Source: Candidatus Pelagibacterales bacterium (GTDB lineage Bacteria; Pseudomonadota; Alphaproteobacteria; TMED109). Taken from it: 58,314 bases of DNA. Shown here in pieces: positions 1 to 58,314 of this stretch. Position 1 is the first letter of the stretch. Every line of letters begins with the position of its first letter. A program made the position numbers and the translations under genes. The stretch is taken from positions 16,994 through 75,307 of the forward strand of contig PAZF01000012.1 of the NCBI GenBank assembly GCA_002715505.1, written 5' to 3'. Below the pieces are notes generated by a model. The model saw only the letters and a program-made list of their open reading frames with translations. It made no database searches and was not told the DNA's origin.

Positions 1-123
1 ATATCTAAGAACAACAATCAAACAGGTAAGTAAAACCATAATAAGCAATAACCATGAGAATAATTTTCCTATTTTTACATTAAAGTTATCTATTAATTGT
101 GAGGTTTTTTTAAGACTTAACAT
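1..123 (-). CDS. TRAP transporter small permease (DctQ family), N-terminal part only
   Basis: The frame opens with ATG at 121-123 and runs off the left edge, giving 41 residues. The start is hydrophilic and contains LIDNFNVKIGKL, followed by a hydrophobic segment ending LIVVLRY. That is the usual beginning of a DctQ-type small permease: an amphipathic helix, then a first membrane helix ending in a V(L/F)RY motif. The family forms the membrane complex of tripartite ATP-independent periplasmic transporters together with DctM. The start lies only 2 bases after the recO stop codon, so it probably belongs to the same transcript or follows it closely. The rest of the gene, and presumably dctM and dctP, lie outside the window. 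Substrate unknown. Confidence 0.7.
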   Translation of the reverse strand, partial: MLSLKKTSQLIDNFNVKIGKLFSWLLLIMVLLTCLIVVLRY

Positions 124-125
124 TA

Positions 126-839
126 CTAGATACTATCTATAAAATACTTTCTAGTAAACGGTAAATTTTTATTGATAGATTTAGAAAACTTTAATAAGAA
201 AAAAGTCGTTAAACTTAATCCATTTTTTATATCTGCTGTATTAGCTTTATTAGAAGAAATTAAAAAGCTCGGCAAAGGTAATAGTTTAGATTCCCAACCT
301 ATAGCTGCTTCTTTACTAACTGCACAACCTGACTTAGGTGACACAAAGCTTAAACTTTTACTGGAATTTGAAACAATACATTTATTTAACTCTAACCCAA
401 AACCAATTTTTTTTAATAAAAATAATTCCCATTTTACATAATCTTCTAGCCAAAAGTTTTGATTACTTAATATATTTTTAATCAATATGTAACTTTTTAA
501 AAATAACTCCTCTTCTGCCTCATTTTCTAAAAGGCTAAATTCAATAAGGTTTAAAAGAGCTATTATAGACAAAAATTTGCTACTATCTTCTATAAATATA
601 CCTGAGTTAGCTTCTAATAATTCGCAGTTTAGTATACTTAAAGAATCTTCCGTTCTTGCTTTACACTCAGCTAAAACTAGGTTTCCAGCTTCAAAAATAT
701 TACTTTTTTTTATATTTTTTCCACCCCTTACTAAACCAGTTTGTATGCCTTTTTTTTCAGTAAAGATTTTAAGTATTAAAGAAGTTTCTGAGTAATTTAT
801 TTTAGATAATACTAAAGCTTTATTTTTCCATACTATCAA
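126..839 (-). CDS. recO: DNA repair protein RecO
   Basis: A protein of 237 residues with the RecO N-terminal OB-fold pattern: IVLSKINYSETSLILKIFT, then GLVRGGKN. RecO works with RecR to load RecA onto SSB-coated single-stranded DNA in the RecF pathway of gap repair. The C-terminal half is the diverged helical part, as is usual in the family. It overlaps the end of era by 20 bases and is the last gene of the era-rnc-lepB block, an arrangement common in Alphaproteobacteria. No zinc-binding cysteine cluster is visible, as in many proteobacterial RecO proteins. The call rests on the N-terminal motif and on gene order. Confidence 0.9.
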   Translation of the reverse strand: MIVWKNKALVLSKINYSETSLILKIFTEKKGIQTGLVRGGKNIKKSNIFEAGNLVLAECKARTEDSLSILNCELLEANSGIFIEDSSKFLSIIALLNLIEFSLLENEAEEELFLKSYILIKNILSNQNFWLEDYVKWELFLLKKIGFGLELNKCIVSNSSKSLSFVSPKSGCAVSKEAAIGWESKLLPLPSFLISSNKANTADIKNGLSLTTFFLLKFSKSINKNLPFTRKYFIDSI

Positions 840-1698
840 TTTTTACTCGATCTTTCTTTATTGCTTTTAAATATAAAAATAAATGAAACTTTTCTTTATA
901 TATTTTTTCTAGATCTAGTCTTGCGCTAACGCTTATTTTTTTAATATTTTTACCTTCTTTACCCAAAATTATTGGTTTGTGTGAGCTCTTATTAAAAAAA
1001 ATAGACAAATCAACTCTATAACTTTTATCCTTGTTTTTAGTGATACTTTCTGTTTTAAATCTTAGGTTATAAGGTATTTCGTCATGAATATTATTAAGCA
1101 CTTTCTCTCTAACTATTTCTTCAATAAAACCAGAACTAATTTCCTCATTGTTAATTTTCAAATATTTCTTATAAAAAAAATTATAGTTTTTACATAAATA
1201 GTTTAACAAAGAATTAATTCCTACTGACTTAATAGCTGACAGAGTTATTAATTTATTGTTATTAAAATTTTTTTTAATGAACTTCATGCCTTCTAAATAT
1301 GACTTTTTATTGAGCAGATCTATCTTATTAATAACTATCAAACAATCTTTATCTAAAGACTTTATATAGTTCAGTATATCAGTATTTTTTTCAATATTTG
1401 GCTTTAAAGCATTTACTAGCAGCAACACTAAATCACTTTCCAATATTGCATTTGAAGCTTGTTTAAAAGTGCTTCTAGATATTTTTTTTTTGTTACCAAA
1501 AATACCTGGAGTATCTAAAAAAACAAATTGTTTATTTTGGAATATAAGAATATCTGATTTTTGTTTAACTGTAGTTTGAGCCTTCCTACTAACAATAGAA
1601 ATTTTCTTTTTAAATATTTTATTTAGCAGGGTTGATTTTCCTACATTAGGCTCTCCTACAATAGAAATTTTAATTGTTTGAATTAATTTTTTTTTCAT
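820..1698 (-). CDS. era: GTPase Era, 30S ribosome assembly factor
   Basis: 292 residues, the usual length. The GTPase domain shows G1 GEPNVGKST (about residues 15-23), G3 DTPG (near 62), G4 NKID (near 124) and G5 LSA. The C-terminal KH domain carries ILGKEGKNIKKI, which binds the 3' end of 16S rRNA. Era helps 16S rRNA processing and 30S maturation. Its ATG overlaps the rnc stop in the form TAATG, so translation is coupled to RNase III, which makes sense because both act on ribosomal RNA. Confidence 0.97.
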   Translation of the reverse strand: MKKKLIQTIKISIVGEPNVGKSTLLNKIFKKKISIVSRKAQTTVKQKSDILIFQNKQFVFLDTPGIFGNKKKISRSTFKQASNAILESDLVLLLVNALKPNIEKNTDILNYIKSLDKDCLIVINKIDLLNKKSYLEGMKFIKKNFNNNKLITLSAIKSVGINSLLNYLCKNYNFFYKKYLKINNEEISSGFIEEIVREKVLNNIHDEIPYNLRFKTESITKNKDKSYRVDLSIFFNKSSHKPIILGKEGKNIKKISVSARLDLEKIYKEKFHLFLYLKAIKKDRVKIDSMEK

Positions 1699-2330
1699 TA
1701 AATATTTTTAATTTTTAACAGATTTTTTGCGGCATTTTGTTCAGCTTCTCGAAGTGTTTTACCGCTTCCTACTTTAAAATCAAATTTTCTAACTTCAACT
1801 TTAACTTTAAACGATGGATTATGATCTGGGCCAATCTTGCTAATGAGACTGTATTTAGGAAGCCCTAATGACTTAGACTGACTCCACTCTTGTAAAGAAG
1901 TTTTATTATCAGTTTTAATTTTATCTATATTATTTATTTTATCTTTCCATAGTTTGCTAACCATATTTTTAGTTTTTTTAAATCCATTATTTATAAAAAA
2001 AGCACCAATTATTGCTTCTAAGCTATCGGCTAACCCTTTATCAGCAATATTATTTTTTTTCTCCTTGAGGAATTTCTCCAGCTTTATATCTTTAGATATC
2101 TGGGATAAAGTTTTTCCTGAACAAAGGTGGGCAACTGATTTTGATAACTTTCCTTCACTTATATCTTTATATTTATCAAAAATAACTGAGGATAAAATTA
2201 AAGCCAAGACCTTGTCTCCTAAAAATTCTAGTCTTTGGAAGATCTCTTTTTCTTTTTTTCCTTTTTTCCATATTATGTTTTCAAATTCAGATATTGTTTT
2301 CCATTCTTTTATTAAATCAAATATTCTCAT
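1698..2330 (-). CDS. rnc: Ribonuclease III
   Basis: 210 residues, slightly shorter than the E. coli enzyme. The catalytic domain contains the signature RLEFLGDKVL (E35, D39) and the second acidic pair in LADSLEAIIGAFF (D102, E105), which bind the catalytic metal ions. A double-stranded RNA binding domain fills the C-terminus (from about 140: TSLQEWSQSKSLGLPKY ... AEQNAAKNLL). It cleaves double-stranded RNA, including the rRNA precursor. The stop overlaps the era start by one base, and its own start overlaps the lepB stop by one base, so lepB, rnc and era are translationally coupled. Confidence 0.97.
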   Translation of the reverse strand: MRIFDLIKEWKTISEFENIIWKKGKKEKEIFQRLEFLGDKVLALILSSVIFDKYKDISEGKLSKSVAHLCSGKTLSQISKDIKLEKFLKEKKNNIADKGLADSLEAIIGAFFINNGFKKTKNMVSKLWKDKINNIDKIKTDNKTSLQEWSQSKSLGLPKYSLISKIGPDHNPSFKVKVEVRKFDFKVGSGKTLREAEQNAAKNLLKIKNI

Positions 2331-3163
2331 TATTTAAATATATGACCAATTCTTTTATATCTGATTTTTTTTGGAATTTTAAAAAAATTAATTCCAAGTA
2401 TTTTGAAATAATTATTTGAATATTCTACAGATAAAAAAATCATTGCAGCCTTTCCTACCAAATTGTCTGAAGGAACATATCCAACTTGTGATAGTATTCT
2501 GCTATCGGAAGAATGTTCTCTATTATCACCCATAACAAAAAAGTGATCTTTAGGAACAGTGTAGTTTTTTGTATTGTTCACATCAAATATATTTTCGCTG
2601 GCATTAGAATTAATTCTTCCATCGTAACCTATGTCATCTAAAACTAAATACTCTTTTCCTGAATTATTACTTTCCTTTATTAAGTGAAAAGTTTCCAGAT
2701 ATCCATTTCTATGCATATCTTCAAAGGTCCCTACTTTACTTCTATTTAATTTGTTATTATTTACATAAACTTCACCATCTTTTACAGAAACAGTGTCCCC
2801 TGGAAGTCCAATAATTCTTTTAATATAGTCAGTTTTATTATCTCCCGGAAATTTAAAAACTGCAACATCTCCTCTTTTTGGTCGACTATAAAAAATCCTC
2901 CCGTTGAAAGGCAAATACCTTCCAAAAGGAACAGAATAACTGCTATAACCATAAGAAAATTTAGATACAAATAAAAAATCTCCTACAAGCAAATTTGGTT
3001 TCATTGATCCAGAGGGAATAGTAAAGGGCTCGTATGCAAAACTTCTTAGAAAAACTGCTATTAATATAGCAACTATAAATGTTTTGAATACTTCTATCAT
3101 TTTTTCTTTTATCAATAAGTAGATAATTACTATAATTATAAGAATCATTAATATTGTGTTCAT
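2330..3163 (-). CDS. lepB: Signal peptidase I
   Basis: 277 residues. Two N-terminal hydrophobic segments (about 3-18 and 25-42) place the enzyme in the inner membrane with a periplasmic catalytic domain. The catalytic serine lies in IPSGSMKP (S53) and the catalytic lysine in DYIKRIIGLPGD (K115); the family motif FVMGDNREHSSDSR follows near the end. It removes signal peptides from Sec and Tat substrates, which would include the many predicted secreted proteins at 49546-56849. Most alphaproteobacterial LepB proteins start near the second segment, so the first one is a small extension. It sits between acpS and rnc in the conserved block. Confidence 0.97.
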   Translation of the reverse strand: MNTILMILIIIVIIYLLIKEKMIEVFKTFIVAILIAVFLRSFAYEPFTIPSGSMKPNLLVGDFLFVSKFSYGYSSYSVPFGRYLPFNGRIFYSRPKRGDVAVFKFPGDNKTDYIKRIIGLPGDTVSVKDGEVYVNNNKLNRSKVGTFEDMHRNGYLETFHLIKESNNSGKEYLVLDDIGYDGRINSNASENIFDVNNTKNYTVPKDHFFVMGDNREHSSDSRILSQVGYVPSDNLVGKAAMIFLSVEYSNNYFKILGINFFKIPKKIRYKRIGHIFK

Positions 3164-3175
3164 TAAAGTTTTCCT

Positions 3176-3574
3176 TTATTTATTACAAGCTTCGATAATT
3201 ACAAAAGCTTGAGCATACTCTTTTTCATCTGTAATAGTTAGAAGAATATTTGATGTCATGTTTTTTGGCAATAAACTTTCTAATTTTTTTTTTGCATTTC
3301 CATATAAATTTATTACTGGCTTGCCTGAATGTAAATTTTCAACTTCTATTTGTCTCCAAGCAACTCCTTTATTCATACCCGTGCCTAAAGCCTTTGACAT
3401 TGCTTCTTTTGCGGCAAATCTTTTTGCATAACAACTAGATTTTTTTAATATATTTCGGCACTTATTCCTTTCTAATTCAGTAAAGCATCTATTTTCGAAT
3501 TTTCTTTCGTACTTTTTAAGTGTTTTAGAAATTCTATCAATTTCACATATATCCATTCCTATTCCTATAATCAT
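3176..3574 (-). CDS. acpS: Holo-[acyl-carrier-protein] synthase
   Basis: 132 residues, the family size. The N-terminus IIGIGMDICEIDRI supplies the conserved aspartate, and FAAKEAMSKALGTG is the second signature with the catalytic glutamate and lysine. The enzyme transfers 4'-phosphopantetheine from coenzyme A to acyl carrier protein, a step needed for fatty acid synthesis. The start overlaps the pdxJ stop by four bases (3571-3574), and 12 bases separate the stop from lepB. The pdxJ-acpS-lepB order is common in proteobacteria. Confidence 0.96.
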   Translation of the reverse strand: MIIGIGMDICEIDRISKTLKKYERKFENRCFTELERNKCRNILKKSSCYAKRFAAKEAMSKALGTGMNKGVAWRQIEVENLHSGKPVINLYGNAKKKLESLLPKNMTSNILLTITDEKEYAQAFVIIEACNK

Positions 3575-4290
3575 TTATCTTTTTCTCTCATAAGTTTGAG
3601 CATTTTAAAAATTACATTTTCTAATCCATAAAATATTGCTTCTCCAATTATAAAGTGTCCGATGTTTAATTCTTTTATTCCCGGAATATTAATAATTTTT
3701 TTTACTTTTTCATATGTTAATCCATGGCCTGCACTAACTACAATCTGTTCAGAATTAGCTAATTCAACAATCTTTATAATTTCCTTTAAAAAAAATTTTT
3801 CTTCTGACTCTGCTGCATTGGCATAATTTCCTGTATGTATTTCTACTGACTTAACATCAAGTTTTTTTATTTTTTTGATGTTGCTCAAAATTGGATCTAT
3901 AAATAAAGACACCTCTATACCATTATTTGTCAGCTTATTAATATTTTCTTTTAGAAATTCAAAATTATTATTTATATCTAAACCACCCTCAGTTGTAAGT
4001 TCTTTTCTTTTTTCAGGGACAATACATACTTTTTTAATATTATTAGCAATTGCAAAATTAAACATAAACTCCGTTGGTGCTATTTCAAGCTGTAATGGTA
4101 TATTTATATTATTTATTAAAAACCTTATATCCTCTTCTTTAATGTGCCTTCTATCTTCTCTTAAGTGAACTACTATAGAATCTGCTCCAGATTTTTCTGA
4201 TATAAGGGCTGCTTTTAATGGAGAAGGATGGACACCTCCCCTTGCGTTTCTAATAGTCGCTACGTGATCTATGTTTACTCCTAGTTTCAT
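3571..4290 (-). CDS. pdxJ: Pyridoxine 5'-phosphate synthase
   Basis: 239 residues, a full-length PdxJ barrel. The N-terminus KLGVNIDHVATIRNARG is diagnostic, followed by EKSGADSIVVHLREDRRHI and, later, the HTGNYAN and SAGHGLTYE motifs of the phosphate-binding site. It condenses deoxyxylulose 5-phosphate with 3-amino-2-oxopropyl phosphate to make pyridoxine phosphate, the last ring-forming step of vitamin B6 synthesis. One base separates it from the DUF2062 gene upstream, and it overlaps acpS downstream. Confidence 0.97.
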   Translation of the reverse strand: MKLGVNIDHVATIRNARGGVHPSPLKAALISEKSGADSIVVHLREDRRHIKEEDIRFLINNINIPLQLEIAPTEFMFNFAIANNIKKVCIVPEKRKELTTEGGLDINNNFEFLKENINKLTNNGIEVSLFIDPILSNIKKIKKLDVKSVEIHTGNYANAAESEEKFFLKEIIKIVELANSEQIVVSAGHGLTYEKVKKIINIPGIKELNIGHFIIGEAIFYGLENVIFKMLKLMREKDK

Positions 4291-4291
4291 A

Positions 4292-4879
4292 TTACTTTTT
4301 CTTTAATAACTTATTTTTATAAGAATTTATAATACTTTCAAAAACAAAGTAAGAAAAAAACCAAGAGATAACCGCCATAGGTATAGACCCTAAGGCCATT
4401 ATAGGTATGAATTTTAAAGAATTAAAGTTGTCTTTTATTAAACTATAGTCAGTAGTTAAAAATATATTTTTTATTAAGATAAATAATACTATCATTTCAT
4501 CTTTTAAGCTAGGAAGCAAATAATACGCATTCAAAATATTAGTATCAGATATTAATAGTTTACCTATTTCATAACTAAGATACCAAATAAAAGGGAAAGT
4601 CCATGGATTTCCAAATAAAGTTCCTACTAGTGCTGCAGCCATAGATCCTCTTAGAATCCAAGCAAGAGTAATTCCCAAAAGTGCATGCAACCCCAGAAAA
4701 GGTGTGAAAGAGACCGCGATTCCACTTGCTAAACCTATTGCTATATCATGAGATGAACCTTTCATTCGTTTAAGGTTAAGTAAAAAGTATTTTTTTGTTC
4801 TATTAAAGCTAAATAAAATTTTAATATTATTTTTAATAAATAGAAAAAAGTTTGCTTTATTTCTTCTTCCAAAAGGCAT
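4292..4879 (-). CDS. DUF2062 family inner-membrane protein
   Basis: 195 residues. The conserved core is GLASGIAVSFTPFLGLHALLG followed by GTLFGNPWTFPFIWYLSYEIG, the pattern of DUF2062 proteins, with two to three membrane segments and a last hydrophobic segment near residues 155-180. The biochemical function of this family is not established. The gene sits between pyrE and pdxJ, a position it keeps in many Alphaproteobacteria, which suggests shared transcription rather than a shared pathway. Confidence 0.85.
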   Translation of the reverse strand: MPFGRRNKANFFLFIKNNIKILFSFNRTKKYFLLNLKRMKGSSHDIAIGLASGIAVSFTPFLGLHALLGITLAWILRGSMAAALVGTLFGNPWTFPFIWYLSYEIGKLLISDTNILNAYYLLPSLKDEMIVLFILIKNIFLTTDYSLIKDNFNSLKFIPIMALGSIPMAVISWFFSYFVFESIINSYKNKLLKKK

Positions 4880-4888
4880 AATTACTAT

Positions 4889-5470
4889 CTACTTCAAAAA
4901 TCTACTTCCTGGTTTATTAACTGGAATATTTTTTGATGAAACAGGCAAATTATTATCTTCATAAAGGGGTGCATTTAAACTTAATAAAGAGTATCTAGGT
5001 ATTTTATATTTAATATTTTCTATACTTCTATTTATAATCGAGAAAACTCCTAGGACTTTAGCATTTAGTTTTAGAATCGAATCTATACATTCCTGAGATG
5101 ATTTTCCTGTAGTTACGACATCTTCTACAACTATAACTTTAGATTTTTTTTCAACAGTAAAACCTCTTCTAAAAACAAGTTTAGAGTTTACTCGCTCTAA
5201 AAAAATTGATTGCTTATTGAGTATTTCCCCTACTTTACTTCCTATAATCACTCCTCCCATTGCAGGAGAAACTACTAAATCAATTTCATTTAAACTAATT
5301 TTATTTTTAATTAGTCTTACCAGGTCTTTAGCTATGTATATTAGGTGTTCAGGATAACTTAAAACAATTGCAGACTGTAAATATATAGAACTGTGCAAAC
5401 CTGAGGACAAAACAAAATGCCCTTCTTGAAAAGCTTTAGTCTTTTTATATATTTCTAAAATTTTATTAAT
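4889..5470 (-). CDS. pyrE: Orotate phosphoribosyltransferase, probable AUU start
   Basis: The PRPP-binding motif VIVVEDVVTTGKSS and the FVLSSGLHSSIYLQ N-terminal block identify PyrE, which converts orotate and PRPP to orotidine 5'-phosphate in pyrimidine synthesis. The frame reads back without an ATG, GTG or useful TTG to ATT at 5468-5470, giving 193 residues beginning (M)NKILEIYKKTKAFQEGHF, which matches the usual PyrE N-terminus. An in-frame stop TAA lies at 5483-5485. A Shine-Dalgarno sequence AGAGGG (5477-5482) sits 6 bases upstream of the ATT. A TTG at 5408-5410 would remove a conserved helix, so it is not preferred. The start lies just past the rel stop codon. Confidence 0.88.
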   Translation of the reverse strand: MNKILEIYKKTKAFQEGHFVLSSGLHSSIYLQSAIVLSYPEHLIYIAKDLVRLIKNKISLNEIDLVVSPAMGGVIIGSKVGEILNKQSIFLERVNSKLVFRRGFTVEKKSKVIVVEDVVTTGKSSQECIDSILKLNAKVLGVFSIINRSIENIKYKIPRYSLLSLNAPLYEDNNLPVSSKNIPVNKPGSRFLK

Positions 5471-5471
5471 T

Positions 5472-7619
5472 TTAAACCCTCTTTATTTTATATATAGCAT
5501 CTTCTAGCTTTAGTGATACAAATAAATCATTAAAGTGTTTTGAGTCAGTAACTTGTACATCTACGTCCATATAGAAGAAGTCTTCTTCTCTTTTATTAAT
5601 TTTAATATCTACTATGTTAGAGTTTAGTTTCGAAATACAATTTGTAATTTTATTAAATGATCCAACTTTATTCTGAACAGTTAAACTAATTCTTGCAGTT
5701 TGTAAATATTCTCCAGACTTAGTATCCCAGGTTAATTCATACCATAACTCAGGAAAATTTATAAATCTATCTAATACAGAGCAATTAATTAAATGAACAC
5801 TTATTCCTTTTTTCTCTGTTAGAATGCCAACAATATTTTCTCCAGGAAGGGGATTACAACAATCAGCAAAGTTTACAGCTTGCCCTCTTGTGAGTCCAAT
5901 TATAGGAAGACTGTTTTTTGCTTTTTTTGTTTTCTTACCATTTTCAGTGACTTTTGGCATAAATGTTTCCAAAATTAAATTGGAGTTGATTTCTCCTCTA
6001 CCTAGAGCAATATAGAAAGATCTGTATGTTTCATAGTTAAATATACTGATTAACATCGATAAAGTTTTTTTTGTAGCACTTTTATTAATATCAAGTAATA
6101 TTTTTTTTAAGATTTCTTTTCCCAATTTTTCAAATTCATCTTGTTCATGATCTCTTAAAGATTTTCTTATTTGACTTCTTGCTTTTCCTGTTATACAAAA
6201 ACTTAACCAATTAGGCTGAGGCTTCTGTCCTTTAGAAATAAGAACTTCTATCTGGTCTCCATTAGAAACAACTTCGCTTATAGGTGATAAATTACCATTA
6301 ATTTTAACTCCAATAGTTTTATCACCTAGTGTAGAATGAATTGCATATGCAAAATCTAAAGCGGATGATCCTTTAACTAAAGAAATTACATCTCCTTTAG
6401 GAGTAAAACAGAAGACATTATCAGAATACATATCAATTCTAGAATGTTCCATCAACTCTCTTGGTCCTCCCGCAACATTAATAATTTCTATAACATCTTG
6501 AAACCATTTGTTGCTTTCTTTAATTTCTTTTTTAGAATAATTATTACCCAAGTTCTTATAAATCCAGTGTGATGCTACACCATAATCTGCTATCTTGTGC
6601 ATTTCCATAGACCTTATTTGCAATTCCATTTGTATTCCTTCTGGCCCTATAATTGTAGTATGTATTGATGCATAACCATTAGGTTTGGGAGTTGAAATAA
6701 AATCTTTAAACCTTTCAGGCACCATTGACCAAGTCATATGAACTTTGCCTAATACTTTATAACAGTCATTTTTTGTCTGCGTTATTATCCTAAAAGCATA
6801 AATATCGGAAACTTTTTCTAATGCAATTGACTTATTTTGCATTTTTTTCCAAGTAGAATAAATTTTTTTTTGTCTTCCACTAACTTCTATATTTTTAAAA
6901 TCATTTGATAATATTTTTTTTATATTTTTAATAGTATCACTTACAAAATTTTTATTTTTATTATTCAAATAATTTATTCTTTTGTTCAGTGATTGGTAAG
7001 CTACAGGATTAGTTTGCTTAAATGACAGTGTTTCTAGTTCCTCACGCATTATTTGAAACCCAACTCTTCCAGCTAGTGGAGCATATACCTCTAGAGTTTC
7101 TTTAGCAATTTTAATTTTTCTTTTTTTATCTTTAACAAAGCCTATAGTCCGCATATTGTGTAATCTATCTGCAAGCTTTATTAATAAAACCCTTATATCT
7201 TTAGAAATGGCAATGATAAATTTGCTAAAGTTACTGGCTTCTCTAACTTCTTTATCTGGAAGTTGAAGCTTTGATAGTTTAGTTACACTCTCAACTAAAT
7301 TACTAATTTCTTTTCCGAATGAGCTTTCTATTTCACAATTAGTTGCGACTCCATCTTCTACAGTGTCATGAAGTAAAGCTGTAACAATGCTTTTTATATC
7401 AAACTTTAATTCTGCTAAAATTTTTGCTACCTCGTAAGGATGATACGCGTATGGATCACCTGAATCTCGCAGCTGAAACAAATGTCTATTAAAAGAAAAA
7501 TAATAAGCACTTTTTAATAATTTTGTATCTAGAGATTTGTTGTATTTTGATATTTTTTTTTCTAATTTTACTAAATACTTATCGGGATTTTTATAAAAAT
7601 CTTGACTCTTTTTTCCCAT
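5472..7619 (-). CDS. rel: Bifunctional (p)ppGpp synthetase/hydrolase Rel/SpoT
   Basis: 715 residues with the full long-RSH layout. The N-terminal HD hydrolase domain has H60 and HDTVED at 84-89, so the hydrolase looks intact. The synthetase domain includes DIYAFRIIT and KPNGYASIHTTIIGPEG, and EIQLRS-type QMELQIRSMEMH. A TGS domain (VFCFTPKGDVISL ... GDQIEVL) and a C-terminal ACT domain follow. It makes and degrades the stringent-response alarmone. As the only such gene seen here and in the usual alphaproteobacterial place next to rpoZ, it is probably the single bifunctional enzyme. rpoZ lies 12 bases upstream. Confidence 0.96.
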   Translation of the reverse strand: MGKKSQDFYKNPDKYLVKLEKKISKYNKSLDTKLLKSAYYFSFNRHLFQLRDSGDPYAYHPYEVAKILAELKFDIKSIVTALLHDTVEDGVATNCEIESSFGKEISNLVESVTKLSKLQLPDKEVREASNFSKFIIAISKDIRVLLIKLADRLHNMRTIGFVKDKKRKIKIAKETLEVYAPLAGRVGFQIMREELETLSFKQTNPVAYQSLNKRINYLNNKNKNFVSDTIKNIKKILSNDFKNIEVSGRQKKIYSTWKKMQNKSIALEKVSDIYAFRIITQTKNDCYKVLGKVHMTWSMVPERFKDFISTPKPNGYASIHTTIIGPEGIQMELQIRSMEMHKIADYGVASHWIYKNLGNNYSKKEIKESNKWFQDVIEIINVAGGPRELMEHSRIDMYSDNVFCFTPKGDVISLVKGSSALDFAYAIHSTLGDKTIGVKINGNLSPISEVVSNGDQIEVLISKGQKPQPNWLSFCITGKARSQIRKSLRDHEQDEFEKLGKEILKKILLDINKSATKKTLSMLISIFNYETYRSFYIALGRGEINSNLILETFMPKVTENGKKTKKAKNSLPIIGLTRGQAVNFADCCNPLPGENIVGILTEKKGISVHLINCSVLDRFINFPELWYELTWDTKSGEYLQTARISLTVQNKVGSFNKITNCISKLNSNIVDIKINKREEDFFYMDVDVQVTDSKHFNDLFVSLKLEDAIYKIKRV

Positions 7620-7631
7620 TTAGCCCATAAA

Positions 7632-7988
7632 CTATTCGTTTTCTTCAATAGACAAACCAGCATCTCCTGCATTAGCTTCTAAATCCTTGATTAGTTCTTC
7701 GTCTACCGGCTGATCTTCAGTATCTGATATTTGTTCTTCCTCTGGCTCAACTAATACCTCTTCATGAACTTTTTGTAGGCCTTTAACCAAATCATCCTTA
7801 GTTGCATCTAAATCTAATCGATTTTCAGCAATTTCTCTTAGTGCTACTACTGGATTTTTATCCCTATCTCTATCTAAAAGAGGCTCTACACCTTTAGCTA
7901 AAGTTTTTGATCTTTCTGAAGCAACTAAAATTAGCTCAAATCTATTATCAATAATTTTTATACAATCTTCTACTGTAACTCTTGCCAT
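7632..7988 (-). CDS. rpoZ: RNA polymerase omega subunit
   Basis: 118 residues from ATG 7986-7988. The N-terminus MARVTVEDCIKIIDNRFELI is the omega signature, followed by ASERSKTLAKG and NPVVALREIAEN. A start six codons further upstream is possible but would add residues that omega proteins do not have. The C-terminal tail after about residue 75 is acidic and low in complexity (EPEEEQISDTEDQPVDEEL), as is common in alphaproteobacterial omega. The subunit helps assemble RNA polymerase and, in proteobacteria, forms part of a ppGpp binding site, so its pairing with rel is functionally sensible. Confidence 0.95.
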   Translation of the reverse strand: MARVTVEDCIKIIDNRFELILVASERSKTLAKGVEPLLDRDRDKNPVVALREIAENRLDLDATKDDLVKGLQKVHEEVLVEPEEEQISDTEDQPVDEELIKDLEANAGDAGLSIEENE

Positions 7989-8018
7989 AATGCAATTTAA
8001 ATACAATTCTTAAAAAAA

Positions 8019-8546
8019 TCAAGAAAACATTTTACTTTTTTTGATCATTTGATTCCCTTTTATCTTGGAAATTAAAAAAATACAGTTTTTTCTAATTAAT
8101 GGGTGAGACCAATATTTATCTAGCTCTTGCAAAGGCAAAAGAACAAATTTTCTTGAATGCATTCTTGGATGAGGAAGGATAAGTTTATCTGAATATATAT
8201 CTCCATGAAAATCTATTATGTCTATGTCTATAACCCTTTGTTTATTTTTACCTTTGAATTTTTTTCCTAGTTTTTTTTCAAGCTTATTAATTTTATTTAA
8301 CAGGTCTTTTGGATCTAGTGAATTGTTAAATAATAAACTACATTCAATTACACTATTAAAAAAAATAGGCCCAGAACTAAAAGGAATAGGGTTACTTATC
8401 CAAATGCCAGAACGTTTTTTTACTTTAATTCCTAATAAACCCAGTCTAAATACTATAGCATTGAAAAAATCTTTAGTATTTTTAATTGAAAAACTTCTCA
8501 AATTAGAGCCTAGTGCTATATAAATTTTATTACGGTTTAGCTTCAT
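8019..8546 (-). CDS. folK: 2-amino-4-hydroxy-6-hydroxymethyldihydropteridine pyrophosphokinase
   Basis: 175 residues. The HPPK motifs are present: IYIALGSNL near the start, FFNSVIECS, VIDIDIIDFHGD (metal-binding aspartates) and LPHPRMHSRKFVLLPL (the family signature). It transfers pyrophosphate from ATP to the pterin alcohol in folate synthesis. The start overlaps the end of the MFS gene by 17 bases. rpoZ follows 30 bases downstream. Confidence 0.95.
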   Translation of the reverse strand: MKLNRNKIYIALGSNLRSFSIKNTKDFFNAIVFRLGLLGIKVKKRSGIWISNPIPFSSGPIFFNSVIECSLLFNNSLDPKDLLNKINKLEKKLGKKFKGKNKQRVIDIDIIDFHGDIYSDKLILPHPRMHSRKFVLLPLQELDKYWSHPLIRKNCIFLISKIKGNQMIKKSKMFS

Positions 8547-9741
8547 CAGACTTAAAATAAAACAATATTGATAAAAATAAGAAAAAACTTACCATTAAAA
8601 AAGAAGCTGAAAAAGCTTTTTCAAATGAAAAACCTACTTTCTCTGTGGTAAACTCTATTAATAAACCAGTGATCCATTGTACAAAAAAAACACCACCAAA
8701 ATTAAATAGATTTGCACATGTAAGAACTCTACCTAGAATATCCTGATTAAATAACTTTCTATAATGGTCCAGGACTAAGAGTGTAAAAGCACCTAAAAAA
8801 CCATAAATACAAAAAATAGATAATATTAAATTATAATTATTAATTTCTTTTAAGGCTAATAAGATTAGTAAAAATATTAAAGTTGATGCACTAAAGATTA
8901 CTAAAGTTTTATTTTTACTAATTTTTTGAATAGCATAACCAAAAAAAATAGATCCTAAAGACCAGAATAAGGCAGTAAACATTAAAATATTAGCTATATC
9001 AAGTTCATTAATAGTTTGTTTTAAAATTAAAAATTTGCTTCCCCATAATGTAAGCAAAAATGCGAAGCTAGCATAACCAAAAATTGACATAGGTAAAATC
9101 ATCAAGAAATTTTTATTGGTAAAAATAAAAATAAAGGAACTAATTTCTGTTTTGCAATTTTTACTAGGCAAATAGTTTTTTTCAAATGTCAAATAATAAA
9201 ATATTGCAGCTATTACACCTAATATTAAAAACGAAAATACAAAAAAACTAACTTTCCAACCTAAAATTAAAGTTAATTCATAAAAAGGACTAAAAGCAAA
9301 CAGGGCTCCTAACCCACCTAACCCCATTATAATTCCAGATAATTTACTAAAACTTTCTTTAGAAGATTTTTTAGCAATATATACTAAAGGACCCATTAAA
9401 CAAGCGCTGCAGCCTATACCTTGTAAAATTCTAGCAAAAAAAATTAATTCAAAGCTGTTAGAAAAAGACAGTAATAATGTTCCCAAATAAATTATGATAA
9501 GCATAAAAAAAATAATTTTTAATGGGTTTATCTTATCTAAAATAATTCCTAAAGGTACTTGCATTAAAGCAAATGATAAGAAAAATATACCTCCTAATCT
9601 GCCTAATTGCTCATAGTTTAATTGAAAATCTTCACTTATACTTAACCCAGTTATTCCAAGAGCTGATCTTAAAAATTGACTAATAAAATAAACGCTTGCT
9701 AATACCAATAATAAGATTAAAGAAATTTTTTTTTTATTCAT
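8530..9741 (-). CDS. Major facilitator superfamily transporter
   Basis: 403 residues with about 12 hydrophobic helices. The loop between helices 2 and 3 reads PLGIILDKINPLKII, a variant of the MFS motif A, and ARILQGIGCSACLMGPL is a typical helix-4 segment. The overall pattern (first helix with YFISQFLRSALGITG) resembles the phosphoglycerate/sugar-phosphate and nitrate-type branches, but the substrate cannot be read from the sequence. It is divergent from the TRAP operon at 9814 across 72 bases that must hold both promoters, and overlaps folK downstream. Confidence 0.85.
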   Translation of the reverse strand: MNKKKISLILLLVLASVYFISQFLRSALGITGLSISEDFQLNYEQLGRLGGIFFLSFALMQVPLGIILDKINPLKIIFFMLIIIYLGTLLLSFSNSFELIFFARILQGIGCSACLMGPLVYIAKKSSKESFSKLSGIIMGLGGLGALFAFSPFYELTLILGWKVSFFVFSFLILGVIAAIFYYLTFEKNYLPSKNCKTEISSFIFIFTNKNFLMILPMSIFGYASFAFLLTLWGSKFLILKQTINELDIANILMFTALFWSLGSIFFGYAIQKISKNKTLVIFSASTLIFLLILLALKEINNYNLILSIFCIYGFLGAFTLLVLDHYRKLFNQDILGRVLTCANLFNFGGVFFVQWITGLLIEFTTEKVGFSFEKAFSASFLMVSFFLFLSILFYFKSDEAKP

Positions 9742-9813
9742 ACGTTAAACCATAATGTTTATAAAAATAATTTAATAGTTTGATTAATATTTTAATTTAA
9801 ATAAACTAAAAAA

Positions 9814-10377
9814 ATGTTTAAAAAAATCCTATACTTCAGTTCTATTTTAGAATCACTAGTTAAGTTTTTTGGTAAATTTGGAGCTTGGCTATCATTACCT
9901 TTAATATTTATTATTATTTTTGACGTAATTACAAGAAGATTCTTTATACTTGGATCAACAAAAATTCAAGAAATGGAATGGCACTTACATACTGCTATTT
10001 TTCTTTTGTCATTAGGCTTTGCCTACATAAATAATGCTCATGTAAGAATAGAAATTGTAAGAGAAAAATATCCACCCGTTTTAAAATCTTTATTTGAAAT
10101 TATTGGCATACTCTTCTTTCTTGTCCCTTACACATTTATAATAATATATTATGGAGCAGATTTTGTAATTAGGTCTTTTAATTTAAATGAGGTATCATCA
10201 GCTTTAACTGGCTTATCACATAGATGGATTATTAAGTCTTTTATTCCTTTAGGCATGTTACTGCTTTTTTTAGCTGGGTTATCTATTTTACTTAAAAATG
10301 TTTTATTTGTTATTGCTAAACTTAAAAAAGATCAAAAAACACTAAATACTTTTTTTAAAAAAAGTCCTGATATATAG
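9814..10377 (+). CDS. TRAP transporter small permease (DctQ family)
   Basis: 187 residues with four predicted membrane helices. FGAWLSLPLIFIIIFDVITRRFF and EMEWHLHTAIFLLSLGFAY are typical of the larger DctQ proteins, and NNAHVRIEIVREKYP matches the conserved cytoplasmic loop. It partners the large permease encoded next. It opens a plus-strand operon of 10 genes. No DctP-type solute-binding protein is encoded next to it, which is unusual, so either the binding protein is encoded elsewhere or this permease pair shares one. Close in type to the partial gene at 1-123, but not the same protein. Confidence 0.9.
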   Translation: MFKKILYFSSILESLVKFFGKFGAWLSLPLIFIIIFDVITRRFFILGSTKIQEMEWHLHTAIFLLSLGFAYINNAHVRIEIVREKYPPVLKSLFEIIGILFFLVPYTFIIIYYGADFVIRSFNLNEVSSALTGLSHRWIIKSFIPLGMLLLFLAGLSILLKNVLFVIAKLKKDQKTLNTFFKKSPDI

Positions 10378-10402
10378 GAATTAAAATTGAAAGCTTGCGC
10401 AT

Positions 10403-11767
10403 ATGTATTTTATTGAATTATTACCAGTTTTTATGTTTTTAGCATTGGCTATGTTGCTATTTAGTGGTTACCCTGTAGCTTTTGTGCTTGGAGGAGTTGG
10501 TCTATTTTTTGGCTTTATAGGAATTTACTATGAAGTTTTTAGTCTGATTGAATTTTTTAATATTCTATCTAGAATTTGGGGAGGAGTTTGCGAAAATTTG
10601 ATATTAGTTGCAATTCCTATGTTTATCTTTATGGGAACTATGCTAGAAAAATCGGGTGTAGCCAAAGATTTACTTTACGCTTTACAAATAATGCTAAGAA
10701 GGGTTCCTGGCGGATTAGCTCTATCTGTTACTATTATGGGAACAATTATGGCAGCAACTACTGGAATAATTGGAGCCTCCGTTGTAATGATGACTCTTTT
10801 GGCACTTCCGGTAATGTTAGAACGAAAATACGATAAATCTCTTGCTACTGGAACAATTGCAGCATCTGGAACTTTAGGAATTTTAATTCCTCCGTCTATA
10901 ATGTTAGTTATTATGGCAGATCTTTTAGCAATTTCAGTAGGAACATTGTTTATTGCCTCTGTCTTTCCAGGGCTTCTTTTAGCAATCTTATATTTTATTT
11001 ATCTTTTTTTAAGAACAAGATTTAATCCATCATTAGCCCCACCTTTGCCAGACGAAATTGGCCCTGCTGGTGCAAAGGAAAAATTAAAATTAATATTTTC
11101 TTCATTTCTTCCTCCTATATTTTTAATTATTCTAGTATTAGGTTCAATATTTGCAGGATTCGCGACACCTACAGAAGCAGCTGGTGTAGGAGCATTAGGA
11201 TCTATTTTACTTGCTATATTTAAGAAAAGATTAAAATTCAAAGTATTGAAGGAAGTAACAGAGAGGTCTGCTTTAACAGGAGCAATGATATTTGGGATAT
11301 TTGTTGGTGCTACTGCATTTTCCTACGTTTTTAGGTCACTTGGAGGAGATGACTTAATTCACCATTTTGTTAGCGAAATTGGTTTTGGTCCTTGGGGTAT
11401 TCTTTTTATAATGATGGGTTTAGTATTTTTACTAGGTTTTTTCTTTGATTGGGTAGAAATTACTCTAATAGTTTTACCGCTTTTTGCTCCTATAATGAAA
11501 ACTTTAGATTTTGCAGGCCATGTTGCTCCAGATTTAATTATTCCATGGATTGCAGTATTACTTGCAGTAAATTTACAAACTTCATTTCTTACCCCTCCTT
11601 TTGGCTTTGCTTTATTTTATATGAAAGGTGTAGCTCCATCAAATGTTAAAATACAAACTATTTATAAAGGAATTATACCTTTTGTAGCGTTACAGCTTTT
11701 AGGCTTAGCTTTAGTTATAAAATTTCCTGAAATTGCACTATGGTTACCAGGTCGTATACTAGATTAA
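10403..11767 (+). CDS. TRAP transporter large permease (DctM family)
   Basis: 454 residues, about 12 membrane helices. Typical DctM segments are LLFSGYPVAFVLGGVGL, AIPMFIFMGTMLEKSG, GTIMAATTGIIGASVVMM, ASGTLGILIPPSIMLVI and FATPTEAAGVGA. This is the transporting subunit that moves a substrate, commonly an organic acid, with a sodium gradient. The start ATG lies 25 bases after the small permease. The last 28 bases overlap the rhodanese gene. The company of CoxSM-type and enolase-superfamily genes suggests an organic substrate that is oxidised or dehydrated after import; which one is not visible. Confidence 0.94.
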   Translation: MYFIELLPVFMFLALAMLLFSGYPVAFVLGGVGLFFGFIGIYYEVFSLIEFFNILSRIWGGVCENLILVAIPMFIFMGTMLEKSGVAKDLLYALQIMLRRVPGGLALSVTIMGTIMAATTGIIGASVVMMTLLALPVMLERKYDKSLATGTIAASGTLGILIPPSIMLVIMADLLAISVGTLFIASVFPGLLLAILYFIYLFLRTRFNPSLAPPLPDEIGPAGAKEKLKLIFSSFLPPIFLIILVLGSIFAGFATPTEAAGVGALGSILLAIFKKRLKFKVLKEVTERSALTGAMIFGIFVGATAFSYVFRSLGGDDLIHHFVSEIGFGPWGILFIMMGLVFLLGFFFDWVEITLIVLPLFAPIMKTLDFAGHVAPDLIIPWIAVLLAVNLQTSFLTPPFGFALFYMKGVAPSNVKIQTIYKGIIPFVALQLLGLALVIKFPEIALWLPGRILD

Positions 11768-12210
11768 TTTTATTTGCTATATTAATTTTTTTTAATACTT
11801 CAATATTTTTTAGTATGGATAATGTAAATACAGAATTAGAACTAAATAAGGCCTTAGATCTATACAAAAAAGGAGATATTCTAGTCATTGACATACGAAC
11901 TTCTAATGAATGGAAGATGACTGGAGTAATTCCTAACTCAATTTTAATAAATATGCATGATAACTCTAATCAAGAAAGACAAGATTTTGTAAAAGAATTA
12001 AAAAAAGAATTATCTTTGAACCAAAGCAAAAATATTGCATTTATCTGCGCTTCTGGAGCCCGGTCTAAGATTGTTCTAGACTTTCTAATAAGCCATGGTT
12101 ATAAAAATGTTTTTCATATACCTGATGGTATTTTAGGAACACAAAATAATGGTTGGTTGTACCAAGGTTATCCAATAATTGATTTTAATGAGTCGAAAGA
12201 AATAAAGTGA
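11740..12210 (+). CDS. Rhodanese-domain protein with N-terminal membrane or signal segment
   Basis: 156 residues. Residues 8-25 are hydrophobic (LILFAILIFFNTSIFF), giving either a signal peptide or an anchor. The rhodanese domain has VIDIRTSNEWKMTGVIPNS and the active-site loop FICASGARS with C103 as the likely sulfur carrier. Rhodaneses move sulfane sulfur. Molybdenum hydroxylases of the xanthine dehydrogenase class need a terminal sulfido ligand on the metal, so a sulfur-transfer protein in this operon is plausible, although a periplasmic location would argue against that role. It overlaps dctM by 28 bases and CoxG by 4 (GTGA). Confidence 0.8.
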   Translation: MVTRSYTRLILFAILIFFNTSIFFSMDNVNTELELNKALDLYKKGDILVIDIRTSNEWKMTGVIPNSILINMHDNSNQERQDFVKELKKELSLNQSKNIAFICASGARSKIVLDFLISHGYKNVFHIPDGILGTQNNGWLYQGYPIIDFNESKEIK

Positions 12211-12794
12211 ATTTTTCTGGAAGTTATCTTTTTAAAGAGAAAATTGATGAGGTTTGGTCCAATCTAAATGATCCTGAAATATTAAAAGCCTCTATCCATG
12301 GATGTAAAGAATTTACAGAAAAAGAAAAAAATATTTTTTTTTTAAAGATACAAGTTAAAATAGGTCCAGTTAATGCTACTTTTTCAGGTGAACTAAAAAT
12401 TAAAGAAACTAACCCTCCCCTTAGTTATATTATTGAAGCCAGTGCTAATGCTGGTCAACTTGGAGGAGGAAGTGGAGTAGTTGAAATAAGACTCAAAGAA
12501 AAAGATTCTTCTACTAACTTAATTTATGAGGCAACTACAAAAATTAATGGGAAAATAGCACAACTAGGAGCAAGACTAATTGAAGGAACTGTTAAAAAAA
12601 ATACGGCATTATTTTTTAATAATTTTGAAAATTTACTTGATAAAAAAAAACTATCAAGTGATGAAGAAATAATTCTTAAAAATAAAGTCAAGGAAAATGG
12701 TGCTGCTTTAAATAACTTTAATAAAAAATACCTTTATTTTTCTTTTGTAATTATAATCTTATTCATTGTTATTATAATAGTGGGTTATGAATAA
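12207..12794 (+). CDS. CoxG family (SRPBCC) membrane-anchored protein
   Basis: 195 residues starting at GTG, which overlaps the rhodanese stop. MNFSGSYLFKEKIDEVWSNL, followed by ILKASIHGCKEF and a glycine-rich LGGGSGVVEIRL, is the CoxG form of the SRPBCC fold. The C-terminus (about 172-193) is a single hydrophobic helix, matching CoxG proteins that attach a molybdenum hydroxylase to the membrane. Its place directly before the CoxS and CoxM genes fits. It overlaps coxS by 8 bases (ATGAATAA). Confidence 0.85.
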   Translation: MNFSGSYLFKEKIDEVWSNLNDPEILKASIHGCKEFTEKEKNIFFLKIQVKIGPVNATFSGELKIKETNPPLSYIIEASANAGQLGGGSGVVEIRLKEKDSSTNLIYEATTKINGKIAQLGARLIEGTVKKNTALFFNNFENLLDKKKLSSDEEIILKNKVKENGAALNNFNKKYLYFSFVIIILFIVIIIVGYE

Positions 12795-13275
12795 AGTTAA
12801 GGTTAATATCAAAATCAATCAGGAATATATAAGTAAAGCAGTTGACGCTAATATCTTATTATCCGATTTCCTTAGATATAATTTAAAATTAACTGGCACT
12901 CATATTGGATGTGATACTTCACAATGTGGTTCTTGTATAATAATGCTGGATGATAAATGTGTAAAGTCTTGCTCTGTTTTATTAGCACAGTGTAATAACA
13001 AAAACGTGGTTACTGTAGAGGGACTTGGAAAAATTGATAAGTTACATAAAGTACAAGAAGCATTTAAAAATAATCATGGTTTACAATGTGGCTTTTGTAC
13101 ACCAGGAATATTATTCTCTGCTCTAGAACTATCTATGAGAAAGAATCAACGTAGTGAGTATCAAATTAGAAAGTTTTTAGATGGAAATTTCTGTAGATGC
13201 ACAGGATATCATAATATCGTTAAATCAATAAAAAGTTTTTTAAAAGAAAAAGATTTGGTAAATGAAAAAGTTTAA
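12787..13275 (+). CDS. [2Fe-2S] small subunit of a molybdenum hydroxylase (CoxS family)
   Basis: 162 residues. The N-terminal plant-type ferredoxin domain has GCDTSQCGSCIIML plus a distal cysteine in CVKSC; the C-terminal four-helix domain has QCGFCTPG and FCRCTGYHNI. Together these bind two [2Fe-2S] clusters. The subunit carries electrons from the molybdenum site to FAD. It overlaps both neighbours. The catalytic molybdopterin-binding large subunit (CoxL family, about 750 residues) that normally completes the enzyme is not in this operon or elsewhere in the window. Confidence 0.93.
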   Translation: MNKVKVNIKINQEYISKAVDANILLSDFLRYNLKLTGTHIGCDTSQCGSCIIMLDDKCVKSCSVLLAQCNNKNVVTVEGLGKIDKLHKVQEAFKNNHGLQCGFCTPGILFSALELSMRKNQRSEYQIRKFLDGNFCRCTGYHNIVKSIKSFLKEKDLVNEKV

Positions 13276-14062
13276 TTATCATACACCAAAAAATTTAAAT
13301 GAAGGCTATGAACTTTTTAAATCATGTGATTTTCCCCAATATTTAGCGGGGGGGATGACAATATTACCATCAATAAAACAGGGGCTTGCATCGCCTAGTG
13401 ATTTAATAGACCTATCATATATAAATGAAATGCATGGTATAACTGAGCATACTAATAGTATAACTCTTGGAGGGCTTACCACTCATAATGAAGTAGCGCA
13501 ATCAAATATAATAATAAATAAGGTTCCAGGACTGGCATCATTAGCCTCAGAAATAGCCGACAATGCCGTAAGAAATAAAGGAACACTAGGTGGCTCTATA
13601 TGCAATGCGGATCCTGCAGCTGACTATCCTGCAGCTTTGATAGCACTAAATGCAAAACTAACAACAAATCTCAGGGAAATACACGTAAAAGATTTCTTTT
13701 TAGATATGTTTGAAACCTCCTTATACGAAGGTGAAATTTTAAAAAATATTACCTTATCTAAAGTTGATTATTCTTGCTATAAAAAGTTTTCAAGTCAGGC
13801 ATCTAAATATGCTATAGTTGGGGTTTTTACAAGCGTAAACAAAAAAAAGGTTAAGGTTTCTATAACAGGGGCTTCAAATAAAGTTTTTCTTTTAGATGAG
13901 TTGGATAATCTTTATTTAGATAAAGCCAAAGAATTCAACTTAGATAAAATAAACTTTAATAAATACGATATTAATAATGATATTAATGCTAGTGCAGATT
14001 ACAGAGTATCTTTAATAAAATCATTAATTAAGAATTCATTGAAAAATTTAACGCATGAATGA
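13262..14062 (+). CDS. FAD-binding medium subunit of a molybdenum hydroxylase (CoxM family)
   Basis: 266 residues, near the family length of about 280. FAD-binding motifs are LAGGMTILPSIKQGL and RNKGTLGGSICNADPAADYP, with GGLTTHNEVA between them. A CO-dehydrogenase flavoprotein C-terminal domain follows but is short. It takes electrons from the [2Fe-2S] subunit and passes them to the acceptor. It overlaps coxS by 14 bases and the XdhC gene by 8. It could equally serve a carbon monoxide, purine, nicotinate or aldehyde hydroxylase; the substrate is set by the missing large subunit. Confidence 0.93.
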   Translation: MKKFNYHTPKNLNEGYELFKSCDFPQYLAGGMTILPSIKQGLASPSDLIDLSYINEMHGITEHTNSITLGGLTTHNEVAQSNIIINKVPGLASLASEIADNAVRNKGTLGGSICNADPAADYPAALIALNAKLTTNLREIHVKDFFLDMFETSLYEGEILKNITLSKVDYSCYKKFSSQASKYAIVGVFTSVNKKKVKVSITGASNKVFLLDELDNLYLDKAKEFNLDKINFNKYDINNDINASADYRVSLIKSLIKNSLKNLTHE

Positions 14063-15029
14063 AAAAGAAATATTTTTAAAAGCTGAGGAATGGCTATTAA
14101 AAGATTTGGATATAGCAATAGTCACAGTCATAGAAACATGGGGATCTAGTCCTAGGCCTGTTGGAAGTTCTATGATAGTAAACTCCAAAAATGATATCAT
14201 AGGATCAGTATCTGGAGGATGTATAGAAAATTTCGTTTTCTCTAAAAGTTTAGAAGTAATAAAAAATAATAATTTCCAAATACTTGAATTCGGTGTTACC
14301 AATTCCCAAGCTTGGGAAGTAGGGCTAACTTGTGGAGGTAAAATCAAAGTATTAATTGAAAAATTTTCATATGAAGATTTAGAAGTTATTAAAAAAATAA
14401 ATAAAATTTTTAATTCTCAAGGTAAAATTATTTTAGCAACTGATTTATCTAATGGGGAAAGAATAGTTTTTGAATCTTCAAGTAATTCTAGTATAATGAA
14501 TAGTCAAAAATCTAAAGTAGAAATTTATAAAGAAAAAAAACAATTTTTAAAAATTTTTACTTCCCAGTATAAAATAATTATTGTTGGCGCAGTACATATA
14601 TCAGAACCACTAGTAGATTTAGCCAATATATTGAACTTCAAAACTTACATAATAGATCCAAGGAATAATTTTGATAATAAAAAGTACAAGAATAAAGCTA
14701 CTCTATTAAATGATTGGCCAGATGAAGGTTTAAAAAAAATAGATATTGATACTAAAAGCAGTATAGTGACTCTTACTCATGACCCCAAACTTGACGATCC
14801 TGCACTAATATTCTCTTTAAAAACAAATCCATTGTATATAGGTTGCTTAGGTTCAAATAGAACTCATGCAGCAAGAATTAAAAGATTATTAAAGAAAGGA
14901 TTCACTAAAAAGGAGCTGGAAAAAATACACGGTCCTGTAGGTTTAAAAATAAGAGCTAAAACACCATCTGAAATAGCCTGCTCAATTATTTCTCAAATAG
15001 TTTTAAGAAAGAATCAAAATGAAATTTAA
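14055..15029 (+). CDS. XdhC/CoxI family molybdenum-cofactor maturation protein
   Basis: 324 residues. The N-terminal XdhC/CoxI domain shows AIVTVIETWGSSPRPVGSSM, GSVSGGCIEN and GLTCGGKIKVLIE; the C-terminal Rossmann domain begins near residue 174 (KIIIVGAVHISEPLVDLA) and ends YIGCLGSNRTHAARIKRL. Members bind and help sulfurate the molybdenum cofactor before it enters a hydroxylase. Both domains are in one chain. It overlaps its neighbours by 8 and 11 bases, so it is made together with the subunits it serves. Confidence 0.92.
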   Translation: MNEKEIFLKAEEWLLKDLDIAIVTVIETWGSSPRPVGSSMIVNSKNDIIGSVSGGCIENFVFSKSLEVIKNNNFQILEFGVTNSQAWEVGLTCGGKIKVLIEKFSYEDLEVIKKINKIFNSQGKIILATDLSNGERIVFESSSNSSIMNSQKSKVEIYKEKKQFLKIFTSQYKIIIVGAVHISEPLVDLANILNFKTYIIDPRNNFDNKKYKNKATLLNDWPDEGLKKIDIDTKSSIVTLTHDPKLDDPALIFSLKTNPLYIGCLGSNRTHAARIKRLLKKGFTKKELEKIHGPVGLKIRAKTPSEIACSIISQIVLRKNQNEI

Positions 15030-16020
15030 AATAGTTTTATCTAAAAATGCAAAAAATTGTATTTTAGGACATAATCTAAAATTTAATAATTCTTTTCTTA
15101 GAAAAGGAAAGGTATTACATGAAGACGATATAGAATTGCTTTTAAAAAATAAAATAAAAAAAATTTATGTCGCAGTAAAAAGTGAAGATGATTATTCGGA
15201 AGATTATTCAGCTGAATTAATAGCTAAACATATATCATCTATCAACCTATATAAACCTCAGATTACTAATGGAAGAGCTGACCTATACACTAAAAAAAAT
15301 GGAATGTTAAAAATTAATAAAGAAAAATTATTAAAAATAAATTTTTTATTTCCAGAAATAGCAGTTTGCTCTCTTAGAAACTTTACCATAGTAAAAAAAG
15401 GGCAACTACTAGGAAATGTTAAAATCCTACCATATGCAGTTAATAAAAAGAAAATAAAAAAAATATTAATTAACTCTTCTTTTAAAAATATATTTCAAAT
15501 TATTGAAAGAAATATTACTAGAGTTGGAATAATCTTTACCTCTAATGACAACAATAATATAAAAAAAGAAAAAATATTAAAAGTAATAGACCAAAGACTT
15601 CAAGGCTTTGACTTAAAAGCAAATATAGTAGAAGTATGCAAACATAACCATAAAGCTCTCTCAGAGAGTATTCAAAATATACTTAAAAAAAAAATTCAAC
15701 TTTTACTAATTTATGGAGAAAGTTCTATTAGTGACTTTAATGATGTTGTTCCAAGAGGAATTAAGAAGTCTAATGGTAAAATTCTATCTACTATTTTACC
15801 TACTGATCCTGGAAATTTGTTATTAATTGGAAACATTAAAAATACTAATGTGATAGGAGTTCCTGGTTGTGCTAAAAGTTTAAAAAGAAATGGTTTTGAT
15901 GATGTTTTAGAAAGAGTATGCCATGGTGAAAAGTTTAATAAATTAAAAATAGCAGAATTAGCAGAAGGCGGTTTATACAAAAATCTTATTAGAAAATTTA
16001 AAAGAATTAAAAGTTTATGA
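15019..16020 (+). CDS. Molybdopterin-binding (MoaB/MoeA-like fold) protein
   Basis: 333 residues. The C-terminal half has the molybdopterin-binding pattern: TRVGIIFTSND, then LLLIYGESSISDFNDVVPRGI, then the GVPGCAKS loop near the end. The N-terminal half (GHNLKFNNSFLRKGKVLHEDDI) resembles the lead region of proteins that in many Alphaproteobacteria are fused to a MobA-like cytidylyltransferase. Here the two parts are separate genes that overlap by four bases. A role in inserting or modifying the cofactor for the CoxSM enzyme is inferred from family and operon; the exact reaction is not known. Confidence 0.75.
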   Translation: MKFKIVLSKNAKNCILGHNLKFNNSFLRKGKVLHEDDIELLLKNKIKKIYVAVKSEDDYSEDYSAELIAKHISSINLYKPQITNGRADLYTKKNGMLKINKEKLLKINFLFPEIAVCSLRNFTIVKKGQLLGNVKILPYAVNKKKIKKILINSSFKNIFQIIERNITRVGIIFTSNDNNNIKKEKILKVIDQRLQGFDLKANIVEVCKHNHKALSESIQNILKKKIQLLLIYGESSISDFNDVVPRGIKKSNGKILSTILPTDPGNLLLIGNIKNTNVIGVPGCAKSLKRNGFDDVLERVCHGEKFNKLKIAELAEGGLYKNLIRKFKRIKSL

Positions 16021-16607
16021 TTTCATCTATAATTTTAGCTGCTGGACAGTCAAAAAGAATGTTGCTTGGAAATAAATTACTTCTTGAAAAAAACAATATA
16101 CCTATAATCAAAACCACATTAGAAAAAATTAAAGCATCCAAGGTACAAGAAATTATAATTGTATTAGGAAAAGATTCAGAGCTTATATTAAATAAGATTA
16201 AAAGCCCTGACCTTATTGTCTCTATAAACAAGAACTTTAATGACGGTATATCTTCATCCATCAAAAATGGAATTAAAAATATAAACTCTTCTAGTCTTGG
16301 AGTCATGATTTGTTTAGGAGATATGCCGCTTATTAAAACCTCAACCTACAATAAAATAATTGATGCCTTTTACAATTATAATAATAAAAATATTATTCCA
16401 TGCTTTAACAAAAATAGAAAAGGAAATCCCGTGCTATTTGCTAGATCATATTTCGAAAAATTAATGAAAATTAAAGGAGACGAAGGAGCGAAAAAACTAA
16501 TACATAACAAGCCAAATGATTTTATTAAAATATCAATACCTGATAGAGGAATATTAGAAGATATAGATAATGAACAACAGTATTATAGTTTTATACAAAA
16601 TGAATAA
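16017..16607 (+). CDS. Molybdenum cofactor cytidylyltransferase-like protein (MocA family)
   Basis: 196 residues. The nucleotidyltransferase motif IILAAGQSKRML with a following K (NKLLLEK) is at the start, and the metal-binding LGDMPLI and GNPVLF motifs come later. MocA proteins add CMP to the molybdenum cofactor, making the dinucleotide form used by CoxL-type hydroxylases. This fits the CoxSM genes upstream. The start overlaps the molybdopterin-binding gene by four bases (ATGA). A MobA role (GMP addition) is less likely from the context. Confidence 0.82.
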   Translation: MISSIILAAGQSKRMLLGNKLLLEKNNIPIIKTTLEKIKASKVQEIIIVLGKDSELILNKIKSPDLIVSINKNFNDGISSSIKNGIKNINSSSLGVMICLGDMPLIKTSTYNKIIDAFYNYNNKNIIPCFNKNRKGNPVLFARSYFEKLMKIKGDEGAKKLIHNKPNDFIKISIPDRGILEDIDNEQQYYSFIQNE

Positions 16608-17229
16608 AAAAATTAGAATAATTTTGTGGGATTTTGGAGGAGTGCTTACTGACAGCCCAATAAAAAATTTTCTCAAATATGAAAATAAATATAATATTCC
16701 GCCCGGGACTATTATTAAAATTAATAGCCACAATAAGTTAAATAATGCTTGGGCAAAACTTGAAAAAAATCAAATAAATAAAAATACATTTATTAAACTA
16801 TTTCTAGAAGAAGCAAAAGAATTAAAAATTAAAGATAAATTAGATGTAGAAGAAATTTTAGAATGCTTAGATGTAAAATTAAATAAAGACATGGTAGATT
16901 TTTTTTTAAAAATTAAAAATAAAATACAATTTGCCTGTCTTACAAATAACATATCTGAAAGTATTAATAGTAAAGCAAATAAAACATTTAAAAGTTTTAG
17001 CCAGCATTTCTCAAATGTATTTGAATCTAGTAAGATTGGACTTAGAAAGCCAGAAATTAAAATTTATAAACATGTAATTGCAAAATTAGAAGTTAACCCA
17101 GAAAATATTTTATTTATTGATGATTTAGGTATAAACTTAAAACCTGCAAGAAGCTTAGGAATGCACACGTATAAAATGATAAATACTCAAAATACTAAAG
17201 ATTTTTTAAGTGATTTTTTGGAAATATAA
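16600..17229 (+). CDS. HAD-superfamily hydrolase (subfamily IA)
   Basis: 209 residues from ATG 16600, which overlaps the previous stop as ATGAATAA; a frame start 10 codons upstream has less support. Motif I is LWDFGGVLTDS (the DFGGVL variant), motif II is CLTNN, motif III is in GLRKPEIKIY, and motif IV is ILFIDDLGINLKPA. All catalytic parts are present. It is probably a phosphatase or dehalogenase-like enzyme acting on a small molecule. Its place between the cofactor genes and the mandelate-racemase-type enzyme suggests a catabolic or repair role, with no further clue. Confidence 0.82.
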   Translation: MNKKIRIILWDFGGVLTDSPIKNFLKYENKYNIPPGTIIKINSHNKLNNAWAKLEKNQINKNTFIKLFLEEAKELKIKDKLDVEEILECLDVKLNKDMVDFFLKIKNKIQFACLTNNISESINSKANKTFKSFSQHFSNVFESSKIGLRKPEIKIYKHVIAKLEVNPENILFIDDLGINLKPARSLGMHTYKMINTQNTKDFLSDFLEI

Positions 17230-18327
17230 ATGCAAAGTTTAACTTTTTCTAAGGTTATTATTAGAGGAGTAGATATACCTCTTAAGAGGCCTATAGTGTC
17301 TCATTTAGGAGTATTTGAAACTTGGCCTTACTTATGTTTAGACATTTTTACAAAGGAAGGAATAGTTGGAAAAAGCTATATATCTCCTTATTTAAAAGAT
17401 TATTTGCCTGCTATAGCATCTTGTATAAAAGTATTATGTAAAAATTATGATGGAAAAAAAATAGAACCTTATAACTTTTTTGAAAACTCCCTAAAATCTT
17501 TATCTTTACAGGGATTTAAAGGACTAGGATTGTACGCCTTAGCTGCTATAGACATTGCTTTATGGGATGCTTTTTCAAAAGCTGCAAATAAACCATTCGC
17601 TGAGTTATTTGGAGGATCTATTAACACTCCAATTAAGTCTTATAATTCTAGTGGTCTATGGCTCATAGAAAGAAATAAAATAGCTCATGAAGCTGAACTT
17701 CTTAAAAAAGAAGGCAACTTTGACGCATTAAAGTTAAGAATTGGAAGAGAAAACTTTAAACATGATATTCAAGCTTATAAAGAGGTTAAAAGGGGTGCAG
17801 GATCTGATATTATTATAATGTCAGATTTCAATCAGTGTTTTACTACAAAAGAAGCAATTAAAAGATGTCAACAGTTAGATGATTTAGGATTTTATTGGTT
17901 TGAGGAGCCAATTCAATTTAATTTGTTAGAGGATATGAAAAAGATATGTAATTTGATTAATACTCCAATTACAATAGGAGAAAATTTTCACGGGCCAAAA
18001 GATGCTTTTGATGCTTTGCTTAATAATGCTTGTGATATGATTATGCCTGATTTAATGAGAATAGGAGGAGTATCAGGATGGCTAAAAATGTCATCAGTAG
18101 CAGAGTCTTTTAACATTGAAGTTTCAACTCATTTATATCCTGAAGTATCTTCACACTTGATTTGTCTAACTCCTACTGCAGAATGGCTAGAATGGGTAGA
18201 TTGGGCAAATCCTATTTTAAAAGAACCTTATAATATAATGAACGGTAAGATAATTATTCCTTCAAGGCCAGGTTTTGGAATAGAATGGAATGAAAATGTA
18301 CTGAGCAAATTTAAGTTAAATATTTAA
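17230..18327 (+). CDS. Mandelate racemase/muconate lactonizing enzyme family protein
   Basis: 365 residues, enolase superfamily. The capping domain is N-terminal; the barrel carries metal ligands in MSDFNQC, FEEPI and IGENF. Base residues are K and R in ALKLRIGR and a His in VSTHLYPE, with DLMRIGG supplying the Asp partner, so it resembles the mandelate racemase subgroup (sugar acid dehydratases, racemases). It starts directly after the HAD stop codon and is the last gene of the operon. A dehydratase for an imported acid is plausible, but the substrate cannot be assigned from the motifs seen. Confidence 0.88.
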   Translation: MQSLTFSKVIIRGVDIPLKRPIVSHLGVFETWPYLCLDIFTKEGIVGKSYISPYLKDYLPAIASCIKVLCKNYDGKKIEPYNFFENSLKSLSLQGFKGLGLYALAAIDIALWDAFSKAANKPFAELFGGSINTPIKSYNSSGLWLIERNKIAHEAELLKKEGNFDALKLRIGRENFKHDIQAYKEVKRGAGSDIIIMSDFNQCFTTKEAIKRCQQLDDLGFYWFEEPIQFNLLEDMKKICNLINTPITIGENFHGPKDAFDALLNNACDMIMPDLMRIGGVSGWLKMSSVAESFNIEVSTHLYPEVSSHLICLTPTAEWLEWVDWANPILKEPYNIMNGKIIIPSRPGFGIEWNENVLSKFKLNI

Positions 18328-18375
18328 ATAAAATTGAATAATTAAAATTTTTACTTTGTTAGCATTAATATAAAT

Positions 18376-18783
18376 TTATTTAATTAATTGAGTAAGAAGC
18401 TCATAAATGTACTTTCGCAATTTAATCTTGGAATATTTGGGAAGCTCTCTGTTTAACCAATGATATAAATGTCTATTTAATATATTATTAATTTTATTAG
18501 TGACTTCATGTTCAAATTTTTCCATTTTTTCTTTATTTTGTTCTTTATATTGTTTTTTAAATGGATTACTAGGAACTCTTTTTATGTCTCTAATCCCTAA
18601 TCTCTCACTTGTATTATTATAGTTACTCTCGACTTTTTTACTAACATTAGCCAATTTAATTTCATTTTTATCAGCTTGTTGAATACTTTTATTATTTTTT
18701 TCTAGACTTTGTACTTCATCAGCTTTTTTAAGAAGGTTTTTAAAAGACTCAACTATTTCAGATTTATTTTTATTAATGCTCAT
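18376..18783 (-). CDS. Hypothetical protein with a PopZ-like (DUF2497-like) C-terminal helix pair
   Basis: 135 residues, rich in Lys, Glu and Asn with no membrane segment. The middle looks disordered. The C-terminus (about 100-135) reads LNRHLYHWLNRELPKYSKIK and then LRKYIYELLTQLI. This resembles the C-terminal block of alphaproteobacterial pole-organising DUF2497 proteins, where a W-L-x-x-x-L-P core follows a helix, but the match is short. It is the last gene downstream of flhB. A polar scaffold would suit a polarly flagellated cell; that is inference. Confidence 0.45.
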   Translation of the reverse strand: MSINKNKSEIVESFKNLLKKADEVQSLEKNNKSIQQADKNEIKLANVSKKVESNYNNTSERLGIRDIKRVPSNPFKKQYKEQNKEKMEKFEHEVTNKINNILNRHLYHWLNRELPKYSKIKLRKYIYELLTQLIK

Positions 18784-18787
18784 TTTA

Positions 18788-19069
18788 CTATTTTAGACTA
18801 TTTAAAATACGTGCAGTGTTTAATTTATACTCTCTTGCATTAATTTTGCCATCCAAATATTTTTTTCTAAGATTTTTTAATTTTTCTTCTTTATTAACTA
18901 GCTTTCTTTTTAAAGAGTGTTTAGCAAAAAAAAACTCTACTATATCTTTTAAAAAATTCAGCACTACTATAATAAAAAAAAATAGTAGTAATAATAAGTA
19001 TATCTTTACATACAATTTATCATCTGAAAAATTTTTAATTAATATTTCTATAAAACTAGATTCAACCAT
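18788..19069 (-). CDS. Small single-pass membrane protein
   Basis: 93 residues. A strongly hydrophobic helix spans about residues 20-40 (IYLLLLLFFFIIVVLNFL), followed by a basic, charged tail. The last 30 residues (LRKKYLDGKINAREYKLNTA) look like a short oligomerisation element of the SHOCT type, in which a K-x-x-x-L-D-G-x-I-x-x-x-E-Y pattern occurs. Four bases separate it from the next gene, so the two are probably co-transcribed. Family not recognised otherwise. Confidence 0.5.
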   Translation of the reverse strand: MVESSFIEILIKNFSDDKLYVKIYLLLLLFFFIIVVLNFLKDIVEFFFAKHSLKRKLVNKEEKLKNLRKKYLDGKINAREYKLNTARILNSLK

Positions 19070-19228
19070 ATGTATATATAGTTATAATAACATAATTATA
19101 CTAACACAATTTACATATAAATGGAGCACTATCTTATCACATTATGAAAGTCAATTAAAAGAGCATTACTTTTAGGTAACTATAAAATTATTTTATATAG
19201 AGATACTAATGATAAAAATAAAGTTCTA

Positions 19229-20026
19229 TTATGAAGTCTGTGCTGATAAACTTTTTTCATTATTATTGCTATCCTCTTTACTCTCTTCTATTTCAGGGGC
19301 AGGTATTTGTGCAAAAATAAAGTTAGCTTTTTTGTCTAATTCTCTAATTATAAGTTGAACATTTTTGGGTGTCTCAGCATAGATTTTTGCAAACATTCTC
19401 ATTTCATTAAACAAGCAATAACCTCTTAACATTGACATAGATCCTTTGCTCATATAAATAGTTAAAATTACCCATGATGCTAAAAAAAGCCACCATTCAA
19501 TTGTTCCAAGTAAAATAAATAGTATAACTATTAAAAATAATGGAAAATATAGTTTGTAATGAAAAAACCAAACTAATGGAAATAATGACGCAAACAATGA
19601 CCCTTCATTAACCTCTAATATGTTATATATATTTCCTTTACCCTTGAAAATTTCATAATCTTTGTAATTATCAAAATTTTTAATATTATCTAAGTATACT
19701 TTAACTTTTTCTAGAATAGTCGCATCTTCGTCAGATCCAGTTTCTAATAGTTTTATTCCTAAAGGTCCTCTGGCCAAAACATTAAAAAGCGTATCCTTTC
19801 TTAAAATAGTTAACGTGGTTTTAACATTATCTTTCAAGGTCTCACTAAGAATTTTTTGTGTTCCTCTAAAAGGTTTTTTATCTACAGCTACAATAATATC
19901 ATTTGTTTTTAAAAATAAAGATAATGCATGAGAGCCTCTTTTGAGAGCGTCTACTTTTAAAAAAGAAACTTCGGCTGCTGAATTCTTTTCGGAATTTTCC
20001 GTAGGTTTTTGCTGATTATCTTCCAT
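19229..20026 (-). CDS. Membrane protein with N-terminal PDZ-like segment
   Basis: 265 residues. Residues about 20-85 (VDALKRGSHALSLFLKTND followed by DIIVAVDKKPFRG) look like a PDZ-type ligand-binding fold: a substrate loop, then a 'D-x-I-x-x-x-x' strand and a GTQ helix. Two to three hydrophobic helices follow between about 150 and 205, then a Glu-rich tail. The start is 5 bases from the end of the coiled-coil gene at 20032, so the two form one unit. No enzyme motif is seen. Position after flhB suggests a motility or polarity link, but this is not shown. Confidence 0.5.
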   Translation of the reverse strand: MEDNQQKPTENSEKNSAAEVSFLKVDALKRGSHALSLFLKTNDIIVAVDKKPFRGTQKILSETLKDNVKTTLTILRKDTLFNVLARGPLGIKLLETGSDEDATILEKVKVYLDNIKNFDNYKDYEIFKGKGNIYNILEVNEGSLFASLFPLVWFFHYKLYFPLFLIVILFILLGTIEWWLFLASWVILTIYMSKGSMSMLRGYCLFNEMRMFAKIYAETPKNVQLIIRELDKKANFIFAQIPAPEIEESKEDSNNNEKSLSAQTS

Positions 20027-20031
20027 ACAAG

Positions 20032-20760
20032 TTATGGATATTTTATAACAGAGCTATTTTTGAAAGATTTTGCTAGTTCTCCACTTTGATTAGCAAGATT
20101 GTTAACAGCTTTAGCTAAATCATTAAAATTTTTGTTCATCTTTTTTTGGTTTGAAGACATTTTATTAAGCAAGTTAGAATTTGTTGCTTTCTTCGATAAC
20201 TTGATCAATTTATTCGTTGTATTTATTTGAGTGTCTTTAAGAGTTTTAACTAGTTTATTTAGTTCCTGCATATTCTTTTTGCTAGAACTATTCATATTTT
20301 TAGTAACATTATTAGCAAGATTAGAAATTTCTGTAACGAGCATTTTATTAGTATTATTTAGATTATTATCTAAATTATTAATACTTGCTATCAAAGCATT
20401 GTTAGTCTCTAATATCTTTCCTTGCTCTTGAATTCCAGTTTGAAGCTGTTCTAAAGCTCCCTTAACTCCTTCTACATTTTCTGCAAAAACTACCAAAGCC
20501 TCTCTGCTTGTGCTAGTCATTGCTGATAATTCATTCATGGTTCTGCTATAAATTAAGGCAGTCAGACTTAATCCTATTACAGCTGCTAAAATAGAAATAC
20601 CAAAAATTATTGTTGTAAATTTATGAACTTGTTTCACAGAAGCCTCCAATTTTTTATTTTCATTTTTAATTTTATTATATTCAGATGTAACATCAGTAGC
20701 CGCATCTGCAGCATCAAGTGCTATTTTTATACTTTCTTGAACTTCATTAACAGTATTCAT
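20032..20760 (-). CDS. Membrane-anchored coiled-coil protein
   Basis: 242 residues. One transmembrane helix lies at about 50-70 (IIFGISILAAVIGLSLTALIY), flanked by predicted coiled coils: a short one before it and a long Asn-, Leu- and Lys-rich one from 85 to the end (ASINNLDNNLNNTNKML and similar heptads). It has no recognisable catalytic domain. Such proteins resemble chemoreceptor stalks without a signalling tip, or stator-associated adaptors; neither can be confirmed. It is encoded with the PDZ-like gene downstream. Confidence 0.5.
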   Translation of the reverse strand: MNTVNEVQESIKIALDAADAATDVTSEYNKIKNENKKLEASVKQVHKFTTIIFGISILAAVIGLSLTALIYSRTMNELSAMTSTSREALVVFAENVEGVKGALEQLQTGIQEQGKILETNNALIASINNLDNNLNNTNKMLVTEISNLANNVTKNMNSSSKKNMQELNKLVKTLKDTQINTTNKLIKLSKKATNSNLLNKMSSNQKKMNKNFNDLAKAVNNLANQSGELAKSFKNSSVIKYP

Positions 20761-20783
20761 ATCAAATTTCCATTATATACAAT

Positions 20784-20954
20784 TTATAACTTTTTATAAG
20801 CACATTTTGTGCCAGATGATTGAAAAACTACGAAAGACGGAATATTTTTTGAAATAAATCCAAAAGCTTTACAACCATAAGGCCTATTGGGGCGATAGGT
20901 GATAAAAAAATGTTTGCATCCATGACATTTTACAAAGTTTTTATTTTTTTTCAT
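20784..20954 (-). CDS. Small cysteine-motif protein, 56 residues
   Basis: ATG at 20952-20954, stop at 20784-20786. The pattern is CHGCKHFFITY, then RPYGCKAFGF, then SSGTKC: a CxxC, a GC and a final Cys. Small proteins with this spacing occur in several proteobacteria, sometimes near flagellar genes, and may bind zinc or iron; function unknown. The start overlaps the end of the upstream small membrane protein by 14 bases, supporting translation. Too short to be found by a 60-residue cut-off. Confidence 0.65.
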   Translation of the reverse strand: MKKNKNFVKCHGCKHFFITYRPNRPYGCKAFGFISKNIPSFVVFQSSGTKCAYKKL

Positions 20955-21153
20955 TTTTAAATTTTCTTTTTAAATAGTAGATAATATTTGCTATAGAGAA
21001 TCTAAAAACAGCAATAAAAGATAGTATTCCGCAAAAAAATAATATAATTGATAAAATATTATTATTTATCCATAAATCAATTGCTTTATCAAAACATAAG
21101 AAAGAAGAGTATAAAAATGCGAAGGTAACTATATAATCACTTATTTTTTTCAT
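20941..21153 (-). CDS. Small two-helix membrane protein
   Basis: 70 residues. Two hydrophobic stretches (IVTFAFLYSSFLCF and ILSIILFFCGILSFIAVF) and a basic tail (YLKRKFKNEKK). Its start overlaps the flhB stop by four bases (21150-21153) and its end overlaps the cysteine-motif gene, so it is part of the flagellar export operon. No family recognised. It may be a lineage-specific partner of the export gate or simply a passenger. Confidence 0.55.
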   Translation of the reverse strand: MKKISDYIVTFAFLYSSFLCFDKAIDLWINNNILSIILFFCGILSFIAVFRFSIANIIYYLKRKFKNEKK

Positions 21154-22316
21154 TTTTTATCATTTTCATTAATTTGTGCTCCATCTTCATTAAACATCAA
21201 TTCATCTGGTATTTGAATATCTGGTTCCTCTAAATTTTCTCCATTATTTATTTTGTAAATATAAGCTAGAGCAATAGCTACTGCTGTGTAAAGCTTTTCT
21301 GATATTTCGGAACCAATTTCTGAAGTAAAATACAATGCTCTTGCTAATAATTTGTGTCTAAATACTGTTATTTTATTTTCCTTTGCTTTTTCTATTATTT
21401 TTTGAGCTATTTGCCCTCTTCCCATAGATAATACTGTAGGGGCGCCTGGAGCACCTACATCATACTTTAAAGCAACAGCAAAATGAGTTGGGTTTACTAT
21501 TACTGCATTAGCGTTCTTTACTTCTTCAACTGCCTCTGCTTGCTTAATTGCTTTTCTTACAGTCTCTAATTGCAGCCTTTTTATTTTAGCCTTTACTTCA
21601 GGAGATCCTTCGGTTTCTTTATTTTCGTCTTTTAAATCTTGTCTGCTCATTCTAAGGGACTTAATAAAACTATACTTTTGCCAAGTCCAGTCAAGAATTG
21701 CTATCAATAAGAGAACTATTAATAATACTAATATTAGTAAAGGAAAAAACCCAGCAGCAGTTACTAAAGAATGTTCAAACTTTTCGGTAGACAACTGTAT
21801 AATGTCATCAGTCTTTATATATAAAATATAAAAACTAACTCCAAATAATAATGCTACTTTAAGTATGCTCTTTAATAATTCTACTAATCCTTTAACACTA
21901 AAAATTCTCTTTAATCCCTGGATAGGATCTAGTTTGCTAGATTTCCATTCAATAGCCTTAAAACTAAAAGTAATTCCACCAACTAATGATTGAGTGAAAA
22001 TCGTTAAAATCAAAACGGGAACACCTATAATAAGTGATACCAAAAAAACTTTATAAAATGATTTTTTTATTGCTAATAATGGAGAGTTATTATCTATTGG
22101 CAGGTTTAAAAAATAAAACATATCTCGCCAATTTGCTAAAATATAGTTGAAATTATATGAAAAGAAATAAATAACAACGAATAGCATTATCACTGAGGAA
22201 AAAACATACATTTCCTTTGAAGTAACAGTTTTGCCTTCTTCTTTAGCTTTATCTATTCTACGCTGGGTAGGCTGTTCTGTTTTTTCTTGGCTACTATTTT
22301 GATTTTCTTCGGACAT
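21150..22316 (-). CDS. flhB: Flagellar type III export protein FlhB
   Basis: 388 residues. Starts with EKTEQPTQRRIDKAKEEGK, the conserved FlhB opening. Four membrane helices follow, and the cytoplasmic domain has the self-cleavage site NPTHFAVALKYD. Cleavage between N and P switches export from hook to filament substrates. The C-terminal tail is acidic. It follows fliR by three bases. flhA, its usual partner, is not in the window. Confidence 0.96.
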   Translation of the reverse strand: MSEENQNSSQEKTEQPTQRRIDKAKEEGKTVTSKEMYVFSSVIMLFVVIYFFSYNFNYILANWRDMFYFLNLPIDNNSPLLAIKKSFYKVFLVSLIIGVPVLILTIFTQSLVGGITFSFKAIEWKSSKLDPIQGLKRIFSVKGLVELLKSILKVALLFGVSFYILYIKTDDIIQLSTEKFEHSLVTAAGFFPLLILVLLIVLLLIAILDWTWQKYSFIKSLRMSRQDLKDENKETEGSPEVKAKIKRLQLETVRKAIKQAEAVEEVKNANAVIVNPTHFAVALKYDVGAPGAPTVLSMGRGQIAQKIIEKAKENKITVFRHKLLARALYFTSEIGSEISEKLYTAVAIALAYIYKINNGENLEEPDIQIPDELMFNEDGAQINENDKK

Positions 22317-22319
22317 TTT

Positions 22320-23132
22320 TTATAACCCTTCTATCAGTCTTGCTATATAGTCTATTGCTACTTCTGCTACATTATCAAAATTACCTCCTATTGTAGCAGT
22401 ACATAAAAATAATAAAATAAATGCAGATATCATTGTAATGGGAAATCCAAAAGAGAATAAATTTAAAGATGGAGCTGATCTAGTCACAATTCCTATTACT
22501 ACATTTAATAAAGTTATTCCAACTACTACTGGTAACATGATTAGTGCACCAAACTTAAACATTAAACCTCCTGCATCTACTCCTAATTTTATAATTCCTA
22601 AATTAAAACCATTTCCTCCAATAGGAAATACCTTATAACTCTCTAATAAAATCGATAATGCAAGCAAATGTCCGTTCAATGATAAAAAAGTAAGTAACAT
22701 AAACATTGAAAATATTTGACTTATAACTGGAGTTTGTGCTCCAGATTCTGGGTCAACAAGACCAGCAAAACTTAGCCCCGTACTAGCTGCAATTTTTTCT
22801 CCAGCAAGTTCAGCAGATGCAAATAAAATTTTCAATAATAAACCACTAGAAACTCCAATAATTAATTCTTGAGAAATAGCTACTACTAAATTTAATGAAT
22901 CTAATTCATTTATATTTGGAACAGGTATATAACTAAAAATTAAAAAACTCGTAGCAAAGGAAATCACTATTCTTACTTGTAATGGTATAATTCTATAACC
23001 AAACAAGGGTGATGCTAAAAAAAAACTTCCTATTCTTAATGAAGCTAACCCAACCCCTGCCAAAATATTTAATAAATTAGATAATTCTAGTCCTGGCAAT
23101 GTTTCCGAAAAAGTATAAGCCAAATTTTCCAT
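22320..23132 (-). CDS. fliR: Flagellar export gate protein FliR
   Basis: 270 residues, all helices. Conserved segments are LASLRIGSFFLASPLFG near the start, LLKILFASAELAGEKIAAS in the middle and PSLNLFSFGFPITM towards the end. FliR forms the export gate with FliP and FliQ in the flagellar basal body. Start and end are within a few bases of fliQ and flhB. Confidence 0.95.
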   Translation of the reverse strand: MENLAYTFSETLPGLELSNLLNILAGVGLASLRIGSFFLASPLFGYRIIPLQVRIVISFATSFLIFSYIPVPNINELDSLNLVVAISQELIIGVSSGLLLKILFASAELAGEKIAASTGLSFAGLVDPESGAQTPVISQIFSMFMLLTFLSLNGHLLALSILLESYKVFPIGGNGFNLGIIKLGVDAGGLMFKFGALIMLPVVVGITLLNVVIGIVTRSAPSLNLFSFGFPITMISAFILLFLCTATIGGNFDNVAEVAIDYIARLIEGL

Positions 23133-23399
23133 TTATCTTAAAGTAGCCACACGTTCAAAAATAAACATGAAATAGTCAGTCAAACCAGTTAATAAATAAT
23201 TAGTAAAAATAGCTATTGTCAGAATAACAATTACAACCTTTGGAACAAAGCTCAAGGTCATTTCATTGATAGATGTAGCAGCTTGAATTATACCTATTGT
23301 TAGTCCTACTACCAAAGCTACTATTAATACTGGACCAGCTAATTTTAAAACTGTCCAAAATGCCATGCTAACCATTTCTATATTGTTTTCATATCCCAT
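23133..23399 (-). CDS. fliQ: Flagellar export gate protein FliQ
   Basis: 88 residues with two membrane helices: LKLAGPVLIVALVVGLTIGI, then IQAATSINEMTLSFVPKVV, the FliQ signature loop, then VIVILTIAIFTNYLLTGL. It is one of the small export gate subunits. Immediately adjacent to fliR (no gap) and 9 bases from fliP. Confidence 0.95.
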   Translation of the reverse strand: MGYENNIEMVSMAFWTVLKLAGPVLIVALVVGLTIGIIQAATSINEMTLSFVPKVVIVILTIAIFTNYLLTGLTDYFMFIFERVATLR

Positions 23400-23408
23400 A
23401 AATAACTC

Positions 23409-24179
23409 CTATTGTGAAACGAAGGTGCTTACTAAAGATCCCACAGTCATACTCCAACCATCTACCAAAACAAATAATAAAATTTTAAATGGCAATGCTA
23501 CTAACATTGGAGACAACATCATCATACCCAAAGACATCAAAACAGATGCTACAACCATATCAATAACTAAAAATGGCAAAAAAAGTAAAAATCCTATTTG
23601 AAAAGCAGTTTTTAATTCAGAGGTTATAAATGCAGGAAGAGCTATACTAAATGGTATATCCTCTTTTGTTTGAAAGTCCTCCTCTCCTGCAATTTCTGAA
23701 AACATTGATAAATCACTTTCTCTTGTATTCAATATCATAAAATTTTTAAATTCCCCCGAGGCTTGTTGCAGTGCCTCTGGAGTTTGTATATCTCCATTCA
23801 TATATGGAATTCCTATGTCTTCGTAAACTTTATTAAAAGTGGGTGCCATGATAAAAAAAGTTAAAAAAAGTGCTAAAGCAATTAATACTTGATTTGGTGG
23901 AGTTTGCTGTGTACCTAGTGCTTGCCTTAAAATTGACATTACAATCACTATTCTTGTAAAAGAAGTCATTCCTAAAACTATTGAAGGCAAAACTGTTAAA
24001 AAAGACATCAACATTAAAATTTGTAAAGATAATGAATAAGTTGCTCCTCCATCAGGATTTGATTGTACGTTCACTGCAGGAAGACCTCCTAAAGTTTCTA
24101 AACCATAAGAATTACAGTGAAATAAAAAAGCTAATATAAAAAATAAAAATACTTTAAAGATTTTATTATTTTTAATCAT
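23409..24179 (-). CDS. fliP: Flagellar export gate protein FliP
   Basis: 256 residues. An N-terminal signal peptide (FLFFILAFLFHCNSYG), then SFLTVLPSIVLGMTSFTRIV, the FliP signature, ALGTQQTPPNQVLIALALFLT, and at the end MVVASVLMSLGMMMLSP. FliP forms the core ring of the export gate. It overlaps fliO by 8 bases. Confidence 0.96.
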   Translation of the reverse strand: MIKNNKIFKVFLFFILAFLFHCNSYGLETLGGLPAVNVQSNPDGGATYSLSLQILMLMSFLTVLPSIVLGMTSFTRIVIVMSILRQALGTQQTPPNQVLIALALFLTFFIMAPTFNKVYEDIGIPYMNGDIQTPEALQQASGEFKNFMILNTRESDLSMFSEIAGEEDFQTKEDIPFSIALPAFITSELKTAFQIGFLLFLPFLVIDMVVASVLMSLGMMMLSPMLVALPFKILLFVLVDGWSMTVGSLVSTFVSQ

Positions 24180-24471
24180 TATTTACTCCATTATTTTTAT
24201 TTTCTTCCTGTTCACTTGTAGGCAAGGAAATTATATTTGAAATATGTGCTCTATTAGTTACAACCATATAACTATTATTTCTGACCTCAAAAATAGTTAT
24301 TCTATTTCCATGACCAATAATATTATTGGACGTTATATTTAGTGAATTATTTGACTTCAAATGAGATCGTAATAAATCTTTCTTTTTATTTATTAAAAAT
24401 GAAATTATTACTAAAACTACCAAGAAGGTAATTATGGTTATTAAAGTATTTATATCGTACAAAGATTGCAT
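24172..24471 (-). CDS. fliO: FliO-type flagellar export gate assembly protein
   Basis: 99 residues. One N-terminal membrane helix (IITFLVVLVIISFLI) and a small cytoplasmic domain with the FliO-type strand pattern ITIFEVRNNSYMVVTNRAHI. FliO helps FliP assemble. FliO diverges strongly between species, so the call leans on this strand pattern, the size and the place just before fliP. A sigma-54 promoter at 24497-24511 drives it, with a 14-base leader carrying AAGGAGG. Confidence 0.8.
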   Translation of the reverse strand: MQSLYDINTLITIITFLVVLVIISFLINKKKDLLRSHLKSNNSLNITSNNIIGHGNRITIFEVRNNSYMVVTNRAHISNIISLPTSEQEENKNNGVNND

Positions 24472-24496
24472 GCTTTTGCCTCCTTTTTCTTAAGAT

Positions 24497-24511
24497 GCAA
24501 AAGGCTTGCCA
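24497..24511 (-). promoter_or_regulatory. Sigma-54 promoter of fliO-fliP-fliQ-fliR-flhB
   Basis: Read on the minus strand it is TGGCAAGCCTTTTGC: TGGCA, then TTGC at exactly the -24/-12 spacing. The predicted start point (about 24485) gives a 14-base leader with AAGGAGG in front of the fliO ATG (24471). A 9-bp inverted repeat (24511-24530) abuts the -24 element and may be a binding site or a weak terminator for fliN. Confidence 0.75.
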
Positions 24512-24570
24512 AAGCTATTTTAATAGCTTTTCTGGATATTTTAAGATTTTAATTAGTCAAAATAATGACT

Positions 24571-24942
24571 TTAAATGCTTTTTACTCTTTCTTTTGGATC
24601 TACAACTTCTGTAAATCTAATTCCAAATCTTTCACCTATCATTACTACTTCGCCTTTAGCAATTATAGTTCCATTTGCTAATATATCTAATGGATCACCT
24701 GCTAATCTCTCTAACTCTATAACTGATCCTTCATTAACTCTCAATAAGTCCCTTAATTTTATTTCCGCACCACCTACCTCAACAGTAAGTTTTACATCAA
24801 TGTTTTCTAGAACCCTTAGGTTTTCTAAACTACTTCTTTCACTTTTTTCAGTTTCCACCTTTGTTTCAGAAGGCTTTTTTTCACTTTCTTTATCAGACTT
24901 AGTTTCTTCTTCTACAACATCTTTATTTTTTTCCTCTACCAT
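24571..24942 (-). CDS. fliN: Flagellar motor switch protein FliN
   Basis: 123 residues. The first 40 are Lys/Glu-rich and low in complexity; the C-terminal SpoA domain reads NIDVKLTVEVGGAEIKLRDL, then ILANGTIIAKGEVVMIGERF and GIRFTEVV. FliN is part of the switch C-ring. It follows fliM by 12 bases. fliG, another C-ring gene, is not found beside it. Confidence 0.95.
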   Translation of the reverse strand: MVEEKNKDVVEEETKSDKESEKKPSETKVETEKSERSSLENLRVLENIDVKLTVEVGGAEIKLRDLLRVNEGSVIELERLAGDPLDILANGTIIAKGEVVMIGERFGIRFTEVVDPKERVKSI

Positions 24943-24954
24943 TTATATCTCCAT

Positions 24955-25929
24955 TTATATTCTTTTTTTAACATTAACAGCTGAATTGCCTTTATACTCG
25001 CCTAAATCACCATTAAACATTTTTATATCTTCTACATAAACATCAATTTTATCAGAAATAGGTATTTCTAATGTATTTCCTACATTTAATCTAAGTAGCT
25101 TTGATAAATTAACTATTGGTTCACTTAAAGTGGCATTTACCTTCAAAGGAACTTCTAATACAGACTTTTCCATCTTCTCTCTCCAACTAATATCATCTTC
25201 TACAATATCAGACTGTACTCGTGACCTTAATAAAGATGCAATTGGCTTTAAAGTCTGCAAAGGATATAAAATGTCAAAATTTGCTGCATCTACACCAGGT
25301 AATTGAACTACAAAAGAGCAAATAATGACTAAATCACTTGCATCAACAAAAGTTGTAAATTGAGGATTCACTTCTCTACCCATTTTTGAAAAATTAATCG
25401 GAGTTAAATCTTTCCAACTTGTCTTAAGCTCTCTCATTAATCCATCATTTGCCATTTCAATAATTCTTTCTTCGGTAGCAGTAAATTCTTGCCTATTAGA
25501 TTTGAGAACTTCTATATTACCGCCATAGTATGCATTTGTAAGTATACTTATGAAAGGCGGAGACATCACTAATAGTAAGGAGCCTCTTAATTCTTCAATT
25601 CTATAGGTTGACAAGCTCATAAACGATTCTAGAGAAGATGAATATTCATCAAAAGATTTTACTTCTGGAGGAAAAGAGCTTATTCTCGGTTGTAACCTTA
25701 GCATTGGTTGAAATACTGATCTTGCAAACCTAGCAAATCTTTCGTTTATTAGCCTTAGAGCATAATAATCCCCCATGAGGGACAAATCATCAGTTCCAAA
25801 AGCAAATGGAGCAACCTCTAAATTGCTTCCTATTCCTGAATTCTGATCAGCTATATCCCCTGAGGATAAACCCTCCATCAATGCATTTACTTCATCTGAA
25901 GTTAGCTTTCTAGAATTATCACTAGTCAA
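24955..25929 (-). CDS. fliM: Flagellar motor switch protein FliM
   Basis: 324 residues. The N-terminus has LTSDEVNALMEGL, a form of the CheY-P binding peptide. The middle domain contains NERFARFARSVFQPMLR and, later, a C-terminal SpoA domain (LRLNVGNTLEIPI). FliM links CheY-P binding to reversal of rotation. The presence of the peptide implies chemotaxis genes elsewhere. Confidence 0.95.
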   Translation of the reverse strand: MTSDNSRKLTSDEVNALMEGLSSGDIADQNSGIGSNLEVAPFAFGTDDLSLMGDYYALRLINERFARFARSVFQPMLRLQPRISSFPPEVKSFDEYSSSLESFMSLSTYRIEELRGSLLLVMSPPFISILTNAYYGGNIEVLKSNRQEFTATEERIIEMANDGLMRELKTSWKDLTPINFSKMGREVNPQFTTFVDASDLVIICSFVVQLPGVDAANFDILYPLQTLKPIASLLRSRVQSDIVEDDISWREKMEKSVLEVPLKVNATLSEPIVNLSKLLRLNVGNTLEIPISDKIDVYVEDIKMFNGDLGEYKGNSAVNVKKRI

Positions 25930-25943
25930 ATTATTCTCCGATA

Positions 25944-26582
25944 TTATTGTAAAACAAAAGAAGTAAAATGAATACCTTCTACTCCCCCGAACCCTTCTTT
26001 ATCTTCAAGAAATATATTTAGAGCATCTCTTAATGCATCAGCAAGACTTTGTTTTCCATCTCTACCAGCCACATCTTGTTCTGAATATTCACTCATTACT
26101 CCTAATATAATACCTCTTAGAGCCAACTGATGGCTTTCTACATTGACCATGACTTCTTCATCATACTGAGTAGAAACACCTACTGTAATTTGAAGAAACT
26201 TTTTAGATTCTCTTAAATTTGTAGTAAAGTTACCAGGAAATTCATAATAAGTAGTTAAAAACTTTTCTTCTACATTTACTTTTTTTACCTTCTTTTTTGG
26301 AACACATTCTTCTTCTCCATCAGCATTTTCTACACATTCCATTTCTATCTCGCCTTCTTCTTCTGCATTCTCATCCTCAGGAGCTTCTTCTTTTTTTTCT
26401 TTTTCAGGGTTTTTTCCTTCAAGTATTTCTGATACTTCTGCAGAAGGATCAGGCTCACTACCTCCACCAAAAATTAGCGCTCCTATTCCTAATCCTATGC
26501 CTAACAACACTAATCCTGCTGCGGCAAATATTGCAATTTTTACAATTCCACCTTTTTTATTTTCTTCATTATTTTCAGCCAT
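25944..26582 (-). CDS. fliL: Flagellar basal-body protein FliL
   Basis: 212 residues. A basic-acidic start, one membrane helix (GIVKIAIFAAAGLVLLGIGL), a Glu-rich linker of about 60 residues and a periplasmic domain with FLQITVGVSTQYDEEV and a C-terminal FTSFVLQ, the usual FliL ending. FliL supports stator function near the motor. The linker is longer than in E. coli. Confidence 0.92.
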   Translation of the reverse strand: MAENNEENKKGGIVKIAIFAAAGLVLLGIGLGIGALIFGGGSEPDPSAEVSEILEGKNPEKEKKEEAPEDENAEEEGEIEMECVENADGEEECVPKKKVKKVNVEEKFLTTYYEFPGNFTTNLRESKKFLQITVGVSTQYDEEVMVNVESHQLALRGIILGVMSEYSEQDVAGRDGKQSLADALRDALNIFLEDKEGFGGVEGIHFTSFVLQ

Positions 26583-26598
26583 ATCTCACTCCAAATAT

Positions 26599-27840
26599 TT
26601 ATGCCTTTATGTAAACTAAGTTATTACTTTTATGATGTTTTTCTATTTTTGAATCTAAGCTTTCTTCTTCTTCAATATTTTTTTTTGAAATATCTTTTTT
26701 TTCTTTTTTTAGATTTTCATCTGCAAACTTATTCTGATTATTATAGCTTAAATTCAGGTTGCTTAAATTTAATCCTTGAGAACTAAACGATTTTTGTAAG
26801 CTGGTATTACTTTCTGAAAGCAAGGTAGCAACGCTATTATTATCTACTTTTAAAGTAATTTCTACGTTATCTCCATTTATTTCAAGCATTACTTCAATTT
26901 TTCCTAAATTCTCAGGTTTGATCTCAATTTCAAATTTATTATTACCTAACTTAATGTTTCTTTCAAATATTTCAGCAATTCTTTGATTCACATTATTGCT
27001 TTTAATATCTAAAATATTTTTCAAAACATTATTAGCTGATCTGTTTAAATTATCATTTTTCTCTGTTTCAGGACTGTCCAAATTTAAATTAAGATTGGTA
27101 CTTTTACTGTTTAGCGAAGTTGTGCTTTTTTCTAAAGTATTTATATCTGTGCTCTCATTAAATTTATTTTTTATTATTATATTATTATTTTTTTGCTCAT
27201 TAGAAATTTTTATAATTTCAGTATTCAAATTATTAGAAGATATTAGTTTTAATACTTTTTTATTTCTATTGCTATTTTTAGCATTATTAAAGTTTAAATA
27301 ATTTTTAAAAAATGTCTTTATTTTTTTTTGTTTTTTTGGTTTCTCAAGATTTTCATTAATATTTAACGATACATTTTTTTTAATACCTAACTTTTGTATC
27401 TGTACATTAACATTATTAACTTCCAATATTTTATTATTTTTTTTTACATCAGTTTTAGTATTTAAAATATTATAATTTACCTTCTGATCGGAATGACTAT
27501 TATGATTGTTAGTGTTGGGTGTTTTAGCTAAAAATTTTTTTATTAATACTTTATCTTCTATTTTCTCTGACTTTTTTTCGCCTTCTATACTAATATTGAC
27601 TTTTGAGTTTAAACTATTTTTTAAGATATTTTCAGTAGTAAAGTCATTAACATTTTTTGTTTCATTTTCTTGAGTTTCTAGTTTAGATGTATTTAAAATA
27701 TTATTTTTATCACCTAAAAGAAAACCGCTTATATCTGAAGAAAAATCTTCACTTTTCTCACCTGAAGGCTTTTTTTTGCCATTAGAAATGGCACTGCCTT
27801 CTAATAAACCTGCAAATAGATTTTCTATAATATTTTTCAT
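26599..27840 (-). CDS. fliK: Flagellar hook-length control protein FliK
   Basis: 413 residues. The long N-terminal region is Asn/Lys-rich and looks disordered. The C-terminal Flg_hook domain (about 290-370) contains KFEIEIKPENLGKIEVMLEI and a following TLLSESNTSLQKSFSSQGL, which is the typical FliK pattern with LxPxxLG. FliK measures hook length and signals FlhB to switch substrates. A sigma-54 promoter (27865-27879) lies right upstream. Confidence 0.88.
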   Translation of the reverse strand: MKNIIENLFAGLLEGSAISNGKKKPSGEKSEDFSSDISGFLLGDKNNILNTSKLETQENETKNVNDFTTENILKNSLNSKVNISIEGEKKSEKIEDKVLIKKFLAKTPNTNNHNSHSDQKVNYNILNTKTDVKKNNKILEVNNVNVQIQKLGIKKNVSLNINENLEKPKKQKKIKTFFKNYLNFNNAKNSNRNKKVLKLISSNNLNTEIIKISNEQKNNNIIIKNKFNESTDINTLEKSTTSLNSKSTNLNLNLDSPETEKNDNLNRSANNVLKNILDIKSNNVNQRIAEIFERNIKLGNNKFEIEIKPENLGKIEVMLEINGDNVEITLKVDNNSVATLLSESNTSLQKSFSSQGLNLSNLNLSYNNQNKFADENLKKEKKDISKKNIEEEESLDSKIEKHHKSNNLVYIKA

Positions 27841-27864
27841 TATTACTCACTTGTAAAAAATACT

Positions 27865-27879
27865 GCAAAAATAGTGCCA
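27865..27879 (-). promoter_or_regulatory. Sigma-54 promoter of fliK-fliL-fliM-fliN
   Basis: Minus strand TGGCACTATTTTTGC: consensus TGGCAC and TTGC with five bases between. The predicted start (about 27853) leaves a leader of 13 bases before the fliK ATG at 27840, with AAGTGAG as the ribosome site. It abuts the fliJ stop, so it is an internal promoter of the long operon. Confidence 0.78.
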
Positions 27880-28284
27880 TCAGTTATTTTTTGGAGGAGG
27901 CATGCTATTGATGAAATTTTTCTCTATATTATTTTTTTCTAATTTAGTAATAACTTTAATTTTTTCATCAACTAAATCTTTTTCTTTTATAAGCTTACCT
28001 AAATTTTTTTTTGCCCTTTCTATTTCAATATTTAGGAATTTTTCTCTATTTTCTGATATATAAATTTGCTCTACTAATTTTAATTTATATTGGCTTTTTT
28101 CTTTTATATTCCAAGCCAACTCTGTTTTATCTATATAGGTGTTTTGTAAAATATCTTTTAATTTTTTTTTATTGTTTTTATTTTTTTCATACTCATTATC
28201 TAATGTAGAAATTTCTATTTTTTGGTTTAGTAGTTTTTTTTGTTTTAATAAACTAAGATTTTTTAGTCTTTTTTTATTTAACAT
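27880..28284 (-). CDS. fliJ: FliJ-type flagellar export chaperone
   Basis: 134 residues, almost all Lys, Glu, Asn and Leu, predicted as one long coiled coil (KLVEQIYISENREKFLNIEI region). FliJ proteins are short coiled coils that sit as the stalk of the FliI ATPase ring. Sequence identity to known FliJ cannot be judged by eye; the call is by length, coiled coil and position directly after fliI, which it overlaps by 11 bases. Confidence 0.75.
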   Translation of the reverse strand: MLNKKRLKNLSLLKQKKLLNQKIEISTLDNEYEKNKNNKKKLKDILQNTYIDKTELAWNIKEKSQYKLKLVEQIYISENREKFLNIEIERAKKNLGKLIKEKDLVDEKIKVITKLEKNNIEKNFINSMPPPKNN

Positions 28285-29614
28285 TTTGCTTCGAATTTTC
28301 TAATAGGCCCTTGAGTTTCTCATAAGATCCTTCGAAAGTATCTTTTTCTGAGCTGTCCTGTTTCATAAACTCAACAATTTTAGGCCAAATTTGATGTGCA
28401 TCGTCTATTGACTTATCCTGTCCTTTTGAATAACCTCCCATTAGCACTAAATCTCTGCTTTCCTTATAAACTGAAACTATCCTTTTTAATTCTCTACTGA
28501 GTTTTTTATGTTCTTCAGGTACTATATCATCCATTACTCTACTAATTGAATTTTGAATGTCTATTGCTGGATAAATGCCTAATTGAGCTTGTTCTCTAGA
28601 TAAAATAATGTGTCCGTCTAGAATTGCTCTAGCAGAATCTACAACAGGATCGTTATGATCATCAGAGTCTGCTAAAACTGTATAAAATGCAGTTATGTTT
28701 CCTTCTGAATTATTACCACTTCCGGCTCTCTCTATCAAAGCAGGTATCATAGAAATAACTGAAGGAGGATACCCTTTAGAAGTAGGTTGTTCTCCTAAAG
28801 CCAAACCGATTTCTCTTTTAGCATGCGCTACTCTCGTTAGAGAGTCCATAATTAGTAAAACATTCTTACCTTTTGAACGAAAGTATTCAGCTATTGCAGT
28901 ACACCTATTAGCTCCTCTCATTCTTAATAATGGAGATCTATCAGCAGGTACAGCAACTATTATAATTTTATTATTTTTATCATAACTTAGTAAAGATTCT
29001 ACCATAATTTTTACTTCTCTTGCTCTTTCACCAATTAGACCTACTACTACTACATCAGAATTAGAATATTTACTCATCATTTGCAACAAAACTGATTTAC
29101 CAACACCACTTCCTGCAATAATGCCTATTCTTTGACCTTTCCCTATAGTTATAATAGAGTTAATACTACGTACTCCTACATCAAATGCTGTATCTATTTT
29201 TTTTCTTTCTAAAGGATTTACTGCTTTACCATTTAATGGCCAATTTTCTTTTAACTTGCCTAACGGTTTTCCATCTAAAGGATAGCCCATTCCATCGATG
29301 ACTCTTCCCAAAAGTTGATTTCCTACATCTATATTCACCCCTTCATCAACTAGTTTAACTCTAGATCCCACTTTTAGTTTAGTATCCGTTTTATGCAGAG
29401 CTATTAGATTTTTATTATTTCTAAAACCTATAACTTCAGCACTAGTTTTATATGCATCAAGACTTTCTATTTCACAAACACTTCCTACTGAAGCAGGAAA
29501 ACCATCTGTTTCTACAATACTTCCCTCTAAACCTCTAACTACTCCAGAAATTTCTGTATTAATTTTTATTTTTTCTAGTTTATTACTATTAATTATTTTT
29601 TTTATTAAGCTCAT
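28274..29614 (-). CDS. fliI: Flagellum-specific ATPase FliI
   Basis: 446 residues, full length. Walker A is GIIAGSGVGKSVLL, and the F1/T3SS ATPase signature is TSKGYPPSVISMIPALIERAG with ALGEQPTSKG just before it. FliI powers the export apparatus, in a ring with FliH and FliJ. It lies 3 bases after fliH. Confidence 0.96.
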   Translation of the reverse strand: MSLIKKIINSNKLEKIKINTEISGVVRGLEGSIVETDGFPASVGSVCEIESLDAYKTSAEVIGFRNNKNLIALHKTDTKLKVGSRVKLVDEGVNIDVGNQLLGRVIDGMGYPLDGKPLGKLKENWPLNGKAVNPLERKKIDTAFDVGVRSINSIITIGKGQRIGIIAGSGVGKSVLLQMMSKYSNSDVVVVGLIGERAREVKIMVESLLSYDKNNKIIIVAVPADRSPLLRMRGANRCTAIAEYFRSKGKNVLLIMDSLTRVAHAKREIGLALGEQPTSKGYPPSVISMIPALIERAGSGNNSEGNITAFYTVLADSDDHNDPVVDSARAILDGHIILSREQAQLGIYPAIDIQNSISRVMDDIVPEEHKKLSRELKRIVSVYKESRDLVLMGGYSKGQDKSIDDAHQIWPKIVEFMKQDSSEKDTFEGSYEKLKGLLENSKQNVK

Positions 29615-29617
29615 ATT

Positions 29618-30505
29618 TTAGCTCTCTAATTTTTGCTTAATTCTAATACCATTTACCAGCAACTCTACTTCCCCATTTTGTAATTCTGTTTTTTTAGAAA
29701 TATTCATTTCTTTTAGTTTTGCTTTAATATCTTTATTTTTTTCCAAGACTGTATAATCGTCTTCACTTATTAGTATTTCGATTTTTCCTTCATTATTATC
29801 AAGACTTGAAACAAAGTTTTTTATTTTCTTTAAAAACTCCGTTGGTAAAGCTTTAATTATTTTCCCTGTTAATTCAGAGCTGAGATTTAGGATTTTATCA
29901 GAAATAAGATTTTCTAATTCTGTTAAGTCATGTAACTCAGTTTTAGCAATTTTATCACTTATACTGTTTAGCTTTGCTATAGCTGAATCTGCGCCTTCTT
30001 TTATCTCTGAATATGCAGCTTCTTTTCCTTTTTCATAAGATGTTTTTTTTTCATTTTCTAAAATTTTCAAATGTTCATTTTTTTCAATAACTTTTTCTTC
30101 TAGAAAATTATTTTTATTTTCATCTTCTTCAGGACCTGGATCTTTATCAAGACTTTTTAAACCTTCTTCTTTAAGCCGGCTATCTTTGCTTTTATTATCT
30201 TCTCTTTCTAATAAATTATCATCTTCTTCTTTTGTTTCTACTTTTCCTTGACTTTCTTTATCGTCTTGTTTTTTTTCATTTATATCTTCTTTTTTATCTT
30301 CTAAATCCTTGCTGTATTTTTTTGCTATGTCATGCAATGTCACTTTTTTAAAATTTGTAGAAACTTCATTTTTTATTTCTTTAATTTTAAATGTATTTTC
30401 TCTGCTTGCCTGAATTAAACGAGAAATTTCTTCATCACTTAGAGGTGTATCTTTCTCATTTTCTTCCTCGTTATTTACATTAGTGCTTAAACTTTCATTG
30501 CTCAC
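29618..30505 (-). CDS. fliH: FliH-type flagellar assembly protein
   Basis: 295 residues. An acidic, Lys/Glu-rich N-terminal half (long runs of charged residues between about 60 and 150) is followed by EKGKEAAYSEIKEGADSAIA, then ILNLSSELTGKIIKALP and a C-terminal strand region. This matches FliH, which regulates FliI and tethers it to the C-ring. Position between fliF and fliI supports the call. The charged insert is longer than in enteric FliH. Confidence 0.82.
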   Translation of the reverse strand: MSNESLSTNVNNEEENEKDTPLSDEEISRLIQASRENTFKIKEIKNEVSTNFKKVTLHDIAKKYSKDLEDKKEDINEKKQDDKESQGKVETKEEDDNLLEREDNKSKDSRLKEEGLKSLDKDPGPEEDENKNNFLEEKVIEKNEHLKILENEKKTSYEKGKEAAYSEIKEGADSAIAKLNSISDKIAKTELHDLTELENLISDKILNLSSELTGKIIKALPTEFLKKIKNFVSSLDNNEGKIEILISEDDYTVLEKNKDIKAKLKEMNISKKTELQNGEVELLVNGIRIKQKLES

Positions 30506-30517
30506 AGTAAACTCCTA

Positions 30518-32254
30518 TTAATTTTCCTCAGCTTCTTTTTTATTTCCTTGCTTCATAAGTGCTTTAAATACACTTGATACTCTTCCTGCTTCATCTCCTA
30601 CTATCATTCTAATTACAGCTACTTTATCATCATAAGTGTTTGCTGTGTCAAGCATATCTGGAGATATTGCAGATTTTTTAGGTTTAAGCTTAGCTTTAAT
30701 ATCTTCTAAAGACTCTCCTTCTTGAACTTCTATTTTATCTTCCTCTTCTTCATCTTCATCTAAAGCTACTGCTCCTGTACCACCATCAGCTATAGCTCCT
30801 CCAACAGGAACCAATATTCTATTTAATAATGGTTTTAATGCACCAAAAATTACAATAGCTAGAATTAGAATGGTAAATAATTTTCCTAATAATTCTCTTA
30901 TAGCCGAATTTTCATACCAAGGAACGGTGCTTAACTCAATTTCATCAATAAATTCACCACTAGAAATTGTAATTGAGTCGCCTCTTTCTTGTTTGAAGCC
31001 TATAGCGTCTCTTACTAGAGCTTCAATATTACCTTTTTCTTCATCACTTAACTTTTGAAGTACATTTTCTCCTAATTCATTTAAAACAAGTTTATCTCTT
31101 ACTAAAATTGCTGCTACTATTCTTTTTATTTGTCCAGTTGGATTTCTAATCGCAGTTACCCTTTTACTTACTTCGTAATTTTTAATGCTACTAGAGCTTT
31201 GAGATTTAATTTTTGATCCGGCTGGAGCAGACTCTGGTGCGCCTGTAGCTAAATCAGCTGCTACTGGCGGTGTATTTGCAACAGCACCTGGAATACCAAC
31301 TGCCTCTGGTTCTGATGTTAAGTCTTGAGTTGCCTGTTCACTTCTTAATGCCGTACCCTCAGGATCTACTATTTCTTCAGTAACATTTTGAGTTGTAAAG
31401 TCTACGTCAACATTAACTTGTGCAGTTATATTTCCTGCGCCTAAAATAGGCGTTAATAGAGATATTACTCTCTGTCTATAAACTTGTTCTAATTTCATAG
31501 TATATTCTAATTGTCTATTTGATAAGGCAGAGGTAGGATCATTGGTAGGCCTAGATAATAAATTACCATGCTGATCAACAACTGTTACGTTTTCCGACGG
31601 TAAATTTGGAACAGAAGAAGAAACTAAGTGCACTATAGCTCTTACTTGATTCTCTCCTAAACTTCTACCTGCACCTAATTTTACAAATACTGATGCTGTA
31701 GGATTACCTCTTTCTCTAACAAAAACAGATTTGTCGGGTATAGCCAAATGGACTCTAGCTCCTAATATACCTGAGATTTCATTTATTGATCTTGCAAGTT
31801 CACTCTCTTGACTTTGTCTTATCTTTACTGCCTCTACTGATCTGCTAGTCCCCATTGGAAGGTCGCTCAAATTATCATATCCACTGGGTAAAGACTCCGG
31901 CAAACCTTCAGCAGCTAGAAGCATCTTTGACTGATAATAATCTGTGCTAGGTACTAATACTTCGCCTGTAGCAGTATCTAAGGAAACATCAATCCCTTTT
32001 TGTCTTAACGACTCCACTACCTTTGCCTTATCACCTTCTGTTAATGAAGAAAATAAAGTTGTTTTAGCGGGTTCACGCATAGTTATAAATATAATAATCC
32101 CAATAAAGGCTACTAACAAAGCCACTACTGTAGGTAGTGCCCTTTTTGCAGCAGGTTCTTCTAACAACCTTCTTATATCAGTTATGTAAGAGTTTGTCTT
32201 TGTAATAAGGTTGGTTTTATTATCATTTACGTTTGAAACAGTAGTATCAGCCAT
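30518..32254 (-). CDS. fliF: Flagellar MS-ring protein FliF
   Basis: 578 residues, the usual size. N-terminal membrane helix (ALPTVVALLVAFIGIIIFITM), then the YscJ/FliF periplasmic repeat with STDYYQSKMLLAAEGLPES and LARSINEISGILGARVHLA, a middle linker and a second membrane helix near 455-475. The C-terminal cytoplasmic tail (IRMIVGDEAGRVSSVFKALM) is where FliG would bind. Only 12 bases separate it from fliH; fliG, usually between them, is absent. Confidence 0.95.
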   Translation of the reverse strand: MADTTVSNVNDNKTNLITKTNSYITDIRRLLEEPAAKRALPTVVALLVAFIGIIIFITMREPAKTTLFSSLTEGDKAKVVESLRQKGIDVSLDTATGEVLVPSTDYYQSKMLLAAEGLPESLPSGYDNLSDLPMGTSRSVEAVKIRQSQESELARSINEISGILGARVHLAIPDKSVFVRERGNPTASVFVKLGAGRSLGENQVRAIVHLVSSSVPNLPSENVTVVDQHGNLLSRPTNDPTSALSNRQLEYTMKLEQVYRQRVISLLTPILGAGNITAQVNVDVDFTTQNVTEEIVDPEGTALRSEQATQDLTSEPEAVGIPGAVANTPPVAADLATGAPESAPAGSKIKSQSSSSIKNYEVSKRVTAIRNPTGQIKRIVAAILVRDKLVLNELGENVLQKLSDEEKGNIEALVRDAIGFKQERGDSITISSGEFIDEIELSTVPWYENSAIRELLGKLFTILILAIVIFGALKPLLNRILVPVGGAIADGGTGAVALDEDEEEEDKIEVQEGESLEDIKAKLKPKKSAISPDMLDTANTYDDKVAVIRMIVGDEAGRVSSVFKALMKQGNKKEAEEN

Positions 32255-32276
32255 TTATTTAGTCTCCTTTTTAAAT

Positions 32277-32633
32277 TTATACGGGCATATTCATAATATC
32301 TTTATAAGCACTTAAAACTTTATTCCTTACATTTAAAGTAATCTGAAAAGCTAGCTTAGAAATTTGTTGATTAACTATGACCTTAGTCAGATCCTGTTCA
32401 TTACCTAGCTCATAGTTTTTTGTTATTTTTGCAGCTTCATTCTGCGTCTTTGCCACATTATTAATAGCATCACTTACATTTTGTAAAAAGTTATTCTCAT
32501 TAAGCAAATTATTATTTTTAAGTACTGAATTTTGTTCGGATAAGATTTCTTTTTTTGAAACTAATTCTTCATTTATTTTATTTTCATTAGCTCTGCTAAT
32601 TAAATTTAATCCTGTGCTATTTATTTTGTTCAT
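32277..32633 (-). CDS. fliE: Flagellar hook-basal body protein FliE
   Basis: 118 residues. The C-terminal part has NEQDLTKVIVNQQISKLAFQ, then RNKVLSAYKDIMNMPV, the FliE signature with its terminal M-P-V. FliE joins the MS ring to the rod. It starts after the sigma-54 regulator and precedes fliF by 22 bases. Confidence 0.93.
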   Translation of the reverse strand: MNKINSTGLNLISRANENKINEELVSKKEILSEQNSVLKNNNLLNENNFLQNVSDAINNVAKTQNEAAKITKNYELGNEQDLTKVIVNQQISKLAFQITLNVRNKVLSAYKDIMNMPV

Positions 32634-32641
32634 AAAACCTC

Positions 32642-33799
32642 CTAATTACCAAGAGCAAAAATCTTTTCTTCTAATTGTTGATAATATTCATTATAGTTTT
32701 GAACACTATCATCGACTAAGATATGCTCCTCATTTATATTTATTGAATTAGATAAAACTATTGATCTTAATATAACATTTTCTAGTTCTCTCACATTTCC
32801 CGACCAATTGTGTTTTTTAAGGACATCTTGAGCCTTCTTTGATAGATATGGGAAATCCTTGTTTTCTACATTATTTTTTTTAATAATTGACACTACTATT
32901 GGAATAATATCATCTATTCTTTCACTGAGACCAAAAGTTTTTATAGGGAATACATTTAATCTATAATATAAATCTTCTCTAAAATTATTCTTCTTTACCT
33001 CCTCGGCCATATTTCTATTAGTAGTTGCAATAATTCTGACATTAATTTCTACTTCTCTATTTCCTCCCACAGGAGTTAATTTTTTTTCTTGCAATACTCT
33101 TAATAATTTAGCTTGTAAACTCAAAGGCATTTCTGAAATTTCATCTAATAGCAAAGTTCCATTATCTGCCGCTCTAAATATTCCTTTATTTGAATGAGAT
33201 GCCCCAGTAAAAGAACCTTTTTCATGTCCAAATAATATTGCCTCTAGCATATTCTCAGGAATTGCCGCACAATTTACAGCAATAAAAGGTTTATCCTTTC
33301 TTGGAGATTGATCATGAATATAATTGGCCACTACTTCTTTTCCTGTTCCCGTAGGACCATTTATAAAAACAGTAACATCGGTACTAGCTACTTTCTTTGC
33401 AAGTGACTTAAGCAGCAATGACTCTTTGCTACCAGTTACAAACTTTTGATCATCTAAGCTAAAATTCAATACTGTTTCTAAACTGTAGGTATCATTTTCT
33501 ATTAAATTTAATTTGATTAACGAATTTCCAAGTTCTTTCTTTAGTTGAAAATTTTCGTTATATCCTTCAATTAGAATTATTTTTTTTATTTTAAGGTTTC
33601 TTGCTAACCCTAATAAGCTTTTACTATCTTCTCCATATTGTTTTAATGCATCACTGTGACAAATTAATGTGCAAGTATTATTAGCTGTTAATTTATCCAA
33701 ATTATCTAATACTTGAACATCAGCATCTCTTTCTTCAAGTTTATTTTTTATGAAATCTAATTCTTTTATACTTTCTTTTATTATACTTACCTTTGTCAT
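32642..33799 (-). CDS. Sigma-54 activator without DNA-binding domain (FlbD/FlgR-like)
   Basis: 385 residues from ATG 33797-33799, chosen because GGAGGA (33803-33808) sits just upstream. The N-terminal 110 residues look like a degenerate receiver with no clear phospho-acceptor. The AAA+ domain has Walker A GPTGTGKE, the sigma-54 contact loop GSFTGA (Ser for Ala), Walker B GTLLLDE and NWSGNVREL. After that the protein ends within about 30 residues, with no helix-turn-helix. Such activators (for example FlgR) act from solution or with a partner. Transcribed from its own sigma-54 promoter at 33826. Confidence 0.88.
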   Translation of the reverse strand: MTKVSIIKESIKELDFIKNKLEERDADVQVLDNLDKLTANNTCTLICHSDALKQYGEDSKSLLGLARNLKIKKIILIEGYNENFQLKKELGNSLIKLNLIENDTYSLETVLNFSLDDQKFVTGSKESLLLKSLAKKVASTDVTVFINGPTGTGKEVVANYIHDQSPRKDKPFIAVNCAAIPENMLEAILFGHEKGSFTGASHSNKGIFRAADNGTLLLDEISEMPLSLQAKLLRVLQEKKLTPVGGNREVEINVRIIATTNRNMAEEVKKNNFREDLYYRLNVFPIKTFGLSERIDDIIPIVVSIIKKNNVENKDFPYLSKKAQDVLKKHNWSGNVRELENVILRSIVLSNSININEEHILVDDSVQNYNEYYQQLEEKIFALGN

Positions 33800-33825
33800 A
33801 TTTCCTCCATTACAAATAAGGAAAC

Positions 33826-33840
33826 GCAAAAACTTTGCCA
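33826..33840 (-). promoter_or_regulatory. Sigma-54 promoter upstream of the activator gene and fliE-fliF
   Basis: Minus strand TGGCAAAGTTTTTGC: TGGCA and TTGC at the correct distance. Predicted start about 33814, giving a 15-base leader with GGAGGA before the ATG at 33799. Control of an activator by sigma-54 suggests autoregulation by it or by the adjacent FleQ-type protein. Confidence 0.75.
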
Positions 33841-33968
33841 AACTTAAAAAAAAAATAAAAAATATATTTAAGCCTACATTTCAGCTATTTTTAATATTTT
33901 TATAGCATTTTTAATTTTAGTGTCATAAAATTGTCATTAATTTAAAATATATATTCAATATTTTGACT

Positions 33969-35048
33969 GTGGCAAAAGACATAAATGACATAATAATTGG
34001 TGAAAGTAAAAATGTTTTAGAACTTAAATTTCTAATAGATAAAGTTGCTAAATCAGAAAGCACAGTATTAGTTTTAGGAGAAACAGGCACAGGAAAAGAA
34101 CTAGTTGCAAAAGCTTTACACTCAGCATCTAAAAGAAAAGGCTCTTTTATTCCAGTTAATTGTGCTGCAATACCAGCAGAATTACTAGAAAGTGAATTAT
34201 TTGGACATGAAAAAGGAGCTTTTACCGGAGCTGAAAAATCAAGAGTGGGTAGATTTGAACTTTCATCTGGTGGCACATTGTTTCTTGATGAAATAGGAGA
34301 TATATCTCTTTCTCTACAAGCTAAACTACTAAGGGCACTGGAAAATAAGTGCATACAAAAAGTAGGAGGCGGTAAAGAAATCTCACTTGATTTAAGAATG
34401 GTATGTGCAACTCATCAAGATCTTGAAAAGAAAGTAGCTGACGGAAGTTTTAGAGCAGATTTATATTACAGGATTAACGTATTTCCTATTAATGTTCCTA
34501 CTCTTTCTCAAAGAAGCGAAGATATTCCTTTACTGATAAACTATATTTTAAGTAATTTAAAAAAAGATAAAAATAATCTTCCTAAATTTACATCAGAAGC
34601 TCTCGAAGTACTTAAAAGACATTTATGGCCAGGTAATATAAGAGAACTTAAAAATGTTTTAGAAAGAGCCTATATTTTATTTGAAAACAAGCAAATTGAA
34701 AAAAATCATGTTTTAGAAAATCTTATTAGACTTAAGGCCCCAACTTCGAAAGAAGAACAAGAAGCCCTTTGGGATGCTACTCAAGAACTTGATAATGTAG
34801 AAGAAAATAATGGATTACAATCATTCAATAAAAAAAGCTCAGCGCCTCTACCTCATCCAAAACATTATGCTGATTGGTTTGACTTTTTTGAAAATATTGA
34901 CTTAAGAGTATATTTAAGAGATGTGGAAGTAGTATTAATAGAGTCGGCCATAAAAAAGTCTGATGGTGTTGTTTCCAAGGCTGCCGAATTGTTAAAAATT
35001 AACAGAACCACTTTGATTGAAAAAATGAAAAAACTCCAAATTAATTAG
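33969..35048 (+). CDS. FleQ/FlrA-type sigma-54 activator lacking a receiver domain
   Basis: 359 residues from GTG 33969 (TTG 33963 is an alternative; neither has a clear ribosome site). The AAA+ domain starts almost at once: Walker A GETGTGKE, sigma-54 loop GAFTGA, Walker B GTLFLDE, and [12 protein letters not shown]-terminal Fis-type helix-turn-helix ([20 protein letters not shown]) resembles that of FleQ. There is no N-terminal regulatory domain, unlike FleQ itself. It is divergent from the other activator across about 130 bases. Likely the master flagellar activator of the region. Confidence 0.9.
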
Positions 35049-35050
35049 TT

Positions 35051-35368
35051 TTAATTATTTTGTGAATATGCCTTAAAAGTTTTTCTTAACTTATTAAAGT
35101 CTTCCTGCTTTTTTGTAATTGAAGACTGAGTATCTTCTATGAGTTTACAATTATTTACCCATATAAGTTTGAGTCTTTTTTTATTCTTAATATTTAAATT
35201 AGCTGCATCTTTAGAAATTTTTTGTAAAATAATCTTTCTAGCTAAATCTAGTTTTGTAACTTCTCCAAAATTTCCTATTGTAATACTATCAGCTATTTTA
35301 GAGGATAATTGTTCAAGTTTGTAAAAATAGCTGTCTAATTCTTCATTAAAATTAGTATTATTACGCAT
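35051..35368 (-). CDS. Small FliT-like flagellar chaperone candidate
   Basis: 105 residues from ATG 35366-35368, which overlaps the stop of the FliS-like gene (ATGCGTAA). Helical, with a coiled-coil look (LDSYFYKLEQLSSKIADSI; TKKQEDFNKLRKTF). Small helical proteins just after fliS are commonly FliT, the FliD chaperone. Sequence support is weak; position is the main evidence. It converges with the activator gene, two bases apart. Confidence 0.45.
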   Translation of the reverse strand: MRNNTNFNEELDSYFYKLEQLSSKIADSITIGNFGEVTKLDLARKIILQKISKDAANLNIKNKKRLKLIWVNNCKLIEDTQSSITKKQEDFNKLRKTFKAYSQNN

Positions 35369-35774
35369 TATTAAAACTTTCTTCAAAAGATTGTAATATA
35401 TTTTTTATAGCATTAGCTGCCTTTATAATACCTTCAACGACTTTTTTAGAGTATCCTTTAATTAATTGCTGTCTACAATACTCATAAAGTTGAAAAAGGT
35501 TAATAGCGATTTTACTATCTCTATCGAAGGTTAAAGATGTTTGTAAAGCATATATTGCTGTCAAAGATTTTGTAAAATGTTTATTTTTAATTTCTAAATC
35601 TTTTTTTTCTGGCTTCCATTCCTTAGTTTTATCTATGCTATCAGCAACTATCCTCATGGATCTTTCTAATTCTTTTAAAATCCCAGAAATAATTTGATTG
35701 CCTGGCTTCTCAAAATTATATGCTCCTTCTGATTTTTGATATTTTTCTAAATTTTTTGATTTATTTGCGTACAT
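35361..35774 (-). CDS. FliS-family flagellar chaperone, divergent copy
   Basis: 137 residues. Helix pattern with NQIISGILKELERSMRIVAD, SLTAIYALQTSLTFDRDSKI and NLFQLYEYCRQQLIKGY matches the FliS four-helix fold (the LDF-x-x-x-G-x-I-A-x-x-L core is present as LTFDRDSKIAINL). FliS caps flagellin in the cytoplasm. The other FliS at 38213 is nearer the standard sequence, so the two may serve different flagellins or one may be specialised. Co-transcribed with the FliT-like gene. Confidence 0.68.
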   Translation of the reverse strand: MYANKSKNLEKYQKSEGAYNFEKPGNQIISGILKELERSMRIVADSIDKTKEWKPEKKDLEIKNKHFTKSLTAIYALQTSLTFDRDSKIAINLFQLYEYCRQQLIKGYSKKVVEGIIKAANAIKNILQSFEESFNNA

Positions 35775-35789
35775 TTGTTATATTTAATT

Positions 35790-36128
35790 ATGATTGAATC
35801 ATTGTCATCTATACAAAACTTTAATAAGGTTAATCCTTTTTCTAAAGTTGATACTGCAAATGGTATGCCAATAAACAACTACAGAGTTGTGGATCCAGTA
35901 TCGGATAGTCTAAGGTCAAAAGAATTTGTCTCGAAAGAAAACTATAAAAATCTTTATACTCGTACATTTTCTTTTAGCAATGGGGATACTACAGAAAAAT
36001 TCCTAAAATCTAAGAATTTAATGACTCCTGTCTTTATATATAATGAAGCAAAAACAAAATATGATATGATATCTAAATTAGAGATAAGTTTGCCTAAAAT
36101 TAAACTGAATGTTGATCTCTTCGCCTAA
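35790..36128 (+). CDS. Hypothetical protein
   Basis: 112 residues from ATG 35790. No signal peptide or membrane helix. Contains NNYRVVDPVSDSLRSKEF and a C-terminal ISKLEISLPKIKLNVDLFA. Not recognised. It is divergent from the FliS-like gene by only 15 bases and overlaps the HAD gene downstream by 20 bases. Placement suggests a flagellar or filament role but there is no direct evidence. Confidence 0.5.
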   Translation: MIESLSSIQNFNKVNPFSKVDTANGMPINNYRVVDPVSDSLRSKEFVSKENYKNLYTRTFSFSNGDTTEKFLKSKNLMTPVFIYNEAKTKYDMISKLEISLPKIKLNVDLFA

Positions 36129-36462
36129 AAAAAAAAAAATATATGCTTTTGATATAGATGGTGTTATTTGCACCACGGTAAATGGCGAATACAGCAAGGC
36201 TAAACCTAACAAGAAAGCTATAAATATTATTAATAAAATTTATAAAGAAGGAAATAGGATAATAATTTTTACAGCTAGATATATGGGAAGAACGAATAAC
36301 AATATTGAAAAAGCTAAAAAACTTGGATATGAAGAAACTTTAAAACAACTTAGAGAGTGGGGTTTAAACTTTCATGAGCTTTTTATGGGAAAACCTAGCT
36401 ATGATATTTTAATAGATGATAAAGCTTATAATTATAACGACGATTGGATTAAGAAGCTTTAA
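36109..36462 (+). CDS. Small HAD-like phosphatase
   Basis: 117 residues. Motif I is YAFDIDGVICTT, motif II is IIIFTARYMGR, and IDDKAYNY stands as motif IV; the cap is minimal. Similar small HAD proteins occur in capsule and surface-sugar loci, where they act on sugar phosphates. Here a link to the glycosyltransferases at 44033-47927 is possible. The end is one base from the ClC gene on the other strand, with no room for a shared terminator. Confidence 0.75.
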   Translation: MLISSPKKKKIYAFDIDGVICTTVNGEYSKAKPNKKAINIINKIYKEGNRIIIFTARYMGRTNNNIEKAKKLGYEETLKQLREWGLNFHELFMGKPSYDILIDDKAYNYNDDWIKKL

Positions 36463-36463
36463 T

Positions 36464-38137
36464 TTAACTTAACTCCTCTTCATTCCTTTCTTTTTCTGCC
36501 ATTAACAATGAATTAAATAGATCACTTTCGCTTATAATTCCAAGAATATTACCATTCTCTTCAATTACTGGTATCGACTCACCAACAAAGTCCTTTACCT
36601 TATCAATGGCTTGCAAAATAGTATCGTTACTATTTAAAAATAAGTAATTTTGATAATGAGAAATATCAAAACTTTCTTCTTTATTCTTGAGCTGAAGCAG
36701 TAAAGGTAAACTTACTTTTCCCAGTAGTTTTCCTTTAGGGTCTGTGACATACCCTTCACTAACGTTAGAACTTGATAAAATTTTTATCATTTCTTCAATA
36801 TTATGCTCTGGGACTAACCTTATATAGTTTTTATTAAGAATATCAATGACTTTGACAGATGCTAAGTACAATCTGTCTCTACCTAAATGTATATCTATAT
36901 TTCTATTTAATAATATCTGATCAAATGCAGAATGACCAAAAATTTTAGAAGAAACTAAATTTGCAAAACATATACTAATCCCAGCTCCTAGAGCAACATT
37001 ATAGTCGGAAGTTAACTCAAATACTATTAATAGCATTGAAATTGGTCCTCCAATTACTGTGCTAGCTACTGCAGCCAGTCCAGCAACAGCAAACAAAGAG
37101 TGATTAACATCTAAAAACGAACTTGCTAAAAATGCAAACAAACTGCCTGTACAAACACCAATAAACAACGCAGGAGAAAAAATTCCCCCAAATAGGCTTA
37201 ATCTAATGCATATAACTGTCAAAAAAAGCTTTCCTATTAAAAGAAGACTCAAATAACTGGTATCACCGGGGTTTGCTATTAGTTTTCTAATTGTTTCAGT
37301 TCCTAATCCAAGAAGTTCAGGTAAAAAAATTCCCAAAATACCGCAAATCGTTCCTGCAATTATAGGTAAAAAGAAAATAGGAATCTGTTTTGGAATCTTT
37401 AAAGGTCCTGTAAGTCCTTTCATATAGACTGCCCCTATTAAGCCTGATAAAATACCTAAAATACCTAATAAGAAAATTTCATTAAATTCTGATATACCCC
37501 CTATAGTTGTTTCTAAAAGTGGTTTCATTTCATAAAATTCAGAACTAAAAGTATAGGCAACTATAGAGCTAATTAAAATGGGTGCTACTGCTTTTAATGA
37601 AAAATGTCTAACTATGACCTCATGGGCAAATACCAAGCCTGCTATAGGAGCTCCGAAACCAGAAGAAACCGCAGCAGCTGCTCCACAAGCTAATAAAATA
37701 TGAGGAGGCGTCTGATCTTTAAGTAACTTAGAAAAATAATCTCCTAAAACTCCACCAAAATGAACTAAAGGACCATATTGACCTACAGAAGCCCCTCCAG
37801 CTAATGAAACAGCTGAAGCTAGAGTAGATAATAAACCTGCCTCTGTATTTGGTCTTTTTGTAGGAACGTGTGAAGCTAATATACTTTCCGCAGGTCCATG
37901 CCATTTGTCTAAATTTGCTAATTTAAAAATTATAGCAACAATAATTCCAGCTATAATTGGCCCACTAATTATTAGCACTGGTTTTGGCAAACCTAGTAGA
38001 ATATGATTGTCGCCTCTTAAATAAGACTCAAAAAAGCTAACAAAAGATATGAAACCTTGAACCGCAAAGGAAACTATAATTCCTATTAATACTGCTAGTA
38101 TGATAGGAAGAATAAATCTAAAATCTATACCACGCAT
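36464..38137 (-). CDS. ClC-family chloride channel/transporter with CBS pair
   Basis: 557 residues from ATG 38135-38137 (an ATG four codons upstream lies inside a hairpin and is less likely). The membrane domain has the ClC selectivity segments GGASVGQYGPLVHFGG (G-x-x-G-x-x-G-P variant), GSGFGAPIAG-like SSGFGAPIAGLVFAHE, and LFGGIFSPALFIGVC. Two CBS domains are at the C-terminus (KNYIRLVPEHNIEEM; VIEENGNILGIISESDLF). It has no evident flagellar role. The usual proton-pathway glutamate in GREGP is absent (GQYGP here), so channel-like behaviour is possible. Confidence 0.9.
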   Translation of the reverse strand: MRGIDFRFILPIILAVLIGIIVSFAVQGFISFVSFFESYLRGDNHILLGLPKPVLIISGPIIAGIIVAIIFKLANLDKWHGPAESILASHVPTKRPNTEAGLLSTLASAVSLAGGASVGQYGPLVHFGGVLGDYFSKLLKDQTPPHILLACGAAAAVSSGFGAPIAGLVFAHEVIVRHFSLKAVAPILISSIVAYTFSSEFYEMKPLLETTIGGISEFNEIFLLGILGILSGLIGAVYMKGLTGPLKIPKQIPIFFLPIIAGTICGILGIFLPELLGLGTETIRKLIANPGDTSYLSLLLIGKLFLTVICIRLSLFGGIFSPALFIGVCTGSLFAFLASSFLDVNHSLFAVAGLAAVASTVIGGPISMLLIVFELTSDYNVALGAGISICFANLVSSKIFGHSAFDQILLNRNIDIHLGRDRLYLASVKVIDILNKNYIRLVPEHNIEEMIKILSSSNVSEGYVTDPKGKLLGKVSLPLLLQLKNKEESFDISHYQNYLFLNSNDTILQAIDKVKDFVGESIPVIEENGNILGIISESDLFNSLLMAEKERNEEELS

Positions 38138-38140
38138 ATG

Positions 38141-38179
38141 AAATAACATGATAACACAGTTACTGTTATCATGTTATTT
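38141..38179. terminator. Perfect 16-bp inverted repeat, probable terminator of the fliS transcript
   Basis: Left arm 38141-38156, seven-base loop (CAGTTAC), right arm 38164-38179; all 16 pairs match. It lies 34 bases after the fliS stop (38213) and just before the ClC gene on the same strand. Neither side has a strong T-tract, so termination is inferred from the hairpin. It might also act on the ClC leader. Confidence 0.6.
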
Positions 38180-38212
38180 ATTTTTGCTACTTAAAGTTAA
38201 AAAAGTATTTTA

Positions 38213-38593
38213 TTAAGCTACCTTTGAGGAGATACCTTTCCAACCTTCCAATATTTCATTTGAAACAAATAAAGCACTTTTCATTAAATCTACTTTATCT
38301 TTTTCAATATATATTTTAGTTGCAAATCTTATGTGTCTGTACAAATAATTTAGATTGTCAGCAATCTCTCCACCTTCTTTAAAATCTAAACAATTTTGTA
38401 AAGAAAAAGCTATTTTTTCTGCTTTTTGAGCTAACTCTTTAGCATTATTTAAGTTTCCCTTATCCATTGATTTTATAGAATCTGATAAGTGCTCATTTAA
38501 GCCCTGTAATAGCTCATGAATGATAGAATATGGATTTAATTTTTCCATATCTTGACTAATTTTACTGGATTTATATTTATTAATTTTTTTCAT
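38213..38593 (-). CDS. fliS: Flagellar chaperone FliS
   Basis: 126 residues. Standard FliS helices: PYSIIHELLQGLNEHLSDSI, KAEKIAFSLQNCLDFKEGGE, NLNYLYRHIRFATKIYIEKD and a last EILEGWKGI. It binds flagellin C-termini to stop early assembly. Downstream of fliD by 48 bases that contain a possible sigma-28-like promoter (38611-38640) and AGGAG ribosome site. Confidence 0.9.
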   Translation of the reverse strand: MKKINKYKSSKISQDMEKLNPYSIIHELLQGLNEHLSDSIKSMDKGNLNNAKELAQKAEKIAFSLQNCLDFKEGGEIADNLNYLYRHIRFATKIYIEKDKVDLMKSALFVSNEILEGWKGISSKVA

Positions 38594-38610
38594 AAAAACT
38601 CCTCTATAAC

Positions 38611-38640
38611 TATAAGAACGACTTATTTAGAAAAGTTTTA
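38611..38640 (-). promoter_or_regulatory. Possible sigma-28-like promoter of fliS
   Basis: The minus strand has TAAA, then 14 bases, then GTCGTTCTTA. The same layout, TAAA-N14-GTCGTTCATA, stands before the short flagellin at 43903. It is reminiscent of FliA promoters (TAAA...GCCGATAA) but not a full match; another regulator site is possible. Confidence 0.4.
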
Positions 38641-38641
38641 C

Positions 38642-40273
38642 TTAGTCTTTGCTTTTTAGCATCTCTGTTAAATAATCTCCTGTATCTTTAAGCCCTGCTA
38701 CTGCAGTTTCCATAGAAGCATATTGCATAGCATATCTTTGTTGAAGTTTTTCCATTCTTTCATCTAGAGTCACCTTTTGGTCTGCTAGATCTTTTAAATT
38801 ATCACTTAGTCCTGATAATCTATTTTGAATATCTCCATCAAAAGCTAAAAAGTTAGTTAAACTATCATCTACTAAGGTCATTAATGATTTACCATAATAG
38901 ACGTTTGCTGAACTCAAATTTGAGTCAGTTATTGTAAGAATTAATCCAGTAGAGTCTCCTGAAGATGAAGTGTAATCACTTCCACTAGCACTCATTGCAG
39001 CTCCATCAATAAGAAAGTCACTGCCTGATTTGGTAATACTGAAGCTTCCTGGTTTAGTATTAACACCTAATGCTTTTACACTTACATCTGCATTGTCAGT
39101 AGTTAACTGGTTTTTAAAAACTGCATCTATTACTGTAGGATTTTTTTCAAAGGTTGTTTGTAAAGTAGAAGTATTTAAACCTAAAGTACCATCTCTGTTA
39201 GTTTTAACACCTAGTAAAGATAAACTATATGGTCCATTTTCATATCCTTTTATTGACTCAGAAGTATAATTTCTAAGATCTCTTTGAATTCTCCTTGCAA
39301 GAGAGTCTCCAGATAAAGGTCCTGCCTCGCCTCCTGTTTGTGATTGCATCGACATTGCGCTTATACTTGCATAAATAGCATTATATGAAGTAATAAAATC
39401 ATTTAATAAACCTTCTATAGTGCTAAGGTTTTGAGAACTACTTAATTTTATTGCACTGCTATTTGTTGCTAATAAATCTAATTGATATCCTGCAAAAAGA
39501 TCAGAGATTGTATTAGAAGATCTTGTCATTGATATACCATCAACTGTAAATGCTGCATCAACACCATCTGAAGTTTGAGTTAAATTTTTGGTAGAAGTAG
39601 TATATGAAAAATTATTAGTTAAATCTGAAGAAGAGCCGCCTCCTGGCGTAACCCTAAGTTCATTGCTTGCTCCACTTTTTCCTTTTATAACTAAAACAAA
39701 TCCTGTTCCGTTATATAATATCGTAGCCTCAGCATTATCAGTAGAATTATTAATTGTATCTCTCAATTGAGAAAGTGTAGTGGATGAGGTTGTATTAACA
39801 GTTACTGATGAATTGGAATTTGCAGTAAAAGTGTCATTAGCTGAAGAGGTAGTACTCCAAGTACCAAAATCTATAGTTAATGATCCTGCTCCCACAAGAG
39901 ATCCACTAGAACTATATGCCCCTGTTGCTAATGTATGAGTAGAAGCTAATGTATTTACAACTAAGGATGAGTCAATTTCATCACTCCCTGTGCTTCCAGT
40001 TGTAGTAAAAGTAGCTACAGTAGCATTGCTTGTTGCTCCTACATGACTTGCCGCATTTGAGTCTTTTATTGTTCGAACAGTTTGACGGAAAATACTTATT
40101 TCGCTTTTAAGTAAACTGTAAGCAGAAATTTTATTTTCGGTTTGTTCTTCTGTTTTTTCTATTCTGTCAAGTGCTGGAGCTTTTTCTGCATTAACCAATG
40201 CAGCGATGATCTCAGAATTATTCATTCCAGATCCAATGTTTAACTTAGATAATATTTCTGGCGTTGCTGCCAT
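38642..40273 (-). CDS. fliD: Flagellar cap protein FliD
   Basis: 543 residues. N-terminal ILSKLNIGSGMNNSEIIAAL and KISAYSLLKSEI, C-terminal QNRLSGLSDNLKDLADQKVT with YASMETAVAGLKDTGDYL, as in FliD. The middle part is Ser/Thr-rich and variable. FliD forms the filament cap that folds flagellin in place. It follows the long flagellin by 16 bases. Confidence 0.93.
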   Translation of the reverse strand: MAATPEILSKLNIGSGMNNSEIIAALVNAEKAPALDRIEKTEEQTENKISAYSLLKSEISIFRQTVRTIKDSNAASHVGATSNATVATFTTTGSTGSDEIDSSLVVNTLASTHTLATGAYSSSGSLVGAGSLTIDFGTWSTTSSANDTFTANSNSSVTVNTTSSTTLSQLRDTINNSTDNAEATILYNGTGFVLVIKGKSGASNELRVTPGGGSSSDLTNNFSYTTSTKNLTQTSDGVDAAFTVDGISMTRSSNTISDLFAGYQLDLLATNSSAIKLSSSQNLSTIEGLLNDFITSYNAIYASISAMSMQSQTGGEAGPLSGDSLARRIQRDLRNYTSESIKGYENGPYSLSLLGVKTNRDGTLGLNTSTLQTTFEKNPTVIDAVFKNQLTTDNADVSVKALGVNTKPGSFSITKSGSDFLIDGAAMSASGSDYTSSSGDSTGLILTITDSNLSSANVYYGKSLMTLVDDSLTNFLAFDGDIQNRLSGLSDNLKDLADQKVTLDERMEKLQQRYAMQYASMETAVAGLKDTGDYLTEMLKSKD

Positions 40274-40289
40274 ATATTATTTCTCTTTT

Positions 40290-41849
40290 CTACATACCTT
40301 GTAATAAAGTTAATATGCTTTGTTGTGCTCTTGAAGCTTGCGCTATCATTGCCATAGCACTTTGTTGTAATACTTGAGACTTAGCCAATTCTGCTGATTC
40401 TGCGGCCATATCAGCATCTACTATTCTAGATCTTGCTGAAGCAGTATTAGCAGATACATTAGTAAGATTATCAATAGCCTGGTGCATTCTACTCATTACA
40501 GCACCTAATTTAGCTCTTTCCATGTGTACTTTGTCTAAGGCCTTGTCAACAACCTTCAAAGCGTCTATTGCTTTAGATCTTGATCTCAAACTTAGCTCTG
40601 ACACCTTATTTAAGGTTGCAGCTCCGGGAGATGATTGAAATATGTCACCATTTGTATTGGTTGTAGTTACGGTAAATGAATGTGAGCCATGCATCATTAT
40701 CTGACCACCTACAATAGCGTCTTTACCTGCTCCTGAACTATGAGAAGTATCAGTCATTGTTTTAGCTGTACCTGAGAGTATTTCACTACCGTCTGCAGTG
40801 AATAACCTAGCGTCCATTCCTGTTACTTGAAGATCTCTTGAATTATCAGTAGTATCAGCAAAATCTAAATCAGTTAAAGCAATGTCATGACCCTCATCTT
40901 GAGTTAAATAGACTGTAGTTTTATCTGCTTTTAGAGTAGCTACGATACCTGTTTCAGCAGAATAGGCATTAATAGCATTACTTAATCCAGTCAGGTCAGA
41001 TCCTCCTACAGATGTTGCTAACGTTATTCCAGCAGATATTGTTCTTACAGTTGAATTTTTTCCTTTTAAGCCTATAGATAACGTGGCTGATCCAGCAGTT
41101 CCTTTAGCTTGTATTTTCATATTTGTTGATGCAGTAGCACTCACTCCAGTTTGATCAAATTGTATATTTACTGCCTCAGCTATATCTTTAGCTGAAGTTC
41201 CAGCAACTACATCTATAGTTTTAGAACCTAATAGTCCATGAATTGTAAAGTCCTCATCTGCGAAAGTAGCAGCAGATCCCAAAGTTACAGCAGTAGCTGA
41301 TACAGTAGCACCTGTAGCTGCAGTAGTTCTTACGATATGGTTACCTATAGCTTCTGTTCTTAAATTACCAACTGATATTGAAGCTGCTTCTCTCTCTTTA
41401 GATCCTATTTGAAATCTTCTATCCGCAAAAGTTCCATCTAAAACTGCTATTTCATTAAAAGTTGTATCTCTTGCTAATCTATCTAATTCCTGAATTAATT
41501 GATTTGCTTCTGTTTGTAAATATAATCTTTCTTCTCCATTCATTAAATCACTGGCAGACTGAATAGCTAATTCTCTTATTCTTTGTAATACTTTAGAAGA
41601 TTCATCTAAAGCACCTTCTGCTACTTGAGCCATTGATAAAACATCTGATGCGTTTCTTACGGACATATTCAAACCTTTTATTTGTGAAGTCATCCTATCG
41701 GCTATAGCACCGCCTGCTGCATCATCACCTGCATGATTAATTCTTTTTCCTGAAGATAGTCTTTCTATTGAAGTACCTAACTGTCTCTCTGTTTTATGTA
41801 AATTATGTAGAGCAAATAAAGATGTTACTCCTGGATTTTGTACTGGCAT
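40290..41849 (-). CDS. fliC: Flagellin, long form with variable central domain
   Basis: 519 residues. The N-terminal D0/D1 region has SIERLSSGKRINHAGDDAAG and the C-terminal one has SRIVDADMAAESAELAKSQV and QASRAQQSILTLLQGM. Between about 170 and 400 is a Thr/Ala-rich insert exposed on the filament surface. The Ser/Thr content makes it a likely target of the glycosyltransferase at 44033. Two tandem sigma-54 promoters lie upstream. It is roughly twice as long as the two other flagellins here. Confidence 0.96.
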   Translation of the reverse strand: MPVQNPGVTSLFALHNLHKTERQLGTSIERLSSGKRINHAGDDAAGGAIADRMTSQIKGLNMSVRNASDVLSMAQVAEGALDESSKVLQRIRELAIQSASDLMNGEERLYLQTEANQLIQELDRLARDTTFNEIAVLDGTFADRRFQIGSKEREAASISVGNLRTEAIGNHIVRTTAATGATVSATAVTLGSAATFADEDFTIHGLLGSKTIDVVAGTSAKDIAEAVNIQFDQTGVSATASTNMKIQAKGTAGSATLSIGLKGKNSTVRTISAGITLATSVGGSDLTGLSNAINAYSAETGIVATLKADKTTVYLTQDEGHDIALTDLDFADTTDNSRDLQVTGMDARLFTADGSEILSGTAKTMTDTSHSSGAGKDAIVGGQIMMHGSHSFTVTTTNTNGDIFQSSPGAATLNKVSELSLRSRSKAIDALKVVDKALDKVHMERAKLGAVMSRMHQAIDNLTNVSANTASARSRIVDADMAAESAELAKSQVLQQSAMAMIAQASRAQQSILTLLQGM

Positions 41850-41875
41850 TTTAACCTCCTAGTATTCCTCTTCTA

Positions 41876-41890
41876 GCAAAATATGTGCCA
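41876..41890 (-). promoter_or_regulatory. Sigma-54 promoter of fliC (proximal)
   Basis: Minus strand TGGCACATATTTTGC, a full match to TGGCAC-N5-TTGC. Predicted start about 41864, leaving a 15-base leader with AGGAGG before the fliC ATG (41849). Confidence 0.82.
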
Positions 41891-41949
41891 ATAAGGTTAT
41901 TTATAATTTCTATCATATTTTCAAATAATTTTAACATAAGGTGAATTTT

Positions 41950-41964
41950 GCAAATGTTGTGCCA
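41950..41964 (-). promoter_or_regulatory. Sigma-54 promoter of fliC (distal)
   Basis: Minus strand TGGCACAACATTTGC, again a full match, 74 bases upstream of the proximal copy. Transcripts from here would carry a longer leader. A 12-bp palindrome TTTTGTACAAAA (41967-41978) lies just upstream. Confidence 0.72.
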
Positions 41965-41978
41965 GTTTTTGTACAAAA

Positions 41979-42166
41979 TATAGATATATTTTTATAGTTG
42001 ATACTAAATATTGATAAATATATATATTTTAGAAAATAATTTGTGATAAAAATTTTGACTACTTTAATTAATAAGCGAATATTTATAATAAATTATCATA
42101 ATTAAATGTATTACTTGATAAGTGTAATCATGTAGAACATCAATAAACTATATTCCTAAAAGTAAT
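41979..42166. other. Intergenic stretch without a recognisable gene
   Basis: This is the upper part of the 429-base gap between fliC (start 41849) and the next flagellin (end 42279). It is nearly all A and T. No reading frame of useful length, RNA gene or clear repeat is visible. By position it could hold activator binding sites for the two fliC sigma-54 promoters, but no site can be named by eye. Confidence 0.4.
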
Positions 42167-42196
42167 ACAGCCTCTACTTATTTTAGTAGAAGCTGT
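42167..42196 (-). terminator. Hairpin downstream of the short flagellin pair
   Basis: Arms of 12 bases (42167-42178 and 42185-42196) with a six-base loop. On the minus strand RNA all positions pair, one as G-U; on the plus strand the same position is a C-A mismatch. This suggests the minus strand is the one used, i.e. the flagellin transcript. Only a weak T-rich stretch follows. Confidence 0.6.
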
Positions 42197-42278
42197 ATGT
42201 TTTAACTATTTGTCTTCCTTTAAGAGAGACTTCTTTAGTTACTTTTGAGCTTTTTATAAGCCTTTTTCTTCTAAAACT

Positions 42279-43079
42279 CTATTGTAATACTGCTAAAATT
42301 GCACTCTGAGCTTGATTAGCTTGTGCTACCATAGCCATAGCAGATTGATTTAAAACAGAATTTTTAGTTAAATTTGCAGTTTCTTTAGCAAAATCTGTAT
42401 CTTCTACTCTTGATGCTGCTGCTGCTAGATTTGCTGATGCAGAATATGCCACTGCTTGTCTACCCTTAAGAGCTGATATACCAGCTGCAATATGACCTAA
42501 AGAAATAGCAACTCTTGTTAAAGTTGTATCTGCAGTTCCATCTGCACCTGCGGCCGCAGCAGTTGTTATTCCACCTAAGGTTACACCGGTAGTCAAAGTA
42601 ACCGTTCCACCATCGTCTGTTACTCCAATTGCATGAGTTTTATTAGAGTTTCCTGTTTGATTTAATAAACCTACTCCATTAAAAGTTGCTTTAGTAATTA
42701 TTCCAGTAATCGCAGTTCCGATTGCACTCGCTTCTGCATTCATTGCTGCTACATCTGAAGCTGTTTGTAATAGAGCGGCATTGTCAGCTTGCATACCTAA
42801 TTCTCTTAGTCTTTGTGCTAATGCTGCAATTTCTAACAAAGCTGACTCTGCTACTTGAGCCGCAGAAATACCATCTTCAGCATTCCTAGCTGCAATTGCC
42901 CAACTCATTGATCTTGCTTGTAGAGTATTAGCAACTGATTGACCCGCTGCATCACCACCATATACAGATCTCATTCCGGTTGATAAACGAGCTATTGACT
43001 CATTCATTCCATGCCTAGCTTTTGATGCTGCTGAACCAGCTACCAAAGCTCCGACTGATATATTTGATACACTTGGCAT
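42279..43079 (-). CDS. Short flagellin, copy 2
   Basis: 266 residues, essentially D0/D1 only. Starts MPSVSNISVGALVAGSAASK, has SIARLSTGMRSVYGGDAAGQ, and ends NLTKNSVLNQSAMAMVAQAN plus AQSAILAVLQ. Nearly the same as the next gene upstream at both ends, differing in the centre (about 110-190). A product of recent duplication. 29 bases separate the two, so they share a transcript. Confidence 0.93.
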   Translation of the reverse strand: MPSVSNISVGALVAGSAASKARHGMNESIARLSTGMRSVYGGDAAGQSVANTLQARSMSWAIAARNAEDGISAAQVAESALLEIAALAQRLRELGMQADNAALLQTASDVAAMNAEASAIGTAITGIITKATFNGVGLLNQTGNSNKTHAIGVTDDGGTVTLTTGVTLGGITTAAAAGADGTADTTLTRVAISLGHIAAGISALKGRQAVAYSASANLAAAASRVEDTDFAKETANLTKNSVLNQSAMAMVAQANQAQSAILAVLQ

Positions 43080-43108
43080 TTTTTTTTATCTATCCTTTCT
43101 TAAAAAAA

Positions 43109-43903
43109 TTATTGTAATACTGCTAAAATTGCACTCTGAGCTTGGTTAGCTTGTGCTACCATAGCCATAGCAGATTGATTTAAAACAGAATTTTTAGTTA
43201 AATTTGCTGTTTCTTTAGCAAAATCAGTATCTTCAATTCTAGATGCTGCTGCTGCTAGATTTGCTGATGCAGAATAAGCTACTGCTTGTCTACCTTTAAG
43301 AGCTGCTATACCTGCTGCAACATGTCCTAAAGAAACTGCTACCTCTTTTAATGTTGTGTCTGCTGATCCATCAGAAGCTCCTGCTTGAGTTATTGCAGTG
43401 ATTGCTGTGATTCCACCAGTAGTTTTTAAAGTTACAGTTCCTCCATCATCAGTAACACCTATTGCTTTACTAACAGCTGATGTTCCTAACATTGAAACTC
43501 CATTAAAAGTTGCTTTAGTAACGATAGCATCAATAGCATCAGCAATTGCAACTGCTTCTTTGTCCATAGCTGCTATATCGTTAGTACTTGATAAAAGAGC
43601 GGCATTATCAGCTTGAATACCTAATTCTCTTAACCTTTGAGCTAATGCTGCAATTTCTAACAATGCTGACTCAGCAGTTTGAGCTGCTGAAATACCATCT
43701 TCAGCATTTCTTGCTGCAATCGCCCAACTTTTTGATCTTGCTTGTAGAGTATTAGCAACTGATTGACCCGCTGCATCTCCTCCATATATAGACCTCATTC
43801 CAGTGGATAAACGAGCTATTGACTCATTCATTCCATGTCTAGCTTTTGATGCTGCTGAACCTGCTACTAAAGCACCGACCGCTATATTTGATACACTTGG
43901 CAT
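43109..43903 (-). CDS. Short flagellin, copy 1
   Basis: 264 residues, close paralogue of the gene at 42279. The central part differs (SSTNDIAAMDKEAVAIADAI). It is first of the pair and is preceded by a ribosome site AAGGAG and by the sigma-28-like motif at 43934-43961, not a sigma-54 promoter. Filaments with several flagellins are common; short forms often make the base or the bulk of the filament while long forms decorate it. Which is the case here is unknown. Confidence 0.93.
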   Translation of the reverse strand: MPSVSNIAVGALVAGSAASKARHGMNESIARLSTGMRSIYGGDAAGQSVANTLQARSKSWAIAARNAEDGISAAQTAESALLEIAALAQRLRELGIQADNAALLSSTNDIAAMDKEAVAIADAIDAIVTKATFNGVSMLGTSAVSKAIGVTDDGGTVTLKTTGGITAITAITQAGASDGSADTTLKEVAVSLGHVAAGIAALKGRQAVAYSASANLAAAASRIEDTDFAKETANLTKNSVLNQSAMAMVAQANQAQSAILAVLQ

Positions 43904-43933
43904 ATTTTCTCCTTATTTAATTTGCTTATAACA

Positions 43934-43961
43934 TATGAACGACTTATTAAAAAAATGTTTA
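43934..43961 (-). promoter_or_regulatory. Possible sigma-28-like promoter of the short flagellins
   Basis: The minus strand reads TAAA, 14 bases, GTCGTTCATA, with the same spacing as upstream of fliS. About 30 bases separate it from the ATG at 43903. Identity of the sigma factor is inference. Confidence 0.4.
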
Positions 43962-43985
43962 GTAAGAAATAAACTAATTTTAAGA

Positions 43986-44000
43986 TGGCATAATCATTGC
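43986..44000 (+). promoter_or_regulatory. Sigma-54 promoter of the SPINDLY-type transferase gene
   Basis: Plus strand TGGCATAATCATTGC: TGGCA and TTGC at -24/-12 spacing. Predicted start about 44012; the leader has AAGGAA before the ATG at 44033. It places the glycosyltransferase genes in the flagellar regulon. Confidence 0.75.
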
Positions 44001-44032
44001 AAATCTTTATTTTTAATTAATAAGGAATTCAT

Positions 44033-46969
44033 ATGCATTTACAGGGAAATTTTGAAAATAACTTGGCTGAAGCTTTTAATTTTATAAATACTGGAAAAAT
44101 TGATAAAGCTATTAATTTATTTGAAAGTTTAACCGAAAAATATCCTAAGACTGCAAAAGGATTTCATCTTAAGGCTTTTGCATATACTAAAGATAACAAC
44201 TTTACAAAAGCTTTAGAAAGTATAGAAACAGCAATTAAAATATCGCCTGAAAATTTAGACATAAATCTAGACTATGCGAATATATTAAATGCAGTCGGCA
44301 AGAAGCCTGAAGCAATTAAGATATTAAAGTCTGCTGAAATAAAAAATAAAAAGGACTCAAGAATTTATTATAATTTAAGTTGTTTGAAAATAGATCTAGA
44401 AGAATATGAAGATGCTATCGAATATTTAAAAAATACTTTAGAACTGGATCCTCAAAATAAACAAGCCTCTTTTAACCTTGGTGTTTGTTTTTTTAATGTA
44501 CAGAATTTTGATAATACTATTAAAGTGTTTCAAGCCTTTCAAAAAGAATTTGGATTTAATTTTGAAGCAGAAAGATATTTATCTTTAGCATTTTATTCTG
44601 AAAATAAATTAGAAGAAGCAGAAAAGAGTTTGCAAACTCTTTGTGCCTCAAAACCAGAGGATTCTAGTTTATGGTATGATAGAGCAATAATACTAGAAAC
44701 CATGAATAGAAATATCGATGCTATTCATTGCTATTTAAAAACATTAGAGATAGTACCAGACTTTCATGATGCCTTTACAAGACTAGCATCTGTATACAAA
44801 AAAGAAGGAAAAATATATGAATTAATTGAAGTATACGAAAAAGGGAAACCCAATGAGGGAGAGGAACACATCCACTTTTCTTTATTGGCGCAAGCTTATT
44901 TAATGGATGAAAAAACCAATGAAGCTATCAAGTATATCAATAAAGCTATTAATTTATATTCTGAAAAATATAATAATAAAGATAAAAAATACCTAAATTA
45001 TTTAATTATAAAAGGAAATATTTTCTTAAGTAGCGGGGAAATAGAAAGCTCTATAAAGATATACAAAGAGGTTCTTGAAATTGATAATCTTGCAGAGCAA
45101 GCTTACATAAATATTGGTACAGCATATATAGCAGCTTCAAAGCCTAAAGAGAGCATTCCTTATTTAGAAAAGGCTATCAAGCTTAATCCAAAAATAGCTT
45201 CTACATATGCATCTCTCGGAAATGCCTGCTTCATGATAGGAAATAAAGAAAAAGCTTTAGATTACTTTAGTCAAGCTGAAAAATTAGACCCAAGTTTTTC
45301 TGGAGCACTCTCTTCAAAGGCAGCAGCATTTATGGATACAGGAAAATCAGATGAAGCAATTTTAACTTTAATAAAGGCTATTCAAAAAGATCCCTATAAT
45401 AGTAATGCATATATTAATTTAGGTATATTATTTAGAGAAAAAAGATTACCTCAAGAAGCAGAAAAATGGCTTAAAAGAGGAATTACTATCCTCAAAAATC
45501 AACCATATAAAGATAAAAAGATAGCATCAGCTTTATCAAACTTAGGATATACATACTTAGATTTAGAAAAATATACGGATATGAAAGACTGCTTTGAAAA
45601 AGCAGTTAAATATGACGAAGATTGCGTTGCTGTCCCTGGATTTTACACTTACGCCAAATTATTTATAGCTGATTGGAAAAACTTAGACTTTTACAAAAAA
45701 TTAACCTTAAAAAAAATATCTGATAATAAAAACAGCTGCACACCATTTTGTTCATTTTCAATAACGGATGATCCAGAACAGCAGAAAAAAGTTGCGACAA
45801 CTTACTCTGCAGAAAGATTTAAAAGAATATACAAGAGTAAAAGCTTCAGCTACATAAATAATTATAAGCATAAAAAACCAAAAATAGCCTATATTTCTTC
45901 TGACTTTTACGACCATGCTACGATGCATTTGATGGCAGGATTATTTGATAATCAAGATAATAAAAAATTTGATTATTACGCTATATCATATACAAAAAAA
46001 AGGGATGCTAATGCCATAACAAAGAGAGTAGAAAAAGCCTTTAAAAACTTCTATCATGTAGGTGATTACAGTAATGAGCAAATTGCAGAATTAATTAATC
46101 AATTAGAAATTGACATTGCAATTGATTTAAAAGGGTATACATATGGTACAAGAATGGACATCTTGGCTCATAGGCCCTCTCCAATTCAAATAAGTTACTT
46201 AGGACATCCAGGTACTACAGGAACTGAGTATATTGACTATGCGATAGTTGATAGTTTTATAGTACCAGAAAATAAAGATAAGTTTTTTACAGAAAAACTT
46301 ATCAAATTAAAGGGATGCTACCAAGCAACTGATAATACAAGAACAATTCCTGTTCAGTTGCCTAGGAAAAGTTTTGGGCTACCAGATGATAAGTTTATTT
46401 TTTGTTCATTTAATAATACCTATAAAATCCATCCTGAAATGTTTAGTATATGGATGGATTTACTTAAAAATAAAAAAGATAGTATTCTTTGGTTATTAGA
46501 AACAGAAGAAATAGCAAAAAAGAATCTATTAAACTTTGCTAAATCAAAAGGAGTTGCAGAAGATAGAATATTATTCTCAAAGAAAATTATTATAACTGAG
46601 CATATTCAGAGGCAAATGTGTGCTGATTTATTCTTGGATACATTTCCTATTTGCGCTCATACCACTGCAAGTGATGCATTATGGGCCGGAGTTCCTGTAA
46701 TTACTATGGCAGGAAAAAGCATGGTTAGCAGGGTTGCTGGGAGTATTCTTAAAAATATAAATATGGAAGATTTGATTACATTTAGTTATGAAGATTATAA
46801 AAATAAAGCTTTGTTTTTAGCTAATAATCCTCATGCTCTAAAAGAAGTCAGAAATAATATTATACAAAATAGAATGAAAACAAATCTTTTTGATACTAAG
46901 TCTTTTACTAAAAACCTTGAGGACGAATATGAAAAACTGTTTCTAAATTGGAAAAACAAGAATATATAA
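44033..46969 (+). CDS. TPR-repeat O-GlcNAc transferase-like (SPINDLY, GT41) protein
   Basis: 978 residues. The first 530 or so are tandem TPR repeats (for example NLDINLDYANILNAVGKKPE; PYLEKAIKLNPKIASTYASL). The C-terminal GT41 domain includes KIAYISSDFYDHATMHLMAG, GHPGTTGTEYIDY, FCSFNNTYKIHPEM and FPICAHTTASDALWAGVPV. Such enzymes add sugars to Ser/Thr and are known as flagellin glycosyltransferases in bacteria. The sigma-54 promoter upstream and neighbouring flagellins support flagellin as target. Sugar donor not known. Confidence 0.9.
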   Translation: MHLQGNFENNLAEAFNFINTGKIDKAINLFESLTEKYPKTAKGFHLKAFAYTKDNNFTKALESIETAIKISPENLDINLDYANILNAVGKKPEAIKILKSAEIKNKKDSRIYYNLSCLKIDLEEYEDAIEYLKNTLELDPQNKQASFNLGVCFFNVQNFDNTIKVFQAFQKEFGFNFEAERYLSLAFYSENKLEEAEKSLQTLCASKPEDSSLWYDRAIILETMNRNIDAIHCYLKTLEIVPDFHDAFTRLASVYKKEGKIYELIEVYEKGKPNEGEEHIHFSLLAQAYLMDEKTNEAIKYINKAINLYSEKYNNKDKKYLNYLIIKGNIFLSSGEIESSIKIYKEVLEIDNLAEQAYINIGTAYIAASKPKESIPYLEKAIKLNPKIASTYASLGNACFMIGNKEKALDYFSQAEKLDPSFSGALSSKAAAFMDTGKSDEAILTLIKAIQKDPYNSNAYINLGILFREKRLPQEAEKWLKRGITILKNQPYKDKKIASALSNLGYTYLDLEKYTDMKDCFEKAVKYDEDCVAVPGFYTYAKLFIADWKNLDFYKKLTLKKISDNKNSCTPFCSFSITDDPEQQKKVATTYSAERFKRIYKSKSFSYINNYKHKKPKIAYISSDFYDHATMHLMAGLFDNQDNKKFDYYAISYTKKRDANAITKRVEKAFKNFYHVGDYSNEQIAELINQLEIDIAIDLKGYTYGTRMDILAHRPSPIQISYLGHPGTTGTEYIDYAIVDSFIVPENKDKFFTEKLIKLKGCYQATDNTRTIPVQLPRKSFGLPDDKFIFCSFNNTYKIHPEMFSIWMDLLKNKKDSILWLLETEEIAKKNLLNFAKSKGVAEDRILFSKKIIITEHIQRQMCADLFLDTFPICAHTTASDALWAGVPVITMAGKSMVSRVAGSILKNINMEDLITFSYEDYKNKALFLANNPHALKEVRNNIIQNRMKTNLFDTKSFTKNLEDEYEKLFLNWKNKNI

Positions 46970-46970
46970 A

Positions 46971-47927
46971 ATGAATAAAAATACTGAAAATTTTATTGTC
47001 AGAGTGGAAGGAGGCCTAGGAGCTCAGATTGTAGCAGTATCAGCCTATTTTTTTTTAAAAAAAATTGGATGTAGAGCATTGTTAGACTTAGGTTATTTTG
47101 AATATCCTTATCGTAAAGCAGTCATTGGAAAACCTCAAGTAACACATTGGGACTGGAAACTAGATTATTATGGACTAAGTGAATCAAATTTAGATTGGAT
47201 AAATTTGAATAAACTAAGGAAATACTCTAAAGAAAACTTGCATGACTCCAATGAAGGACTTGAGATGTTTGATTTAAATACTGCGTTAGAAAATTTTTTT
47301 AAGGCTGAAGGAAAAGAATTTAATGAATATCATATTAATGATAGAGACTTCTATAATACAGATAATATAAAAAATGTGTTTATAGATAAACCAGTTATTA
47401 TTCATGATGGACCCAATAAAAATAGATTATTTATAAATGCAATGCTTGATAAAAGCATAAAAGAAAAATTTTGCACCAATTCTGAGGAATGGAAAACTAT
47501 AGTAAAAACAAATAATATAGACTTTCAAAATACCATATTTCTTCATTTAAGAAGAGGTGATTATTTAAATGTAGCAACTCATCTAATTTCCACAAATGAT
47601 ATTATTAAAATATGTAGAAAACTTCCTAAGGTATTAAAAAATATAGTTGTCTTTTCAGACGCAAATGAAATTGATAATCAAAAGTTTATATCAGAATTAA
47701 AGTTAATTTTTAATGAGGTAAAATGGATGGATGACATAGATAATGTTAACACACATAAAATTATGAGTGAAGCAAGCTTCTTAATGTGTTCAAATAGCCA
47801 GTTTAGTACTACTGCAGCTTATCTAAGTAATGGATTTAGTATTATTCCTCAAAAATATAGTTCTGATAACGATTATGTCTTCCAGTATGAGAATAGACAA
47901 ACTTCATTTGCATTGCTGAATAATTAA
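46971..47927 (+). CDS. Glycosyltransferase family 11-like protein
   Basis: 318 residues. GGLGAQIVAVSAYFFLKKIG near the start and IFLHLRRGDYLNV are the GT11 hallmarks (the HxRRGDY motif), followed by IVVFSDANEI and FLMCSNSQFSTTAAYLS. Family members transfer fucose or similar deoxyhexoses, commonly with an alpha-1,2 bond. Starts one base after the SPINDLY-type gene, so it shares its sigma-54 promoter. Probably extends the glycan on the filament. Confidence 0.82.
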   Translation: MNKNTENFIVRVEGGLGAQIVAVSAYFFLKKIGCRALLDLGYFEYPYRKAVIGKPQVTHWDWKLDYYGLSESNLDWINLNKLRKYSKENLHDSNEGLEMFDLNTALENFFKAEGKEFNEYHINDRDFYNTDNIKNVFIDKPVIIHDGPNKNRLFINAMLDKSIKEKFCTNSEEWKTIVKTNNIDFQNTIFLHLRRGDYLNVATHLISTNDIIKICRKLPKVLKNIVVFSDANEIDNQKFISELKLIFNEVKWMDDIDNVNTHKIMSEASFLMCSNSQFSTTAAYLSNGFSIIPQKYSSDNDYVFQYENRQTSFALLNN

Positions 47928-47950
47928 GAAAGTATTTATAAACAGCATTA

Positions 47951-48127
47951 TTAAACTCCAAACTTAATATTTGCCATCTCTTTCCATCTGTCTGACTCAG
48001 ATTTATGTAGATCCATTATTTTAATAATCATTCTTGGTGTAACTGTCTCTATATTTTCATAATTTTCTACTATCCACTGTAAAACTTCTTTTTCCAGCTT
48101 AGTTGTTATATCGTAATCATCTGTCAT
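47951..48127 (-). CDS. Small hypothetical protein, 58 residues
   Basis: ATG 48125-48127, stop 47951-47953. Soluble, acidic start (MTDDYDITTKLEKEVLQWIV) and a helical middle (PRMIIKIMDLHKSESDRWKE). It has a weak ribosome site (AAGGA 12 bases upstream). Lies antisense between two plus-strand genes. Family unknown; the codon use looks like a real gene. Confidence 0.55.
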   Translation of the reverse strand: MTDDYDITTKLEKEVLQWIVENYENIETVTPRMIIKIMDLHKSESDRWKEMANIKFGV

Positions 48128-48191
48128 CTTTAAAATCCTTTAAAATAAAATATTTATAACAAATTATATAAAATTATAAAATAAAATTTTT

Positions 48192-48206
48192 AGGCACAAA
48201 AGTTGC
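48192..48206 (+). promoter_or_regulatory. Sigma-54-like promoter of the sugar dehydratase gene
   Basis: Plus strand AGGCACAAAAGTTGC: GGCAC and TTGC at the right spacing, with A instead of T at the first position. Counting 12 bases from the GC puts the start of transcription at about 48218, which is the A of the ATG. No ribosome site is seen upstream of the ATG. Confidence 0.6.
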
Positions 48207-48217
48207 AGTATTTTTAT

Positions 48218-49537
48218 ATGGCTTCCAGCAACGAACATAAAGCAAAGCTCAAAAATAAATTAAATTTCATAAATAGTATTGGATTTGAGCATTTTGAAAA
48301 AATATATGATAGAACTAATGTTGAGGCACTAGCTCCAAATTTAAAAGAACTAAAAGGTAAAAATAAAAATTTTTATTACCCTCTTTCTATTAATACTTGG
48401 GATAGTAAAGAATATGATGCCATTAATAAAGTTGTATTATCTCAAAATTTTACAATGGGCGCTAAAGTAAAAGAGTTTGAAGAAAAGTTTGCAAAATATA
48501 TGGGGAGCAAATATGCTGTTATGGTCAACTCAGGATCCTCTGCAAACCTTCTAATGATTGCATCATTAGTACTAGATAAAAATATAGATTTGAATGAAGG
48601 CGATGAAGTAATCGTTCCTACATTAAGCTGGGCTACTACTTATTACCCATTACAACAATACAAATTAAAAGCAAAATTTGTAGATATAAATTTAGACACA
48701 TTAAATATTAATGAAGATGCTATTATTTCTGCTATATCAAAAAAAACAAAAGCAATATTCGCAGTTAATGTTTTAGGAAATCCATGTAAATTTAGAAAAT
48801 TGCATGAAATTTGTAAAAAGTATAATTTAATTTTGATAGAAGATAATTGTGAGTCGTTAGGAGCAAAATATAATGATAAATATTGCGGAACATTTGGTAT
48901 AACAGGATCTTTTAGTTTTTATTTCTCACATCATATACATACTATTGAAGGAGGAATGGTAATTACCAATAATGAGCGTACTTATCATCATTTGTTGTCA
49001 TTAAGAGCCCATGGATGGATAAGGGACTTACCTAAAGACAATAAAATATTTAATAAAAAAGGGGATAGTTTTGAGGATAGTTTTGTATTTGTTTTACCTG
49101 GTTATAATTTAAGACCAAATGAAATAAATGGATGTATTGGAATTGAACAATTAAAAAAGGTTAATAATATAATTAAACAAAGAAGAGAAAATGCAAAAAT
49201 ATTTAAAAGTCTTTTTAAAGATAATCAAAATTTACAACTTCAAAAAGAAATAGGAAAATCATCTTGGTTTGGATTTAGTATAATCCTCAAAGGTAAGTTA
49301 AAAAACAAACGTCCAGAAATTTTAAAAATTCTTAGAGAAAAAGGAATAGAAACCAGGCCTATTATATCTGGAAATTTTCTAAAATATCCTGTAACTAAAT
49401 TTTTAGATTACAAAGTATGTGGAGAAATAAATAATTCTAAAGAAATAGATAATAACGGTTTTTTTATTGGAAACAATCATGTTGATATGGAAAAAGAATT
49501 AGAATATTTTAAAAGTGTTATAAATAAATACTTTTAA
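48218..49537 (+). CDS. PLP-dependent sugar 3-dehydratase (ColD/RfbH-like, DegT family)
   Basis: 439 residues from ATG 48218; a TTG five codons upstream is not preferred. DegT/DnrJ fold: VMVNSGSSANLLMIAS (cofactor phosphate site), IVPTLSWATTYYPLQQ, LIEDNCESLGAKY (D209). The position of the PLP-binding lysine has SFSFYFSHHIHTIEGGMV, with H238 where aminotransferases have Lys. That is the pattern of ColD and RfbH, which remove the 3-hydroxyl from a nucleotide 4-keto-6-deoxyhexose. So a 3,6-dideoxy sugar is the likely product. Downstream of a sigma-54-like promoter, it probably supplies the flagellar glycan. Confidence 0.85.
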   Translation: MASSNEHKAKLKNKLNFINSIGFEHFEKIYDRTNVEALAPNLKELKGKNKNFYYPLSINTWDSKEYDAINKVVLSQNFTMGAKVKEFEEKFAKYMGSKYAVMVNSGSSANLLMIASLVLDKNIDLNEGDEVIVPTLSWATTYYPLQQYKLKAKFVDINLDTLNINEDAIISAISKKTKAIFAVNVLGNPCKFRKLHEICKKYNLILIEDNCESLGAKYNDKYCGTFGITGSFSFYFSHHIHTIEGGMVITNNERTYHHLLSLRAHGWIRDLPKDNKIFNKKGDSFEDSFVFVLPGYNLRPNEINGCIGIEQLKKVNNIIKQRRENAKIFKSLFKDNQNLQLQKEIGKSSWFGFSIILKGKLKNKRPEILKILREKGIETRPIISGNFLKYPVTKFLDYKVCGEINNSKEIDNNGFFIGNNHVDMEKELEYFKSVINKYF

Positions 49538-49545
49538 TTATAAAC

Positions 49546-50001
49546 ATGAAAAGATTTTATATTTTACTTATTTACATTCTATTTATAAAAAATAATCCTG
49601 CTAATGCGATTGACCCTTTAACTTGGGAATCTAAGGGAAATATAATTAGAGAAGAGGTTATAGATTTTCCTAGCGGTAAAAAATTTATTTCTCTTAAGCA
49701 TGAGGGTGGTTTTGAGACATCTATGGCAAGATATGGATCATACTTTTGCTCGGGAAATATTTTTTATAATCAAAAAGGAAATCTTGAGAAAATGATTTAT
49801 GCATGTGAATTTATAGATCAAAAGGGTGATAAGTTTTTTGCTATAGGTTCCAGAAATAAAGGATCAGATACTGATAGGTCAATTGGAAGAATGACTATTA
49901 TTGAAGGTCAGAAATTCTGGAAAAACTATGAGGGTAAAATTTGTATATATGGACTTGAATATGTAAACAAAACAGTTTTTATCAAAGCAAAATGTAATTA
50001 A
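49546..50001 (+). CDS. Secreted four-cysteine family protein (outlier member)
   Basis: 151 residues with a signal peptide (FYILLIYILFIKNNPANA). The body has ARYGSYFCSGNIF, then IYACEFIDQKGDKFFAIGSR, IGRMTIIEGQKFW and KICIYGLEYVNKTVFIKAKC: the same four Cys and order as the array at 52415-56849, but with IGRM for the usual AGIGK. It follows the dehydratase by 8 bases, so it appears to be in that sigma-54-controlled unit. It may be the flagellar or surface-linked branch of the family. Function unknown. Confidence 0.72.
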   Translation: MKRFYILLIYILFIKNNPANAIDPLTWESKGNIIREEVIDFPSGKKFISLKHEGGFETSMARYGSYFCSGNIFYNQKGNLEKMIYACEFIDQKGDKFFAIGSRNKGSDTDRSIGRMTIIEGQKFWKNYEGKICIYGLEYVNKTVFIKAKCN

Positions 50002-50004
50002 AAA

Positions 50005-50181
50005 TTAAATATTTTCACTATCTTCCTGTTTTATTAAAAAATCTCTTGGTGTGCATTTATTCAACAGCATCTGATAAAATAAGCCCTCTTTACAATATTG
50101 ATCTTTTCTTATTTTTTTATCTCCGAAAAAAACTGTTACAAAAAATAGAAGCAAAAGAAGGCCATAAAAAAGTAACCTCAT
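50005..50181 (-). CDS. Small membrane or secreted protein, 58 residues
   Basis: ATG 50179-50181, stop 50005-50007. Starts MRLLFYGLLLLLFFVTVFF (membrane helix or signal peptide), then a short tail with two cysteines (YCKEGLFYQMLLNKCTPRD). The DUF1330-like gene ends at 50220, 38 bases upstream. Not recognised. Confidence 0.5.
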   Translation of the reverse strand: MRLLFYGLLLLLFFVTVFFGDKKIRKDQYCKEGLFYQMLLNKCTPRDFLIKQEDSENI

Positions 50182-50219
50182 CTTAGCAATTAATCCTGTT
50201 TAATCCATGATTTAATATT

Positions 50220-50513
50220 TCAATTTTCATATAAAGTCCATATATAATCTTTTGTAGAATTTTCTCTGAGACTGCGTATGTCCTTTTTCTCAGCTTCATC
50301 TAAACATTCTTGAAAAAATTTTTCACTTGGAAATTTTACTATTACAGCATAGTCTCGCTGAATTTCTCTATGTAAATTTCTAATTGGATTCCATCCCGAA
50401 GCAATTACTTTACTTCCTTTAGAATAGATAATTTTACCCGCTTCAATTGAGTATTTTTTATAATTCTTTTCCTGAGAAGGAATAAGATTAAATACATTTA
50501 GAGCATAAACCAT
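50220..50513 (-). CDS. DUF1330-like protein
   Basis: 97 residues from ATG 50511-50513; a longer form would overlap the preceding gene. VYALNVFNLIPSQEKNYKKY, then the middle ASGWNPIRN and RDYAVIVKFPSEKFFQECL match the general DUF1330 (ferredoxin-like barrel) layout, with the YAV-x-x-FPS core. Function of this family is unclear. It starts 10 bases after the end of the frameshifted gene. Confidence 0.55.
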   Translation of the reverse strand: MVYALNVFNLIPSQEKNYKKYSIEAGKIIYSKGSKVIASGWNPIRNLHREIQRDYAVIVKFPSEKFFQECLDEAEKKDIRSLRENSTKDYIWTLYEN

Positions 50514-50523
50514 AAAACTATTC

Positions 50524-50974
50524 TTACAAGGTAATACCTTTGTTTTCGCATACAAAGCTTAATACTTTCATAGAGGTACTGTTTAGTCTAGGGTGTTGCC
50601 AATATGAAACAATCTTTGATGGAGCCTGGTTTTGGGATTGATCTTTTCCCATCGGGTCTTTATGATATGATAGTTTTAGCCATTTAAACCTTAAATTCTC
50701 ACAATCACCTTCTACATATATCTTTGCAGATAGATCTCCATATTCATCTTCTTTTTTATAATCAATTAATTCCCAAAAAAAAAACTCGGCCTTTTTCCTC
50801 TGAAATACTTAGCATATTTACATAAAATACTTGTCCATTATTACTTTCCGTTACTTTGGTCCAATCAGCATTTGCCTCAAATAAATAAAAGAAAAAAGCT
50901 AGGATATAAAAATATAAATTAATTTTTTTGTGTTTATAAAGTTTAAAGTTTCTTAGATAGTTAAGATATAACAC
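50524..50974 (-). pseudogene. Surface-adhesin-E-like secreted protein, frameshifted at a ten-A run
   Basis: The first part starts at GTG 50972-50974 and has a signal peptide ending FEANA, then DWTKVTESNNGQVFYVNMLS. It stops at TGA 50762-50764 after a run of ten A (50775-50784). With one base fewer the frame continues WELIDYKKEDEYGDLSAKIY and DCENLRFKWLKLSYHKD to SMKVLSFVCENKGITL, stop 50524-50526. The joined protein is about 149 residues with the pattern of small periplasmic proteins of the 'W-x-x-V..FW-x-L-x-DY' type. It could be a true mutation, a sequencing or assembly error, or polymerase slippage. Confidence 0.7.
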
Positions 50975-51163
50975 TTACAACTCTTCTCTAATTTTATTTT
51001 TTAATCTTCCAAAGCCTTTCCCTAGCGACCGCATTAGCTCTCCCCTACTATTTAATTCCTTTGCATTATTAATTACTTTCTTAGTTTTGTCTCTAAGTTT
51101 TTTATCAGTTGCTAATCTAAAAGCTGCTTTTTTAAATAATTTTTTTATTACAAAATTAAACAT
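50975..51163 (-). CDS. Small basic protein, 62 residues
   Basis: No membrane helix; very basic (KKLFKKAAFRLATDKKLRDK), with GRLKNKIREEL at the end. Similar short Lys-rich proteins occur in AT-rich marine Alphaproteobacteria. Function unknown. Its stop abuts the GTG start of the frameshifted gene. Confidence 0.55.
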   Translation of the reverse strand: MFNFVIKKLFKKAAFRLATDKKLRDKTKKVINNAKELNSRGELMRSLGKGFGRLKNKIREEL

Positions 51164-51296
51164 AATTCTAAATTAAAAATTTTATTCATAGCATATTTTA
51201 TTAAAAATCTCATAGCTTTAATTTCATAGCAATCTAATAATACAATTAAAAGTATAAATAGTTTACAAATTTTAAAAATGTTTTATAATATATTTT

Positions 51297-51345
51297 CGTT
51301 CATCTATCTAGACGGAAGTAGGATATATAATATCTGAAGGAACGC
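51297..51345 (+). ncRNA. Glutamine riboswitch aptamer 1 (glnA / Downstream-peptide RNA type)
   Basis: Core elements in order: CGTTCATCTATCTAGACGG, GAAGTAGG and GAAGGAACGC. The outer stem pairs CGTTC with GAACG, and the inner stem is formed by TCTA and TAGA. The conserved GGAAGTAGG and GAAGGAACGC match the glutamine-binding glnA and Downstream-peptide RNAs known mainly from cyanobacteria and marine samples. First of two tandem copies. Confidence 0.82.
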
Positions 51346-51353
51346 ATTACGTT

Positions 51354-51400
51354 CGTTCATCTCTTAGAGACGGAAGTAGGTAATGGTACCGAAGGAACGC
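51354..51400 (+). ncRNA. Glutamine riboswitch aptamer 2
   Basis: Same elements: CGTTCATCTCTTAGAGACGG, GAAGTAGG, GAAGGAACGC, with a better inner stem (TCTC/GAGA). It starts 8 bases after aptamer 1. The 37 bases between it and the start codon at 51438 hold the ribosome site (AGGAAGTGAG) and presumably the expression platform. Tandem copies could give a sharper response to glutamine. Confidence 0.85.
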
Positions 51401-51437
51401 GCTAACTTTTTTAATTTATTAAGAAAGGAAGTGAGTT

Positions 51438-51545
51438 ATGGATAGAATGTCTTTGTATTATTTTACAAAAGAAAGACAAGCTATTAAAAATAAGAAGATG
51501 CTTTTTAAGCTTTTTTTTATTTTTAGTTCTAATACTTTTAAATAA
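51438..51545 (+). CDS. 35-residue peptide under glutamine riboswitch control
   Basis: ATG 51438, stop 51543. It begins MDRMSLYYFTKERQAIKNKK and ends MLFKLFFIFSSNTFK: a basic helical first half and a hydrophobic end. The ribosome site AGGAAGTGAG is strong. In cyanobacteria, glutamine riboswitches control small proteins that inhibit glutamine synthetase; this peptide has no seen identity to those, but the logic (small basic peptide, glutamine sensor) is the same. It could be an inhibitor or regulator of nitrogen assimilation; this is inference. Confidence 0.7.
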   Translation: MDRMSLYYFTKERQAIKNKKMLFKLFFIFSSNTFK

Positions 51546-51554
51546 GTATTTTAC

Positions 51555-51587
51555 GTATGTGGTAGTTTTTACTACCACATACTTTTT
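51555..51587 (+). terminator. Rho-independent terminator of the peptide gene
   Basis: Perfect 12-base stem (51555-51566 with 51571-51582), TTTT loop, followed by TTTTT. It closes the riboswitch-peptide transcript 9 bases after its stop. The MORN gene ends 40 bases further on, on the other strand. Confidence 0.88.
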
Positions 51588-51626
51588 AAATAATAGCTAA
51601 TATTGTATTACAATTTGTGTTCTATT

Positions 51627-52340
51627 TTAGTTCTTTACTTCTAATAAAGATCCATTTTTGTATATTCTCTTTTCTAGTAACTTAGAATTTTTATCATATA
51701 TAGAATATTCACCTTCTAATCTACCATCTATATAAAAACCTTTTCCTCTAAGCTTTCCTTGTTCATCAAATTCTAGGTATTCGCCCTCAAGTTTTCCATT
51801 TATATAAACACTTTTAACTCTTAATTGAACTATTTGATCTAGCTCGTACTCATGAAAACTTAAACTTTCTCCATCAAGTTTTCCTTTCCTGTAGAATTTT
51901 TTGTTATTTAACTGTCCGTTTTTATGGTAATCAAAATATTGTCCATTTAAAATACCGTTTTCATAATACTTTACGCTTAAAAGCTGCCCCATACTATAAT
52001 AATTCAGTACTTCTCCCTCTAATTTACCATTTTTATATTTTCTTACTGTAAGAATATTTCCATTATTGTAAAACTCCATATATTTACCATTTAACTTGTT
52101 TTTTTTAAAATTAGCTTTACTAAGAATTTTTCCACTTTCATAATATTTAGTGTATTCTCCTTCTTTTTTACCATTAACAATTTTTCCATTAATTTTTCCA
52201 GAAACCTCTCCTGTGTAAGGTATATCAGAAGTAGCTTTATAATATAAACCCTCTCTTATCTCTAGTATTTTGTAATCAACTACATTGCTCCAGCTTACAG
52301 ATATAAAAAGATAAAATATTAAAAAAGATGTATTTCTCAT
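51627..52340 (-). CDS. MORN-repeat (YwqK-type) secreted protein
   Basis: 237 residues. Signal peptide (SFLIFYLFISVSWS), then about eight repeats of the MORN_2 type, e.g. GEYTKYYESGKILSKANFKK, GKYMEFYNNGNILTVRKYKN, GQYFDYHKNGQLNNKKFYRK. Such repeats form elongated beta structures found in YwqK-like antitoxin-related and lipid- or cell-surface-associated proteins. No further domain. Convergent with the peptide gene. Confidence 0.8.
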   Translation of the reverse strand: MRNTSFLIFYLFISVSWSNVVDYKILEIREGLYYKATSDIPYTGEVSGKINGKIVNGKKEGEYTKYYESGKILSKANFKKNKLNGKYMEFYNNGNILTVRKYKNGKLEGEVLNYYSMGQLLSVKYYENGILNGQYFDYHKNGQLNNKKFYRKGKLDGESLSFHEYELDQIVQLRVKSVYINGKLEGEYLEFDEQGKLRGKGFYIDGRLEGEYSIYDKNSKLLEKRIYKNGSLLEVKN

Positions 52341-52414
52341 TATACAATAAATAAATTAATTATAATTATTATAAAAAAATTATATTTCATATTTTTATTT
52401 TTAATAATATGTAT

Positions 52415-52888
52415 TTAGTTTTTAAGAACACTTAATACTCCTTTTTCAAGTTTACATTTTTCTTTAATAAAACTAGATTTTTTGAACTTAGTTACAGCAT
52501 ACAAACATTTTGTTCCTATTAATTTTTTAAACTTTCCAGTAGCATCTATTATTGTAGAGTCCCCTACTCCAGCTTTAAATGAGGAACTACTTCTTTCTAA
52601 AACAGACCATACTTTATTTCCATCGTTCATAGAGCTTTCACAAATCACTCTTAAAAATATTAATTTATCCTTATTCTTCTCAATAAGACTATTACATTTA
52701 ATATTGCCATAGTTTCCTATATTATTTTTTATATGACCTTTAAGGCTAGAAGACTCAAAAGTTCTTCCGTCTTCTAATTTATAAAGACCATCTATAGTTG
52801 CACTAAAATTGAATTCATTGACTAGTTGATCGGAAAAGGATTTACCTATCATTAAGTGACTAACTAAAATTAATATTAGAAATTTCAT
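52415..52888 (-). CDS. Secreted four-cysteine family protein, array member 8
   Basis: 157 residues, signal peptide (LILILVSHLMIGKSFS). Shared features: IGNYGNIKC (Cys 1), RVICES (Cys 2), KAGVGDSTIIDATGKFKKLI, then GTKCLYAV (Cys 3) and FIKEKCKLE (Cys 4). Own promoter AGGACA-N16-TATAAT at 52895-52922. Last member of the array. Nothing enzymatic seen; a small beta-barrel like the allene-oxide-cyclase or dirigent folds is possible from the GTGKFKKLIG motif. Confidence 0.78.
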   Translation of the reverse strand: MKFLILILVSHLMIGKSFSDQLVNEFNFSATIDGLYKLEDGRTFESSSLKGHIKNNIGNYGNIKCNSLIEKNKDKLIFLRVICESSMNDGNKVWSVLERSSSSFKAGVGDSTIIDATGKFKKLIGTKCLYAVTKFKKSSFIKEKCKLEKGVLSVLKN

Positions 52889-52894
52889 ATTTTA

Positions 52895-52922
52895 ATTATA
52901 TTAAAAAATTTACTACTGTCCT
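52895..52922 (-). promoter_or_regulatory. AGGACA-type promoter of array member 8
   Basis: The minus strand has AGGACA (52917-52922), 16 bases, TATAAT (52895-52900). Shared with the promoters at 54867, 55407 and 56856. The -35 box differs from TTGACA in a constant way, suggesting a special sigma factor or activator. Confidence 0.65.
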
Positions 52923-52972
52923 TATAAATCTCAAAACTGAGTCTTAAATTGATAAATTAAAAAATTTATAAG

Positions 52973-53308
52973 TTAGTTCTTGCAACTAAGTGATGGCAAT
53001 TTAAATATTCCATCATCCCTCTTTGTATAACCTCTTTTTTTCATACATAAATTAAATTTAGAAAAAGAAAATTTTTTATTTTTTAAGTTACTTCCTCCTC
53101 CGCCACCTCCTCCGCCTCCATAAGCGAATACAGGAGATATTAAAGAAAGGCTTATGCTAGACTCATTACTGGTTAAAGAGTCACAAGTTTTAATCATACA
53201 ATGATTAAAATCTTGATTAAACTTATCAAAATTTTTGTGAGAACTTCCATATTTAGTGGTGCAGGACACTAAAAAAAAAAGTAATGGTAATAAGCAAATA
53301 TTTCTCAT
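52973..53308 (-). CDS. Putative lipoprotein with nine-glycine run
   Basis: 111 residues. Lipobox LFFLVSCTT puts the lipidated Cys at 16. Further Cys in FNHCMIKTC and FNLCMKKRGY, and a run of nine Gly after VFAY. The F-x-x-CM-x-K-x-GY ending is common in small marine alphaproteobacterial lipoproteins. Lies inside the four-cysteine array but is not a member. Function unknown. Confidence 0.6.
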   Translation of the reverse strand: MRNICLLPLLFFLVSCTTKYGSSHKNFDKFNQDFNHCMIKTCDSLTSNESSISLSLISPVFAYGGGGGGGGGSNLKNKKFSFSKFNLCMKKRGYTKRDDGIFKLPSLSCKN

Positions 53309-53344
53309 AATAATAATATAGATATAAATATTTTGTTTCCAAGT

Positions 53345-53839
53345 TTATTGATTACTATATTTTTTCAAAATATTATATTCATCTATTGTAATTTTACACA
53401 AAAGTTTAAAAACTCCGCCACCATCGATTATTTGTGCAGCATATGGACATTCTTTTTCTTCTAAAATTTTATATTTTTTTTCAGTATGTAAATATTTATT
53501 TTTTCCTATTCCTGCTTTGTTAAAAGAATTTCTCTTAAGAGCAGTCCAGAATTTTTCTTTTTCAAAATCTTCTGCCTCGCAATATGCATCCAAGGAAATT
53601 TGTTGTCTCTTATTAATAAATTGAGAAACTATACATCTCATTATTCCATAATTTCCAAAGTTATCTTCCCAAACTCCTTTTGTATCATAAGTCTCATACC
53701 TAGAAGAGTCAGGAAAGTTAATTATATTATCCTCAACTTCAATACTAGGATACCAATTAAATTTATATTCTTTTGTTTCTTGTGCTAATGAATAGAATGA
53801 TAATAAAGAAACAAAAATAATTATTAAAAAATTTCTCAT
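53345..53839 (-). CDS. Secreted four-cysteine family protein, array member 7
   Basis: 164 residues with signal peptide (LIIIFVSLLSFYSLA). Keeps DNFGNYGIMRC (Cys 1), DAYCEAED (Cys 2), FNKAGIGKNKYLH, EKECPYAAQI (Cys 3) and FKLLCKI (Cys 4). The GTGK block is changed to TEKKYKILEE, the most diverged of the set. The upstream 84 bases lack the AGGACA promoter. Confidence 0.75.
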   Translation of the reverse strand: MRNFLIIIFVSLLSFYSLAQETKEYKFNWYPSIEVEDNIINFPDSSRYETYDTKGVWEDNFGNYGIMRCIVSQFINKRQQISLDAYCEAEDFEKEKFWTALKRNSFNKAGIGKNKYLHTEKKYKILEEKECPYAAQIIDGGGVFKLLCKITIDEYNILKKYSNQ

Positions 53840-53923
53840 AATTATTCTTCACATTAAGTTTAGTATTTTGCAAGAAATATATTCCAACTCGGAATTACTA
53901 ATTATTAATAATATAGTAATCAC

Positions 53924-54409
53924 TTAATTATTATATTTTGATAAATGCTTATGCATATCTTCGTTTATAGAACATTTCCTGATACTAAAAGTTCTATCAT
54001 CTAAGTACCTTATTGAATAAACACAAGTAGCGCCTATAATTTTTTTCCATTTGCCCTGACCTTCAATAAATAATGCTTTTCCGCTACCTGCAGAAAGTTC
54101 ATTACCTTTTCTACTATTATGCAAAGTAAATTTATTACCTGCTTGATCATTAAGTTTACAATAACTATCAAGTTCTATAATTATTGCTTTATTATTATAC
54201 TTAATGCTAGTAAGACAATAAGAGGTTCCATAGTTTCCGTAATTATCAGTCCATTCTGACTCATAAACATTATGAGAGATTTTACTTTTGTCTAAAAAAA
54301 TCATTTCATTCTTTTTATATGATCCGCTCAAATTGAATTTTAGATCAAATTCCTTGCAATGAATCTTTGAAGTCATAATTATTAAAATTATATGTAAGAT
54401 ATATTTCAT
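53924..54409 (-). CDS. Secreted four-cysteine family protein, array member 6
   Basis: 161 residues, signal peptide (ILHIILIIMTSKIHC). Has TDNYGNYGTSYC (Cys 1), DSYCKLND (Cys 2), LSAGSGKALFIEGQGKWKKI, GATCVYSIRYL (Cys 3) and FSIRKC (Cys 4). It starts 10 bases after member 5, so the two are one operon from the promoter at 54867. Confidence 0.78.
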   Translation of the reverse strand: MKYILHIILIIMTSKIHCKEFDLKFNLSGSYKKNEMIFLDKSKISHNVYESEWTDNYGNYGTSYCLTSIKYNNKAIIIELDSYCKLNDQAGNKFTLHNSRKGNELSAGSGKALFIEGQGKWKKIIGATCVYSIRYLDDRTFSIRKCSINEDMHKHLSKYNN

Positions 54410-54419
54410 ATCTTAACAG

Positions 54420-54860
54420 TTAAGGTAACTCACAAATTTGCTTAAAAAAGTTAATTTTTTCATTCATATAATTTACAGCATAAGGACATTCAATGCCTAT
54501 GAATTTTTTATATTTCCCTGTTCCATTTAAAAATCTAATTTTTCCTATTCCAGCCTCCATATTTTTATCTCTAATTAACTGCGTCCAGAATTTATCACCA
54601 TTTGATGCTAGCTGTTCGCAATATATAATTAAAGAAATTGCTTTATTTTCTGTCAGTATATGTCCATTACACTTCCCAGTACCATATTCACCAAAGGAGT
54701 CAGTCCATCTATTTTCTATAACTACAGTTGTAGACTTTAGATCTTTCGTGATATTTATGTGATCAGACTTAACGCTAGAAGATGACTCATTAATATATTT
54801 TTCAGCTTTAGACAAAGTAACATATAACAAGGCTAAATTTATAATAAGTATATATTTCAC
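54420..54860 (-). CDS. Secreted four-cysteine family protein, array member 5
   Basis: 146 residues from GTG 54858-54860. Signal peptide (ILIINLALLYVTLSKA). Motifs WTDSFGEYGTGKC (Cys 1), IIYCEQL (Cys 2), MEAGIGKIRFLNGTGKYKKF, GIECPYAV (Cys 3) and FFKQICELP (Cys 4). Preceded by the AGGACA-type promoter. Confidence 0.78.
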   Translation of the reverse strand: MKYILIINLALLYVTLSKAEKYINESSSSVKSDHINITKDLKSTTVVIENRWTDSFGEYGTGKCNGHILTENKAISLIIYCEQLASNGDKFWTQLIRDKNMEAGIGKIRFLNGTGKYKKFIGIECPYAVNYMNEKINFFKQICELP

Positions 54861-54866
54861 AACTCT

Positions 54867-54894
54867 ATTATATAAAGAATTTTAAAAATGTCCT
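54867..54894 (-). promoter_or_regulatory. AGGACA-type promoter of array members 5 and 6
   Basis: The minus strand has AGGACA (54889-54894), 16 bases, TATAAT (54867-54872). The -10 box lies 6 bases from the GTG start, so the mRNA leader would be very short or absent. Confidence 0.65.
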
Positions 54895-54917
54895 TATATT
54901 ATATTACTATAAAGATT

Positions 54918-55400
54918 TTATTTATTTAAACCTTTAAGAGTTTTGAATGCGTCATCATTCAATTCACACTTCTGAATGCCAAATACATTCTCATTTAAAA
55001 TTTTTATACTGTAAGTACATTTGGTATTTATTAAACTACTCATATTTTCATCTGCCCCTATAACAACTACTTTACCTATTCCTGTATCCTCATCACTATC
55101 TCCCCTTCTTCCTTTAAAATAAATTTTACTTGAATCTTGATATTCCCATCTAGTACTAAAATCCATAGTCACAATTTTTCCTTGCTCTATTTGAGTAATA
55201 ACCATGGTGTCCCATGAACCATAGTTAGCAAAGTTATCTGTAAATGTTCCTTCAATAGTATAAGTAATAATTTTTCCTGTATGAGAATATTTATGTGTAT
55301 TTATAAGTGTTCTTTTTCCTCCAAAATCTACTGTTAATATATTTTTAGCAGAAATTTGTATTGTATAAAAAGTGATTATAGTAATTAATAAATATTTCAT
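54918..55400 (-). CDS. Secreted four-cysteine family protein, array member 4 (two cysteines lost)
   Basis: 160 residues, signal peptide (LITIITFYTIQISA). Follows the family with DNFANYGSWD, DTGIGKVVVIG, NTKCTYSIKIL (Cys 3) and FGIQKCEL (Cys 4), but the first two cysteines are both missing (SWD and STRWEY there). The joint loss fits a Cys1-Cys2 disulfide. It has its own AGGACA-type promoter. Confidence 0.75.
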   Translation of the reverse strand: MKYLLITIITFYTIQISAKNILTVDFGGKRTLINTHKYSHTGKIITYTIEGTFTDNFANYGSWDTMVITQIEQGKIVTMDFSTRWEYQDSSKIYFKGRRGDSDEDTGIGKVVVIGADENMSSLINTKCTYSIKILNENVFGIQKCELNDDAFKTLKGLNK

Positions 55401-55406
55401 ATTTTA

Positions 55407-55434
55407 AGTATATTGGGAATTTTAATACTGTCCT
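55407..55434 (-). promoter_or_regulatory. AGGACA-type promoter of array member 4
   Basis: The minus strand has AGGACA (55429-55434), 16 bases, TATACT (55407-55412). The ATG is 6 bases from the -10 box, again implying a short leader. Confidence 0.62.
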
Positions 55435-55475
55435 TTTTTTTCGTGTCTTATTTGTAAAAAAACAAGCATAGCATA

Positions 55476-55955
55476 TTATTGAGCATTAAATTTACATTTA
55501 CTTTTAATAAATGAACCTTTTCCTTCTTTAAGATGCGATACAGCGTATACACATTTTGTACCTATATATTTTTTAAATTTACCAGTACCCTTAACATATT
55601 TTAATTCTCCTATTCCTGCATCAAAATCATTAGAGTTTCTATTCATAATTAACCAAAAGTTGTCATCCTCTACGTTTGTTCCTTTACAATAATTCTTTGC
55701 TATTGTTCCTTTTTCTTTATGTAAGGTATGAGAACCTGTGCATTCAATTATACCCCAATCCCCCAATGTATCTTTCCAATTAGACTTTACGTAAAATTGT
55801 CTATAAATTAATAAGTCAGGAAGTTCTATTACTCTTATATCTCCTTCATTAGATAAAACCTCAAATTCAAAGTCATAAGAATATAGATGTTTGTTTATTA
55901 ATAAAAAAATAAAAATAAATATGATTTTTTTTGAATACATTACTAATTTCGACAT
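55476..55955 (-). CDS. Secreted four-cysteine family protein, array member 3
   Basis: 159 residues, signal peptide (IIFIFIFLLINKHLYS). Has KDTLGDWGIIEC (Cys 1), KNYCKGTN (Cys 2), DAGIGELKYVKGTGKFKKYI, GTKCVYAVSHL (Cys 3) and FIKSKCKF (Cys 4). Overlaps member 2 by 13 bases, third gene of the first operon. Confidence 0.78.
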   Translation of the reverse strand: MSKLVMYSKKIIFIFIFLLINKHLYSYDFEFEVLSNEGDIRVIELPDLLIYRQFYVKSNWKDTLGDWGIIECTGSHTLHKEKGTIAKNYCKGTNVEDDNFWLIMNRNSNDFDAGIGELKYVKGTGKFKKYIGTKCVYAVSHLKEGKGSFIKSKCKFNAQ

Positions 55956-56440
55956 TTAGTTTTTGTATGAAAAGTATCTTTATAATAAGTAACAGCATAA
56001 ACACAAGTTTTACCTATAAGGTTTTCGTATTTCTTAGTTGCAGATGTTATAGAGGTTTTTCCTACTCCTGCTTCCCACTCAGAATCACTTCTTTTAGGTA
56101 TAAACCATATATACTCTCCATCAACATCTTCTAACTCGCATAAAATTAATTCATTATCAGTTCTTTTTCCGCTTTTATTAATAAGAAGACTTCCTTTACA
56201 TTTAAATTTACCATAATTATTTGAATTATCGTTCCAATTTCCTTTACTCTCATAATGTACTAGCTTATTTTCATTTTGCATTACAATTTCATCATTTTTA
56301 TAATAACCTCTAATATCTATAACTAAATCTTCTGCTAAAGCAGAAAAAATAAATAAACTTAAAAAAATTGTTAAAAAAAATTTCACAATTATATTATTCT
56401 CCAGGAAACTTGCATTTTTGCGAAGCAAATAATACCTCAT
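55943..56440 (-). CDS. Secreted four-cysteine family protein, array member 2
   Basis: 165 residues as read from 56440, although the start may lie further in; a signal-like segment is at about 20-36 (KFFLTIFLSLFIFSALA). Motifs WNDNSNNYGKFKC (Cys 1), ELILCELED (Cys 2), WEAGVGKTSITSATKKYENL, GKTCVYAVTYY (Cys 3) and HTKTKCRN (Cys 4). Overlaps member 1 by 47 bases at this start; a more likely start is a later codon just before the signal segment. Confidence 0.72.
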   Translation of the reverse strand: MRYYLLRKNASFLENNIIVKFFLTIFLSLFIFSALAEDLVIDIRGYYKNDEIVMQNENKLVHYESKGNWNDNSNNYGKFKCKGSLLINKSGKRTDNELILCELEDVDGEYIWFIPKRSDSEWEAGVGKTSITSATKKYENLIGKTCVYAVTYYKDTFHTKTKCRN

Positions 56441-56849
56441 CTACATACTTTACTCCATAAATACACGTTGCTCCAATTAACTTTTCCCACTTTCCTGTAC
56501 CATCAATAATTTTCTGTTTACCAACTCCTGCTTGTGCATCCTCTGATTTTCTTGAACCTTTAGTAAATATTTTGTCACTATCCTGATCACTTAATTCACA
56601 ATAATATTGAAAAAAATCGTCTTTATTCTTATTAGATTCAACAATTCCGTAGCAATATCCTTTTCCAAAGTTTCCAAGACTATCCTCCCAGGTACCGTTA
56701 TTAAAAAGATTAATTATTTTTCCACCACTAGGTAATTTTATAGTTTTTAGATCTACATAACCTGAATATTTAAAATTCCATTTTAATGAATCTTCAGAAT
56801 AAACATTAACTGTTAAAAGAAATAAAATAATTTTTATAATTTTATTCAT
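56394..56849 (-). CDS. Secreted four-cysteine family protein, array member 1
   Basis: 151 residues, signal peptide (IIKIILFLLTVNVYS). Has WEDSLGNFGKGYC (Cys 1), QYYCELSD (Cys 2), AQAGVGKQKIIDGTGKWEKL, GATCIYGVKYV (Cys 3) and FASQKCKFP (Cys 4). First gene of the array, with the AGGACA-type promoter just upstream. Confidence 0.8.
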   Translation of the reverse strand: MNKIIKIILFLLTVNVYSEDSLKWNFKYSGYVDLKTIKLPSGGKIINLFNNGTWEDSLGNFGKGYCYGIVESNKNKDDFFQYYCELSDQDSDKIFTKGSRKSEDAQAGVGKQKIIDGTGKWEKLIGATCIYGVKYVDEVLFASQKCKFPGE

Positions 56850-56855
56850 AGTCCC

Positions 56856-56883
56856 ATTATAAGAAAAACTTATTTAATGTCCT
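56856..56883 (-). promoter_or_regulatory. AGGACA-type promoter of array members 1-3
   Basis: The minus strand has AGGACA (56878-56883), 16 bases, TATAAT (56856-56861), with the ATG at 56849. Confidence 0.65.
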
Positions 56884-57118
56884 TACATTTCTTACTTATT
56901 TAAAAAGAGAAAGCAGAATAAACAAAAATACTAATTTTTTGTGAAGAAATAAATATTAAAAAGTAAATGTTGCTGTAGATTTTTGGATATAGAGGTAAGA
57001 TTTTAATTTGCTGCCTTAGAATTATTATGCCCTGCTAATTGTAAAATATTGAAAAAAGTTTTAAAAATTAACTATATTAGAATTAATTATTAAATAATTA
57101 GATTTAGGAGAAAATAAT

Positions 57119-57253
57119 ATGTTTGTTTTTGGTTTTGTAAGAGGTGCTATTCTTGGGTTTTCTTTAGGTTTAGTGTCAAGTTTAATAGCAAAAAAAATCT
57201 GTCAAAAAAAAAATAAGGTAAGCGAGAGTAATATTGACAAGAAAGGAAATTAA
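57119..57253 (+). CDS. Small membrane protein, 44 residues
   Basis: ATG 57119-57121 after a good ribosome site (TAGGAG). One glycine-rich membrane helix (FVRGAILGFSLGLVSSLIA), then a basic and polar tail to KKGN. Too short for most gene finders. Lies alone on the plus strand between minus-strand genes. Function unknown. Confidence 0.6.
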   Translation: MFVFGFVRGAILGFSLGLVSSLIAKKICQKKNKVSESNIDKKGN

Positions 57254-57288
57254 ATTTAAGGAAATAATAGTTTTTTATTAAATAAATA

Positions 57289-57645
57289 TTAAAATGTTAT
57301 TAAATCAGGTTCATCCTCAAAAAAATTAATAATACATCTGATAACTTTACCAACTTCTTCCTCCTCAGTTTTATAATTATCAAAGTCGTTTTCTGTATAA
57401 ATTTTTTTTAATTGAATAAAAGTATCTTTATTCATCTCAATCTCAAACTGAGGTTCTGATGCAAAACAACCTCCACTGCATTTTTCTTTTATTGTGCTAA
57501 AAATCAAATCATCTTTATTCAAATTTAATGCAGACGTAATGCACCTGTTTATCATTTCTTTATTACTAGTAATTGAAAACTTTGCTTTCAGATCATTTAT
57601 TACTTCTAGGTGCGGTTCTTTAAGATTTAAATTAAATTTAATCAT
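57289..57645 (-). CDS. Hypothetical protein, 118 residues
   Basis: Soluble, acidic C-terminus (NFFEDEPDLITF). Begins IKFNLNLKEPHLEVINDLKA and has a cysteine pair in KEKCSGGCFAS. The first half, with a beta strand and helices, has a vague look of a ribbon-helix-helix protein, but this is not secure. No partner gene is adjacent. Confidence 0.5.
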   Translation of the reverse strand: MIKFNLNLKEPHLEVINDLKAKFSITSNKEMINRCITSALNLNKDDLIFSTIKEKCSGGCFASEPQFEIEMNKDTFIQLKKIYTENDFDNYKTEEEEVGKVIRCIINFFEDEPDLITF

Positions 57646-57709
57646 ACGTTATAATATATGAATATTGATTACATTTCTAGTCACTATTTTACTAATCTTG
57701 AGCAGGGGA

Positions 57710-58314
57710 TTATTTGCCTTCAAAGTTATCAATGTAGTTTCTTCCTTCAGTATCACTTTTAAATTTTTTTAAAGGAATAAGATATTCAGCAGAGTCATTT
57801 AAAGTAAATAATCCATATATATAATAATCAGAACTTGTATAGGTACCACCACTATTCTCACTTACATTAACTAGATATGAAGAATTACAGGTGCCCTTTA
57901 AGTATGGTGCTAAATTAGAACAATTATTTTTTGATACTTTTTTAAGAGTTTTATAATATAAAAATGTTTTTCCCCATTCATTTTCTGTTATTAACTCTAC
58001 ATAATCATTTTTAATTAATAAATTTTTTGAGTTTTTATTACATTCAACTATATTTTTTGCTAAAGATATCTTTTCTCCCCAGGAAGTATTAATTTCTTCA
58101 ATAGGAATTAAGTTTATAAAATATTTTCCTACATTATTTCGAAAATCAGTTTTATTTTCAATTTTATATTGTTCTTCATACTCTTCGTAGTTATCGCCTG
58201 ATACCCACAATACTGAAAAACATCTGGGGGATATTGTAAGTTTATTATGTACCCATTTGGGAAAGTCTTGAGGTAATTCCTCTATCTCATTATGCCATAT
58301 AGAAGTAATTTTTA
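57710..58314 (-). CDS. Hypothetical protein, 5' end outside the window
   Basis: The frame stays open from the stop at 57710 to the right edge with no stop (about 200 residues visible). A TTG at 58210 is only an internal candidate, since the frame before it (WHNEIEELPQDFPKWVHNKL) looks coding. Later parts include VELITENEWGKTFLYYKTLK and Cys in NNCSNLAPYLKGTCNSSY. It may be a periplasmic or surface protein, but the start is not visible. Family not recognised. Confidence 0.6.
   Translation of the reverse strand, partial: KITSIWHNEIEELPQDFPKWVHNKLTISPRCFSVLWVSGDNYEEYEEQYKIENKTDFRNNVGKYFINLIPIEEINTSWGEKISLAKNIVECNKNSKNLLIKNDYVELITENEWGKTFLYYKTLKKVSKNNCSNLAPYLKGTCNSSYLVNVSENSGGTYTSSDYYIYGLFTLNDSAEYLIPLKKFKSDTEGRNYIDNFEGK

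Follow-up and report, generated by a model that had tools for sequence, protein, structure and literature searches.

What do two glutamine riboswitches, placed one behind the other, control when they are followed by a gene of 35 codons in a streamlined alphaproteobacterium? The question is raised by a locus within a 58-kb stretch of DNA (58,314 nucleotides, hereafter the window), for which an initial annotation had proposed tandem glutamine-binding RNAs of the glnA and Downstream-peptide kinds, a 35-codon frame and a terminator. The frame (51438-51545) and a 12-bp terminator stem followed by TTTTT are both present and were correctly placed. The RNA part of the reading, that of a riboswitch pair, is near certain, and we have very little doubt that the pair controls the 35-residue peptide.

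Tandem type 1 aptamers on a short transcript

Aptamer 1 (positions 51295-51348, forward strand) and aptamer 2 (51352-51403, forward strand) match the Rfam covariance model of the glnA RNA (RF01739) at 54.3 bits (E 3.3e-9) and 58.3 bits (E 2.5e-10), respectively, against a gathering score of 35 bits, and both do so over the full-length model (model positions 1-53). The tandem glutamine riboswitches are thus confirmed by the glnA covariance model that the initial annotation had named as a check. The two copies share with known glnA RNAs the sequence, the structure and all conserved model positions, and the P3 arm of aptamer 1 is altered in sequence, with pairing kept, in G022, a genome from another genus of the same GTDB family. 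The Downstream-peptide motif finds no support because its model (RF01704) has zero matches in the 58-kb window, in which the Rfam scan returned no matches besides the two RF01739 copies. Both aptamers are of the type 1 glnA motif only.

Upstream of the aptamers, and beyond what the initial annotation listed, lies a promoter-like site (TTTACA and TATAAT separated by 16 nucleotides; 51262-51289, forward strand; 11 of 12 consensus matches), from which transcription is predicted to start at about 51296, in the first bases of aptamer 1. We regard this promoter as putative since such sites are only modestly in excess in the region (6 versus 3.7 in shuffles). The intrinsic terminator (51555-51582, forward strand) consists of a perfect 12-bp stem with a loop of 4 and the run of T; one such terminator was found where 0.1 is expected in shuffles, and in G022 a stem of different sequence is still paired at the same place. 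With a promoter before it and a terminator after it, the unit appears to be a single short, monocistronic mRNA of about 295 nt, with two aptamers and one 35-codon gene.

A conserved 35-residue protein

A transcript of this length, with a promoter and a terminator of its own, could also be a glutamine-binding small RNA or sponge in which the ORF is incidental. We consider this highly improbable in view of the reading frame itself. The ORF (51438-51545, forward strand) encodes a basic protein, MDRMSLYYFTKERQAIKNKKMLFKLFFIFSSNTFK, and the initial annotation had looked to conservation of the frame in related genomes; in G022 an ORF with 74% identity occupies the corresponding position, again preceded by the tandem riboswitch. 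The two versions differ at 22 nucleotides, which are distributed 3/6/13 over codon positions 1/2/3, with no indel and no stop (dN 0.138, dS 1.33, dN/dS about 0.10), and in a random-substitution simulation as many conserved residues arose with P = 5e-5. The Shine-Dalgarno (SD) sequence and start codon are also precisely placed behind a covarying hairpin, which again speaks against a sponge. Judged by these substitution patterns, the ORF encodes a real protein under strong purifying selection and is not a chance frame.

The surroundings of the unit are shared with G022 as well: a 59-62-residue ORF lies on one side and a MORN_2-repeat protein (PF07661; 51627-52340, reverse strand; syntenic in G022, locus L107) on the other. 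The peptide is present in only 2 of the 28 genomes of the GTDB family, many of which are incomplete; a match in G025, of the same family, was taken as noise (E 0.02, contains a stop). Elsewhere in the window, at 52415-56849 (reverse strand) and at 49546-50001 (forward strand), there are at least seven tandem paralogues of 146-165 residues, probably secreted, that share the motif AGxGK...GTGK.KK.IG..C.YA; the one tested belongs to no Pfam family.

Like the cyanobacterial glutamine synthetase (GS) inactivating factors, the peptide is small and basic (8 K/R versus 2 D/E over 35 residues). Its AlphaFold2 model is a single helix (residues 3-34, pLDDT 88), and its second half is hydrophobic. It has no match in Pfam even at E 10, none in PHROG at E up to 1, no meaningful match in the PDB, and no detectable similarity to DUF4278, IF7 or IF17 in the Pfam and PDB comparisons. 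By sequence comparison, then, it resembles no known family, DUF4278 included. Two candidate resemblances were set aside. An IF7-like pattern, IKN[RK]..ML.[RK], has no support from the Pfam or PDB comparison and was left unused. An alignment (M-L-[WY]...RQA) with a family from Burkholderiales and phages (MNLWTQYCRRQAR...) is suggestive, and this homology was dropped because the profile scores do not beat shuffled sequences: the score of 0.2 bits was reached by 802 of 4598 scored shuffles.

Expression platform and direction of switching

In the peptide leaders, a hairpin covering the SD sequence starts directly after P1 of the second aptamer. Folding places the SD-sequestering hairpin of the window at 51400-51433 (forward strand): an outer stem, CGCU (51400-51403) with AGUG (51430-51433), is followed by a 2x2 internal loop and an inner stem (51406-51414 with 51419-51427), and the first pair uses the aptamer nucleotide C60. 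Of 31 distinct leaders, 30 have an SD hairpin starting from C60, whereas shuffled leaders give 3.7 on average and 8 at most (the window leader is counted from a version one base short, and its full hairpin was folded separately), so that the expression platform is coupled to the aptamer. Each leader was folded singly because hairpin lengths differ, which makes a MAFFT alignment of the leaders misleading. The outer stem displays compensatory changes across lineages: CGCU/AGUG in the window, CACU/AGUG in G022, CACCU/GGGUG in Burkholderiales and in the alphaproteobacterial locus L052, CAUCU/AGAUG in SAR86, and CAAUCU/AGAUUG and CACUC/GAGUG in phages.

According to PMC11477058, a G23-C60 pair forms in the glutamine-bound aptamer, and C60 of that crystal structure would correspond to the first nucleotide after P1 here. 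In folding calculations, blocking C60 costs the window hairpin 2.4 kcal/mol, and removal of the outer stem leaves most of GGAAG free in the window leader. The contest for C60 and these energetics lead us to predict a translational ON switch, in which high glutamine releases the mini-protein, and we hold this direction to be probable. At low glutamine, the hairpin with C60 in its closing pair would keep the ribosome-binding site hidden. Upon binding of glutamine to aptamer 2, G23 would capture C60, the outer stem would open and the protein would be translated, and two aptamers in series would be expected to sharpen the response. Aptamer and hairpin compete directly for no more than one closing pair, a small lever that counts against the model.

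The opposite direction, an OFF switch whose peptide promotes nitrogen scavenging at low glutamine, is suggested by the genes that stand behind other copies of the aptamer. Two further glutamine riboswitches in the same genome, both single, lie between a PII gene and glnA and before amtB, where glutamine is expected to lower expression, and tandem copies precede GS genes in SAR86 and SAR92. However, the SD hairpin of the peptide leaders is missing from the glnA and amtB leaders of the genus, where a common hairpin of this kind was looked for and not found, and C60 of the peptide leaders is claimed both by that hairpin and by the ligand-bound aptamer. Moreover, the type 1 and type 2 glutamine riboswitches are both known ON switches, one of them acting on the GS inhibitor IF17 (PMC6316151). 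An OFF switch at the peptide locus is thus improbable; the glnA and amtB leaders, because they lack the hairpin, may switch in another direction than the peptide leaders. In the glnA leaders of the window genus (g1) and of g8 (L002, L008, L010, L011, L013), CGGUA stands directly after P1 and could pair with a later UACCG, well upstream of the SD sequence, possibly as a second type of expression platform.

Glutamine sensing in the genome, genus and family

GlnD, the PII-modifying enzyme, and GlnE are the glutamine sensors of proteobacteria. The genome that contains the window (1.70 Mb, 97.6% complete) keeps PII in two copies, while PF08335 (the GlnD/GlnE domain) and PF03710 (GlnE) are absent from all four genomes of the genus. 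Within the family, neither GlnD nor GlnE is found in g1, g3, g6 and g8; some genomes of g2, g4 and g5 retain GlnD alone, and nucleotidyltransferase, UR and HD domains identify the single matches in g2 and g5 as GlnD. Glutamine riboswitches are carried by all four genomes of g1, the one genome of g3 and four of the six of g8, and occur also in g2 and in two of the seven g5 genomes. At the other end of this gradient, the seven larger members of the family (2.5-3.8 Mb), with both GlnD and GlnE, have no glutamine riboswitch.

The adenylylation loop of GS parallels this distribution: it reads KNLYDLAPEE where GlnE exists and has drifted to FDLYEASEDQ in g1 and g8, with the tyrosine kept, in a comparison that left out two g7 sequences and whose reference is what we take to be the E. 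coli GS sequence. One genome, G002 (91% complete), has neither GlnD, GlnE nor the peptide, and the peptide is therefore not essential to that life style. Two of the family's genera have a protein of 110-127 residues, with a signal-like N-terminus and no Pfam family, behind tandem glutamine riboswitches whose linker is long (L007, L018, L005, L019, L006, L017, L024, L026).

Tandem loci in other bacteria and in phages

The initial annotation had described the motif as known mainly from cyanobacteria and marine metagenomes. It is not confined to cyanobacteria: a pattern scan found 37 tandem type 1 stretches in named genomes, mostly from SAR86, SAR92, Burkholderiales and related metagenome-assembled genomes (MAGs) and single cells, with one other alphaproteobacterial MAG (L052) among them, and a further 42 in IMG/VR. 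Behind most tandem loci comes an ORF of 33-65 residues, in general 18-30 nt further on. GS genes follow a few of the loci, including some of SAR86 and SAR92. These glutamine synthetase loci (L030, L031, L038, L039, L043 and L056, from SAR86 and other marine gammaproteobacteria) have about 85-90 nt to the start codon and represent another kind of leader.

The small proteins behind tandem switches belong to several families that look unlike one another, and profile scores link the window peptide to none of the others. Nevertheless, all 57 distinct proteins are basic, with net charges of +3 to +10. DUF4278 is represented in the group by L069, above the Pfam cut-off, and by L049, just below it; the N-terminus of IF17, a cyanobacterial inhibitor of GS, has the same domain (PMC6316151).

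Of the 25 hosts of tandem loci, 24 lack GlnE and 16 match PF08335; those PF08335 matches that were examined are GlnD. A GlnE-like match occurs in a single tandem-peptide host, G061 (the host of L052; locus L146), in which the frame has 503 residues, about half the usual length. In a Burkholderiales-centred set, none of the eight riboswitch carriers has GlnE, as against 47 of 53 non-carriers (Fisher p 1e-6; size-matched p 0.005; phylogeny ignored and many genomes incomplete). Among alphaproteobacteria, GlnE is present in 0 of 13 carriers versus 27 of 48 others (p 2e-4, phylogeny ignored), and among small alphaproteobacterial genomes the difference is not significant (p 0.14). The association with GlnE is confounded by genome reduction.

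In three sampled IMG/VR contigs, genes for a major head protein, a phage DNA polymerase or NrdA adjoin the unit, which makes the phage copies credible. L065, L070, L072, L082, L087 and other IMG/VR loci are on myophage-like contigs with small basic ORFs, such as MTKYQ..FKRAVKR...LPDYI.NNP(F/W)Y, some of them with a YRG motif or a DUF4278 match. The presence of the same RNA layout beside such genes in marine myophage-like contigs raises another alternative: the peptide may be membrane-active or toxin-like, or the unit a selfish phage cassette, with glutamine control serving to report growth state or infection. The hydrophobic second half, the predicted single helix and the patchy distribution of the peptide would agree with this. 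However, relatives of the window peptide occur in none of the phage collections searched (phage records and IMG/VR), its frame is under strong purifying selection in a conserved chromosomal context, and the peptides of the group that have DUF4278 are relatives of the GS inhibitor IF17. We judge a toxin or selfish cassette to be unlikely.

Origin of the cassette

Aptamer 2 is 85-94% identical to the aptamers of other proteobacterial and phage peptide cassettes (90-94% to the second aptamers of Burkholderiales, SAR86, the alphaproteobacterial locus L052 and the phage locus L090) and 75-77% identical to the aptamers at glnA and amtB in the same genome, in a comparison that leans somewhat towards the cassettes because the scan pattern fixed part of the aptamer core. 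These identities fit a cassette history that is shared and separate from that of the housekeeping switches. The initial annotation had considered cyanobacteria or their phages as a possible source. Synteny of the locus in the sister genus represented by G022 and the absence of the peptide from the phage collections searched both speak against a recent arrival, and nothing in the origin signal points to cyanobacteria in particular.

Comparison with known systems and possible target

Weinberg et al. 2010 (PMC2864571) had earlier observed glnA RNAs in tandem in marine metagenomes, and short ORFs behind the type 2 RNA are known from the same paper. The described targets of the glnA RNA are glnA, PII, amt, glutamate synthase and gifB, whereas the target in the window is an unrelated 35-residue protein, and the window version resides in an alphaproteobacterium and has an SD hairpin launched from C60. 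The type 2 riboswitch of marine picocyanobacteria (RF01704) likewise precedes short ORFs, there of 17-100 residues; unlike the window unit, it has another aptamer architecture, DUF4278 products and a distribution restricted to cyanobacteria. Phage Melnitz and the pelagimyophages also carry a glutamine riboswitch outside cyanobacteria, there in phages of streamlined marine bacteria (PMC9004378), but there the switch is linked to ssrA/tmRNA and lysis, and tandem switches before small basic proteins are not described.

The layout has a parallel in gifB/IF17 of Synechocystis, where a type 1 aptamer also precedes a protein that is small and basic, and where the host likewise lacks the glutamine-sensing enzymes of proteobacteria. 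The differences are that gifB has one aptamer and the window two, that IF17 is larger and contains DUF4278 while the window peptide has no detectable similarity to it, and that inhibition of GS is shown for IF17 and would have to be extrapolated to the window peptide. IF7 and IF17 are basic, as are the 57 tandem-locus peptides. We lean towards a peptide that restrains nitrogen assimilation in the manner of the GS inactivating factors of cyanobacteria. This small, basic and helical protein would lower nitrogen assimilation by acting most likely on GS, PII or the ammonium transporter, and may stand in for the GlnD/GlnE glutamine signalling that the genus has lost. GS itself as the direct target is somewhat less likely than not.

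An action on PII (GlnB/GlnK) or AmtB instead of GS would have the peptide modulate the choice of PII partners at plentiful nitrogen, in the manner of PirA, a 51-residue PII-binding protein of cyanobacteria (PMC7760959) and itself a small protein for nitrogen control. PII is retained in two copies though GlnD is gone, and a sister riboswitch lies between PII and glnA. Yet the peptide has no sequence resemblance to any known PII partner, PirA included, and the PirA source gives no link to a glutamine riboswitch; on balance we find this target rather unlikely.

Of the claims made at the outset, that of a glutamine-sensed small peptide in a non-cyanobacterial host holds, given the riboswitch pair and the conserved ORF. 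Its role as a regulator of nitrogen assimilation is plausible in the light of the riboswitches at glnA and amtB and of the loss of GlnD and GlnE. The explanation as a whole, a one-gene glutamine-gated switch whose protein restrains nitrogen assimilation, is one to which we would give an even chance.

Implications

According to a 2018 review, glutamine riboswitches were confined to cyanobacteria, other associations being known only from uncultured environmental sequence. Here they occur in genome-resolved proteobacterial lineages without protein glutamine sensors, and drive a conserved 35-residue protein. New within the literature searched are the genome-resolved hosts among proteobacteria, the link with loss of GlnE/GlnD, the covarying C60 hairpin and the unrelated mini-proteins, that of the window among them.

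Our analysis suggests a little-studied brake on nitrogen assimilation, made of an RNA and a mini-protein, in unrelated aquatic bacteria and their phages. In its widest form, which we regard as doubtful, streamlined aquatic proteobacteria that lost GlnE, and with it GS adenylylation, would have replaced it with unrelated small basic proteins, each under a tandem riboswitch and a translational hairpin launched from C60, convergent with the cyanobacterial inactivating factors, and their phages would carry cassettes of this kind to adjust nitrogen assimilation in the infected host. If the protein does restrain nitrogen assimilation, abundant aquatic bacteria would on more than one occasion have exchanged the textbook GlnD/GlnE cascade for RNA sensing and a mini-protein, and the cassettes in phages would offer direct access to the viral manipulation of host nitrogen.
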